Part shown: positions 1 to 45,134 of the stretch, piece by piece | Layout of the letters: every line of letters begins with the position of its first letter | How positions within the stretch are numbered: position 1 is the first letter of the stretch | Assembly (NCBI GenBank): GCA_021413735.1 | Contig: JAIOPV010000040.1 | Location: 1-45,134, forward strand | Length of the DNA: 45,134 bases | Direction of reading: 5' to 3' | DNA from: Planctomycetota bacterium | GTDB taxonomy: Bacteria; Planctomycetota; Planctomycetia; Gemmatales; Gemmataceae | Position numbers and translations under genes: made by a program | The notes under the pieces: model-generated | Seen by the model: the letters and a program-made list of their open reading frames with translations, nothing else | The model's database searches: none | Told to the model about the DNA's origin: nothing

Positions 1-132
1 GCTCAGTCTGTGGACGGAAGACAGAGTATGACCGACAGAGGGAGAGCCGGATGCAGTGAAAGTTGCACGTCCGGTTCGGAGGGGGGAGTCGGAAAACGGA
101 TCGAGAGATACCGCGTCCGGCTCCTACCCTAC
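1..132 (+). mobile_element. 3' end of a group II intron (domains V and VI)
   Basis: Positions 44-77 form a canonical 34-nt domain V. The arms GAGCCGGA and TCCGGTTC pair, the AGC catalytic triad lies at 45-47, and the helix is capped by a GAAA tetraloop. Domain VI follows: GGAGTCGG (85-92) pairs perfectly with CCGGCTCC (117-124), and the intron probably ends at the AC of CCCTAC near 132. The reverse transcriptase normally encoded in domain IV would lie upstream, outside the window. The 175 bp between the intron end and the DUF1501 start (133-307) shows no recognisable exon, only a short GC-rich run with repeated CGGCT motifs. The intron class cannot be fixed from this fragment. Confidence 0.85.
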
Positions 133-307
133 CGGCAAGGAATGATCGTGGGCGGCTAACGGCTGCTTAACGGCTGGCGGCTGGCGCTTCTCGATTGCTC
201 CAATCGAAAAAGTATGTTCCAATGTTGTGAGCAGGTGCTGCCCCTGCCCCACCCAAACGCCTGGCCCGAATCCGGAAACCAGCGCGTCAGTTCAGATCGA
301 GATTGCC

Positions 308-1714
308 ATGCTCACAATCCAAACATCCGATGCATACTCCACACGCCGTCATTTCCTCACCGCGGGAAGTCTTGCGCTCGGCGGGTTCTCGTTGTCGTCG
401 CTGTTCACGGCTCGCGAGGCGGGCGCGAAACCTGCCGCGTCAACGAGCCTCGATACCGGGAAGTCGGTGATCTTCCTGTTCCAGCAAGGCGGCCCAAGTC
501 AGTTCGAGACGTTCGACCCAAAGCCGGATGCGCCGCAAGAAATCCGCACAGTCGGCGGCCTTACGAAGACCGCGTTGCCCGGCGTGTACTTCGGCGACAC
601 GATGCAGAAGCTCGCGAAACTCGCCGACAAGTTCACAGTCGTCCGTTCCTTCGCGACCGGCAACGGCGGCCACAACATCCAGCCGATCGTCGGACCGGAC
701 TCACTGAACACGAACCTCGGTTCGCTGTACTCATCGGTCGTGGGCGCAACGCATCCTGCCACATCGGTGCCGACGAACGCCGTCGTTTTCCCGCAGGCGG
801 TGTGCAACGACGTGACGAAGGGGCAGGGCCGTGGTGACTTCGCGGCGACCGGTTCGGTGGGTGCGGCTTTTGCGCCGTTCATCCCGGGCGAAGGCGGCAA
901 CCTCCAGAAAGATCTGCGGTTGAATCTCACCCGTGAACGGTTCCAGGATCGGCGGGCATTGCTCGCCGCGTTCGACCAACTTCGAGAGGAAACGAACGCC
1001 GACACGAACCTCAAGGACTTCGATCGTGGTCAGCGACAGGCATGTGAGGTGCTCCTCAGCGGATCGGTTGCGGATGCTCTCGATCTCACGCGTGAAGACC
1101 CAGGGATTCTCGCAAAGTACGACACTGCCCAGCACGTCGCGCCGCACGACTGGAACCGTGCGGCTCGCGGCAAACGCGGCTACTACACCGGCCATGCGAA
1201 GGCTCTCGGCAAGTCGCTGCTGCTTGCTCGTCGATTGTGCGAAGCGGGCTGCGGGTTCGTCACTGTTCACACCGGTTACGAGGGCGTTTGGGACATGCAC
1301 GCCGACGGCAACAACCTGAACATGAAGGACGGAATGGAAGCGGTTGGGCGGTCGTTCGATCACGCGGTTGCAGCGTTCATTGAGGATCTGGAAGCTCGCG
1401 GCTTGTCTGACAAGATCATGCTCGTCGCGACCGGTGAGATGGGCCGAACGCCGCGACTGAACAAGAACGGCGGCCGCGATCACTGGGCGAAACTCGCTCC
1501 GCTGCTGCTGTACGGCGGTGGCGTGGCTCAGGGGAAAGTGATCGGCCGTTCTACTCGCGACGGTGGCGAAGCTGACGCGGAGAGCGTCGGAACGCCGAAT
1601 CTCATCTCCACGATCCTGCACACGACCTTCGACATGGGTTTGGTTCGCCTCAAGCCCGCACTTGGAGCCATCTCGCGGCTCGGGGAAGCGAAACCCATTC
1701 CAGGTGTGTTCTGA
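308..1714 (+). CDS. DUF1501 exported protein
   Basis: 468 residues, DUF1501 family, the planctomycete exported proteins related to the alkaline-phosphatase/sulfatase superfamily. Their substrates are mostly unknown. The N-terminus has a twin-arginine type signal (TRRHFLTAGSLALGG, about residues 12-27) ending near AREAGAKPA. The family signature FLFQQGGPSQFETFDPK follows, then a C-terminal GEMGRTPRLNKNGGRDHW block typical of DUF1501. I chose the ATG at 308 because the Tat motif then sits at the very N-terminus; an upstream in-frame GTG/ATG-rich extension from 227 has no family features. DUF1501 genes usually follow a DUF1549/DUF1553 cytochrome gene; here the expected partner is missing and a group II intron end lies 175 bp upstream. 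A strong hairpin follows the stop. Confidence 0.93.
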   Translation: MLTIQTSDAYSTRRHFLTAGSLALGGFSLSSLFTAREAGAKPAASTSLDTGKSVIFLFQQGGPSQFETFDPKPDAPQEIRTVGGLTKTALPGVYFGDTMQKLAKLADKFTVVRSFATGNGGHNIQPIVGPDSLNTNLGSLYSSVVGATHPATSVPTNAVVFPQAVCNDVTKGQGRGDFAATGSVGAAFAPFIPGEGGNLQKDLRLNLTRERFQDRRALLAAFDQLREETNADTNLKDFDRGQRQACEVLLSGSVADALDLTREDPGILAKYDTAQHVAPHDWNRAARGKRGYYTGHAKALGKSLLLARRLCEAGCGFVTVHTGYEGVWDMHADGNNLNMKDGMEAVGRSFDHAVAAFIEDLEARGLSDKIMLVATGEMGRTPRLNKNGGRDHWAKLAPLLLYGGGVAQGKVIGRSTRDGGEADAESVGTPNLISTILHTTFDMGLVRLKPALGAISRLGEAKPIPGVF

Positions 1715-1724
1715 GAGTGCGATT

Positions 1725-1778
1725 ATTCGTCGCTTGCAGCGTAGCGATACTCGAATTGCTACGCCGCAAATGGCGAAT
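1725..1778 (+). terminator. Long hairpin downstream of DUF1501 gene
   Basis: ATTCG / CGAAT, TTGC / GCAA and GCGTAGCGAT / ATTGCTACGC pair in nested order around the loop ACTCGA, giving an interrupted stem of about 19 bp starting 10 nt after the stop codon. There is no T-tract, so this is a terminator-like or mRNA-stabilising structure rather than a textbook intrinsic terminator. Confidence 0.5.
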
Positions 1779-1920
1779 ACCAACACCACATCAGTCACAT
1801 CAATTCTTCCTGCACCATTCCGCCGTCATCACTTATCCTTGCGGGTAAGCCCAACCGCCAACCAGACCCAACCGTCACGCACCAACTTGCTGAGGCTTCG
1901 ACGAAGGACTTCGCAGTCAG

Positions 1921-2117
1921 ATCGCCATCAAGGTGATGCTGCCGAAGTTTGCCACAGACCCAATCGCACAGGAGCGATTCCTCCGTGAAGTTCTCGCAAG
2001 TGTCGGCGTCATGCACGACAACGTCGTGACCATCTCTCCGGTCGGCGAAGACCGTGGCATCCCCGACATCGCGATGGAGGAACTGGCGGGCGCCCCCTCG
2101 ACCAGTTCCTCGCCTGA
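1921..2117 (+). pseudogene. Remnant of a Ser/Thr protein kinase N-lobe
   Basis: In frame the stretch reads IAIKVMLPKFATDP, then RFLREV, HDNVVTISPVGEDRG and IAMEELAGAP. These are kinase subdomains II to V as found in planctomycete Hanks-type kinases: the VAIK-like lysine, the helix-C glutamate and the hinge region. The glycine loop upstream and the whole catalytic C-lobe are absent. At 2093-2097 a run of five C would need to be six to continue into LDQFLA, after which a TGA occurs at 2115. The fragment is therefore a truncated, frameshifted relic. I see no start codon or ribosome binding site that would make it a functional short gene. Confidence 0.7.
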
Positions 2118-2205
2118 AAGAGTTGGTTTTTGGTGCAGCTACTAACAAACCGTTCGAGATTCACTACCAGTAATCGCGCTGAAGGCAGGTCGAAGAGGGG
2201 ATACC

Positions 2206-3117
2206 ATGCCAAGCCGCTGCACGCTGATACCAATTCCGGACCATCAGGTGAGTTTCCAGATTGATGGAGCGGAACGCCTGCGCTGGCACTTCGGGGCGCT
2301 ATACCCGCGACCGTTCTTCTACCCGTTGATCGGCCCAGCGTCGGGTTTGTCGCTCACTCGAATGGGACATCCTGGCGATCCGAGCCACGATCACCACCGT
2401 TCGATCTGGTTCGCACACGAGAAGGTCAGCGGGGTGAACTTCTGGAGCGATGCCACTACCTCGCGAGTGCGTCAGAAGCAATGGCTCGCGTATCAGGATG
2501 GCGACGATGAAGCGGTGATGGCAGCTCGACTCGAATGGCTCGATGGGCACGACCCGAGGCCACTGATGGAGCAGGATCTGTTTGCCGCTGTGCTTCCTGG
2601 GCCAGAACGCGAAACGCTTCTGGAGATTCAGACCAGTTTTCGCCCAACGGCGGATCAACTGGAGTTCGGCAAGACGAACTTCGGCTTCTTCGCGGTGCGA
2701 GTGGCGAAGGCAATCTCTGCGTTCTTCGGTGGCGGTGTTCTGACCAACAGCACCGGAGCAACTGGCGAACCCGCGATCTTCGGCAAAGCAGCGGCGTGGG
2801 TGGACTACAGCGGTGAACAGCCTGGCGGCTTCAAAGAAGGAATCACGTACTTCGATCATCCGTCGAACGCCGGGCATCCGACGACGTGGCACGTTCGCGA
2901 GGATGGCTGGATGGGCGCGTCGGCGTGTTTCGGCGGTCCGCGAACCACGACGCAGAAGGAACCGTTGAAGTTGCGTTATTTGTTGCACGCTCACCGTGGC
3001 CCGATTGACGTGAAGCGGGCGGACGAGGTGTTTCGGGCGTTCGGAAAGCGGTCGGCGTTCGAGTTGGTGAAGGCTCCCGGCAAGCACACCGCATATGCGG
3101 TGCGTCGGAAAGCCTGA
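2206..3117 (+). CDS. DUF6807 (PmoA-like) family protein
   Basis: 303 residues. This is the DUF6807 family, often labelled methane oxygenase PmoA although planctomycete members are not membrane subunits and have no proven function. Visible hallmarks are GPASGLSLTR followed by the histidine-rich DHHRSIWFAHEKVSGVNFW near residues 63-85, and a C-terminal LRYLLHAHRGPIDVKRADEVF block. There is no signal peptide, so a cytoplasmic location is likely. The ATG at 2206 follows a purine-rich AGAGGGG stretch. Relatives usually sit beside oxidoreductases or sulfatases in carbohydrate clusters, but here the upstream neighbour is kinase debris and the downstream gene is convergent, so the gene appears to stand alone. 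The family call is good; biochemical function is unassigned. Confidence 0.85.
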   Translation: MPSRCTLIPIPDHQVSFQIDGAERLRWHFGALYPRPFFYPLIGPASGLSLTRMGHPGDPSHDHHRSIWFAHEKVSGVNFWSDATTSRVRQKQWLAYQDGDDEAVMAARLEWLDGHDPRPLMEQDLFAAVLPGPERETLLEIQTSFRPTADQLEFGKTNFGFFAVRVAKAISAFFGGGVLTNSTGATGEPAIFGKAAAWVDYSGEQPGGFKEGITYFDHPSNAGHPTTWHVREDGWMGASACFGGPRTTTQKEPLKLRYLLHAHRGPIDVKRADEVFRAFGKRSAFELVKAPGKHTAYAVRRKA

Positions 3118-3188
3118 TACCATGCGAGCGGGCAAGTCGCCCGGAAATAATGAGAACCGCTCGACACTTCACCAGATGTTGCGCCAGT

Positions 3189-4031
3189 TCAGTTGATCTT
3201 CGGCAATCCTTCGGGCAGCATTCGCTTGTCGTTGGCCGGGAGTTGCATCGAGTCGTTGAGCTTGGTGTCGCCGTTCTTCGTGTCGCCACCTGTCACCAGG
3301 AAGAAGCGACCATCCTTGATGCCTGCGTTGATGTTGGTCACTGGATTTTTGTCCGCGGTGAAGCGAGCTTTACTCACTGCTTCCCATTCGCCTTTCACGG
3401 GCTTGACCCAGGCGTTGCCGAACTGCGCTGTGCGAACCTTGGTGGTCGAAACCTTATCCCGCTTGAAGTCTTCCACGAATGAGTAGTAGCCGCCGAGGTT
3501 CTTGCCACCGGTGATGGTCGAGAAGGTGACCATGTGCTTCCAACCCTTCTCTTCGGGGGCGTTGAAGTAACCCGAATACTCCGTGCGGTCGCCGTTCACT
3601 TTCGACGTCACCATGAAGCCGTAGGTGGTGCCGTCTTTCCACTCGAAATCGAGGAACGACTGCCCACCCGTGCCTTCGCCGCCGAAGCGACCGATGCGAA
3701 CCTTCTCGTCCTTGTGAAGCAGCTTCACCCGCTTCTCTTCATCGACCTTCTTCGGATCGTTCTGGCCCGAATCCCACACCGAGAAGATCACCAGCTTCTT
3801 GCCGTTGCCCAACTCCTGAATGCCGAAGTAGCCCTTGTTCCAGCCGATCGCACAGAAGTACGTTCCGGGCGCTGACTTCTCAACAGTGACCTCGTTGTAG
3901 AACGCGACCCCTTCCCCTGCGGGGTAACCCAGATGCACCGAACGGCATGCGACGTTTTCGAGGCGTTCGTCGGCGCCCAGGAAGGGCACACACAACGCGA
4001 CTGGAACAAAGGCAAGCAGCCAACGCGACAT
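3189..4031 (-). CDS. DUF3472 exported protein
   Basis: 280 residues. The start MSRWLLAFVPVALCVPFLGA gives a clean signal peptide cleaved near residue 20; an upstream extension to 4079 would add a non-signal leader and was discarded. The mature part matches the DUF3472 type: an N-terminal beta-rich region (HLGYPAGEGVAFYNEVTVE), then YFCAIGWNKGYFGIQEL and VIFSVWDSGQ, then GRFGGEGTGGQS, typical of exported, possibly carbohydrate-binding, planctomycete and Bacteroidetes proteins. It is the last gene of a minus-strand operon behind a DUF1501 gene (38-nt gap) and a cytochrome gene, so it is probably coexpressed with that redox pair. Molecular function is unknown. Confidence 0.85.
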   Translation of the reverse strand: MSRWLLAFVPVALCVPFLGADERLENVACRSVHLGYPAGEGVAFYNEVTVEKSAPGTYFCAIGWNKGYFGIQELGNGKKLVIFSVWDSGQNDPKKVDEEKRVKLLHKDEKVRIGRFGGEGTGGQSFLDFEWKDGTTYGFMVTSKVNGDRTEYSGYFNAPEEKGWKHMVTFSTITGGKNLGGYYSFVEDFKRDKVSTTKVRTAQFGNAWVKPVKGEWEAVSKARFTADKNPVTNINAGIKDGRFFLVTGGDTKNGDTKLNDSMQLPANDKRMLPEGLPKIN

Positions 4032-4069
4032 GGAATCCTCAGTTTCAAGTTCAGGGCGATGGAGAGTCA

Positions 4070-5341
4070 TCAGCCCCACAACTTGTTCAATTGCTCGGCG
4101 TCTGGAACTTCAAGTGGGAACTGCTTCGCGAAGGCGTGACCATCGATGCCGGCGAGCGACCGTAATGCCGCGTGTACGTGCTCCGGACGAACGCGGATGC
4201 CAGCTTTCGCATCGGTCTGAAGTGTCTTCGGATCGAGCGGCACGAGGAACTGCTTGTCGTCTGTTGCTCCGACAACGCGGTTCCCCTTGATGCCGCGACC
4301 GAGGAACATTGCTGAACCGATCGACCAGTGATCCTTGCCGTTACCGTTGTTGTAGTTCGGCGTGCGGCCCATTTCGCTCTGCATCACGACAACGAGTTGC
4401 TCGCGAATCTTCAGTTCCTCGGCTCGCTTCAGCAGATAGTCGATTCCCGCAAGCAGCTCCGGGATCAGCTTCATCTGGTCGGGGTCGTTGTTGTTGTGGC
4501 TGTCGAACTGCCCGATCGACAGATTCGCGGACACGCCCACGCCACCCTTGAACGACGCCAGCGCGATGTCGGCTTGTTGCGAGAGCCGTTCTTTCGGCGT
4601 CGTCTTCGGCACGAACGGCGTCACCCACTTGAGCGTCTTCGAGTTGAGCTGTGCGGCGTAGAGCATACTTTGCCCACGTTCGGCACGCGGCAATCGAGGA
4701 CTGATTCCGTCTGCCTCAGACTTCTTCGCGAGTGCCTGCTCAATGCGATCCGTGACGAACGCATCGTGGTATGGCGAGCGGTCGTTGCCGCCGACGCCGT
4801 CGGCGTTGGCGATCAGGTTCAGCGAATTCAAGTACGGAATGCGTGCCATCGGAACGATGTTGCCGGTCGCGGAGTAGTTTCCGAACGTGAGGAACGCGAG
4901 CGGGCACTTCGGGCCTTTGCAACCCGCGACGAGTGCGGCGAACGTCGGATACGCGAGGCTATCGAGCTTCCCGGTGGCCATGTAACGCGAACACGGGTCG
5001 TGGTTGTTGACCGAGTAATCCATGCCGTTGAGCACGAGCAGTTCGGAGGCGTACTTCTTGAAGAACGCCTCGGTGCTCATGCCGTCTTTGATGTGCTTGG
5101 CGATCGGCGCGACTTTGTGGTTCCCCTCGGTCACGATGTCGCCGACTTTGTAAAGCCGGTTGATGTCGTTGACGCCTTTCGGGTCCATCATGTAGGTCGT
5201 ATCCCACCCGCCGGAGGCGTTGAACACGACGTAGAACGGCCCTTCATACGGGCGTGGTTCTTCAACGGCTTCGAGGCCGGTTGGCACGGCAAGCCCGAGG
5301 CCAGCCGATCCGCAGAGTTGCACGAAGTTGCGGCGGTTCAT
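4070..5341 (-). CDS. DUF1501 exported protein
   Basis: 423 residues. MNRRNFVQLCGSAGLGLAVP is a twin-arginine type signal with the motif NRRNF. The body shows FYVVFNASGGWDTTYMMDPKG near residue 37, MGRTPNYNNGNGKDHW near residue 320 and a C-terminal HAALRSLAGIDGHAFAKQFP, all typical of the DUF1501 subgroup that partners DUF1588-type cytochromes. It starts 3 nt after the stop of the upstream cytochrome gene, so the two are translationally linked, and it is followed by the DUF3472 gene. Probably a periplasmic or cell-surface component acting with the cytochrome; no substrate can be inferred. Confidence 0.93.
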   Translation of the reverse strand: MNRRNFVQLCGSAGLGLAVPTGLEAVEEPRPYEGPFYVVFNASGGWDTTYMMDPKGVNDINRLYKVGDIVTEGNHKVAPIAKHIKDGMSTEAFFKKYASELLVLNGMDYSVNNHDPCSRYMATGKLDSLAYPTFAALVAGCKGPKCPLAFLTFGNYSATGNIVPMARIPYLNSLNLIANADGVGGNDRSPYHDAFVTDRIEQALAKKSEADGISPRLPRAERGQSMLYAAQLNSKTLKWVTPFVPKTTPKERLSQQADIALASFKGGVGVSANLSIGQFDSHNNNDPDQMKLIPELLAGIDYLLKRAEELKIREQLVVVMQSEMGRTPNYNNGNGKDHWSIGSAMFLGRGIKGNRVVGATDDKQFLVPLDPKTLQTDAKAGIRVRPEHVHAALRSLAGIDGHAFAKQFPLEVPDAEQLNKLWG

Positions 5342-5344
5342 GGG

Positions 5345-7645
5345 TCACTCGTAAAGGAAATCGTCTTGGCGAAGCAGATAAGTGACCACGGCCCGCCACG
5401 CGCGGATCGTGTAGTGTGGATCAAGCGTCGGGTGCTTCCCAGGATCGGCCTGGCACGAATACGCTTCGCGATCACTCAACCCCTTCTTCGCCTTGGCATC
5501 AGCGAGGATGGCCGTGAACAGTTCGTAGGTACGTGTGATGTCGGCGTGATCCGCTGCCAGCGTCCGACCCAGAATCTTCTCGTGAAGATGCACAATCGCG
5601 GCCCGGATCTGCTTCTCCGTTTCAGGCTTACCGTCGGGCACAACCGCTGGCTCAATGCCAGGGAAGAGTCGGCGTTCGGCAGCAGGTCGCTCGAAGTCGA
5701 CAGCCACATTTCGGCACGCCACGTCGTTCGCCATGATTCGCTGAATCGCACCCATCGCGCCGCTTGGGTCAGTCGCCCGCTGCGTCACTTCCTTAGAGTC
5801 GATGCCGCCATACAGCAACGCGAACTTGCTGTCGCCGTCATCAGACGCGAGCCGACCCCACTTCTTGCCGAACACGGCTTCAATCTTGCGTTCCAACTGC
5901 TCAGGCGTGAGCATGTGAACCAATCCGATGTCGTCGAGTTCCGCACGGCGGTTCGGATGCTTGGCCACTTCAGTTAGCCCATCGGCCCGATAAAATGGCG
6001 ACGCAATCAACGCCCTGAACACATACTTCAAGTTGAACCCGTCCTTCGCGAATTTCTCCGCGATGTCGTGAATGGCTTTGCGTTGTTCGATGTACGCTCG
6101 GCGCTTCGGGGTGAACAACGGGTCTTCGATGTCCAGCGGTGCCGGCAACGGTCGGCGGCCCATCAGGATGTAGTAAACGTGTTCGACCATCGCGACGGCG
6201 AAGCGTGGGTCTTTCGCGGTTTCCTGGCCGAGCCACTGCAGCGACCGCCACCCTTCGGGCTTGGGAAGATCGACGCCTTCCAGACCGGGGCCGAACATAT
6301 CCGTGAACCAACCCTCCTTGCGGGGGCCGTAGTAACCCTCTTCGTTGAAGTAATCGCGGAACAACCCCGCCACCGGATCAATCGTCTTGTGGCACACGAC
6401 ACACTCCGACGCTTCCATCGTTGGCGTCTTGAACTTCTTGCTTACGGCGGCGGCATCGGTCACTCGCGGAGCGAGGGCCATCACGTCGATGCCGAGGAAG
6501 TGCTGATAGTACATTCGCGCCCGCAGCCGGTTGCGGTTCGTGACCGTCGTGGGATAGCGGCGGAGGTACTGGAAGGTCGTCAAGATGCCCGCGTGCGGAT
6601 AGTCTCCGGTCGCGGAGGGTTGTACCTTGTTGCTGCGGTCTTTGAGCGCCTTGATCTTCGCGGGGATGTACTCGAACGGATCTTCAGGGTTCTTGAACTT
6701 GTCCTTCACGCTGTCGAAGATGCCGTAACCGCGTGCCGTGTATGGCGAAACCATGATGTAATCAGCCGTCACGATTCCCGTGAAAGGCAAGTCATGTCGC
6801 ACCAAGTGCGACACCAATTCCAGCGGCTCACGCAGCAACGCCTTCCGATAGGTCGCCGCGAGTGCCCATCCCGCTTTCTGCCGATCCTTCTCCGGGAGGG
6901 CACTGAAATCGTGCTTCTGATACCAGTGGCGAGTCTTCTCGAAGTGCTCGTAAGACAGGGCATCGTCGGCGTTGCCCGGGTAGCCCAGCGTCAGGAAGAT
7001 ATCGTTGAAGCCTTCCTGCAACCGGACGTAAAACGCATCCTCTTTCAGCACGGCATCAAGAATTGACTCAATCGCGGCAACCCCGCCCTTCTCGACCGCT
7101 TCAAATTCTTTGGCGGTTGGCAACCGCCCGGCCAGCGACAGTGTCACGCGGCGAAGTTGTCGCTGTGGTGTCGCCATCGCCACGCCACTGAAGTACGGTC
7201 CAGGCACGAACGCTGCCGGATCAACGAACGGCTTCGTCTTTCCATCCACTCGCGCGACGAACCGCTCCAGAATGCGATACCCCGATGTGTCGGGCTTCAG
7301 AACCGCACCGCCACCGTGCTTGATCGTGCCGGACACCTTCGCCAACAACCGCGACGCACCATCCTTCTTGATGGCAGCCATCGCCGTGAACGCCTTGAGG
7401 TTCCGCTCCAACGCGGCAGCGTCGCGGGTCGCGTCTTCCAGCAGGAACTTACTTTCCGCTGCGTCGCCGTGCGGGTTGTGGCAGTTCAGACAGGTGCGTT
7501 CACCGATCTTCGCCCACACTTCGTCGGCGAATAGCGGTTCGCGTGCTGTGCATTCGACGGGCGGTTCCGCAGCGGAACAAGCTGCCGTGTCGAGCCAGAG
7601 CGAAACCAACGCGATGCCGAAAAGCCATGTGCGGGAGTGAATCAC
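5345..7645 (-). CDS. Exported multi-domain cytochrome, DUF1592/DUF1588 type
   Basis: 766 residues from the GTG at 7645, which places SRTWLFGIALVSLWLDTAAC as a signal peptide. A GTG 48 nt upstream (7693) is in frame and possible. A heme c site CLNCH lies at residues 52-56, followed by a long helical body, and a second CVVCH at 415-419 is followed by KTIDPVAGLFRDYF, the DUF1588-like pattern in which CxxCH precedes a DP motif. Such proteins are exported planctomycete c-type cytochromes found beside DUF1501 genes, and are thought to handle electrons in oxidative attack on an unknown polymer or metabolite. First gene of the three-gene operon with DUF1501 and DUF3472. The unusual 21-bp-phased repeat lies just upstream. 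Confidence 0.85.
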   Translation of the reverse strand: MIHSRTWLFGIALVSLWLDTAACSAAEPPVECTAREPLFADEVWAKIGERTCLNCHNPHGDAAESKFLLEDATRDAAALERNLKAFTAMAAIKKDGASRLLAKVSGTIKHGGGAVLKPDTSGYRILERFVARVDGKTKPFVDPAAFVPGPYFSGVAMATPQRQLRRVTLSLAGRLPTAKEFEAVEKGGVAAIESILDAVLKEDAFYVRLQEGFNDIFLTLGYPGNADDALSYEHFEKTRHWYQKHDFSALPEKDRQKAGWALAATYRKALLREPLELVSHLVRHDLPFTGIVTADYIMVSPYTARGYGIFDSVKDKFKNPEDPFEYIPAKIKALKDRSNKVQPSATGDYPHAGILTTFQYLRRYPTTVTNRNRLRARMYYQHFLGIDVMALAPRVTDAAAVSKKFKTPTMEASECVVCHKTIDPVAGLFRDYFNEEGYYGPRKEGWFTDMFGPGLEGVDLPKPEGWRSLQWLGQETAKDPRFAVAMVEHVYYILMGRRPLPAPLDIEDPLFTPKRRAYIEQRKAIHDIAEKFAKDGFNLKYVFRALIASPFYRADGLTEVAKHPNRRAELDDIGLVHMLTPEQLERKIEAVFGKKWGRLASDDGDSKFALLYGGIDSKEVTQRATDPSGAMGAIQRIMANDVACRNVAVDFERPAAERRLFPGIEPAVVPDGKPETEKQIRAAIVHLHEKILGRTLAADHADITRTYELFTAILADAKAKKGLSDREAYSCQADPGKHPTLDPHYTIRAWRAVVTYLLRQDDFLYE

Positions 7646-7758
7646 GGCACGCTCAGGAAGGAGTGAAAAGGGGCTGAACGCAACTCTAACCACTTCAACG
7701 AAACGAGTCCACGCAAACTCATTCCGCCAGATAATCGCGATTTCCGTTCACATTGGTT

Positions 7759-7908
7759 CCGGACCACTTCCCCACCCCACCTCCGGAACCAATCATTTCA
7801 GACCCGGAAACAACCATTCCAGACCCGGAATCATGTCATTCGCCTCCGGAAACGATCGATTCCGGTCCGGTTCGATCGTTCAGCCCCGGAATCATTCGAT
7901 TCGTCCGG
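7759..7908. repeat. Phased CCGG repeat array, about 21-bp period
   Basis: CCGG occurs at 7759, 7783, 7804, 7825, 7846, 7867, 7886 and 7905. Spacings are 24, 21, 21, 21, 21, 19 and 19 bp. Most units read (C)CCGGAA(T/A)CA followed by a variable CATT or GATT tail. The array fills the gap between the minus-strand LRR gene (which ends at 7940) and the start of the cytochrome operon (7645), so it lies where that operon's promoter should be. A 21-bp spacing is two helical turns, which places every unit on the same face of the DNA. Function is not established. Confidence 0.75.
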
Positions 7909-7939
7909 AAGAAATAATGTTAGAGTCTCGCCTCGTCGG

Positions 7940-8821
7940 TCAGTTCTTCGGCTTCGCACGGTGGTCGTTGATCCACTTCATCTGCTGTTCGGTCGGTGCC
8001 TTGCGGGTGATCTCGACCTTCGGCAACTCTTCCTTCAACTTCGCAAGGTCAGCGTCCGAGATGTCGGTTTCGTCCAGGTTCAGCTTCTTCAGTTTCGGCA
8101 ACGCTTTCAGATGCTTGAGTCCAGCGTCCCACGTCAGCCGCGTCTCGGTGATCTTGACCTCTTCCAGCGACGGACATGCCGCGAGTGCCGCGAGAGATTG
8201 GTCGGTGATGCGAGTCGTGAACTGGGGAGCTAGCCACACCGATTTCAGATTCGTGGCGTCTTTCAGTTTCGCGCTGCCGGCGTCGGTGTTCATCGTGTGC
8301 CAAACGCGAAGGTCTTTGAGGTGCGGCAGCTTCGTGACCGCTTCCATCCCCGCATCCGTGAACGGCGACCCGCCGCAGCCGAAGCTCTCGAAGTTCGCCA
8401 AATCTTTGAGATGAGCAACGCCTGCTCCGGTGAACTCCTTCTTGTTCAAGCAGTGGAAGAACGTCATTTGTTTCAGCGACTTCCAGCCAGCCATGTGCTT
8501 CATCCCGGCATCCGAGAACATGGCACCGTCGATGCCCACCTTTTCGAGATTTGGCAGGTCCGCGAGGAGGGCGAGCGTTTCGTCGCTCAGCGGGCACTTG
8601 TTGTACAGGGTGAGTTCTTTCAATCCCTTGAGCGAGCCGATGAGCTTGAAATGCTCGGGCGTGATGAGATGCGATTCCTTGCAGAAGACACCGATCGCAG
8701 TGCCGGCTTTGTCGAACTTCACTTCGACCTTGGCGTCCTTCAGCGTCTCGGCGGTAGCCTTGTCATCGGCCGTGACGGTACTCGCAATGCAGAGCGCAAC
8801 GACAACGGAGGCGATTCGCAT
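7940..8821 (-). CDS. Exported leucine-rich-repeat protein
   Basis: 293 residues. MRIASVVVALCIASTVTADD is a signal peptide. The rest consists of consecutive leucine-rich repeats of the GALA/ribonuclease-inhibitor kind, with units such as LKGLKELTLYNKCPLSDETL, LPNLEKVGIDGAMFSDAGM, LPKLKKLNLDETDISDADL. Planctomycetes carry many such secreted or periplasmic LRR proteins, presumed to bind proteins or surface polymers. The final unit ends in a charged tail (NDHRAKPKN). No enzymatic domain is present. It is not clearly in an operon: the downstream side is the phased repeat array and the upstream side is a 466-bp gap containing a foldback structure. Confidence 0.9.
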   Translation of the reverse strand: MRIASVVVALCIASTVTADDKATAETLKDAKVEVKFDKAGTAIGVFCKESHLITPEHFKLIGSLKGLKELTLYNKCPLSDETLALLADLPNLEKVGIDGAMFSDAGMKHMAGWKSLKQMTFFHCLNKKEFTGAGVAHLKDLANFESFGCGGSPFTDAGMEAVTKLPHLKDLRVWHTMNTDAGSAKLKDATNLKSVWLAPQFTTRITDQSLAALAACPSLEEVKITETRLTWDAGLKHLKALPKLKKLNLDETDISDADLAKLKEELPKVEITRKAPTEQQMKWINDHRAKPKN

Positions 8822-9287
8822 GGTGTTTCGACCTGTGAGATAATGTGAGTTGAGGAACAGTCACGGTATCAGGTTTCGCCGCTTGCGGCGTTGCACTTCT
8901 CCAAGGGTGCCACCATGATTGCGTTCAGGGTTAGGGTTCGGTAACATCAACCGCGTTCTCGTGGTTGGTTTAGCTCGTCGCTCTGCGACAGGACGATGAT
9001 GCGTCGTCCGAGCAAATGGCCAGTCATGCGTCCCGAGGAAGGCTGTTCCAGCACCGCTTTCGCCCGGTGGGCGAAGAGTTCGTCGACGGTCTGGAACAAC
9101 CCCGCGGATCGTGTTTCCGTCGACGAACTCTTCGCCCACCGGGCGGCGGTGCCGTGAGCCTTCCGCGTGCCAGGTTCAGAAGTAAACGCCACGAGAACAC
9201 GACGAGCCGAGGAGCTATCCCCGGCTCGCTTCGTTCACACGACCCACCCTTTCCTGATCGACAGTTGCATCGGGTGTGGAGCCCAGT
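8822..9287. other. Gene-poor gap with foldback element
   Basis: 466 bp between the LRR gene start and the TetR gene end. It contains the large inverted repeat described at 9061-9145, a small GC hairpin near 8879 (CGCCGC TTG CGGCG) and no convincing gene. Short open frames across the inverted repeat are mirror images of one another and match no family that I recognise. Confidence 0.5.
9061..9145. repeat. Perfect 29-bp inverted repeat (foldback)
   Basis: Positions 9061-9089 and 9117-9145 are exact reverse complements, separated by a 27-nt loop. Imperfect pairing continues outward to about 9040 and 9167 (GGAAGGCT and GCACCGC blocks recur inverted). The element lies downstream of the TetR gene, so it could end its transcription, but it is much longer than an intrinsic terminator and has no T-tract. 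A degenerate foldback/MITE-like element or an inverted duplication of a gene fragment fits as well. Confidence 0.75.
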
Positions 9288-9974
9288 TTACGGCTTGGCG
9301 ACTGGGGGAAGGCGCTGCGCGAAAAGGGTCGCAGCCATCCGCCGGAGGACCCGGACCACATCCGCTGGCGGGCGGAGGTAGCGGGCCGCGAACCCACCCT
9401 CGAAGACCATCGCCAATTCGCGGGCGAACACCGCCGGGTCGTCGGCCCCCGCTCTCAACGCCATGTCTCGGATCATCGCCTCGATGTTGTCCTTGGCCTC
9501 CAGCGCTGCCCGGTGGATTGGGTCCGACTTGCTCGGGAACTGGGCCACTGCGTTGATGAAGAAACACCCGCGGAACACCTCCCCTTCCAGGACTTCGATG
9601 AGCAGTTCGACGAACTCGTTCAGTTGACGGCGGGCGTCCGGCCCGGCACGCCGGGTGAGTAGTTGTCGGCAGTTATCCCGCCACCACCGGTCGTGCCAGT
9701 GGATGACATGGGCCACCAAATCCTCCTTGCTGTCGAAGTGCCGGTAGAACCCCTGCTTGGTGATCCCGACTGCCCGGAGGATGCGATCGAGGCCGACCGC
9801 GTGGAACCCCTCCGCGTCGAACAAAGTCTCAGCGGTTTCGAGTAACTTCTGGCGAGTCGGAGACGGATCCCCCACCGGCACGCGCGTCGGAAGTCCGTCG
9901 GAATTGGACGGGGTCGGCCGGGATGTTCGAGAAATCACGGGGTGCTCCGGGCGGGGTTCGGACTCGATCCACAC
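9288..9974 (-). CDS. TetR/AcrR family transcriptional regulator
   Basis: Up to 228 residues. The TetR DNA-binding domain runs from about residue 40: TRQKLLETAETLFDAEGF, then the helix-turn-helix region ILRAVGITKQGFYRHFDSKE. The ligand-binding half contains the cysteine-containing segment EVFRGCFFINAVAQFPS, as in the YxaF/LmrA-like TetR group. The start is uncertain: GTG at 9974 gives a 40-residue leader, and GTG at 9881 gives a conventional short leader. It is divergent from a SAM methyltransferase gene at 10123, and two TTGAC-N5-GTCAA palindromes between the genes are the expected operators. It therefore probably represses both itself and the methyltransferase until a small hydrophobic ligand binds. 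Confidence 0.92.
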   Translation of the reverse strand: MWIESEPRPEHPVISRTSRPTPSNSDGLPTRVPVGDPSPTRQKLLETAETLFDAEGFHAVGLDRILRAVGITKQGFYRHFDSKEDLVAHVIHWHDRWWRDNCRQLLTRRAGPDARRQLNEFVELLIEVLEGEVFRGCFFINAVAQFPSKSDPIHRAALEAKDNIEAMIRDMALRAGADDPAVFARELAMVFEGGFAARYLRPPADVVRVLRRMAATLFAQRLPPVAKP

Positions 9975-9993
9975 AGTCGGGCGGAGGGATAGT

Positions 9994-10032
9994 GTTGACC
10001 TTCAGTCAACCAGTTCGTTGACCGAAAGTCAA
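9994..10032. promoter_or_regulatory. Two tandem TetR-type operators
   Basis: TTGACCTTCAGTCAA (9995-10009) and TTGACCGAAAGTCAA (10018-10032) share the form TTGAC-N5-GTCAA. Their centres are 23 bp apart, close to two helical turns. They begin 20 bp upstream of the TetR gene's GTG and 90 bp upstream of the divergent methyltransferase ATG, so binding would cover the promoter region of both genes. That this TetR protein binds them is inferred from position and symmetry. Confidence 0.75.
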
Positions 10033-10122
10033 ACGCGTCTCGTCCTGGGTCGCGTAGGATTCGACTGTCGCGACACCAGGCCGCCTCGATCCGACTGAAC
10101 CGACTAAACCGAAGGAGTAACC

Positions 10123-11226
10123 ATGTCTGTGTCCTCTCCCGTGATGAAGCCCCAGGCTCCCGCCGTCAACCCTGAAACGCTGCAAGCACTGCACGGCAAG
10201 GTGCTTGGTGATTGCAACGCCGGCATCGGCGGGCTGTTGGCATTCATCGGCGACAAGCTCGGCCTATTCCGCCTCCTGGCCGCCGACGGACCGCTCACAA
10301 CAACCGAGGTGGCGGAGCGAGCGGGCGTGAACGAACGCCTCGTTCGGGAGTGGCTATCGGCCGTCGCAGCCGCCGGGTACGTGACATACACGCCGGACGG
10401 CGAGCGGTTTGGAGTGACACCGGAACAGGCGGTCGTGTTCGCAGCGGAAGGCCATCCGGCGTTCCTGCAGGGCCCGATCGACCTGATCTACAGTCTGTAC
10501 CAGGACGAACCCAAACTGCGGGACGCGTTCCGCCACGGCCGCGGCCTGGCATGGGGGGATCACAACGCCTGCCTGTTCTGCTCGACGGAGCGGTTCTTCG
10601 GCCCACTCTACCGTGCGTCGATTCTGGACGAGTGGCTGCCCGCTATCGAAGGGCTGGTCGAGATCCTTCAAGGCGGCGCAGATGTTGCCGACGTTGGGTG
10701 CGGGCTGGGGACATCGGCGCTGATTATGGCCGGGGCGTTCCCGGCGTCGCGGTTCGCCGGGTTCGACAACCACTCCGGCAGTATCAACCTGGCCCGCCAG
10801 GCTGCCACCGAGGCCGGCCTCGCCGACCGCGTGCGTTTCGAGCCAGCGTCGGCGAAGAAGTACGCGGGCGAGTTCGACCTGATCTGCTTCTTCGACGCCC
10901 TGCATGACATGGGCGACCCGGTTGGGGCCGCGGCGCACGCGAGAGAACGGCTCAAGCCGGGTGGCGTCGTGATGCTGGTGGAGCCGTACGCCGAGGACCG
11001 GCTGGAAGACAACCTGTCATCGACCCGGGCGCCAGTGTCGCGGTTCTTCTACGCGGCATCAACCCTGGCCTGCGTGCCGGGATCGCAGGCCCAGGAAGTC
11101 GGGCGGGCGCTTGGGGCACAGGCCGGGCCGCGGCGGCTGACCGCGGTCCTTCATGAGGCCGGTTTTAGCCGGGTCCGGGTCGCGGCCCAGACCGCCATGA
11201 ACCTGGTCGTCGAGGCCCGTGCCTGA
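10123..11226 (+). CDS. SAM-dependent methyltransferase with N-terminal winged helix
   Basis: 367 residues. Residues about 25-105 form a winged-helix-like dimerisation domain (LAFIGDKLGLFRLLAADGPL, TTTEVAERAGVNERLVREWL) of the Rv2258c type. The class I methyltransferase fold follows, with motif I VADVGCGLGTSALIMAG near residue 186, the acidic FAGFDNHS for SAM ribose binding, FDALHDMGDP (motif IV region) and ERLKPGGVVMLVEPYAED. The ATG at 10123 has an AAGGAG box 7-8 nt upstream. Methyl acceptor unknown; relatives act on small molecules. Located opposite a TetR gene with a shared operator region, so probably ligand-inducible, consistent with detoxification or secondary-metabolite modification. 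Confidence 0.9.
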   Translation: MSVSSPVMKPQAPAVNPETLQALHGKVLGDCNAGIGGLLAFIGDKLGLFRLLAADGPLTTTEVAERAGVNERLVREWLSAVAAAGYVTYTPDGERFGVTPEQAVVFAAEGHPAFLQGPIDLIYSLYQDEPKLRDAFRHGRGLAWGDHNACLFCSTERFFGPLYRASILDEWLPAIEGLVEILQGGADVADVGCGLGTSALIMAGAFPASRFAGFDNHSGSINLARQAATEAGLADRVRFEPASAKKYAGEFDLICFFDALHDMGDPVGAAAHARERLKPGGVVMLVEPYAEDRLEDNLSSTRAPVSRFFYAASTLACVPGSQAQEVGRALGAQAGPRRLTAVLHEAGFSRVRVAAQTAMNLVVEARA

Positions 11227-11410
11227 CGGGACGTGGGAGGCAGTCAGGCCGGGCTGGCTGGCACGCCCCGACTGTTCGCGAAGGGGAGCGCTCCATGTCC
11301 ACGAACGAGGGGAGCCACAACCGGGCCAGCTACTTGGCGCACACCGGCTCCAGGCCCGGGCGGCGGGTTTCACGCACCCGACGCTCGGAGCTGTCGTGTC
11401 GGCCACTCTC

Positions 11411-11645
11411 GTGGAGATGAACAACCTATCAAGCCATCAGCGGAAGCGTTGCGGGCGATTGAGGGTGTTTGGTGTCGTACCTGCCGCCGTGTCGCCCGTA
11501 GCCCGGATAAAAACCCTATCGAGTTGGCGTTCGCCAAGATCAAGGCCGACTTCACGCCGCCAAATTCCGGACCATCGACAAGGTCGAGCATTTCTTCGGC
11601 ACCATCCAAGCCGCGTTCACACTCGATGATGCTGTGTTGAAATAA
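11411..11645 (+). pseudogene. IS630-family transposase remnant
   Basis: Pieces of the C-terminal half of an IS630/Tc1-type DDE transposase lie in successive frames: VEMNNLSSHQ (the DNxxxH block), then SPDKNPIELAFAKIKADF (the E-containing block of the DDE triad), then KFRTIDKVEHFFGTIQAAFT ending at a TAA at 11643. At least two frame changes separate the blocks and the N-terminal half is missing. No terminal inverted repeats were identified. The element is dead. It is immediately followed by the 22-bp tandem repeat. Confidence 0.8.
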
Positions 11646-11689
11646 TTGTGAGCGTCGCAGCGTAAGCTCGACGGTGGGCGTCAAACAAC

Positions 11690-11827
11690 CGTCGGGCCGA
11701 GCGAAATCCACCGTCGGGCCGAGCGAAATCCACCGTCGGCCGAGCGAAATCTACCGTTGGCCGAGCGAAATCCACCGTCGGGCCGAGCGAAATCTACCGT
11801 CGGGCCGAGCGAAATCTACCGTCGGCC
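11690..11827. repeat. 22-bp tandem repeat (VNTR), six units plus partial
   Basis: Six head-to-tail units CGTCGGGCCGAGCGAAATC(C/T)AC begin at 11690, 11712, 11734, 11755, 11776 and 11798, followed by a partial unit CGTCGGCC. Units three and four are 21 bp because one G is missing. Variation is confined to a C/T near the end and one C-to-T. There are no spacers, so it is not a CRISPR. It lies between the IS630 remnant and the sigma factor gene. Confidence 0.95.
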
Positions 11828-11955
11828 TCACGGCTCGACGCTCACGAGAATGGCTGTGAAAGCAGTGACAAAGTGGGCTCCCGTCGAAATATTCCAAAAA
11901 TACCTGTCCGGTTCGTGCTCCTCATGTGAGAAGGAGAGGACCGACGAGGTACGCG

Positions 11956-12486
11956 ATGGAATCCGCCGTTGCCAGTGCCGCTCAAGCGTTCATCGCCCAC
12001 TCTGGATTTGTTCGGGGTTTGGCGTTGCGCCACGCACCGCTCCCCGGGCTGGCCGACGATATTGTTCAGCAGGTGCTCGTGGAGTTCCTGGCTCGGGCCG
12101 GTGAATGGAATCTGACCGACGACATCCGCCCACTGTTGGCGACCATGACTCGCCACGTCTCGCTCCGTCTGTGGCGGGAACGCACCCGCGAGATGCCCGA
12201 TGTCCTGCGGCGACTCGCCGATCACGTCCGCCGACTCGCCGAGGAACGCGACGCTCCGCCGCAATACGACGACGAACTGGCCGCCCTGCGTCGGTGCCTC
12301 GACCGCCTACCGGACAAGAGCCGCATACTTATCGACCAATACTACTTCGGAGACCAGTCCGCAGCCGACATCGGAACCCAACTCGGAACCCGCGCCGACA
12401 CGGTTTGTCGTGCGATCAGCCGCGTTCGCGAGAAACTCCGCGATTGCGTCACACGTTCACTCGCAGGAGGGAATACCGATGTCTGA
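11956..12486 (+). CDS. ECF-type RNA polymerase sigma factor
   Basis: 176 residues. Region 2 spans about residues 10-75 (FVRGLALRHAPLPGLADDIV, QQVLVEFLARAGEWN, TRHVSLRLWRERTRE). Region 4 spans about 108-165 (RRCLDRLPDKSRILIDQYYF, SAADIGTQLGTRADTVCRAI, a helix-turn-helix for -35 recognition). It fits the planctomycete/verrucomicrobial sigma family that precedes FecR-LamG genes. I chose the ATG at 11956; a GTG at 11926 is in frame. The stop overlaps the FecR-LamG start by 8 nt, so translation is coupled and that protein is the likely membrane-bound regulator of this sigma. An AT-rich stretch with TACCTGTCCG (11901-11910) is a candidate promoter element. Confidence 0.93.
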   Translation: MESAVASAAQAFIAHSGFVRGLALRHAPLPGLADDIVQQVLVEFLARAGEWNLTDDIRPLLATMTRHVSLRLWRERTREMPDVLRRLADHVRRLAEERDAPPQYDDELAALRRCLDRLPDKSRILIDQYYFGDQSAADIGTQLGTRADTVCRAISRVREKLRDCVTRSLAGGNTDV

Positions 12487-14050
12487 ACCACGACCGGAGT
12501 TCGACGAGTTGCTCGACCGCTACCTCACCGGCAAACTCACCGAGGACGAGGCGACGCGACTCCTGTCGCTGCTCGAATCGCACCCCGATTTGGGAGCAGA
12601 ACTGCTCGATCAGTTCGCCGTGGATGCCAGCCTCCGGGATCTTGCTGGCAAGGCCGGTCCCCTGGTTCCGGTGCCGCAGGCCGAGCCCGTGAAGCCCTCT
12701 CCTCAACAAGCGCGACGGCTTGCACGTGTCGCCCTTGCGATCGTGGTTGCCGCTTCGGTCGTCTTCGTGATCTCGCGAATTCCCGGTCCATCCGTTGGCC
12801 CTTTACCGTCGGCGGGTGCCGAGGAACCCACGACCGCTGCAATCGCTGTGCTGACCCGTGCCGTCGGCGCGGAATGGACATCTTCAAAGGGGCCGGCGGT
12901 CGGGGCTGTCTTGGAGCCTGGCTGGTTGAAGCTCAACGCCGGCCTCGTGGAGATTGAGTTCTTCAGCGGTGCGCGGGTCGTTCTCGAAGGTCCGGCCGAG
13001 TTCCAACTCGTCTCTGCCGACGAGGCGTTCTGTGGCGCGGGTCGGCTGACGGCCGAGGTTCCGTCTCACGCAACTGGTTTCCGCATCGGAACTCCGCAGG
13101 GTGCGCTGGTTGACCGCGGCACGGCATTCGGGCTTTCCGTCACGCCCGCCGGTGCCGAGGTTCACGTCTTCCAGGGTAAGGTTGAACTGCACGGTAATGC
13201 CGGCCGTCGGGATTTGATCACCGGAGAGGGGATCGCCGTGGCTCCGAATAGGGCCGACCGCCGACTCCCCGCCAATTCCGGCGGGTTCGTGACGAGCCCC
13301 GATCTGGACCGCCGAGAGAACGAGGCGACACTCCGGGAACGCAAGCAGTGGGAAGCGGCGGGCAAAGCCTGGAACGCGGACTCCGCATTGCTCGCCCGAT
13401 TCGACTTCGAGGTACCAGCCCCGACACGGACGATTCGGAATCTCGCGACCAATGGATCAACGGTCGGAAACGGAACCGTGGTCGGCTGTGATCGAGCCGA
13501 CGGTTCTCGACCGGGCACGGGCGCGTTGGAGTTTGGTCGCGTCGTTGACCGTGTGCGGGTAGCGATCACGGGAGAATTTCGCTCACTGACGTTGCTCGCC
13601 CGGGTGCGAGTGGGCGGCCTCGACCGCAAGTTCAACTCGCTTCTGATGTCCGACGCATTCGATCCCGGTGCTGTTCACTGGCAAGTACTCTCCGATGGTC
13701 GCGTGCGGCTGGGCGTGTCGAATCGTCCGCGACACACGGACTACGACAGCCCGCGAGTCTTCACACCAAACCGTCTTGGTCAGTGGATTCACCTCGCGGT
13801 GGTCTACGATGCCGAAGCTCGCCGCGTCACGCACTACGCCGATGGGGTTCCGCTGAACCGCCAAGAACTGACGGTCGATGTGACGTTGCGACCCGGTCGA
13901 GCCGAGTTGGGAAACTGGAACCCCGCGACTCGCTCCGACCCGGTGCCGATCCGCCACTTCAGCGGACGAATGGATGAGTTCGCTGTGTTCTCCCGCCCGC
14001 TATCCGACGACGAAATCCGCCGCCACGCTGATGGCCGCCCGTTCCGCTAA
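12479..14050 (+). CDS. FecR-LamG membrane protein, probable sigma regulator
   Basis: 523 residues. Residues 9-56 (ELLDRYLTGKLTEDEATRLL) resemble a short cytoplasmic anti-sigma-like segment. A single membrane helix lies at about 81-98 (ARVALAIVVAASVVFVIS). A FecR domain follows at about 150-240 (IEFFSGARVVLEGPAEFQL, FRIGTPQGALVDRGTAFGLS), then a LamG/concanavalin-like domain at about 345-510 (LEFGRVVDRVRV, WIHLAVVYDAEARRVTHYAD, MDEFAVFSRPLSDDEI). The topology suits a one-pass sensor: periplasmic FecR and LamG domains sensing a polysaccharide or envelope state, with the N-terminus contacting the sigma factor whose gene it overlaps. A Shine-Dalgarno (GGAGGGAATACCG) precedes the ATG at 12479. The giant dehydrogenase-cytochrome gene follows after 47 nt and is the probable output. 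Confidence 0.92.
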   Translation: MSEPRPEFDELLDRYLTGKLTEDEATRLLSLLESHPDLGAELLDQFAVDASLRDLAGKAGPLVPVPQAEPVKPSPQQARRLARVALAIVVAASVVFVISRIPGPSVGPLPSAGAEEPTTAAIAVLTRAVGAEWTSSKGPAVGAVLEPGWLKLNAGLVEIEFFSGARVVLEGPAEFQLVSADEAFCGAGRLTAEVPSHATGFRIGTPQGALVDRGTAFGLSVTPAGAEVHVFQGKVELHGNAGRRDLITGEGIAVAPNRADRRLPANSGGFVTSPDLDRRENEATLRERKQWEAAGKAWNADSALLARFDFEVPAPTRTIRNLATNGSTVGNGTVVGCDRADGSRPGTGALEFGRVVDRVRVAITGEFRSLTLLARVRVGGLDRKFNSLLMSDAFDPGAVHWQVLSDGRVRLGVSNRPRHTDYDSPRVFTPNRLGQWIHLAVVYDAEARRVTHYADGVPLNRQELTVDVTLRPGRAELGNWNPATRSDPVPIRHFSGRMDEFAVFSRPLSDDEIRRHADGRPFR

Positions 14051-14097
14051 CAGACCCGCCACAACCACCCTGATGCCCTGACCCTGAGGTACGACTG

Positions 14098-17000
14098 ATG
14101 CCCCTCCCACGTCCCGCTTGGGCCGGCTTGCTGATCGCAGCCGTGTTCTGCGTTGCCCTGTATGCCGTCGCCGCTCCCACCGAGGAAGCGGCGCAGAAGC
14201 CGAAAAAGCCTGCGCCCAAGGGCGAGGCCGAGGAATTGCTCAAGACCCCGGCGCGGCCGAAGAAGCCGGAACTTCCCGCAAGCAAGCTGCCACTCGAACT
14301 GGTCCAGCACGAGCGAATCGCGTTCGTCGGCGGATCGGCTGCGGAGCGGTTCAACCTGTATGGCCACTTCGAGACACTGCTGCACACCCGGTTCTTCGAC
14401 AAGGAACTCGTCGTCCGCAATTTTGCTCGCCCCGCCGATGAAGTATCAGTTCGGCAGCGCCCGAACGACTACGCGAAGCTCGGCGACCCGATGCACGCCT
14501 TCAACCCAGACACCATCATCTGCTTCTTCGGGTTCAACGAAGCGTTTGCTGGCCCGGAAGGGATCGCGAAGTTCCAGGCCGACTACGAGCAGTTGCTCGA
14601 CGAGTACGCCGTGAAGTATCCCCGCGACGATGCCGGGAGCAAACCGCGGTTCGTGATCGTCTCCCCGGCTGCGTTCGAGCCAACCGGCGATCCGTTCCTC
14701 CCCGAAGGAACGAAGGAGAACGCCAACCTCAAGCTCTACGCTGATGCCGCGAAGGCGGTGGCGGCAAAATTGAAGATCGCGTTCGTCGATCTGTACACGC
14801 CGACGCTGAAGGCGTTCACGGCCAAGAGCGGCATGCAGTTCACGATCAACGGCTGTCACGCGAACGAAGCCGGCGATGCATTGATTGGTGAAACGCTTGA
14901 TCGTGGTCTGTTCGCGGGCCCCAATCCCGGGAAACCTGGCACCTCCGAGTTTGAGAAGATCCGGGCGGCGGTCAACGACAAGTCGTGGATTCACCAGCAG
15001 GACTACCGCATGGTGAACGGCTGGTACGTCTACGGCGGTCGCCGCACGTTTGACACCGAAACCTTCCCGCGTGAGTTCGTCAAGCTCCGCAACATGGCCG
15101 CCGTCCGCGACAAGTTCATCTGGGACATCGCACAGGGCAAGCAGGTCGCAGCCAAGCCCGACGATAGCAAGACCGGCGAGTTGTACACCCCACCGACCCG
15201 CTTCGGAGTTCCGCAACAGAAGTACAGCGAAGACCAGGAACTCGGCCCGAAGATCCTCCCGCCCGACGAGTTCCTCAAGACGGTCACCGTGCCGCCGGGC
15301 TTCGAGGTGAAGCTGTTCGCCGACGAGAAGCAGTTCCCAGAGCTGGCCAAGCCGGTGCAACTCAACTTCGACAACAAGGGCCGGCTGTGGGTCTCGACGA
15401 TGCCGTCGTACCCGATGTGGAAGCCGGGCGACCCGCGGCCGAACGATAAGTTGCTCACGCTCGAAGACACCGACGGCGACGGCAAGGCCGACAAGTGCAC
15501 CGTCTTCTACGACAAGCTCCACTGCCCGACCGGGTTCGAGTTCTGGAACGGTGGCGTGCTCGTGGTCGATCAACCACGCTTGCTATTCCTCAAGGATACC
15601 GATGGCGACGGCAAGGCCGATGTGGTCGTTCAACTGCTCGACGGCTGGGCGACGGAAGATACTCACCACACCATCAACGCCTGGGAATTCAGCCCCGGCG
15701 GGTTGCTGCACATGCTCGAAGGTGTGTCGATGAGCACGGCGATCGAAACGCCGTGGGGGCCGTTCCGCAACTTCGGCAGTTCGGGTAGCTACATCCTCGA
15801 TCCACGATCGCAGAAGGTCCGGCACTTCAACACGCCGGGCTACGGCAACCCGTGGTGCTACGTGTTCAACGAGTGGGGGCAGGGGTTCTGTGGTGATGGC
15901 ACCGGAGCGAGCCAACACTGGGACACGCCGCTGTCAGGCGCGCAGTTCACGGGTCGCAAGGGGCTCAACTCGGTGTTCCCGACGGAGAACATGCGGCCGG
16001 TGGTGGGCAGCGAGTTCCTCGTGAGTCGGCAGTTCCCCGACGATGTGCAGGGGCAGTTCATCTACGCCTGCGTCATCAACATGAACGGCATGCCACGCTG
16101 GACGTTCGCGGACGACGGCGGTGGCTACAAGGGAACCCGCGTTCGCCACGATCCGAAAGACCCGAAAACCGCGTTCGACCTGTTGAAATCGAGCTACAAG
16201 CACTTTCGCCCTGTCGATCCAATGATCGGTCCGGATGGTGCGCTGTGGTTCGGCGACTGGGCGAATCCGCTGATCGGTCACATGCAATACAGCCAGCGCG
16301 ACCCGAATCGCGATCACGCTGCGGGTCGCATCTATCGACTCGTGTACGAGGACAAGCCGCTGCTGAAGCCCGTCACGCAGTTCGGCAAGACGGTGCCGGA
16401 ATTGCTCGAACAGTTCAAGGAGTACGAGCTGCGAACCCGCTATCGCGCACGGGCTGAACTCCGCGCCCGACCCACGGCCGAGGTTGTGGCAGCGGTCAAG
16501 ACGTGGGTGTCGAAGCTCGACGCGGCCGACAAGGACTTCGACCGATTACGTTGTGAAGCGCTCTGGGTTCTCCAGGGTCACCACGCGGTCGATGCGGACT
16601 TGTTGAAGTTGGTACTCACGGCGAAGACAACCGACGCACGCGCCGCAGCGGTGCGAGTCGTCGCGGATGAACGGGAACGAATCCCGGGAGCGTTCGACTT
16701 CCTGAAGACGGCGGCGCTCGACGAGCATCCGCGAGTGCGAACCGAGGCGGTTCGCGGATTGAGCTTCTTCCCGAATGCCGAATCCGCAGTGGCTGTGCTG
16801 GCAGCGATGAAGGTGAAGCCAGCCGACAGCTACGTGCAGTACACCGGGGATGCAGCGTTGGCCGCGACCATCGCCGGCTGGCGGCAAGCGTATCTGAAGG
16901 GCGAACTCACGAAGGGAGACGACACCGCGAAGAAGGTGCTCGATGGTGTCATCTCGCAGGACAAGAAGGGAGCCCAGGCGATCCCGTATCTTCAGGTTCT

Positions 17001-17496
17001 TCTCGGGAAGGATCAGAAGTCGATGGAGGAGCGCAACAAGGCGATGCAATCGCTGGCCGACATGAAGGGCGGCAACGCCGAGAACGGGAAGCTTGTGTTC
17101 CGACGGAACTGCATCGCGTGCCACCAGGTCTTCGGCGAGGGAGCGAACTACGGCCCGCAGATGGACGCCAACATCGACGGCAAGGGGAAGGTCGGCAAGC
17201 GGTTGTCGCGGTTCAAGATCGTCGAGTCGATCATCGACCCGAATGCCGACGTGGACTCGAAGTACTCGACAACCAAGATCGTCACGGTGGACGAGAAGAC
17301 CATCAGCGGCTTGCTGGTGAGCGAGACCAAGGAAGAGGTCGTGGTCTTCGACGGCAAGGAGAAGCGAACCGTCAAGGTCGCCGACATCGAGTCACGCAAG
17401 ACGCTCAAGCAGAGCAGTATGCCGGAGGGTCTTGCGGCCGCGATGTCGCCTGTCGAGGTTCTGGACGTGATCGAATTCCTGGCATCTCTGAAGTGA
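14098..17496 (+). CDS. SGNH / beta-propeller dehydrogenase / HEAT / cytochrome c fusion
   Basis: 1132 residues, exported (signal WAGLLIAAVFCVALYAVAA). Order: proline/lysine-rich linker; an SGNH/GDSL hydrolase-like region at about 70-290 (RIAFVGGSAAERFNLYGHF, CFFGFNEAF, INGCHANEAG); a PVC-type membrane-bound dehydrogenase propeller from about 398 (PPGFEVKLFADEKQFPE) with two DTDGDGKAD loops resembling calcium sites and FGDWANPLIGHMQYSQRD; HEAT-like repeats at about 770-930; and a C-terminal PVC-type heme domain with CIACH at 1005-1009 and a C-terminal EVLDVIEFLASLK. Known from family members: the propeller/heme parts form a sugar- or alcohol-dehydrogenase-like enzyme passing electrons to c heme. 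Third gene of the sigma/FecR operon, with a terminator just downstream. Substrate unknown. Confidence 0.93.
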   Translation: MPLPRPAWAGLLIAAVFCVALYAVAAPTEEAAQKPKKPAPKGEAEELLKTPARPKKPELPASKLPLELVQHERIAFVGGSAAERFNLYGHFETLLHTRFFDKELVVRNFARPADEVSVRQRPNDYAKLGDPMHAFNPDTIICFFGFNEAFAGPEGIAKFQADYEQLLDEYAVKYPRDDAGSKPRFVIVSPAAFEPTGDPFLPEGTKENANLKLYADAAKAVAAKLKIAFVDLYTPTLKAFTAKSGMQFTINGCHANEAGDALIGETLDRGLFAGPNPGKPGTSEFEKIRAAVNDKSWIHQQDYRMVNGWYVYGGRRTFDTETFPREFVKLRNMAAVRDKFIWDIAQGKQVAAKPDDSKTGELYTPPTRFGVPQQKYSEDQELGPKILPPDEFLKTVTVPPGFEVKLFADEKQFPELAKPVQLNFDNKGRLWVSTMPSYPMWKPGDPRPNDKLLTLEDTDGDGKADKCTVFYDKLHCPTGFEFWNGGVLVVDQPRLLFLKDTDGDGKADVVVQLLDGWATEDTHHTINAWEFSPGGLLHMLEGVSMSTAIETPWGPFRNFGSSGSYILDPRSQKVRHFNTPGYGNPWCYVFNEWGQGFCGDGTGASQHWDTPLSGAQFTGRKGLNSVFPTENMRPVVGSEFLVSRQFPDDVQGQFIYACVINMNGMPRWTFADDGGGYKGTRVRHDPKDPKTAFDLLKSSYKHFRPVDPMIGPDGALWFGDWANPLIGHMQYSQRDPNRDHAAGRIYRLVYEDKPLLKPVTQFGKTVPELLEQFKEYELRTRYRARAELRARPTAEVVAAVKTWVSKLDAADKDFDRLRCEALWVLQGHHAVDADLLKLVLTAKTTDARAAAVRVVADERERIPGAFDFLKTAALDEHPRVRTEAVRGLSFFPNAESAVAVLAAMKVKPADSYVQYTGDAALAATIAGWRQAYLKGELTKGDDTAKKVLDGVISQDKKGAQAIPYLQVLLGKDQKSMEERNKAMQSLADMKGGNAENGKLVFRRNCIACHQVFGEGANYGPQMDANIDGKGKVGKRLSRFKIVESIIDPNADVDSKYSTTKIVTVDEKTISGLLVSETKEEVVVFDGKEKRTVKVADIESRKTLKQSSMPEGLAAAMSPVEVLDVIEFLASLK

Positions 17497-17513
17497 CGCA
17501 GATAGCGTAGTTC

Positions 17514-17536
17514 CTCGGGGGCATTTGCCCCCCGAG
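17514..17536 (+). terminator. Rho-independent-like terminator
   Basis: CTCGGGGG (17514-17521) pairs with CCCCCGAG (17529-17536) around a 7-nt loop and is followed by ATTTCATTT. It lies 17 nt after the stop of the dehydrogenase-cytochrome gene and marks the end of the sigma/FecR operon. Confidence 0.8.
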
Positions 17537-17539
17537 ATT

Positions 17540-17905
17540 TCATTTCAACGCGAACCCCATCGGGCACACGTTTCGAGACCTGCTGCGCCGCGGCCCGCCC
17601 CGGTGCGCTCTGATGGGCATCGATGCTGGAGGGCTCGCGAGTGCCGTTCATCGTCCGCTGGCCGTGCCAGGTCGCGGCGAAGGCCGTCAACGAATTCCCA
17701 CGAATCGAAGAACTGTACCGGACTGATGTGCAGTTGAGACCTTCCGAGATTCGTGAGCGAATTTCCTGAAAACAAGGATGTCTGCGGGTATTCTTTTGAA
17801 TTAGGTCAATCACGCCATCCCGCAACAGGTTCAAAACCTTTCAACTTGAGCCGATTCGGGATGCCCGAACCTCGACCGGCGTACCTCAGACGAGTCACCC
17901 AAACC
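17540..17905. other. Gap of about 370 bp, no convincing gene
   Basis: Between the terminator and the cytochrome start. Open frames exist on both strands but none shows a recognised domain, a plausible signal or a good ribosome binding site. The downstream part (17750-17900) must contain the promoter of the following cytochrome/DUF1552 pair; no clear -35/-10 boxes could be picked out. Confidence 0.4.
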
Positions 17906-20404
17906 ATGCTTCAACATGACATCCCTCGTCCAAGGCCGAGCCGTACAAGTCTTGCGATGTTGGTTCTGATGACCTCGGCAGCCTCGACTGCGACCGCGGC
18001 CGACCCCGTTAAGCCTTTCTCGATGCCGAAAGACGTCGCAACAGTGCTTTCCACCTATTGCGGAAGCTGTCACGACGAGAACGGCAAGGGCAATGTGAGC
18101 CTGACGCAACTCGACAAACTCAAAATCAACGAACGCCTTGACGTGCTGAATAAGGTTCACGAGCAAACCTTTTTCAAGCTGATGCCGCCCGCGAAGTCCG
18201 AGCAACCAGGGCCGAGTGAACTTGCGATCTTGAACAAGTGGGTGCTCGCTGAATTGCGCCAGCACAATGCGTCCAAGTTCGATGAAAAAGTTACCACGCC
18301 GACTGGGGGCAACTTCGTCGATCATGATCTGCTCTTTCGCGGTGACATGAAGGACAAGCCGTACACACCGACGCGGCGTTGGCTGGTCAACCCGCAGATT
18401 TATCACAACCGCGTACTCGACGTGTTTGATCTCAAGGGTAAAGATCGTGCAACAAACCTGAGTGGCATCGTCAACCCCTTCACGCTGCCAGAGCGTTCGG
18501 GTGTGCGAGATTATGATGTGGCATCTCTCGACGGTAGCCACTTCGTGGCCATGCAGGCGAACGCCACCTGGGTCGCAAATAAGATTGTCGGAAGCCTTCG
18601 GATCAAGTTGGGCGAAGCTCCCGACAAGGTGTTTCCTAACCCAAAGGACCGGTGGTATCCCAAGAGCGATAATGGCGACAAGAAAAACCCCGTGAAGCTG
18701 TTGGCGCCATTTGAAGCGATTCTGGCGAAGAAGACGCCACCCACCGATGAGGAATTAACGGCTGCGATCCAATTCCACTTCGAGCGGGCCTTGCATCGCA
18801 AGGCGGCTCCGTCTGAACTTCAAAACTACCAAAGCCTCATGCGCTCCGCGATTGAACTTGGCGGGAACATCGAGGGGTTGCGACGAATGCTGATCGCCGT
18901 GCTGCTGGAATCGGAATTCGTGTATCGTGTGGAACTCGGCGCAGGAACACCGGACCAATTCGGCCGGAAGCAGCTCTCTCCGGCGGAAGCCAGCTCCGCA
19001 ATCGCATATGCATTGAGCGATCGGGCACCGGACGAACCGCTCATGCAGGCCGCTCGCGATGGCCGACTGAACACGAAACAAGATTACGAGCGAGAGGTGC
19101 GACGGTTGGTGTTTAGTGATACGCTGCTGCGCGGTGAGATTGACGGCACACTTCACGAAATTTATCCGAGCTACTCCAAAAACAACATCAGCTCGCAGCC
19201 CAAGATTCACCGCTTTTTCCGAGAGTTTTTTGGATACCCACTGGCAACCCGCGTGTTCAAAGACGTTGAGCGGAGTGATGGCTACTATCAAAGCCCAGGT
19301 CGTGGAACGTATGGCACCCCCGGGCAGTTGATCCGTGAAGCAGACCTTTTCGTTGAACACTGTCTCACCAAGGACAAGAACGTTTTTGAGGCGATACTGA
19401 CCAGCAATGAGTTTTATGTCGCGCCACGAGACAATGCTGAAGCGAAAATTGCTGGATTGAACGAGTTGTACGACCGATTCAAGGACACCAACTGGCAGAT
19501 CGATCCCAAGACCAAGACCCCACCGAAAATGTCCGATGAGGACCTGAGCTTTATACGGAAGCGCCTCAATTACAACTCGGATGCCAGGGATCTTGCAGTT
19601 GCCATGAAGCACGTAGAGCATTTTCGGAAAGCGGGGCTGACTCCGCACCCGGTGTGGAGCTACCCGTTCCACATTGGTCACCTGACACCGCACGCGAATA
19701 GTTACAATCTCGCTCCTCCAACTTGGAAATATCCCGCACAACAGCCATTTGCGGTGGATCACCGGAAAGGGATTTTGACTCATCCCGCGTGGCTCATTGC
19801 ACACTCGGAAAACTCCGCAACAGACCCCGTAAGGCGAGGAAAGTGGATTCGAGAAAAGCTGCTCGCGGGCACCGTACCCGATGTTCCCATCACCGTGGAC
19901 GCGGTGATCCCCGAAGACCCTCACAAGACGCTTCGCGATCGTCTGGCGATGGCGACGAGCAAACAAGAGTGCTGGAAGTGTCACCAGCAGATGAACCCGC
20001 TTGGTCTGGCATTCGAGATCTACGACGACTTCGGACGGTATCGAACGATGGAAAGCCTGGAGCACCCGTCCAACATTGTTGCCAAGGCCAAGGCCAAGTA
20101 CGGGGCGGACACTTACAAAACCGCTCCCGTTGTTGCCTCAAGCCGATTGGATGGCACAGGCGACCTGGCCCTCGATGGCGAGGTCAAGGATGCACTTGAG
20201 TTGATTGATCGCCTGGCGAAATCGAAACGCGTCCGCCAGTCCATCATTCGACACGCATTTCGCTACTTCCTCGGCCGCAACGAAATGCTCAGCGACTCGC
20301 AGACCTTGATCGATGCTGACAATGCGTATGTCCAGAGCGGCGGAAGTTTCAAGGCTGTGGTTGTCTCGTTGCTGACTTCAGATTCGTTCATGTTCCGCAA
20401 GTAA
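17906..20404 (+). CDS. Planctomycete cytochrome, DUF1587/1592/1595/1588/1585 type
   Basis: 832 residues. The ATG at 17906 gives a basic N-terminus then SLAMLVLMTSAASTATAADP, a signal peptide; upstream in-frame sequence from 17753 has no signal and is discarded. Heme c site CGSCH lies at 52-56 in a PSD1-like cytochrome domain that continues with MPPAKSEQPGPSELAILNKW. The body holds the DUF1592 segment (LSPAEASSAIAYALSDRAPD), then the DUF1588 block CWKCH at 689-693 followed by QQMNPLGLAFEIYDDFGRYR, and the DUF1585 C-terminus (RHAFRYFLGRNEM, GSFKAVVVSLLTSDSF). Followed after 39 nt by its standard partner, a DUF1552 gene. The pair is exported and presumably oxidises an unknown substrate. Base composition looks less GC-rich than in the flanking genes. 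Confidence 0.92.
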   Translation: MLQHDIPRPRPSRTSLAMLVLMTSAASTATAADPVKPFSMPKDVATVLSTYCGSCHDENGKGNVSLTQLDKLKINERLDVLNKVHEQTFFKLMPPAKSEQPGPSELAILNKWVLAELRQHNASKFDEKVTTPTGGNFVDHDLLFRGDMKDKPYTPTRRWLVNPQIYHNRVLDVFDLKGKDRATNLSGIVNPFTLPERSGVRDYDVASLDGSHFVAMQANATWVANKIVGSLRIKLGEAPDKVFPNPKDRWYPKSDNGDKKNPVKLLAPFEAILAKKTPPTDEELTAAIQFHFERALHRKAAPSELQNYQSLMRSAIELGGNIEGLRRMLIAVLLESEFVYRVELGAGTPDQFGRKQLSPAEASSAIAYALSDRAPDEPLMQAARDGRLNTKQDYEREVRRLVFSDTLLRGEIDGTLHEIYPSYSKNNISSQPKIHRFFREFFGYPLATRVFKDVERSDGYYQSPGRGTYGTPGQLIREADLFVEHCLTKDKNVFEAILTSNEFYVAPRDNAEAKIAGLNELYDRFKDTNWQIDPKTKTPPKMSDEDLSFIRKRLNYNSDARDLAVAMKHVEHFRKAGLTPHPVWSYPFHIGHLTPHANSYNLAPPTWKYPAQQPFAVDHRKGILTHPAWLIAHSENSATDPVRRGKWIREKLLAGTVPDVPITVDAVIPEDPHKTLRDRLAMATSKQECWKCHQQMNPLGLAFEIYDDFGRYRTMESLEHPSNIVAKAKAKYGADTYKTAPVVASSRLDGTGDLALDGEVKDALELIDRLAKSKRVRQSIIRHAFRYFLGRNEMLSDSQTLIDADNAYVQSGGSFKAVVVSLLTSDSFMFRK

Positions 20405-20443
20405 CACCTGGATCGCGATCACCAATATTTTCGGAGTCTGCCC

Positions 20444-21850
20444 ATGTTTGATCGACGTCGTTTCCTCGGTGCCTCAGCTTCCGCGAGCGGGATGATGTTA
20501 GCCCCCTGGCTTCAAAACGCTCTTGGCGCTCCCTCGCCGGGCAAGCCGCCGATGCGGTTCATCTTTATGCACAAGGGGAACGGGCTGTTCCCGAGTGTCC
20601 TCGTTCCGCCGTCGCTCAGTCCGGCTGATGCCGATAAGGAGCAAGCCAAGGACGCGTTCTCAGTGGATCTGAATAAGCATCAACTCCCCGACTGGATGAA
20701 ACCGATCGCGGCTCACAAGAGCAATATGTCGATCCTGCAAGGTCTCTCAGGCAAGATGTGCCAAACGGGGCACCACACCTGGCAATCCTCGCTCGGCGTT
20801 TACAAGGCGAACGAGAAGCTCACTTCGATTAAGTGGGCGACTGTCGATTTCGAGCTGGCACGGATGTTCCCCTCGCCGCTCAGCCACCTCGAACTGGCTT
20901 GCTTCCCAACAGGTGGCGGCAACGCGCGTGGGAACATCAACGGTATCGAGACGGGGTTCTCGGCTCGCGGGCCGCAACAGCCAAACCTGGCCTATGGTTC
21001 TCCGAAAATCGCACTCCGTGAGTTGTTCAAGGTGGTCTACAATAACAAGTCCGATCAAGTCGAGTACAACCTCGAGCGAAAGGTTCTGGAGTTTACTGCC
21101 GGGAAGCAGTCGAGCCTCGCTGGCAATCTCAACGGAGTCGAGCGCACGAAAGTCGCAAACTACGCTGATTCGGTCGAAGAAGTCCGGGCTCGCAATGGTC
21201 GGCTTGAGAAAATGGCCGATGTGATCCGTAAGCACCTGCCCACCCTGGATGCCAAGTACCTTGCGGATGACATCACCACGGTCGATCGTCAACGAGGTCA
21301 CGTCGAGATTCTACTCGCCACTCTGATTTCCGGGATGACGAACGTCGTGGCCTTCACGGCCGATGAGCTTGGTACGCCGTACACAGGTCTGAATCGTCTC
21401 GAAAAAGAAACTGTGAACTTGCACGACGTCGGGCATAACAAGGGTTTCGGCGATCTCAAGGCCGATGAAGTCCGCACGGAAGTTCGCCTTCAGCACATGT
21501 CGCTGATCAACACCATCGTCACGCGGTTGAAGGTCGTCCCCGAGGGCGACGGCAATATGTTCGATAACACGACGCTGCTCTACTTCCCCGACAACGGCGA
21601 GACCCACCATAGCTCTGGGGTCGAATGGCCATTCCTCGTCTTCACCGGCCGCAATACCAAGCTCAACATCGCGGGTCGTTACATCCGACTCCCGAAACAC
21701 GGGAAAGAAGGTCACAAAACCCTCGGGAACTTGTACACGACCATTCTGAACGCTTACGGCAACCCGATTCCTCACTATGGGGATCTGGATTTGGCTCTGG
21801 AGAAGATGAAAATCGATCAGAAGGGCCCGATCCGAGAGTTTCTTGCATAA
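20444..21850 (+). CDS. DUF1552 exported protein
   Basis: 468 residues. MFDRRRFLGASASASGMMLA is a twin-arginine type signal (DRRRFLG). The mature protein carries DUF1552 features: FIFMHKGNGLFPSVLVP, QGLSGKMCQTGHHTWQSSLG, NLHDVGHNKG and the late block LLYFPDNGETHHSSGVEWPF. DUF1552 is related to DUF1501 and the alkaline-phosphatase fold. It almost always follows a DUF1588/1592-type cytochrome gene, as here (39-nt gap), so the two are taken as one functional unit. Biochemical role unknown. A 16-bp hairpin lies 33 nt after the stop. Confidence 0.93.
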   Translation: MFDRRRFLGASASASGMMLAPWLQNALGAPSPGKPPMRFIFMHKGNGLFPSVLVPPSLSPADADKEQAKDAFSVDLNKHQLPDWMKPIAAHKSNMSILQGLSGKMCQTGHHTWQSSLGVYKANEKLTSIKWATVDFELARMFPSPLSHLELACFPTGGGNARGNINGIETGFSARGPQQPNLAYGSPKIALRELFKVVYNNKSDQVEYNLERKVLEFTAGKQSSLAGNLNGVERTKVANYADSVEEVRARNGRLEKMADVIRKHLPTLDAKYLADDITTVDRQRGHVEILLATLISGMTNVVAFTADELGTPYTGLNRLEKETVNLHDVGHNKGFGDLKADEVRTEVRLQHMSLINTIVTRLKVVPEGDGNMFDNTTLLYFPDNGETHHSSGVEWPFLVFTGRNTKLNIAGRYIRLPKHGKEGHKTLGNLYTTILNAYGNPIPHYGDLDLALEKMKIDQKGPIREFLA

Positions 21851-21883
21851 GGTTGCTCAGGAATCGCCGCATGTGTTCACCAC

Positions 21884-21925
21884 CGCGGCGATCAACTTCC
21901 CACCATCGTGAAGTTGATCGCCGCG
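21884..21925 (+). terminator. Perfect 16-bp hairpin after DUF1552
   Basis: CGCGGCGATCAACTTC (21884-21899) and its exact complement (21910-21925) flank a 10-nt loop, followed by TTTGC. It is placed as a terminator of the cytochrome/DUF1552 operon. The T-tract is weak, so an operator or RNA-stability role for the downstream XylR-type gene is also possible. Confidence 0.6.
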
Positions 21926-22130
21926 TTTGCACCCGATGACGCAGAACCCACGAACTTCCAGTTCGGACAAGATGTTCCCTCCAAAGGTCCGGACGATCCC
22001 TCGATGCGACACCGCCTGGCGGATTGGGTGAATGCGACCCAGGGCAGGTCCAAGGATCTGCGTGCATTCCGGCTTCTCAACGGGAATTATCGTTCCTGGG
22101 AAAATAATCATCGATTGTAGGAATGGTGAC

Positions 22131-23303
22131 ATGGCAAAACGACCACGCCGGGTGGCGGTGATGCTGGACCTTCAGTGGACGCAAAAACGGCACGCGGCCA
22201 TCTTCGCCGGGACGCAGCAGTATGCTGGGGAACACGGTTGGGACACGATCATCGACGAGTTCGCTCACGACACCTTGCCCACACGGCGGGGGACGCCCCC
22301 TCCGTACGACGGCATCATCGCTCGTGCAAACCGACAGTTGGTCGCACGAGCGGCTCGACTGGGGGTGCCGGTCGTGAACGTGTGGCCCAGTTCGCCGGCC
22401 CACCACCTCGTACCGGGCGTGTATCCCGATTCGACGCTGTCGGGTCGCCTGTTCGCGGAGCACCTCCTGGCCCGTGGATTCCGGACGTTCGGCACTTTGA
22501 CCGCGCCCAAGAACGTCGACCACGACTTGGAGGTGAAGGAGTTCGTCCGCGTCGTTGGTGAAGCCGGCTTCCCCTGTACTTCGGGACAGATTCCGCAAAA
22601 CCCGTGGCGAGACCTGGGCCACTGGCGAAGGACCGAACGACTGATCGGGGAATGGATGGACTGCTTGACCCCTCCCATCGGCGTGTACGTCGGCCTCGAG
22701 GGCTGTGGCCGTTTGGTGGCACAGCAGTGCCACCAGCGTGGCTGGCGAGTCCCAGCGGACATTGCGATCATCGCCGGCAAAAACGAGCCGACCCTGTGCG
22801 AGCACCCTCGACCATCGCTCACCAGTATCGAGATCGGCTACGACCGGATCGGCTATGAGGCGGCCCGGTTGCTCGACCGATTGATCGACGGCAGAGCGGC
22901 ACCGTCGAAGCCGATCTTGATGCCTCCGCAAGGTCTGGTCGTTCGCGAATCGACCGATTTCTTCGCCGTTGAGAACGATCTGGTGTCTTCCGCTCTGGCG
23001 TACATCTCGGCCAACAGTCACCGGCCCATCGGCCCCGACGACGTGGCAGCAGCGGTTGGGGCGGAGGTTCGGACGCTGCAGAACTACTTCCGGAAGTACC
23101 TGGATCGTCCGGTTGCGACCGAGATCCGTCGCATCCGCGTCGAGCGGGCGAAGCGGGAGTTGGTCCAAAACACCCGGTCGCTGGCGGCGATCGCCAGCGA
23201 CGTCGGGTTCGGCACCCTTCAACGCTTGTACGAAGTGTTTTGCCGTGAGGTGGGTGTCAGCCCCGGCGTGTACCGAAAGCAGCGGCAGTTAAACAGCAGC
23301 TGA
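22131..23303 (+). CDS. XylR/AraC-type transcriptional regulator
   Basis: 390 residues. The N-terminal two thirds resemble a periplasmic-binding-protein/LacI-type sensor: RRVAVMLDLQWTQKRHAAIF, PYDGIIARANRQLVARA, DIAIIAGKNEPTLCEHPRPS, IEIGYDRIGYEAARLLDRLI. The C-terminal about 100 residues form an AraC double helix-turn-helix (VAAAVGAEVRTLQNYFRKYL, LAAIASDVGFGTLQRLYEVF, VGVSPGVYRKQR). This is the XylR architecture: a cytoplasmic sugar-responsive activator. The ATG at 22131 is chosen over an upstream in-frame extension because it starts directly with MAKRPRRVAVML. Plausible targets are the upstream DUF1552 operon or the downstream sulfatase genes, but no binding site could be assigned. Confidence 0.9.
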   Translation: MAKRPRRVAVMLDLQWTQKRHAAIFAGTQQYAGEHGWDTIIDEFAHDTLPTRRGTPPPYDGIIARANRQLVARAARLGVPVVNVWPSSPAHHLVPGVYPDSTLSGRLFAEHLLARGFRTFGTLTAPKNVDHDLEVKEFVRVVGEAGFPCTSGQIPQNPWRDLGHWRRTERLIGEWMDCLTPPIGVYVGLEGCGRLVAQQCHQRGWRVPADIAIIAGKNEPTLCEHPRPSLTSIEIGYDRIGYEAARLLDRLIDGRAAPSKPILMPPQGLVVRESTDFFAVENDLVSSALAYISANSHRPIGPDDVAAAVGAEVRTLQNYFRKYLDRPVATEIRRIRVERAKRELVQNTRSLAAIASDVGFGTLQRLYEVFCREVGVSPGVYRKQRQLNSS

Positions 23304-23577
23304 TACCAAACGCGTGACTGTCCGTGAATGACCGTGAGGTTCCAGGCACGAACCACGACGAGTGCGACTTCAGTAGCGCCGCGGAGAGCGGTCACACTGC
23401 CATGATTGATTGCCTGCGTCAGCGAATGCTGGTCCAGGAGCAACTCCCGTGATGCGACCGTTGGCCCTTTCGACGTTGTCGGCCACCTCATCCACGGCGA
23501 GCGGACCAAATGGATGGCTTGCTCCCCCTCATTCTGTAGCATGGCGAGACGCGGTCGAAACCACTCACGAGGCAGAC

Positions 23578-24759
23578 ATGTTGTTGCACGAGAAGGCCGA
23601 CCAGGCCCAGGCACTCCTGGCCGAGACAGGCCTCGACTGCTGGTTGACGTTCGCCCGCGAGACGGACATGCACCCCGACCCGGGTATCGACCAGGTGGTC
23701 TGTGCGAGCGTGGTGCGGAACTCGGCCTTCATCTTCGGTGCCGGCGGCGAGCGGATCGCGATCGTCGCCAACTTCGACACATCTGCCGTGAAGGCCAGGA
23801 AGGTGTTTCGCGAGGTGGTCGGGTATGACGAGGACATCCGCGGCCCACTGCTCGATGCCCTCCGGCGGCTCGACCCGGGGACGATCGGTCTGAACTACAG
23901 CCTCGACGATGTGACGGCCGACGGCCTGACGCACGGCCACTGGCTTCTCCTGCAAGAGTTGCTCGCTGGCACGCCGTACCTCGGACGGTTGACCAGCGCT
24001 GCCCCACTGCTGGTCCGCCTGCGGGGCCGCAAGACACCGTCAGAGGTCGAGCGGATCCGCCGGGCTGTGGCCGTGACCGAACGGGTTGTTGGCATGCTCA
24101 CGGCCGAGATCCGACCCGGACGGAGCGAGCGAGAACTGGCCGCGTTTGTCCACGCGCGATTCGCCGACCTGGGTGTTATGCCGGCGTGGTCGGCCGAAGG
24201 GTGCCCGATCGTCAACAGCGGTCCGGCATCCGACCTCGGCCACACCTACCCATCGGAAGCGGTTCGGGTCGAGCCGGGACACGTCGTCCACGTCGATCTG
24301 GGCGTGCGGCTTGACGGATACTGCTCGGACATCCAGCGGATGTGGTACGTGCGACGGCCGGGTGAATCCGGTCCGCCCCAAGACGTTCGGCGAGCTTTCG
24401 AGACCGTGGTGAGGGCTATCGAAGCGGGTGCTGCGGCACTGCGACCAGGGGTAAAAGGATTCGAGGTGGACGCGGCCGCCCGGAAGGTGGTGCTGGATGC
24501 GGGGTACCCGGAGTTCAAGTACGGACTCGGGCACAGCCTCGGGCGGGCGGTGCACGATGGTGGTACGATGCTCGGGCCGCGGTGGCCCTGCTACGGCCGC
24601 AACACGGAGATGATGGTCGAAGCCGCCAACGTTTTCACCCTCGAACTGGGGGTGCCGACCAGCGCGGGATTGATCGGACTTGAGGAGGACGTGCTGGTGA
24701 CCGCCGCGGGATGCGAATTCCTCTCGTCCCGGCAGCACGAGATCGTTCTGGTGGAGTGA
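23578..24759 (+). CDS. M24-family aminopeptidase (Xaa-Pro peptidase-like)
   Basis: 393 residues. The N-terminal half is a creatinase/prolidase-like domain (LLAETGLDCWLTFARETDMH). The C-terminal pita-bread domain shows the five metal ligands expected of M24 enzymes: the two Asp in VHVDLGVRLDGYCSDIQ, a His in KYGLGHSLGRAVHD, Glu in VFTLELGVP and Glu in GLIGLEEDVLV. It should be a cytoplasmic di-metal peptidase removing residues next to proline or acting on a related substrate. The ATG at 23578 (after GAGGCAGAC) is preferred to an in-frame extension to 23410 that has no homology. It follows the XylR gene after 274 bp; a functional link is not evident. Confidence 0.9.
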   Translation: MLLHEKADQAQALLAETGLDCWLTFARETDMHPDPGIDQVVCASVVRNSAFIFGAGGERIAIVANFDTSAVKARKVFREVVGYDEDIRGPLLDALRRLDPGTIGLNYSLDDVTADGLTHGHWLLLQELLAGTPYLGRLTSAAPLLVRLRGRKTPSEVERIRRAVAVTERVVGMLTAEIRPGRSERELAAFVHARFADLGVMPAWSAEGCPIVNSGPASDLGHTYPSEAVRVEPGHVVHVDLGVRLDGYCSDIQRMWYVRRPGESGPPQDVRRAFETVVRAIEAGAAALRPGVKGFEVDAAARKVVLDAGYPEFKYGLGHSLGRAVHDGGTMLGPRWPCYGRNTEMMVEAANVFTLELGVPTSAGLIGLEEDVLVTAAGCEFLSSRQHEIVLVE

Positions 24760-25076
24760 CCACCGAGTCTCGCGCCCCGTCCGCGCCTGTCTCTACCGTG
24801 TCGTAAATTCAGCGCCGACGAAGCCCTCACCAAGCCAAGAAGTGTCCGAGGCTACTTCGCATCCAGAGCGGAGGCTCCATGACGCCATCGCGTGTTAATA
24901 TCAGACGCCACGGTCTGTTACCGCAGTTGGTCGCGGGTCGTGACAGACGGATCAGGCTGAGGAGATAATCGCACTTGCCTTTTCACTGCCAATCCCCAAC
25001 GATGCTGGTGTGACGTAAGCGGATGGATGCCGCCGTTTACACCCAGAAGTGACACCTCTCTCCCCCAAGTGGCCAG
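24760..25076. other. Intergenic gap of 317 bp
   Basis: No gene, repeat or strong hairpin recognised. It includes an AT-richer patch near 24892 (GTGTTAATATCAGAC) and must carry the promoter of the downstream sulfatase. Confidence 0.4.
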
Positions 25077-26450
25077 ATGAATCGCTGTTTCGCAGCGCTC
25101 GCACTCGTGTTCGGACTCACGCTGCCCGCAGTTGCCGCGGACGCGAAACCCAACATCGTGATCTTCCTGGCCGACGACCTCGGGTACGGCGACCTCGGCT
25201 GTTACGGTCACCCGCGGATCAAGACCCCGAACCTCGACGCCTTCGCCAAGGAGGGCGTCCGCCTATCGCAGTGCTACGCGGCGAGTGCCGTTTGCTCGCC
25301 GTCGCGGTCGGCGATCCTGACCGGCCGCACCCCGCACCGCAACGGCGTCTACACCTGGATCGCCGAGGGGAGCGAGGTCCACTTGCGTGCCAGCGAAATC
25401 ACGCTCCCCAAGTTGCTGAAGGAGGCCGGCTACGCCACCTGCCACGTCGGGAAGTGGCACCTCAACGGCAAGTTCAACGACCCAGCCCAGCCGCAGCCCG
25501 GCGACCACGGGTACGACCACTGGATGGCCACCCAGAACAACGCCGGACCGAGTCACAAAAACCCGGCCAACTTCGTCCGCAACGGCAAGCCGGTCGGGAA
25601 ACTGGAAGGGTTTTCCGCCCCACTCGTCGCCGAGGAGGCGATCGACTGGTTGACGACCAAGCGGGACAAGTCGAAGCCGTTCTTCCTCGCCGTGTGGACA
25701 CACGAACCGCACCTGCCGATCGAGACCGACCCACAGTTCCAGAAGCCCTACGCTGACCTCGACGAAGATCTTCGCCAGCACCACGGTAACGTGTCGCAAC
25801 TCGACCACGCATTCGGCAAACTCATGAAGGCGCTCGACGACCAGAAGTTGACCGACACGACGTTCGTGTTCTTCACGTCGGACAACGGGCCGGAGGGCGA
25901 CGGGTTAAAGAACCGCACCCGTGGCAGCACCGGGGGGCTCCGCGGGCGGAAGCGGGCGATGTACGAGGGCGGTATCCGCGTGCCCGGCATGGCTCGGTGG
26001 CCGGGACAGATCAAGCCGAACACCACCGCCGACGGCCCAGTGATCGGCAGCGACATATTCCCGACGGTGCTCGGTATCTGTGGTGTCAAACCGCCCGCTG
26101 ACCGGGTGATCGACGGCACCGACGTACTCCCAGTATTGACCGGCAAGGTCGCGAACGCGGACCGCAAGGTGCCGCTCTACTGGCGGTTGAACATGGCCCC
26201 GAACAACCTCCACATGGCACTCCGCGACGGCGACTGGAAGATCCTCGCTTCGCAGGACTTCAGCAAGGTTGAGTTGTACAACCTGAAGGCCGACCCGAAG
26301 GAAGTGACCGACTTGAGTGGGAAGGAAACGGAGCGCCTTGCCGCGATGACGAAGCGCCTGAAGGAGTTTACCGCGGAGGTCGAGAAGGAGGGGCCGGACT
26401 GGTGGAAACGGCTCGGCAACAACGGTGGCAGACCGGGCAAGGAGAAGTGA
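25077..26450 (+). CDS. Exported type I sulfatase
   Basis: 457 residues. Signal peptide MNRCFAALALVFGLTLPAVA. The metal-binding start NIVIFLADDLGYGDLGCYG is followed by the sulfatase signature CSPSR at residues 73-77, whose Cys is converted to formylglycine, then LTGRTPHRNGVYTW. GKWHLNGKF and TSDNGPEGDG provide further catalytic and calcium ligands. It hydrolyses a sulfate ester, most likely on a polysaccharide, outside the cytoplasm. Transcribed alone on the plus strand, it converges on a minus-strand operon with three further sulfatases and shares a bidirectional terminator with it. Confidence 0.95.
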   Translation: MNRCFAALALVFGLTLPAVAADAKPNIVIFLADDLGYGDLGCYGHPRIKTPNLDAFAKEGVRLSQCYAASAVCSPSRSAILTGRTPHRNGVYTWIAEGSEVHLRASEITLPKLLKEAGYATCHVGKWHLNGKFNDPAQPQPGDHGYDHWMATQNNAGPSHKNPANFVRNGKPVGKLEGFSAPLVAEEAIDWLTTKRDKSKPFFLAVWTHEPHLPIETDPQFQKPYADLDEDLRQHHGNVSQLDHAFGKLMKALDDQKLTDTTFVFFTSDNGPEGDGLKNRTRGSTGGLRGRKRAMYEGGIRVPGMARWPGQIKPNTTADGPVIGSDIFPTVLGICGVKPPADRVIDGTDVLPVLTGKVANADRKVPLYWRLNMAPNNLHMALRDGDWKILASQDFSKVELYNLKADPKEVTDLSGKETERLAAMTKRLKEFTAEVEKEGPDWWKRLGNNGGRPGKEK

Positions 26451-26460
26451 CACTGAGGTT

Positions 26461-26494
26461 CCTCTGGCCCCGCTCACCGGAGCGGGGCCAGAGG
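26461..26494. terminator. Bidirectional terminator between convergent genes
   Basis: CCTCTGGCCCCGCTC (26461-26475) pairs perfectly with 26480-26494 around the 4-nt loop ACCG. It lies 11 nt after the sulfatase stop and 7 nt from the stop of the convergent esterase gene, and so can serve both transcripts. Confidence 0.9.
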
Positions 26495-26500
26495 AGTGGT

Positions 26501-27415
26501 TCAGGGCTTGACGGTGACAGTCTCGTGCTTCAGTTCCGGGGCGGTCGCGGGCAGTTTGAGCGCCGGTTCGCCCTTCAGATACCCCAACGCCGTCAGGAAC
26601 TCGTCGGCCTTGCGGGTCGTGACACTCAGCCACGGTTCCCGGTTGAAGAACCCATGCGGTTGCTCCGCTGCGGTGTACAGTTCGGCCTTCACGCCTAGTT
26701 CCTTGCATTTCGCGACATACTCCTTGCCCATGTCGAGCATCGCGTCGCTCGTGCCGAAGAAGATGGCACACGGCGGCGCGTCTTTCTTGAGGAACAGTGT
26801 GGGCGAGATCGCCTCGGCGATGTTCGAGCCATCACTGCCGGCAATCGTGCGCCCCTTGCCGTTGAGGAACGGGTTGAACAGCACCAGCGAGTTCGGCTTG
26901 CATGACACCTTCGGGTCGTCGGTCGCGTCGAACTTCTCGACGAGCGCGGTTGCGGCCGCAAGGTGCGCTCCGGCGGAGCCGCCCGACGCAATCACCTTGT
27001 CCGGGTCGATGCCGAGTTTGGCGGCGTTCGCCCGAACCCAGCGGATCGCGCTTTTCGCGTCTTCGACGGCGGCGTCGGGCTTCGTCTTGTGCTTCGACTC
27101 GATCCGGTAATCCGCGGAGATGGCGACGATGCCGCGGCTGGCGAAATACTCAGCTTGCGGCACGAACTGCGTGAACGCCCCGTTCTTCCACCCGCCGCCG
27201 AAGAAGAACACGATCACCGGCCGCTTGTCGGTCGCCTTCCAGTCCGCCGGGAAGAAGCCGTGCAGCGTCAGTTCGCCCTCGGGCGTCTTCTTGTAGACGT
27301 GGTCGGCCGTGACAACCTTCGCGTCGGTGAGTTTGACCGTCCCCTTCGGTTGCTGGCCTTGCGCGGGCCACGCGACGCAGAGTGCAAGGGCGGCGGAAAT
27401 CAGTTTCGAGGTCAT
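26501..27415 (-). CDS. Exported alpha/beta-hydrolase esterase
   Basis: 304 residues. Signal peptide MTSKLISAALALCVAWPAQG. An alpha/beta-hydrolase of the BD-FAE/esterase-lipase kind: an oxyanion-type loop FFGGGW at 71-76, VAISADYRIESKHKT, and the nucleophile elbow GGSAGAH with Ser147. A C-terminal EQPHGFFNREPW supplies the catalytic histidine. Such enzymes remove acetyl or feruloyl esters from carbohydrate polymers. Last gene of the five-gene operon with DUF1080 and three sulfatases (28-nt gap from the upstream sulfatase), suggesting coordinated deesterification and desulfation of one substrate. Confidence 0.92.
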   Translation of the reverse strand: MTSKLISAALALCVAWPAQGQQPKGTVKLTDAKVVTADHVYKKTPEGELTLHGFFPADWKATDKRPVIVFFFGGGWKNGAFTQFVPQAEYFASRGIVAISADYRIESKHKTKPDAAVEDAKSAIRWVRANAAKLGIDPDKVIASGGSAGAHLAAATALVEKFDATDDPKVSCKPNSLVLFNPFLNGKGRTIAGSDGSNIAEAISPTLFLKKDAPPCAIFFGTSDAMLDMGKEYVAKCKELGVKAELYTAAEQPHGFFNREPWLSVTTRKADEFLTALGYLKGEPALKLPATAPELKHETVTVKP

Positions 27416-27443
27416 GGCGAGCTTGCTCCGTGTGTGCCTGCGG

Positions 27444-29372
27444 TCACTTCTTCTCCGCGGGCGGGTTGGGCCAGGATTGGATCGTCTTGCCTTCCTTGTT
27501 CTTCAACTTGATCGCGTCGAGACGGATTTCACCGGCAGCCGTGGAGGGATCGAGTCGGAGCCCCGTCAATGGCTTTTCGACCGACAGCTTGAGAGCGTAC
27601 TCGTGCCACTCGCCGTCGTGCTTCGGCTCGAACGCTGCGGAGCGATCGCGGTGGAAGCCCTTGTCGTCGGCCGTGGTCCAGAAGACCTGCCCGCTGCCGC
27701 GGCTGCCCGACTTCATCTTGAACTCGACCGTGTACGGTCCCTCTCCCGCCGGTAGGTCACGCGTGACGATGTACGGGTCGCCGCCAGTGGACGTGATGAC
27801 GAGAACCCCGTCCTTCGTCGCAACGGCCGCGTCCTTGCCCGGCGTCCACCCGATCGGAGCCCCGGCCGCTGGCTGCTTGGCAAACCCAGGGTTTGCCTTC
27901 GGGACGACCGCTTCGGTGTCCTTCAGGAATGCGTCGATCAGCCCCGCGAGGTCCTTCACCACCACGGGCTTCTCGGCGGCGAGGTTCTTCGTCTCCCCGA
28001 TGTCATCCTTCAGGTTGTAGAGTTCCAGGCGGTCGGTGCCGTTGTCGTTCTTGGCGTAGAACCGAATCAGTTTCCAGTCGCCCTTTCGGACCCACGTCGC
28101 CGGCCAGAACCCGGGAATCCCAACCTCCTGCGTCTCGCTGCCGTGCGGGAAGTGGACATACACCGTGTCGCGGACGGGCTTCTGTCCCAGGATCGTGGGC
28201 GTCTGGTCAACGCCGTCCACCTTCGGCATCGACTTCGGTTGGACGCCGGTCATCGCGAGCAGCGTTGGGAACCAGTCCACGCTGCTGAACAGGGCGTCGC
28301 TCGTCCCCGCCTTCACCTTTCCCGGCCACGCGACCAGGCACGGCACCCGCGTCCCTCCCTCGTAGTTCGACGCCTTCCCACTTCGCAGCGGCGCGTTGCT
28401 CGTCGCCGGGATGTCCTCGTAGCCCTTCGGGTCGGTAGCCTTCGGAGGGTACGCCCACCCGCCGTTGTCCGAGGTAAACACGATGATGGTGTCGTCGGCT
28501 ACCTTCGCTGCTTCGAGCGCGTCGAGCAGTTTGCCGACTGCGTTGTCCATGTTCTTGACCATCGCTGCGTAGACCGGGTTCTGCTGCGGGGCTTTCGGGT
28601 CAACGGTCTTCTTGAACTGCTCGATCAGCTTTGGGTCCCCGTTCCACGGACTGTGGACCGAGTACATCCAGAAGTTCAGGTAGAACGGCTTCCCCTTCTG
28701 AGCGGCAATGAAAGTCGCGGCCTCCCCGGCCATCCACTCATCGATGTGTTCGCCCGGTTTGCCCTTGAACTGCGGGTCGGTGATGAACTTCCACGGAGCG
28801 AAGTACCCGCCGCCCGGCCCGGGAGCCTTCGGCGTGTGCGGGGTGTCTGAGTCGAAGCCCTGGTCCTTCGGCTCGTACCCGTCCCCGTGCCCGAGGTGCC
28901 ACTTGCCGAAGTGGGCGGTCGCGTACCCCGCCTCCTTGAACACCTCGGCGAGGGTGACGTATTCGCTCTTGAGCCGGGTGAGGCTGTCGGCCTGGATCAC
29001 GCGAGACTTCGGTGACCCGGCGACCAGCCGCTTCTCCAACTGGATCGCGGGCAGGTGGCAGACCGGCGCGGTGATGCCCGTGCGGGCCGGGTACAGGCCG
29101 GTGAGGATGCTGGACCGCGTCGGTGAGCAGAGCGGGCTGGCCGCGTAGGAGTTGGTGAACCGCACCGACCGGTCGGCGAGTCGCTTCAAGTTGGGCGTGT
29201 CGTGGAACGTGCTGCCGTAGGGCGTGAGGTCCGCCCAGCCGAGGTCGTCCGCCAGGATGAACACGACGTTCGGCTTCCGGGCCGGCTCCGCTGCCGGGGC
29301 GACGCCACCCAGGAACACCAGACCAAACAGGGCGAGGATCGTTGGTCGCAGCGGAAAGCACAGACGTCGCAT
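27444..29372 (-). CDS. Exported sulfatase with C-terminal jelly-roll-like domain
   Basis: 642 residues, longer than the usual 450-500. Signal ILALFGLVFLGGVAPAAEP. The sulfatase domain starts NVVFILADDLGWADLTPYG; CSPTR (82-86) is the formylglycine site, followed by GKWHLGHGDGYEP and FTSDNGGWAYPP. After the sulfatase ends (about residue 475) there is an extra beta-rich module of about 165 residues (DGVLVITSTGGDPYIVTRDL, VEFKMKSGSRGSGQVFWTTA), which looks like a carbohydrate-binding or jelly-roll domain. The ATG overlaps the upstream sulfatase stop (TGATG), so translation is coupled; a GTG one codon earlier is possible. Confidence 0.93.
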   Translation of the reverse strand: MRRLCFPLRPTILALFGLVFLGGVAPAAEPARKPNVVFILADDLGWADLTPYGSTFHDTPNLKRLADRSVRFTNSYAASPLCSPTRSSILTGLYPARTGITAPVCHLPAIQLEKRLVAGSPKSRVIQADSLTRLKSEYVTLAEVFKEAGYATAHFGKWHLGHGDGYEPKDQGFDSDTPHTPKAPGPGGGYFAPWKFITDPQFKGKPGEHIDEWMAGEAATFIAAQKGKPFYLNFWMYSVHSPWNGDPKLIEQFKKTVDPKAPQQNPVYAAMVKNMDNAVGKLLDALEAAKVADDTIIVFTSDNGGWAYPPKATDPKGYEDIPATSNAPLRSGKASNYEGGTRVPCLVAWPGKVKAGTSDALFSSVDWFPTLLAMTGVQPKSMPKVDGVDQTPTILGQKPVRDTVYVHFPHGSETQEVGIPGFWPATWVRKGDWKLIRFYAKNDNGTDRLELYNLKDDIGETKNLAAEKPVVVKDLAGLIDAFLKDTEAVVPKANPGFAKQPAAGAPIGWTPGKDAAVATKDGVLVITSTGGDPYIVTRDLPAGEGPYTVEFKMKSGSRGSGQVFWTTADDKGFHRDRSAAFEPKHDGEWHEYALKLSVEKPLTGLRLDPSTAAGEIRLDAIKLKNKEGKTIQSWPNPPAEKK

Positions 29373-30841
29373 CACTTGCCCTCTGGTTTCTTGTCCTTCT
29401 TCGGCAGCGGTTGCCCGGTAATCTCGGCCAGCTTCGCTGCCATCGCAGTCACCTTGTCCGGGTTTGCGGCGGCAAGGTTTTTCGATTCGCCCAGGTCGGT
29501 GGCGAGGTCGAAGAGTGCCGGACCGGCTTCCTTGGCCTTGGGGCCGCTGGGTACCAACTTCCAGGTGCCGCTGCGGAACCCGAATGGGGCGCCGCCATTG
29601 GATTGTTCGACCAGGAACTCACGGCCCGACTTCTTGGCCCCGAGCAGCGAGTCCAGGTGGTTCTCACTGTCAGGAGCATGACCCTTGGGGATGGTTTGAT
29701 CGGTGAGCGCAGCGAAACTCGCGAGGAGGTCCATCTGGCTCATCAAGGCGTCCGAGGTACCGGGTTTCACCTTCGCGGGCCAGCGGACGACGAACGGCAC
29801 ACGGGTGCCGCCCTCGAACACCGTCGCCTTCGTCCCACGGAGCGCGCCGTTGGGCTTGTGACCGTTGGTGGCGTCCGGGTCGCCGATCCCGTGGACCTTG
29901 TCCGGCCCGTTGTCGTCGAGCACCCCGCCGTTGTCGCTGGTGAGCACGACGAGCGTGTTCTCCGCGAGGCCGAGCTTGTCGAGTTTGGCGAGAACCTGAC
30001 CCACCATCCAGTCGAACTCAACTATGGCGTCCCCGCGAACCCCGCAGTCGCTCTTGCCCTTGAACTGCGCATTCGGCACGCGGGGCACGTGGATGTTGTG
30101 AGTGGCCAGGAACAGGAAGAACGGCTTGTCCTTGCTCTTCTGGATAAAGTCGCAACCCTTCTCGGCGATCACGAAGGACATCTCATCATCCTTCCACAGT
30201 GCCGCCTTGCCGCCGGTCTGCCCGCCGATCCGTGGGACACCATTGATGAACGACTCCTTGTCCCCACGCTTCACAGAGTAGTCGAGCTTGATCGGGTCTT
30301 TCGGGTCGAGGTTCACCACGCGGTCGTTCTCGACCCAGACGCATGGCACGCGGTCCCCGGTGGCGGGCAGGATCCAGGCGTAGTCGAACCCGACCTCGCG
30401 CGGCCCCGGCTTGATCGCCTCGTTGTAGTTCGTCGGCGTCGCCCCGAGCCCGAGGTGCCATTTGCCCACGACCCCGGTGCGGTACCCGGCCTTCTGGAGC
30501 ACAGAGGGCAGGGTGGTCCGTTCCGTGTCGATCAGCAAGCCTTCGAGGCCGGAGGCAATCCCGGTGCCCTTCTTGCGGAAGGCGTACTCACCAGTCATCA
30601 GTGAGTACCGCGACGGCGTACACACAGATGCGACGCTGTGCCCGTCGGTGAACCGAATGCCACTGGCGGCGAGCTTGTCGCAGTTTGGGGTTTTGACCTT
30701 CGTCGCTCCATAGCAACTCAGGTCCCCGTAGCCGATGTCATCGGCGTAAATGAGCACGATGTTGGGCCGGTCCGCGGCCGACACCGGCAAGGTATGACTC
30801 GCCGACAGCAGGACGGCGAGCACAAAGATCCATCGGGACAT
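29372..30841 (-). CDS. Exported type I sulfatase
   Basis: 489 residues. Signal MSRWIFVLAVLLSASHTLPV. NIVLIYADDIGYGDLSCYG, then the formylglycine signature CTPSR at 74-78 followed by YSLMTGEYAFRKKGTG; the +1 residue is Thr rather than the Ser of its neighbours. KWHLGLGATPTNYNE and LTSDNGGVLDDNGPD are present. The domain order resembles arylsulfatase A-like enzymes. Middle sulfatase of the minus-strand operon; the stop overlaps the next start by one base. Substrate specificity cannot be read from the sequence. Confidence 0.94.
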   Translation of the reverse strand: MSRWIFVLAVLLSASHTLPVSAADRPNIVLIYADDIGYGDLSCYGATKVKTPNCDKLAASGIRFTDGHSVASVCTPSRYSLMTGEYAFRKKGTGIASGLEGLLIDTERTTLPSVLQKAGYRTGVVGKWHLGLGATPTNYNEAIKPGPREVGFDYAWILPATGDRVPCVWVENDRVVNLDPKDPIKLDYSVKRGDKESFINGVPRIGGQTGGKAALWKDDEMSFVIAEKGCDFIQKSKDKPFFLFLATHNIHVPRVPNAQFKGKSDCGVRGDAIVEFDWMVGQVLAKLDKLGLAENTLVVLTSDNGGVLDDNGPDKVHGIGDPDATNGHKPNGALRGTKATVFEGGTRVPFVVRWPAKVKPGTSDALMSQMDLLASFAALTDQTIPKGHAPDSENHLDSLLGAKKSGREFLVEQSNGGAPFGFRSGTWKLVPSGPKAKEAGPALFDLATDLGESKNLAAANPDKVTAMAAKLAEITGQPLPKKDKKPEGK

Positions 30842-30911
30842 GGGGAGGCTCCAGCGTTGGAGGGGTCAATTTTTCTTCGGTACCAACTCGTCACTTGCCC
30901 TCTTGCACGCC

Positions 30912-32399
30912 CTACTTCGGCTTACCGAACTGCTTCCAATAGAGTTCCTTGAAAGGGTTCTCCTTCGGGGGCACCGCGTCCTCGTTCACCAGATAGGGCG
31001 TCAGCGATACCCACCACGCGTCGTACTCGGCGTTGAGTTTCTTCACCACGTCCGGGTGCTTCTCCGCGACGTCGGTTTTCTCGCCCAGGTCGGCCGTCAG
31101 GTCGAAGAGTTCCCACATCCCTTTCCCTTTGCCCGCCGATACGAGGTGCCATTGCTTTGTGTGGACGCTGCACCCGGCATACTTGTGGTCGTCCGGCTTC
31201 GCCCCCTTGGGCCACCGCCCGATGTGGGTGAACAACGTGCGGTCTGCCCACTCGGCCTTCGGATTCTGGAGCAGCGGGACCAGGCTGCGGCCCTCAACCT
31301 GTCCCTTCACCTCGTCGGTCAATTTCGCGCCGGCGAGTTCGGCGAGGGTCGGGAAGAAGTCGATGTGGGCGGTAAGCCGGTCGCAGTCAGCCGGTGTGAG
31401 GGTGCCGGGCCACCGCCAGAACGACGACGCCCGTGTGCCGCCGAGCCACGGCGTCACCTTCTGACCCCGCATCCCCGCGTTGAAGACCGGCACGCCCGCG
31501 GTGCCGCCGTTGTCGTTCATGAAGATCACCAGCGTATCCTTCTCCAAACCCCACTCCTTCAGCTTGCCCAGGAACTTGCCGACGTTGTCGTCGATGTTGG
31601 CGATCATGCCGAAGAACTTGGCGACGTTCGGTTGCTTGACCAGATCCTTGTAGCGGGCCTCGTCTTCGGGGCGGACGTTGAGCGGCGCATGTGGAGCGTT
31701 CGTCGGGATGTAGCAGTAGAACGGCTTGTCTTTCCCCTTCACCGATTCGACCCATTTCGTCGCCTGGGTGAAGAACACGTCGGTGCAGTACCCCTTGGTC
31801 TTCTCGAACGTGCCGTTGTGCAGGATGGTCGGGTCGAAGTACGAGTTGCCGGGGACGTCGCCACAACTACCTGGATAGGACTGGCCGATGCCGCCGCAAC
31901 CGTGGATGAACATCTCGTCGAACCCGCGCTTGTCGGGCCAGTGATCGGGTTCATCGCCGAGGTGCCACTTGCCGAAGATGCCGGTCGTGTATCCGGTGGC
32001 CTTGAGCACCTGCGCGAGTGTCGTCGCCTTGGGGGTGAGTCGCTCGCGCTCGTGGATCGTGTGCGTGACCCCGTTCTTGAACTCGTGCCGGCCGGTCAAG
32101 AGCGCGGACCGGGTCGGCGAGCATGTCGGGCTGACGTGGAAGTCAGTGAACCGGACGCCTTCCGCGTGGAGCCTGTCGAGGTTCGGTGTCTTGAGGATCG
32201 GGTTGCCGTGGGCCGAGATGTCGCCGTACCCCTGGTCGTCGGTCAGCACGAAGACGATATTGGGCTTCTTTCCTGCGATCGGGTCGGCGGCGGTGGCGCC
32301 GCCGAGCGGAACACAAAGCAGGACTGCGAGTGCGATGAGGGAACGAGTCACGGGAACAACTCCGGTCGCGAGTGTGGTAGTCGAGGGGGGTAGGCTCAT
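30912..32399 (-). CDS. Exported type I sulfatase
   Basis: 495 residues. A slightly extended N-terminus precedes the signal helix LIALAVLLCVPLGGATAADP. NIVFVLTDDQGYGDISAHG, then CSPTR (93-97), KWHLGDEPDHWPDKRGFDEM and IFMNDNGGTAG are the sulfatase hallmarks. The ATG at 32399 overlaps the stop of the upstream DUF1080 gene (ATGA), which supports this start over a GTG further in. The 70-nt gap to the next sulfatase is the widest in the operon. Probably a polysaccharide sulfatase. Confidence 0.94.
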   Translation of the reverse strand: MSLPPSTTTLATGVVPVTRSLIALAVLLCVPLGGATAADPIAGKKPNIVFVLTDDQGYGDISAHGNPILKTPNLDRLHAEGVRFTDFHVSPTCSPTRSALLTGRHEFKNGVTHTIHERERLTPKATTLAQVLKATGYTTGIFGKWHLGDEPDHWPDKRGFDEMFIHGCGGIGQSYPGSCGDVPGNSYFDPTILHNGTFEKTKGYCTDVFFTQATKWVESVKGKDKPFYCYIPTNAPHAPLNVRPEDEARYKDLVKQPNVAKFFGMIANIDDNVGKFLGKLKEWGLEKDTLVIFMNDNGGTAGVPVFNAGMRGQKVTPWLGGTRASSFWRWPGTLTPADCDRLTAHIDFFPTLAELAGAKLTDEVKGQVEGRSLVPLLQNPKAEWADRTLFTHIGRWPKGAKPDDHKYAGCSVHTKQWHLVSAGKGKGMWELFDLTADLGEKTDVAEKHPDVVKKLNAEYDAWWVSLTPYLVNEDAVPPKENPFKELYWKQFGKPK

Positions 32400-33136
32400 T
32401 TTTCACCGGGGTCATAGACGGAGGCCCGGTCGTCCGCAGGGAGAACCCAAACGTTTCGGAACTTCACGGGGTTGCCGTGGTCCTGAAGGAACACCGGCCC
32501 GATCATCGTCTTCTTCTGTCGATCCCGGATCTTTTCCAGGTACGGGGTCGTTCCGAACCGGAATGGGTGGAACGCCGACTTCGGCTCGCCGAACTGGGTT
32601 CCATCCTGGACTTTCATCCCGTTGAACCACACTGTAACAGTTCCATTCTCGACGATCTTGCCGGATTCGTCGCGCCGCGGGGCCCGATAGCGGATGTCAA
32701 AGACTTGCCACTCGCCGGGCTTCCGGCAGGCATTTACGAGGGGCGCCGAGAACCCGTACAGCGCGCCGGCATCTTCCTGAGTGATCTTCTCCTTGCCAAA
32801 CGAATTCAGGATCTGCACTTCGTAGTTTCCGTGAATGTAGACGCCGCTGTTCGCTGGCCCCTTTTCCGGCAGCATGAATTCGACGTGGATGTCCGCGTCC
32901 CGGAAGTGGAGTTTGGAGACGATGTGGTTCTGGTTTTTTTTGGGCGTTGAGACGGCCACGCCATCCTCGACCGGCCAGTCGATCTTCTCGCCCGCCATAC
33001 TCAAGAATGAGTGGCCCTTGTCATCGAGGAGTGAGACCGCGCCCTTCGGGGGTGGTACGGGGAGTTTGCTCTGGTCGGGTTTGAACTCGGGATCGGCTGC
33101 GAGAAAAACCAGTGTGAGCAGAAGCGTGGTAGCCAT
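32396..33136 (-). CDS. DUF1080 exported protein (3-keto-disaccharide hydrolase-like)
   Basis: 246 residues. Signal MATTLLLTLVFLAADPEF. DUF1080 is a concanavalin-like jelly roll now linked to 3-keto-glycoside/disaccharide hydrolysis. Visible hallmarks are SLLDDKGHSFLSMAGEKIDW, DADIHVEFMLPEKGPANSGVY (the conserved GNSGVY-like turn), YEVQILNSFGKEKITQEDAG and a C-terminal PVFLQDHGNPVKFRNVWVLP. The ATG at 33136 has GGAGGCAACCCG just upstream, a good Shine-Dalgarno. First gene of the sulfatase operon and coupled by ATGA to the next gene, pointing to an action on the same glycan. Confidence 0.92.
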   Translation of the reverse strand: MATTLLLTLVFLAADPEFKPDQSKLPVPPPKGAVSLLDDKGHSFLSMAGEKIDWPVEDGVAVSTPKKNQNHIVSKLHFRDADIHVEFMLPEKGPANSGVYIHGNYEVQILNSFGKEKITQEDAGALYGFSAPLVNACRKPGEWQVFDIRYRAPRRDESGKIVENGTVTVWFNGMKVQDGTQFGEPKSAFHPFRFGTTPYLEKIRDRQKKTMIGPVFLQDHGNPVKFRNVWVLPADDRASVYDPGEK

Positions 33137-33439
33137 CGGGTTGCCTCCGATAGTAGTAGTGTGGTCTTCAGGGTGAGGGTATGTCTCTCGCGGTGGCCGG
33201 GGCAGAACGGCCGCCTGAAGCGGTCGGGACAATGGCGAATCGACGTCTGCCCGGTTGTTCCAGGTGATTTTCTCTCATCCGGATGGACACATGTGGCTTT
33301 TTCAACTCATTCAACCCGGTGGATGACAACTAGTTTCGTTCCGCTCCACGCAGCGTTTCGATCATGGCTGATCAATCACGATGGCCGGGGGCGAGGGCAT
33401 TTTTGGGAGAGTGCTCCGCAGTGATCGGATCGATATGCT
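33137..33439. other. Upstream region of the sulfatase operon
   Basis: About 300 bp between the DUF1080 start and the IS630 remnant. It should contain the operon promoter. No confident promoter, operator or gene is visible. Confidence 0.35.
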
Positions 33440-33730
33440 TTATGCGTTCGGGGGTAACACGTCGTCCCACATTTGGAAGTTGTGTGTCATCAGCGTCGTG
33501 AGCTTCTCTCGGTGTTTCGCCGGCAGGTCGTCCAGACAGCCGTCGATGGGGTCTTGAAACCTTTTGAAATCCTGATGACGACGACTAACGCTTCCTTCTT
33601 CACGAACTTCCACAAGCGTTCAATCAGGTTCAGGTTCGGTGAATACGACGGGAGGAACAACAACTCGATCCCCAACTTCTTCGCCGTGACTTTCACCAAC
33701 TCAAATGGTATCGCGCGTTGTCCGTGGAGC
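33440..33730 (-). pseudogene. IS630-family transposase remnant
   Basis: On the minus strand the C-terminal half of an IS630-type transposase is recognisable in three frames: DNARYH, then AKKLGIELLFLPSYSPNLNL followed by IERLWKFVKKEAL (the catalytic Glu block), then KRFQDPIDGCLDDLPAKHRE running to MWDDVLPPNA and a TAA at 33440-33442. The frame changes and the missing N-terminal half show that it is inactive. The sequence differs clearly from the other IS630 remnant in the window, so these are two separate insertions. Confidence 0.8.
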
Positions 33731-33851
33731 CCCCGGAGAGCCCAAATCAAACGAGGCACTTGCGGTTGGCTTTCAGTGCAGCAGGGTAAAGTCAGGTGGC
33801 AATTGCGATGCTGAGGCATCCGATCCGCAGCACCGGTCGAACGACGAGTGA

Positions 33852-36800
33852 TCAAACCCCAGAACGGCCCTCCGACCCTCGGTAAAGCATCCAGTACACG
33901 ACCGGCACCAACAGCAGGGTGAACGCGGTTGAGACGAGCAACCCGAAGATCAACGCCCAAGCCAATCCGCTGAACACGGGGTCGAGTGTGATTGGCCACG
34001 CACCGAGCATCGCTGCCCCAGCGGTGAGCAGGATTGGCCTGAACCGCACGGCACCGCTTTCGATCAGCGCTTCCTTCAATGTCGCTCCGCGGTCGCGGAC
34101 GTGCTGGATGAAGTCGATCAGCAGAATCGCATTCCGGTCCGCGATACCTGCCAGTGCGATCATCCCAATCATCGCGGTGGCCGTGAAGTACACCGGATTC
34201 GCAAACCCGCCGACCGTGGTTCCGGTCACGAGATTCAACAGCCAGAACCCGGGCATGATCCCGATCACCGTGAGTGGAATCGAGATCATCTGCACGAGTG
34301 GAATGAGGTAACTTCCCGTCTGATACACCATCAGGATGTAGATCAGAAGCATGGCCCCACCGAAGGCCAACCCGAGGTCACGGAACACATCCAGCGTGAT
34401 CTTCCACTCGCCTTCACCGGTCCAGACCACTTCCGCGCCACCCGGCGTCGGGTGATCCCGAATCTGGAACAGAAGCCCGATGACCGCCTCGGCCGGTGTG
34501 CGGCCCGCCGTGTCCGCCGTGACGTATCCGACACGCCGCATATTCTTGTGGTAGATCGTCTGCTCCGCGGGCAACTCCTCAAACCTTCCCAACTCACCAA
34601 CTCGAACAATCTCGCCACCCGGCGTTTTCACGCCCAGACGGAGGAGATCGGTCAGCCCGGTCCGGTTGCCAAGAGGCACCTGAATCAAAATCGTCAGGGG
34701 GTTCAATTCTCGCGGGAGGTGGCCGCTGCCCGCGCGGAAATCCTTGGGGTCGCCCTCGCCGGGTGTCATGCCGTTGAGCCCGATCCGCAGAGTGTTCGCA
34801 ATCTGCTCGGTCGTGATGCCGGTAAGCGATGCCTTCTCCTTATCCACGCGGAAGACGTATCGCGGTCGGTCGGCCTCGAATGTGTCGTCCACATCAACGA
34901 TGCCCGGCTCCTTCTCGAACAACGAGCGAACGTGGCGAGCGTCTGCCTTGAGTTCGCTCTGCGTCTGGAAGGGTTTTGCATACACTTCGGCGACGAGCGT
35001 GCTGAGAACGGGCGGCCCGGGAGGCACCTCCACGATCTTGATTCGGGAGTTGTGCATGCGGGCCAGTTGGTCCAATCCATTGCGGACTCGAAGTACGATG
35101 GCATGGCTCTGTGTTGAGCGATCTTCCTTGGAGATCAGGTTTACGCGAAGGTCGCCACGATGCGGTTCTCGACGCAAATAGTAATGCCGGACCATGCCGT
35201 TGAAGTCCATCGGCGACGCGGTGCCGGCGAACGTCAGCACCTCGGCCACTTCCGGATTCTTTTTCAATTCGTGAGCCATCTCCTGCAAAACCGCGTCGGT
35301 CGTCTCGACCGTCGTACCTTCGGGGAGATCGACGAGAACCTGGAACTCATTCTTGTTGTCGAACGGTAACATCTTGAGCGGCACGAGTCCCAGCGCCGGC
35401 ACAATGCACGCCCCCGCGAGCAAGAGCCCGGTGAAGCCGATGAGTGCCCAGGCTGCACGGCGTGATTCGAGAAACGGAGTCAGCACGGCACGGTATACGC
35501 GGTAGGTCCGCGTCTTGTGCGGGTCGGTCGGTTCGTGGCCGCCCTTGTCGTAGACGCCCTTCAGCACCTGATAGCTCAGCCAGGGCGTGACGGTGAACGC
35601 GACCACCATCGACATGAACATCGCGACCGGGACGTTCAACGCCATCGGCCGCATGTACGGCCCCATCATTCCCGTGATGAACATCATCGGCAGGAACGAC
35701 ACCATCACGACCAGCGTCGCCACAATGATCGGCGGACGGACCTCATTCACGGCATCGAGGACGGCCTCGCGTGGCGGCTTCTTCCGGAGTCCAAAGTGGC
35801 GGAAAATGTTCTCCACGTCCACGATTGGATCATCGACCACGAGGCCCAGCGCGAGGATAAGAGCGAACAGCGTCACGCGGTTGATCGAGTACCCCGCAAG
35901 GTAATTGACCAGCAGCGTGAGTGCGAACGTGAGCGGCACCGCCAAGACGACAATAATCGCTTCCCGCCAGCCCAGGCTGAACATGACCAGTGCGGATACG
36001 ATGATAATGGCGAGGCCGAGTTCGCGGATCAACTCGCTCACCTTCTCGTCGGCTGTCTCGCCGTTGTTCCGGGTGATGCGGGCCTCAATGTCGTGCGGGA
36101 TGACCGTGCCGCGGAGTTCGGCAAGTCTCGCCTCGATGGCATGCGACACCGACACCGCGTTGCTCCCTTTCCGCTTGGCAACGCCGACGGTCACAGCCGG
36201 ATAGTCGGTCACGCCGTCGGGGCGGTTCTTGGTCCCGGGGCCGAAGCTGATGCGAGTGTAGGTGCCGGGTTCCTCGGGGCCGTCGAGTACCTTCGCGATC
36301 TCGTTCACATACACCGGCTTGCCCGCGAAGACGCCAACGACCAGAGTTTCGAGTTCTTTCGCGGTCTGAACGAACGACCCGCCCTCAACCGTCACTTCGC
36401 GGTTATTCGATCGCAGAGATCCGGCCTGGATGTTCACGTTCGCGCCGCGGAGCACACGGTCCACGTCCAGCGGCGTGACCTGCCGGGCGGTCATGCGTTC
36501 GGGATCGAGTGCCACGCGGAGTTGCCGACGGCGACCGCCGACGATCTCGGTGCGGGCCGTGTCAGGAACGCCCTGAAGCGCCACCTCCACCTGCTCGGCC
36601 ACTCGCCGCAGAGCGAAGTCGTCCGACGTCTTGCTCCACAGCGTGACGTTCACCAGTGGCACATCGTCGATCTCCACGGGCTTGACCACCCAGCCCGTGA
36701 CCCCGGGCGGAACCACATCCGAGTGCATCATGATCTTGTTGTGGAGTTTCACGAGGCTCGCTTCGCGGTTCTCACCCACGAAGAACCGCACCGTGACGAT

Positions 36801-37097
36801 TGCTTCCCCCGGCCGCGACATCGAGTAGACGTACTCCACGCCGTCGATCTGCGCGAGGAGCCTTTCGAGCTTTGAGGAGACTTGCTGTTCGATTTCCTCG
36901 GCAGTGGCTCCGGGCATGCGGATGAAGATGTCGGCCATCGGCACGACGATCTGCGGCTCCTCCTCTCGCGGTGTGAGAAAGAGAGCCGCGGCCCCACACG
37001 CCAGCATGAGGAGGATGAGCAGAACCGACAAATTCCCGTGAAGGAACGCCTCGACAATGCGGGAGACGAAGCTGTGATCGGTGCGTGGCGAGGTCAT
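33852..37097 (-). CDS. RND efflux pump, inner-membrane permease (HAE1/AcrB-like)
   Basis: 1081 residues, full length. The N-terminal membrane helix NLSVLLILLMLACGAAALFL is followed by the first porter region (MADIFIRMPGATAEEIEQQV). The proton-relay aspartates lie at 422-423 in LALGLVVDDPIVDVENI, within the central helix bundle. A second large periplasmic loop follows, then the last helices (YTFTATAMIGMIAL-type segment, AGIADRNAILLIDFI). It forms the proton-driven trimeric permease of a tripartite exporter. The adaptor gene precedes it by 41 nt, and no outer-membrane TolC-type gene is adjacent. Neighbouring genes suggest stress-linked export of a toxic compound or metal; sequence alone does not separate heavy-metal (CusA-like) from drug (HAE1) specificity. 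Confidence 0.94.
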   Translation of the reverse strand: MTSPRTDHSFVSRIVEAFLHGNLSVLLILLMLACGAAALFLTPREEEPQIVVPMADIFIRMPGATAEEIEQQVSSKLERLLAQIDGVEYVYSMSRPGEAIVTVRFFVGENREASLVKLHNKIMMHSDVVPPGVTGWVVKPVEIDDVPLVNVTLWSKTSDDFALRRVAEQVEVALQGVPDTARTEIVGGRRRQLRVALDPERMTARQVTPLDVDRVLRGANVNIQAGSLRSNNREVTVEGGSFVQTAKELETLVVGVFAGKPVYVNEIAKVLDGPEEPGTYTRISFGPGTKNRPDGVTDYPAVTVGVAKRKGSNAVSVSHAIEARLAELRGTVIPHDIEARITRNNGETADEKVSELIRELGLAIIIVSALVMFSLGWREAIIVVLAVPLTFALTLLVNYLAGYSINRVTLFALILALGLVVDDPIVDVENIFRHFGLRKKPPREAVLDAVNEVRPPIIVATLVVMVSFLPMMFITGMMGPYMRPMALNVPVAMFMSMVVAFTVTPWLSYQVLKGVYDKGGHEPTDPHKTRTYRVYRAVLTPFLESRRAAWALIGFTGLLLAGACIVPALGLVPLKMLPFDNKNEFQVLVDLPEGTTVETTDAVLQEMAHELKKNPEVAEVLTFAGTASPMDFNGMVRHYYLRREPHRGDLRVNLISKEDRSTQSHAIVLRVRNGLDQLARMHNSRIKIVEVPPGPPVLSTLVAEVYAKPFQTQSELKADARHVRSLFEKEPGIVDVDDTFEADRPRYVFRVDKEKASLTGITTEQIANTLRIGLNGMTPGEGDPKDFRAGSGHLPRELNPLTILIQVPLGNRTGLTDLLRLGVKTPGGEIVRVGELGRFEELPAEQTIYHKNMRRVGYVTADTAGRTPAEAVIGLLFQIRDHPTPGGAEVVWTGEGEWKITLDVFRDLGLAFGGAMLLIYILMVYQTGSYLIPLVQMISIPLTVIGIMPGFWLLNLVTGTTVGGFANPVYFTATAMIGMIALAGIADRNAILLIDFIQHVRDRGATLKEALIESGAVRFRPILLTAGAAMLGAWPITLDPVFSGLAWALIFGLLVSTAFTLLLVPVVYWMLYRGSEGRSGV

Positions 37098-37138
37098 CCG
37101 GGGAATCCTCGGAGTGGGGCGGAACTTGCGAGGAATGT

Positions 37139-38254
37139 TCAGCGGGTCGGCGGCAGGGCGACGGTTTCGCCCTCACTCAGTCCGGAAAGGATCTCGACAC
37201 GATCCCCGGTCACAGGGCCGACGCGAACGAACCGGCGTGTCAACGTGTTATCGGAGTTTATCACCTCGACCAGATCGAGTTGGCCGAGTTGACGCACCGC
37301 GGTAATCGGCACGAACAGCCGCTCCACGGTGCCGACGGGGATGCTGACACGGCCGAACATGCCTGGCAGCGGTGGTTTCACGGACGGCACCTTTGGCAAT
37401 GTCACCTTCACCAGCACGGAGCGGCTTGCTTGCTGTGCCTGCGGCACCACCTCGCGAACCGACCCCATTGCGTCTCGAATCCCAGCGGCCTCGATCTGAA
37501 TCGCGAGTTGCTGACCCTCGCGAAGCTCCGGAGCGAGGCTTTCGGGGACGTTCACATGGAGTTCCAGTTCCGCCGGATCGTAGATCACCATGATCGGCTT
37601 GCCCGGAGTCGCGATGTCGCCAGGGTCCGCGAATCGGTCCGCGACGATTCCCCGAGAACCGGCGACGATTTTCGTGTAGGTCAGTTGCACGTCAAGTCGA
37701 TTGACCGCTTCCTTCACCCGCTTGACCTGGGCTTCTGCCACCTTCATCGCTCCCTCGTAGCGGGCAAATTCCGCCACACCGATGACGCCTTTCTCCCGCT
37801 CGCTTTGGGCGCGGGTGAAGTCGCTCTTGCGGACGAGCAAGTCGGCCTCAGTGGCCGTCACGGCCGCAAGTGCCTCTGCCTGTTGAGCGAGCAGTTCGCG
37901 GTTGTCGAGCAGGACCAACTCTTGGTCTGGCTTCACGGCGTCGCCAGGGCGAACTTTCACGTCGAGGATGCGGGCGAGTAACTGGGCCGAAACCTCCGTT
38001 CGTCGCCGAGGCTGCACGCTTCCGACAGCGGTCGCCGTGTCCTCAATCCGCCGTTTCTCGACTTTCGCCGCCGGCCGACCGGTAGCAACCTCTCGTGGCA
38101 CGGATACCTCGCCGGGTTGCACCTTCTCGCGGAAAGCGCCGCCCATCCAGGCCAGGAACGCGACGAGGCCGACGACTGCAAGTGCGGCCGTTCCGATGGA
38201 CCGAACGACCGGCCACACACGGCGAGGTTCAACCTGGGCTACGGTTGCTGTCAT
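37139..38254 (-). CDS. RND periplasmic adaptor (HlyD/MFP family)
   Basis: 371 residues. A single membrane anchor at about 19-38 (IGTAALAVVGLVAFLAWMGG) is followed by a barrel-sandwich/lipoyl half motif (VSAQLLARILDVKVRPGDAV), a coiled-coil hairpin (about 110-185, RKSDFTRAQSEREKGVIGVA), the second lipoyl half (KIVAGSRGIVADRFADPGD) and beta-barrel/membrane-proximal parts (LFVPITAVRQLGQLDLVEVI). It links the RND permease to an outer-membrane channel. A GTG three codons upstream (38257-38263 region) is an alternative start. Cotranscribed with the permease. Confidence 0.93.
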   Translation of the reverse strand: MTATVAQVEPRRVWPVVRSIGTAALAVVGLVAFLAWMGGAFREKVQPGEVSVPREVATGRPAAKVEKRRIEDTATAVGSVQPRRRTEVSAQLLARILDVKVRPGDAVKPDQELVLLDNRELLAQQAEALAAVTATEADLLVRKSDFTRAQSEREKGVIGVAEFARYEGAMKVAEAQVKRVKEAVNRLDVQLTYTKIVAGSRGIVADRFADPGDIATPGKPIMVIYDPAELELHVNVPESLAPELREGQQLAIQIEAAGIRDAMGSVREVVPQAQQASRSVLVKVTLPKVPSVKPPLPGMFGRVSIPVGTVERLFVPITAVRQLGQLDLVEVINSDNTLTRRFVRVGPVTGDRVEILSGLSEGETVALPPTR

Positions 38255-38364
38255 GGGTTTCACCGTTCCGTCGGGTCCGTGGTTTCGGCCTGGGGTAGGT
38301 CAGGCTTGGGATTCGTTGGAGGCGTGGGTTTCTGCCGCGACCGCGGCTCACACTCCCCACTCAT

Positions 38365-38514
38365 TCAGGTCGAGATACCCGCCTTCGGAAGAACCCAGAT
38401 TTGGAGGACGAACCAAAGAGCTACAATACCCAGGAGTAACAGAACATCCATTGAATACCTCGGGGATGGTGTGGCCTCGGCATCGGGCACACGTGGGGAG
38501 TCGTCTGGTGTCAT
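38365..38514 (-). CDS. Small single-pass membrane protein
   Basis: 49 residues. Start ATG at 38514 overlaps the stop of the upstream gene (ATGA, 38514-38511), a strong sign of a real coupled gene. A polar, proline-rich N-terminus (TPDDSPRVPDAEATPSPRYS) is followed by one hydrophobic helix MDVLLLLGIVALWFVLQIWV and a short tail LPKAGIST. It lies 110 bp upstream of the RND adaptor in the same orientation. I recognise no family. Size and position suggest an accessory subunit of the pump, comparable in concept to AcrZ, but no sequence similarity is claimed. Confidence 0.7.
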   Translation of the reverse strand: MTPDDSPRVPDAEATPSPRYSMDVLLLLGIVALWFVLQIWVLPKAGIST

Positions 38515-39056
38515 GGGTTCTTCGCCTTTACCTTCTCGGGTAATGGATGATCCTTGTGCACTTCCTCGAAACCGTTCTCGACGAACTTCGAGACAACTTC
38601 GGCGTGGGCCTGGATCAACTTGGCGACATAGGGATCGTCTGAGGTCTCGGTCACCTTCACGCCCTTCTCCGTTTTCTCGACCTTCATGGTGATCTTGTCT
38701 GAATGTTTGAAAATCTCGGCGAACAGCGGGTCGCGGTAATGGATTCCCTTGCCCTCCTTGACGCGAGAGTGCATCGCGGTCGCGTGTTCCTGAATCTTCT
38801 TTGCAACTTCGGGCACGGCGGATTCGGTGACCGTCTCGACACCAGTCTTGGTTTCGACCACCGTTCGTTTGATATCCTTCCGATTCGTCAGCAGAGAGTG
38901 GAACACGTCGCGGTCGGCGGCGAAGTTTTCGTCCTTGCCCATTCCCTTGCCTTTGCCCGGTGGCTGGGTCGATGTACCAGTCGCGGCGAGCATCACGATC
39001 AGACACAGAGCGATCAACACCCTACAGCCGGCCCGTGGCGAGAAAATCGACTTCAT
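38511..39056 (-). CDS. Exported protein with two 60-residue repeats, unknown function
   Basis: 181 residues. Signal LIALCLIVMLAATGTSTQPP, then a glycine/lysine-rich linker. Two tandem repeats follow: residues 51-110 and 111-171. They align as VFHSLLTNRKDIKRTVVETK against LFAEIFKHSDKITMKVEKTE, then GVETVTES against GVKVTETS, then VAKKIQEHA against VAKLIQAHA. Each unit is a beta-hairpin followed by an amphipathic helix carrying a conserved His (H91/H151). Homologues occur in planctomycetes beside metal-type efflux genes as far as I recall, without assigned function. Second gene of the operon ending with the RND pump, 18 nt after the small membrane protein gene. Confidence 0.85.
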   Translation of the reverse strand: MKSIFSPRAGCRVLIALCLIVMLAATGTSTQPPGKGKGMGKDENFAADRDVFHSLLTNRKDIKRTVVETKTGVETVTESAVPEVAKKIQEHATAMHSRVKEGKGIHYRDPLFAEIFKHSDKITMKVEKTEKGVKVTETSDDPYVAKLIQAHAEVVSKFVENGFEEVHKDHPLPEKVKAKNP

Positions 39057-39074
39057 CTGGGAACTCCGTTCGTG

Positions 39075-39290
39075 TTAGCGGCCACAGCAGTTCCGATCAG
39101 GGAACAGGATCAAAGCAAGCCCACCGAGGGCAACCAGACCGGCCCAAGCTGGGTCCACAAACAGCGCGAGGGCCGCCCCGATCACCGCGAGTGAGCCGCC
39201 AACAATGACGATACGACGATGGCTCTGTCGCGAATCACTGGCGACGGAGGATTTCATGGTGTCTGCTGTCGAGCTACATGACGTTGACAT
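39075..39290 (-). CDS. Small two-helix membrane protein
   Basis: 71 residues from the ATG at 39290, which has GGAGAA 6-11 nt upstream. A serine-rich N-terminus (MSTSCSSTADTMKSS) and basic SRQSHRR are followed by IVIVGGSLAVIGAALALFVD and PAWAGLVALGGLALILFP, two membrane helices, and a terminal CCGR. The layout resembles the DUF2892/YgaP-type membrane modules often found with rhodaneses, but I do not claim membership. It is the first gene left of the divergent promoter element and faces the rhodanese gene, which fits a shared role in sulfur or redox stress. Confidence 0.75.
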   Translation of the reverse strand: MSTSCSSTADTMKSSVASDSRQSHRRIVIVGGSLAVIGAALALFVDPAWAGLVALGGLALILFPDRNCCGR

Positions 39291-39322
39291 GATTGGATTC
39301 TCCGTAATGGGTTCACCCGTGC

Positions 39323-39351
39323 TTGATCCGTGAGTGAACCAGAAAGTTACA
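39323..39351 (-). promoter_or_regulatory. ECF-type promoter, leftward (TGTAAC-N16-GGATCAA)
   Basis: On the minus strand TGTAAC (39351-39346) is followed after exactly 16 nt by GGATCAA (39329-39323). It lies 32 nt upstream of the first gene of the RND operon. The hexamer-N16-heptamer layout suits an ECF sigma factor, and it is identical in both boxes and spacing to the rightward copy at 39381-39409. Recognition by the sigma encoded at 39933 is inferred. Confidence 0.7.
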
Positions 39352-39380
39352 AACCGGGGGAAAATCGCCGGGAAATTTTC

Positions 39381-39409
39381 TGTAACCTCCTGAGTAGGTC
39401 GCGGATCAA
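39381..39409 (+). promoter_or_regulatory. ECF-type promoter, rightward (TGTAAC-N16-GGATCAA)
   Basis: TGTAAC (39381-39386), 16 nt, then GGATCAA (39403-39409), 53 nt upstream of the rhodanese ATG. It forms a mirror pair with the leftward copy; the two -35-like boxes are 29 bp apart, and the 16-nt spacers differ from each other, so the shared boxes are not a simple duplication. The region between them holds a GC-rich direct repeat (CCGGGGGAAAAT / CCGGGAAATTTT). Confidence 0.7.
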
Positions 39410-39462
39410 TCATTCGACTTGTGGGTTGCAAGTCGGGTTCGTTTCGATTTTTGGAGAGTGTG

Positions 39463-39852
39463 ATGAACCGATTCGTATGCGGGGCAGTTGCGATGTGTGC
39501 CGTGTCCGGCTTCGCCGGCGCTGCCGATCACACGACCGACAGCCTGGAGACCGTGAAGAAAAGCGTCGCGGATGGGAAAGCGGTACTTGTTGATGTGCGG
39601 GAAGACGGTGAGTGGAAAGATGGGCATCTCAAGGACGCCCGACTGCTCCCACTTTCGGACATCAAGAAGGGCGTCCCGGAGGAGAAGCTCAAGAAGACGC
39701 TGCCACCGGGGACCGTCGTCTATTTGCATTGTGGCTCAGGAATCCGTTGCCTGGCCGCAGGCGAGCTGCTCAAGAAGCAGGGCTACGACGTGAGACCACT
39801 GAAGGACGGTTACATGGGGCTGTTGAAGGCCGGGTTCCCACAGGAGAAGTGA
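39463..39852 (+). CDS. Exported rhodanese-domain protein
   Basis: 129 residues. Signal MNRFVCGAVAMCAVSGFAGA directs it to the periplasm. A single rhodanese domain follows: AVLVDVREDGEWKDGHLKDA, then the active-site loop HCGSGIRC with the likely persulfide-carrying Cys90, then LLKKQGYDVRPLKDGY. The start has GGAGAGTG directly upstream of the ATG. Rhodaneses move sulfane sulfur between thiols; an exported single-domain version would act on periplasmic persulfides, cyanide or thiosulfate. First gene to the right of the divergent promoter and 80 bp upstream of the ECF sigma gene. Confidence 0.92.
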   Translation: MNRFVCGAVAMCAVSGFAGAADHTTDSLETVKKSVADGKAVLVDVREDGEWKDGHLKDARLLPLSDIKKGVPEEKLKKTLPPGTVVYLHCGSGIRCLAAGELLKKQGYDVRPLKDGYMGLLKAGFPQEK

Positions 39853-39932
39853 TTTCGCGCCCGTCGCTGGGGTGGTCGGAGTCGCCTGGGCGGGTAGGGT
39901 GTACTTGTCCGACAACCTCAGCGTTCGAGTCG

Positions 39933-40592
39933 ATGAGTTCACAACCCCCAGAGTCCGTTTCTGTTCCGCCTGTCGATCCCGACCGGGATATCGTCCGTCG
40001 CGCGCAGGCCGGTGAGTTCGCGGCCTTTGAGGAACTCGTTGGGCGTTTCCAGTCCCGGGTCTTCGGGCTGGCTTACCGAATGCTTGGAGAGTCGCACGAT
40101 GCGGAGGACGTGACCCAGCAGACGTTCCTCAGTCTGGTCGAACACCTTCGGGACTTTCGCGAAGAATCGGGGGTTGCCGCGTGGGTGCTACGGATCGCCG
40201 CCAACCACGCCCTGAAACTCCTCCGCAAGCGCCGAGGCTTGCCGACCGTGACGCTCAACGACACGAGTGGCCCCGAGGAAGGGTATGGGGACGTGCCGCA
40301 CCCAGCGTTCATCGCCCCGTGGCGGGATGACCCGACCGACCTCGCCGAGCGACACGAAGTTCGGGAGTTAATCGACCGGGCGCTGGCCGATCTGGATGAA
40401 AAGTACCGGGCCGTCTTCGTTCTGCGGGATGTGGAGGGGTTCTCGATCCAGGAGACGGCTGAGTTGCTCGGCATCTCGGAAGCCAACGTGAAAGTCCGGC
40501 TCCTTCGGGCACGACTTGCCCTCCGGGAGCGACTGACCCGGGTGCTGGGTGACGAGACGACCCGCGTGTTCCCCGACCATCAACATGGCTGA
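39933..40592 (+). CDS. ECF (RpoE-like) RNA polymerase sigma factor
   Basis: 219 residues from the ATG at 39933. Region 2: FAAFEELVGRFQSRVFGLAY then RMLGESHDAEDVTQQTFLSL (the DAEDVxQ core-binding/-10 recognition signature). Region 4: LDEKYRAVFVLRDVEGFSIQ followed by ETAELLGISEANVKVRLLRA (the -35-binding helix-turn-helix). This is a classical group of RpoE/SigW-like ECFs. Downstream are a coiled-coil gene (20-nt gap) and a zinc-finger anti-sigma gene, a typical sigma/anti-sigma arrangement. The sigma is the obvious candidate to read the two TGTAAC-N16-GGATCAA promoters. TACTTGTCCG (39902-39911) upstream resembles a motif before the other sigma gene. Confidence 0.94.
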   Translation: MSSQPPESVSVPPVDPDRDIVRRAQAGEFAAFEELVGRFQSRVFGLAYRMLGESHDAEDVTQQTFLSLVEHLRDFREESGVAAWVLRIAANHALKLLRKRRGLPTVTLNDTSGPEEGYGDVPHPAFIAPWRDDPTDLAERHEVRELIDRALADLDEKYRAVFVLRDVEGFSIQETAELLGISEANVKVRLLRARLALRERLTRVLGDETTRVFPDHQHG

Positions 40593-40612
40593 ATGCACAA
40601 GTGAGGTGAACG

Positions 40613-41143
40613 ATGTCCGAGATCAACACACTGCAAGAGCAGATCGACGCCCAATTCACGGCTGCGGCTCGCCGAGCCGAAGTGGGGCGGCAGGAGGCAG
40701 CCCGGGAACAGCAGGATCGAGATGCACGGCTCGCCAAGTTCGATGCCGTGGTGGAACTGTTTTGCACAATCTGGCGGCCCCGGCTGGAACTTCTCCGCAG
40801 CCGGTTTGCCGAGTTGGTGAAGGTCAACCCGGTGATCAAACCGCATAACCGGGAAGCAACCTTCTCGTTCGTCTCCGAACGATACAAGATCGAACTCAAG
40901 TTCTCCGCTGGCCCTGACTACGATATCCGAAACCTGGTCCTGGAATACGACCTCCAGATCATCCCGGTGCTCATCAAGTTCGACTCCCACAGCCGTCTGG
41001 TTCAACCCCTCGACAACATCGACGAGCGCGCGGTCGCGGACTGGCTGGACGAGCGTATTCTGGGATTCGTTAGCACTTACGTCGCCCTCCAGGGCGATAC
41101 CTTCTTCCTTGAACACATGGCTCAGAGCAGTGCCCCGACGTGA
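40613..41143 (+). CDS. Unknown coiled-coil protein in the sigma operon
   Basis: 176 residues. Residues 1-45 are a charged heptad-like coiled coil (LQEQIDAQFTAAARRAEVGR, QEAAREQQDRDARLAKFDAV). The rest is a mixed alpha/beta globular part (FSFVSERYKIELKFSAGPDY, VLEYDLQIIPVLIKFDSHS, ADWLDERILGFVSTYVAL). No signal peptide or membrane helix. I recognise no family. It has a GAGGTGA ribosome binding site and sits 20 nt after the sigma gene and 34 nt before the anti-sigma gene, so it is part of this regulatory operon and may be a partner or modulator of one of them. Confidence 0.85.
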   Translation: MSEINTLQEQIDAQFTAAARRAEVGRQEAAREQQDRDARLAKFDAVVELFCTIWRPRLELLRSRFAELVKVNPVIKPHNREATFSFVSERYKIELKFSAGPDYDIRNLVLEYDLQIIPVLIKFDSHSRLVQPLDNIDERAVADWLDERILGFVSTYVALQGDTFFLEHMAQSSAPT

Positions 41144-41177
41144 GTCGAGGCACGGAGTCTGAACCGGGAGGACGGCC

Positions 41178-41429
41178 ATGACCTGCGAAGAGTTGCTGAA
41201 AGCGCTCAACGACTACGTCGACGACGAGACGATGATCGCCGTGTGCCGAGAGTTCGCCGAACACCTGGCCGGGTGTAACCCATGCCAGGTGGTGGTGGAC
41301 AACATCCGCAAGACGATCCAGCTTTACAAGGACGGCGAACCGTATCCCGTGCCGCCCGCCTGCGCCGCCCGCATGAGAGACTCGCTCCGCGAGAAGTGGA
41401 AGGCGGTCTATCCACAATCCACGGGGTGA
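41178..41429 (+). CDS. Zinc-finger anti-sigma factor (ZAS-type)
   Basis: 83 residues. The motif H29-x3-C33-x2-C36 (HLAGCNPCQ) is the HxxxCxxC zinc-binding signature of RsrA/ChrR-type anti-sigma domains, with additional cysteines at 3 and 23 as possible ligands. A helical tail follows (MRDSLREKWKAVYP). There is no membrane helix, so it is a soluble anti-sigma. Such proteins hold the sigma through a zinc centre that opens on thiol oxidation or metal stress. The GGAGGAC before the ATG is a good ribosome binding site. Last gene of the operon, convergent with the methyltransferase-DsrE gene 16 bp away. Confidence 0.88.
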   Translation: MTCEELLKALNDYVDDETMIAVCREFAEHLAGCNPCQVVVDNIRKTIQLYKDGEPYPVPPACAARMRDSLREKWKAVYPQSTG

Positions 41430-41445
41430 TTCGATTGCCGTGCCG

Positions 41446-42639
41446 TCAGTGTGCGGGAACGTACGCGAACCCGCGGGTCTGGAGGTTCACGACAGCCGAA
41501 ACGGCCGAGGCCGCGACCGACACGTCACCCCGCACCCGTCCCGAGTCGTACCCCTTTCGTGCCAGCGACTGCCCGCATACCAGCACCTTCACCCCAACCT
41601 CCTTCAACTTCTTCAGCAAGTCCGCACTCGGGTGTGGTCGGCCGGTGAGTTCCTTGTACGCAGCATCGTCCAGTGCTGTCGATGTTGCGTCTCCGTGTAG
41701 CACCACCACGATTTCCAGATCCGTAGGTTTCAGTCCGGCGGCACCGGCCAGGTTCAGAAGCAGTGCGGCACGCTCCAACCCGGGCAAGGGTTTGTCCGGT
41801 TCCTTGCCGGTCGCGGTGACGTCGAAGACGACCTTGCTTCCCTTGGTCGGTGGTTCGGCTGCCGTTGGAAGTGGCACCACGGCTCCGTACCCGGGGACCA
41901 GCGGAGTGACCGACTTCGTCTCCTTCGCAGGAGCCTTCGCTGGCGGTGCATCTGCTTTCGTCGGCTTCGTGAATACGACCAGGTAGTTTTCCTTGAGTAG
42001 ATCCTTCACTTCCTCGGACCTGTCGAACCCGGCCGCGATAATCTCCTTCTCGACCACCTCCTGCCCAGCCCGGACATGGTTCAGCACCCAGTCCGAACTC
42101 TTCCCCGGGATGCGAGCGAAATCGACGACAACGAGCTTTCCGCCGGGCTTGATTGCGCGGTGGAGAGACAGCAGCGTCCGCTCTGGGAACTCGAAGTGGT
42201 GGTAAGTGTCGCAAACGAACGCCAGATCGACGGAATCCGCGGGCAGATCGACCGAGTCCGGGTTACACAAAACAGGGGTGACGTTCCGCAGTCCGGCTTC
42301 CCGGCTAGTTTTCTGGATATGTTCGAGGAATTTCGCGGCGATATCGACCGCGTACACCTGCCCGCCTGCCCCCACTTCTTTTGCGAACAGCCGGGTAAAC
42401 AGTCCAGTCCCAGCGCCGACATCAGCGACCACCATGCCAGGTTTCAGTTTGCACAGGCCGACGAGCTTGTCTCGCTTCGCGAACACCTCCCGGCTCTCGC
42501 CCTCGAACTTCCCCTGAAAATCCTTGACGTCGGGGTTCTTGAACGGGTCGTTGATTCCGGGCTTAACGCTCTTTTCCTGGGCAAAGAGCGCCCAGGAAAA
42601 GAGGGCGAACAGGAGAAAGCCGATCAGTGGTCGTGTCAT
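41446..42639 (-). CDS. Exported methyltransferase-DsrE fusion protein
   Basis: 397 residues. Signal MTRPLIGFLLFALFSWALFA. Residues about 40-225 are a class I SAM methyltransferase: motif I VVADVGAGTGLFTRLFAKEV (71-90), VYAVDIAAKFLEHIQ, CDTYHHFEFPERTLL and HRAIKPGGKLVVVDFAR. A proline/lysine-rich linker (TKADAPPAKAPAKETKSV) joins it to a C-terminal DsrE/DsrF-like domain at about 280-397 (LEIVVVLHGDATSTALDDAA, VGVKVLVCGQSLARKGYDS), with a cysteine in VLVCGQS. DsrE-type proteins carry sulfur. Finding both after a signal peptide is odd because SAM is cytoplasmic. Convergent with the anti-sigma gene. Acceptor unknown. Confidence 0.88.
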   Translation of the reverse strand: MTRPLIGFLLFALFSWALFAQEKSVKPGINDPFKNPDVKDFQGKFEGESREVFAKRDKLVGLCKLKPGMVVADVGAGTGLFTRLFAKEVGAGGQVYAVDIAAKFLEHIQKTSREAGLRNVTPVLCNPDSVDLPADSVDLAFVCDTYHHFEFPERTLLSLHRAIKPGGKLVVVDFARIPGKSSDWVLNHVRAGQEVVEKEIIAAGFDRSEEVKDLLKENYLVVFTKPTKADAPPAKAPAKETKSVTPLVPGYGAVVPLPTAAEPPTKGSKVVFDVTATGKEPDKPLPGLERAALLLNLAGAAGLKPTDLEIVVVLHGDATSTALDDAAYKELTGRPHPSADLLKKLKEVGVKVLVCGQSLARKGYDSGRVRGDVSVAASAVSAVVNLQTRGFAYVPAH

Positions 42640-43290
42640 CGAGCGCTCCGAGTGATGGGATGGGAGTAACGCACGTCAGGGTAAGGCGTCACGCTGCAAT
42701 CCATCGGGGCTTGAGTTCAGTGTCAGTTTGTGGGCTTGGGGTCGAACCAGAGCCGGAGGTGGGCGAGAAGACCCTCTTTGGAAATGCTGGAGTGAGTCGC
42801 GACCGCAATTGGGTGATGGGCATCCCGCTCCGTTACGGTCGCGGCTCGCCAAATCCCTATACATCTTCCGGAAACTGCTCTAACACAGAACGGGACAGCA
42901 GCAATGGGTACATGTATGAGACCAAAGCCTTTTGGCGAACCCCACTGCTTGGGCGGAGACTCTCTTGGAGAACGAATTCAGATCTCATCAAAGTGCGAGA
43001 CGGGGAGTTGTCGTGTTAATCTGGGTACTTTCCGGATCTAGAATCAATGCGTGTGTTGCGATCAATTCGGTGCAAGTCATGTCTAAGTTGTTGGTTGCAA
43101 TTACGATGACACTCGTCATTCCGGACAGGTGAATGGCTCTGCCTGGATGTTCGCCTGATACCGGTTGAACCTACTGCCGCAACCTTGGGCATCGCCCGCA
43201 TTGCACGAATTCCAGGCCGTGCTGACGACTGCGGACAATGTTTAACGCTGAGGCAGTAGTGTTGCGATCCGAACTCCCAACTATCGGCGA
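42640..43290. other. 651-bp gap with possible decayed coding sequence
   Basis: No confident gene. On the minus strand from about 42870 to a TGA at 42723 one frame reads HPIAVATHSSISKEGLLAH and ends LWFDPKPTN, which looks coding-like but has no start, no family match that I know and no supporting site. A plus-strand open frame across the same bases (42627-43019) overlaps the start of the methyltransferase-DsrE gene and is judged spurious. The part from 42880 to 43130 appears AT-richer than the flanks. The methyltransferase-DsrE promoter must lie near 42650-42720. Confidence 0.4.
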
Positions 43291-43716
43291 CTACGGCGTT
43301 ACCGCCGCACCAGCCGCAGTCGAACTCACCGTGTGCAGGGCCGACAAGTCCTTCACCACGCAAACTGGAACCTCGGGGCCGGGGACGGTCTTCTTCGTCA
43401 GCACGTGAAACGTCTTGAGATCGCCACACTCTTTGCACTCTTTACACCCGCTGCCCAGGCCGAAGCACGAGCGGATGGCATCCAGTACGATCGATCGGGG
43501 TCGGCAATAGTCCTTGCGATCCGAGCCATGCACGACCTTGGTGGTCTTCTTAAACTCGACAACACAGATCTTCGGGACGCCAGTATCGAGGACGCCGCCC
43601 GCACCAGGCCGCCCCCCTGGTATTGACTGCCCGGGGGTTGGCCCCGGCTGTGATTGCCCACTTTGCGACAGTGTCAGCAGCACAGCCACTGCGAGTGAAA
43701 AGAGGATCCATCTCAT
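43291..43716 (-). CDS. Small exported Cys-rich protein
   Basis: 141 residues. Signal MRWILFSLAVAVLLTLSQSG, then a Gly/Pro linker, then a cysteine-containing domain with C51, C71, C84, C91, C94, C97 and C119. The central CKECKEC (91-97) has CxxCxxC spacing and could bind a metal or form disulfides. No family recognised. The ATG at 43716 follows GGAGGTGGTGCG, a strong ribosome binding site. It lies 32 bp downstream of the porin gene in the same direction, so it is probably cotranscribed and periplasmic or outer-membrane associated. Confidence 0.8.
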   Translation of the reverse strand: MRWILFSLAVAVLLTLSQSGQSQPGPTPGQSIPGGRPGAGGVLDTGVPKICVVEFKKTTKVVHGSDRKDYCRPRSIVLDAIRSCFGLGSGCKECKECGDLKTFHVLTKKTVPGPEVPVCVVKDLSALHTVSSTAAGAAVTP

Positions 43717-43748
43717 CGCACCACCTCCCTGTCGGATACGCGGTTCGG

Positions 43749-45134
43749 TTAAAAGTACCACTGGCCGAGCATGCCAAATCCATTCACATTCCCACTGACC
43801 GCTGGCGAGACCACGTTCCGTTGGATGTTGCTGTACTGGAACTGAATCTTGGTGTTGTCATTGAGATACCAGTTCAACCCGAACGTATGCTGGCTGAGCA
43901 ACCCGCCGTTGATCCCGCTGTTGTTCAGGTCCAGGTAGGAGTAGCGGTACGCCACTTGCCAAGCACCCCAGCCCCAGTGGTATCGACCGTCTTCCCCCTT
44001 CACCAGGAACGAATTCTCCCGCACCTTCGGTCGGTCGAAGGTTCCAAACCGGCGGTCGTAACCGCGGTGTTCGCCGGTCAGGAAACAGCTTGATTCGATG
44101 TACCCGCCCCAAAAGACCGGCGTTCCCCGTGAGACGCCAAACGCCGAGCTGGGGTAGATCGACTGGGCGTTCTGAACGATCGCACACGCGGCTTCGGATT
44201 GAACCGAGAATCGGCCGGCAATCCAGAGGAATTCCGGGCTGATTGTGTGAACGTTGCTCGCCAGGAAGTAGCCAGTATCCACGAATCGAGCGGGATCCCC
44301 TCCGAGTAACCCGTTGCCGATAGTCCCAATCCCGATCGCGTCTCGGAGTTCGGGCCGGGCGCGGAAACGAACGACGTGTTGTGTATCTGCGTACTCGTTT
44401 CCGGTGCCGCCCGGTTGGATGTCGCGCCCAAGGTTGGCGTGACGCCACTGGTACGACATGCCCAGGTGAACCACATCGGTGCCCTCGTTCGCGTAGAGCG
44501 GAGTGCCGGTGAGCCGAGTGGTTTCAGCGTAGTCTCCGTCGCCGTAGGAACTCGTAAAGAATTGCGTGACTGGTTGAACGCGGTGGAACATCGTCTGGAA
44601 TGACACGTTATCGTTGAAGAACGTGTTGGAAATTTGGATACCTTGGCTGAACAGGGATGCCCAGATACCCTCAGAAAGCACGTCCCGTTCGAGGAAGGTC
44701 AGGTGGTAGTCGCTCCCGATGTTGTCCATCCCCTGCGGCGTCTTCATCTGACCGACCCGGATCGTGCCGAGGAACGGGACATTCTTGAACCCGAACCACA
44801 AGTGGTCGTAAGTGATGAAATTGAGTTGCTCGAAGTCCACTTCCAACGCATATTCGACCAGATCGTAGCCAACGCCATCGGAACGGAACCGCACCCGGCG
44901 GAAGAACGATCCGTCATCCAAGACGCCGACGCCTGCTCCCTTTCCGGAGTTCGGGATGCCGCCGTTACCCGGTGGGAGACCCTGAAGTTTAGTCGGTTGA
45001 ATCCACCAGACCGGTTCGTATTGGAACCGCCCGCCGACGTGAATTCGCCAGTCCTTGTTCGCGGTCTCGAAGAGAAGACCGTTATCCCAGAATGACCGGA
45101 AGTTCAAATCGGTGCCAACTTCATGCCACTTCGG
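43749..45134 (-). CDS. Outer-membrane porin, OprO/OprP-like (5' truncated by window)
   Basis: The open frame runs to the window edge, so the N-terminus, including the signal peptide, is missing; 461 residues are visible. NLDFRSFWDNGLLF-type start (here FRSFWDNGLLFETANKDWR), then IHVGGRFQYEPVWW, typical of phosphate-selective porins O and P. Alternating beta-strand sequence continues (VEYALEVDFEQLNFITYDHL, GTIRVGQMKTPQGMDNI) to a C-terminal GFGMLGQWYF ending in Phe, the usual beta-barrel assembly signal. It forms a trimeric outer-membrane channel, possibly for anions or oligomers; specificity is uncertain. The small Cys-rich gene follows after 32 bp. Confidence 0.88.
   Translation of the reverse strand, partial: PKWHEVGTDLNFRSFWDNGLLFETANKDWRIHVGGRFQYEPVWWIQPTKLQGLPPGNGGIPNSGKGAGVGVLDDGSFFRRVRFRSDGVGYDLVEYALEVDFEQLNFITYDHLWFGFKNVPFLGTIRVGQMKTPQGMDNIGSDYHLTFLERDVLSEGIWASLFSQGIQISNTFFNDNVSFQTMFHRVQPVTQFFTSSYGDGDYAETTRLTGTPLYANEGTDVVHLGMSYQWRHANLGRDIQPGGTGNEYADTQHVVRFRARPELRDAIGIGTIGNGLLGGDPARFVDTGYFLASNVHTISPEFLWIAGRFSVQSEAACAIVQNAQSIYPSSAFGVSRGTPVFWGGYIESSCFLTGEHRGYDRRFGTFDRPKVRENSFLVKGEDGRYHWGWGAWQVAYRYSYLDLNNSGINGGLLSQHTFGLNWYLNDNTKIQFQYSNIQRNVVSPAVSGNVNGFGMLGQWYF

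Follow-up and report, generated by a model that had tools for sequence, protein, structure and literature searches.

Planctomycetes carry many ECF sigma factors, and the locus considered here raises the question of which promoters one such factor may read and to what signal it may answer. The window, i.e., the whole stretch of 45,134 nucleotides that was analysed, contains two divergent copies of the sequence TGTAAC-N16-GGATCAA located between two operons. The rightward operon encodes, in this order, a rhodanese, an ECF sigma factor, a 176-aa protein and an 83-aa zf-HC2 protein; the leftward operon encodes a 71-aa membrane protein, a 181-aa protein, a HlyD-type adaptor and an RND permease. The mirror pair is interpreted as two divergent ECF-type promoters that would be read by the sigma factor of the rightward operon, with a probability of about 0.85 estimated from sequence comparison. 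The features of the window are as follows.

33852..37097, minus strand: RND efflux permease (PF00873, E 6.9e-166), taken as the final gene of the leftward operon
37139..38254, minus strand: HlyD/CusB-type periplasmic adaptor (PF16576; TIGR01730 above its cutoff)
38511..39056, minus strand: 181-aa protein without assigned function, with YgaP-like TM among its relatives
39075..39290, minus strand: 71-aa small membrane protein, a YgaP-like TM relative by similarity to a rhodanese-YgaP_TM fusion
39323..39351, minus strand: candidate leftward ECF-type promoter TGTAAC-N16-GGATCAA, 32 nt ahead of the start codon at 39290
39381..39409, plus strand: candidate rightward ECF-type promoter TGTAAC-N16-GGATCAA, 53 nt ahead of the rhodanese start codon at 39463
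39414..39436, plus strand: hairpin with an 8-bp stem and a 7-nt loop, where the rhodanese-sigma transcript is predicted to begin
39463..39852, plus strand: rhodanese-like sulfurtransferase (PF00581, E 4.8e-14)
39933..40592, plus strand: ECF sigma factor with regions 2 and 4 only (PF04542, PF08281), for which orthologues were found
40613..41143, plus strand: 176-aa protein without assigned function, found otherwise just at L038 and L067 (one genome) among the loci examined
41178..41429, plus strand: zf-HC2 anti-sigma factor of 83 aa with the pattern C3...H29xxxC33xxC36 (PF13490, E 1.4e-7)

E. coli YgaP is a rhodanese joined to a membrane domain. The 71-aa protein, which has no Pfam match above the curated cutoff, can be aligned with the membrane portion of a rhodanese-YgaP fusion (40% over 47 aa). 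No Pfam family above the cutoff was found for the 181-aa protein; at least two of its 532 homologues at E 0.001 (P0013 and P0035) carry PF11127 (YgaP-like TM) among the matches listed. Judging by these similarities, the window seems to carry a YgaP-like protein split in two, the rhodanese and the membrane part, one per mirror promoter. The anti-sigma factor of the window has 1519 homologues at E 0.001. The sigma factor ends in an HxH tail, often PDHxH (40560-40592 in the window), which is a possible metal site. By eye, the N-terminus of the rhodanese-like protein (39463..39852) resembles a signal peptide, and the stretch 33420-33850 beyond the RND gene resembles a transposase remnant. A methyltransferase-DsrE fusion (41446-42639, minus strand) is convergent on the anti-sigma gene, and its homologues lie near the sigma gene elsewhere too, e.g., at L039, L040, L077 and L112.

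The pair was present as the first-pass annotation had described it, with identical boxes separated by the same 16 nt in both arms. In 100 dinucleotide-shuffled versions of the window, TGTAAC-N16-GGATCAA did not occur. A genome-wide search, proposed in that annotation and covering 9,797,810 bases in 293 contigs (95.7% complete), found the two window sites as the only exact matches to TGTAAC-N14..18-GGATCAA, the control pattern giving none. The pattern TGTAAC-N14..17-GG[AC]TC occurred in the same genome at background level (13 matches vs. 18 in the control). The pattern TGTAAC-N14..17-CGGAT gave six matches vs. one in the control; four of the six lie outside the mirror pair, and one of these four (C287) was without a clear target on re-inspection. 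These searches thus yield no support for a distal regulon in this genome.

The two spacers are identical at 8 of 16 positions. In the flanks, just 2 of 29 positions on the inner side of the boxes and 9 of 45 on the outer side agree. A recent inverted duplication was therefore rejected as the source of the pair. Selection rather than duplication had been proposed from the differing spacers; the flanks argue for it, as does the recurrence of pairs with differing spacers at orthologous loci. The spacers do differ, but they are not free sequence, since the motif family has [CT]TTT right after TGTAAC.

Among the 198 relatives searched, the sigma orthologue forms a clear group of 27 genomes (E < 1e-60; next match 3.5e-35). 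A second sigma search supplied the best 80 loci, on contigs mostly from Planctomycetota and Verrucomicrobiota, and 95 loci were analysed after 12 duplicates had been dropped. Comparison of orthologous loci, which the first-pass annotation had also suggested, found a mirror pair with differing spacers at 11 of the 95. All 11 are within the 27 close orthologous loci; outside the window the pair is conserved at L038-L042, L046, L048, L049, L053 (which belongs to another family) and L054, and the left box at L040 is CGTAAC. The layout is specific to a clade (11 of the 27 close loci). A loose first pattern with spacers of 14-18 nt had matches, mostly single ones, in 22 of 59 relatives, with 7 control matches; its sole use was in locating the pairs of G008 and G039. 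On the sigma protein tree the mirror label needs two changes, implying more than one gain or loss of the arrangement on this tree, the root, the bootstrap and some long branches of which are unsure.

A refined motif was present in 14 of the 27 genomes with the sigma orthologue vs. 8 of the 171 without it (Fisher p = 3.6e-9), and absent from 13 of the 27. In site numbers, this corresponds to 23 vs. 6 control sites in the genomes with the orthologue and 9 vs. 15 in those without. The claimed link of the pair to the resident sigma factor, which the annotation had offered as an inference, gains comparative support from this distribution. The strict pattern had 68 sites and one control match in 25 genomes picked because their loci carry the motif. 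Targets of the expected kind stand behind the matches at L148 and L169. None was found at L147, L161 and L164, each a single refined-motif match in an orthologue genome, and inspection by eye likewise revealed none behind the motif at L147, L155, L157, L160-L162, L164, L166-L168 and L176.

The motif was also recovered without being prompted. All gapped 5+4-mers in the 1.2 kb upstream of the sigma genes were counted against an expectation from the word counts of each sequence itself. The top dyad over 90 sigma loci was GTAAC-N15-GGAT (12 loci vs. 0.55 expected), which also ranked first in the 20 closest loci; for the remaining 70 loci it was GTAAC-N15-GGCT (10 vs. 0.38 expected). The lists contain further words too, e.g., AGTGGA-N18-ACGC and CCGGG-N12-AAGT, which may be rhodanese coding sequence. 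Counting without composition correction was discarded, having yielded GC-rich words only. The pattern NGTAAC-N14..16-GG[AC]TC within 1.5 kb upstream of sigma had 35 matches in 22 of the 95 loci, vs. 0 or 1 in each of seven controls, in which the boxes were reversed or spaced differently; elsewhere in the loci there were 64 matches vs. 1-10 in controls. A position weight matrix (PWM), trained on strict sites from the very loci that it scanned, found 125 sites in 948,536 bases and none in the reversed sequence. Chance as the source of the pair is ruled out by the shuffles, the genome-wide uniqueness, the locus controls and the matrix scan of reversed sequence. The family consensus from 94 strict sites is TGTAAC[CT]TTT-N11-GG[AC]TC followed by A-rich positions, with box spacings of 15 nt (76 sites), 16 nt (17) and 14 nt (1). 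The unprompted rank of the dyad, the controls and the conservation in orthologues favour the ECF-type promoter layout that had been suggested for the pair.

The site tends to accompany the anti-sigma gene. An HxxxCxxC frame lies within 900 nt of the sigma gene in 67 of the 95 loci, some of the others being cut by contig ends. A site near the sigma gene was found in 55 of these 67 loci vs. 6 of the 28 without such a frame (p = 3e-8). At PWM ≥10, no site near the sigma gene was found in 34 of the 95 loci, 12 of which have the zinc-finger frame; some loci end at contig edges, and the zinc-finger gene of L089 is just outside the 900-nt limit. Neither the frame nor the motif is nearby at 22 sigma loci (L050, L055, L057, L058, L063, L078, L085 and 15 more), some of them cut by contig ends. 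These 22 loci may be wired differently; the top candidate for an alternative dyad there was GTGAG-N17-AGAT, in 5 loci. Extra zinc-finger genes were observed behind motif sites in L226, L232 and L238, on contigs other than that of the sigma locus used, and some genomes may hold two such sigma/anti-sigma circuits.

Two positions of the site relative to the sigma gene are found. In 43 of 95 loci, a coding-strand site with PWM ≥10 directly follows the sigma gene and stands between sigma and anti-sigma, in place of the mirror layout or in addition to it. Strict sites in this position, for which the coding strand only was searched, number 27, and 25 have a zinc-finger frame behind them. Of 92 loci examined for TGTAAC in the 70 nt that follow the sigma gene, 37 have it on the coding strand and one has it on the opposite strand. 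In 14 of the 95 loci, one of them the window, a forward site precedes the sigma gene. Of the 67 zinc-finger loci, 12 have such an upstream forward site and 55 do not; a site between sigma and anti-sigma was found in 1 of the former vs. 41 of the latter (p = 3e-5). In many lineages, the sigma-dependent promoter thus appears to serve the anti-sigma gene and the genes downstream; in the clade of the window, it appears to serve the sigma operon itself, which would make this operon self-activating. Autoregulation of the rhodanese-sigma operon, another proposal of the first-pass annotation, is in line with this comparison and with the pair kept at 11 of the 27 close loci. Lineages whose promoter feeds the brake and lineages whose promoter feeds the sigma factor would together form a natural experiment on how feedback is wired.

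The same data bear on another explanation of the pair, namely a binding site of a dimeric DNA-binding regulator in place of two promoters. The inverted arrangement at 11 loci would suit it. However, the gap between the inner boxes is 29 nt in the window, 157 nt in L039, 12 nt in L041 and 11 nt in L046, which rules out a dimer site of fixed geometry. TGTAAC just behind the sigma genes points in the same direction in 37 of 38 cases and the boxes are 15 or 16 nt apart in 93 of the 94 strict sites, so a dimer site is very improbable. The first search for sigma relatives returned 75 candidate stretches in the genome of the window, so recognition of the motif by some other ECF factor is conceivable in principle.

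According to the preferred reading, RNA polymerase with the ECF sigma factor of the rightward operon would read the -35 and -10 elements of both divergent promoters, and release of the sigma factor by the small zinc-finger anti-sigma factor would make both fire. The rightward promoter would supply the rhodanese, the sigma factor, the 176-aa protein and the anti-sigma factor, i.e., positive and negative feedback at once. The leftward one would supply the YgaP-type membrane protein, the 181-aa protein and the HlyD/RND efflux parts. Comparison supports the motif and its tie to the sigma family, where it sits and which way it points, and a set of genes behind it that is rich in sulfur functions; the binding of the motif by the sigma factor, the positions of transcript starts and the signal sensed are inferred.

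The genes behind the sites were taken as the first labelled gene within 300 nt of each of the 125 sites. Their labels derive partly from representatives chosen behind motif sites, while the Pfam names are independent. The commonest were zinc finger (42), rhodanese (13), thioredoxin (12), YgaP-like TM (11) and rhodanese-YgaP fusion (8). Relatives of the 71-aa window protein (4), the 181-aa protein, YeeE/YedE and CoADR-rhodanese (3 each) were less common. HlyD, metallo-beta-lactamase-rhodanese and cytochrome c were found twice each; SQR-like, TauE, UPF698 and CCP once each; and 16 sites had no such gene. The names 'SQR-like' and 'CoADR' are our reading of Pyr_redox domains, and for the 'SQR-like' gene of L169 Pfam gives Pyr_redox_2 only. 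Of the 32 regions fetched from the search of the 25 genomes, 23 carry a listed family behind the site by homology label; two (L230 and L250) have AhpC/TSA and an outer-membrane efflux protein by Pfam; and seven are of another kind, ambiguous or lacking a reading frame. L232, L242 and L252 have a YgaP-like gene with HlyD after it, which is the order of functions in the leftward operon of the window.

Several traits of ECF systems are found in the window. The sigma factor consists of regions 2 and 4 only, and the zf-HC2 gene of the same operon encodes its putative cognate anti-sigma factor. AAC is the usual core of ECF -35 elements, and the CGT-type -10 element was an early hallmark later dropped as defining (excerpts of PMC8103513). 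At the level of the motif, the -35 is of the AAC type; the -10 is not of the CGT type, the family consensus being GG[AC]TC. The promoter of the ECF16 group is tGTAACc-N16-CGAA, and the EcfF regulon motif of Bradyrhizobium japonicum includes GTAAC (part of PMC3420878). These agree with the TGTAAC found here in the -35, whereas their -10 is CGAA or CG(t,a) and the present motif has GG[AC]TC at TGTAAC-N15/16-GG (PMC3420878). With the -35 in agreement and the -10 and spacing different, the motif does not match the ECF16 promoter. The suggestion that TGTAAC would define a new ECF promoter class thus fails for the -35 box, while the GG[AC]TC part does depart from the promoters quoted. ECF factors, zinc anti-sigma factors and TGTAAC-type -35 boxes are all already known (PMC8103513 and PMC3420878, in part). 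No literature match was obtained for the GG[AC]TC -10, the promoter position between the two genes and the sulfur gene set, in a comparison made without the main ECF classification (10.1093/nar/gkaa1229).

Which signal opens the circuit may be approached through the anti-sigma factor and the target genes. In the alignment of 74 anti-sigma sequences, C3, H29, C33 and C36 are common to the rows, being forced by the selection pattern. Two features were not forced: the rows shown have a C-N/H/D-P-C core, and 62 of the 74 have a further cysteine at position 23. In PerR of Synechococcus PCC7002, polysulfide modifies a zinc-cysteine site and zinc is released (excerpts of PMC9952342); this PerR is a repressor and not an anti-sigma factor, and the likeness lies in the zinc-cysteine site opened by polysulfide. 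From this precedent, sulfane sulfur is proposed as the signal at the anti-sigma factor: an excess of it (persulfide or polysulfide), or a nearby thiol stress, would most likely act as the trigger at the Zn-Cys site. That sulfane sulfur is the specific signal has slightly better than even odds.

The targets of the persulfide sensors CstR, SqrR/BigR and YgaV include rhodanese, persulfide-handling enzymes and YeeE/TauE, kinds similar to those found here. Like the other sulfane-sulfur regulators met in the literature, these sensors are DNA-binding proteins and not sigma factors (parts of PMC9774590 and PMC9774250). The main text of the review on such sensors (PMC9774590) never uses the term 'sigma factor'. 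Literature joining ECF, sigma or anti-sigma factors with sulfur contained no such sigma factor among the matches listed, with few subscription papers covered.

General thiol oxidation or peroxide stress, sensed through the same sigma-dependent promoters as in SigR/RsrA, is the main rival to sulfane sulfur. In actinobacteria, thioredoxin is among the SigR targets, and SigR promoters are of the GGAAT type. A zinc-binding anti-sigma factor is encoded beside the ECF sigma factor there, as it is here (cf. part of PMC4960319). The RsrA model is the best NCBIfam match of the window anti-sigma factor, though with 24.8 bits against TIGR03988 (cutoff 62.5) the protein stays outside this family. Thioredoxin genes are frequent targets, being found behind 12 of 125 sites, in 8 of the 32 fetched regions and farther along in L228, and AhpC/TSA, C_GCAxxG_C_C and CCP genes also stand behind sites. 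However, rhodanese, YgaP_TM, YeeE/YedE, TauE, metallo-beta-lactamase-rhodanese and CoADR-rhodanese indicate sulfur, so thiol or peroxide stress as the signal is possible and on the whole doubtful.

Metal stress, with the circuit driving mainly the RND pump from the same promoters, is improbable. HlyD/RND genes do recur beside sigma in several phyla; they are directly behind sites in L075 and L141 and behind YgaP_TM in L232, L242 and L252. The adaptor matches CusB- and CzcB-like models, and the sigma C-terminal HxH is present in 59 of 67 loci with a zinc-finger frame and 22 of 28 without. Nevertheless, HlyD is first behind just 2 of 125 sites, and the permease reaches 260 bits against a CusA/CzcA cutoff of 701, but is under the multidrug cutoffs too. 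General thiol, peroxide or metal stress would likewise account for targets such as thioredoxin, peroxiredoxin, cytochrome c peroxidase and HlyD/RND.

The best reading of the compared loci is thus a sulfane-sulfur/thiol-stress sigma circuit of Planctomycetota and Verrucomicrobiota, probably self-activating in the clade of the window and mostly feeding the anti-sigma factor elsewhere. For its narrower form the chances are about even: here an ECF sigma/zinc-finger anti-sigma pair of both phyla would sense sulfane sulfur and control its disposal, the between-type promoter would feed the brake, and the upstream type of the window clade would self-activate with the YgaP-like halves on divergent promoters. 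Comparison thereby links one planctomycete ECF sigma factor to a promoter sequence, a set of genes and a likely signal; with the same motif beside sigma relatives in distant bacteria, a new sulfur-stress control circuit becomes testable.

Stems of at least 6 bp were found in 9 of the 11 rhodanese-side leaders of the mirror loci and in 4 of the 11 on the other side, the sides being counted by hand. As a general feature of all sites the leader hairpin was not supported (31 of 123 sites vs. 15-35 in 20 mononucleotide shuffles). The rhodanese-side leader stems of the mirror loci differ from one another in sequence.
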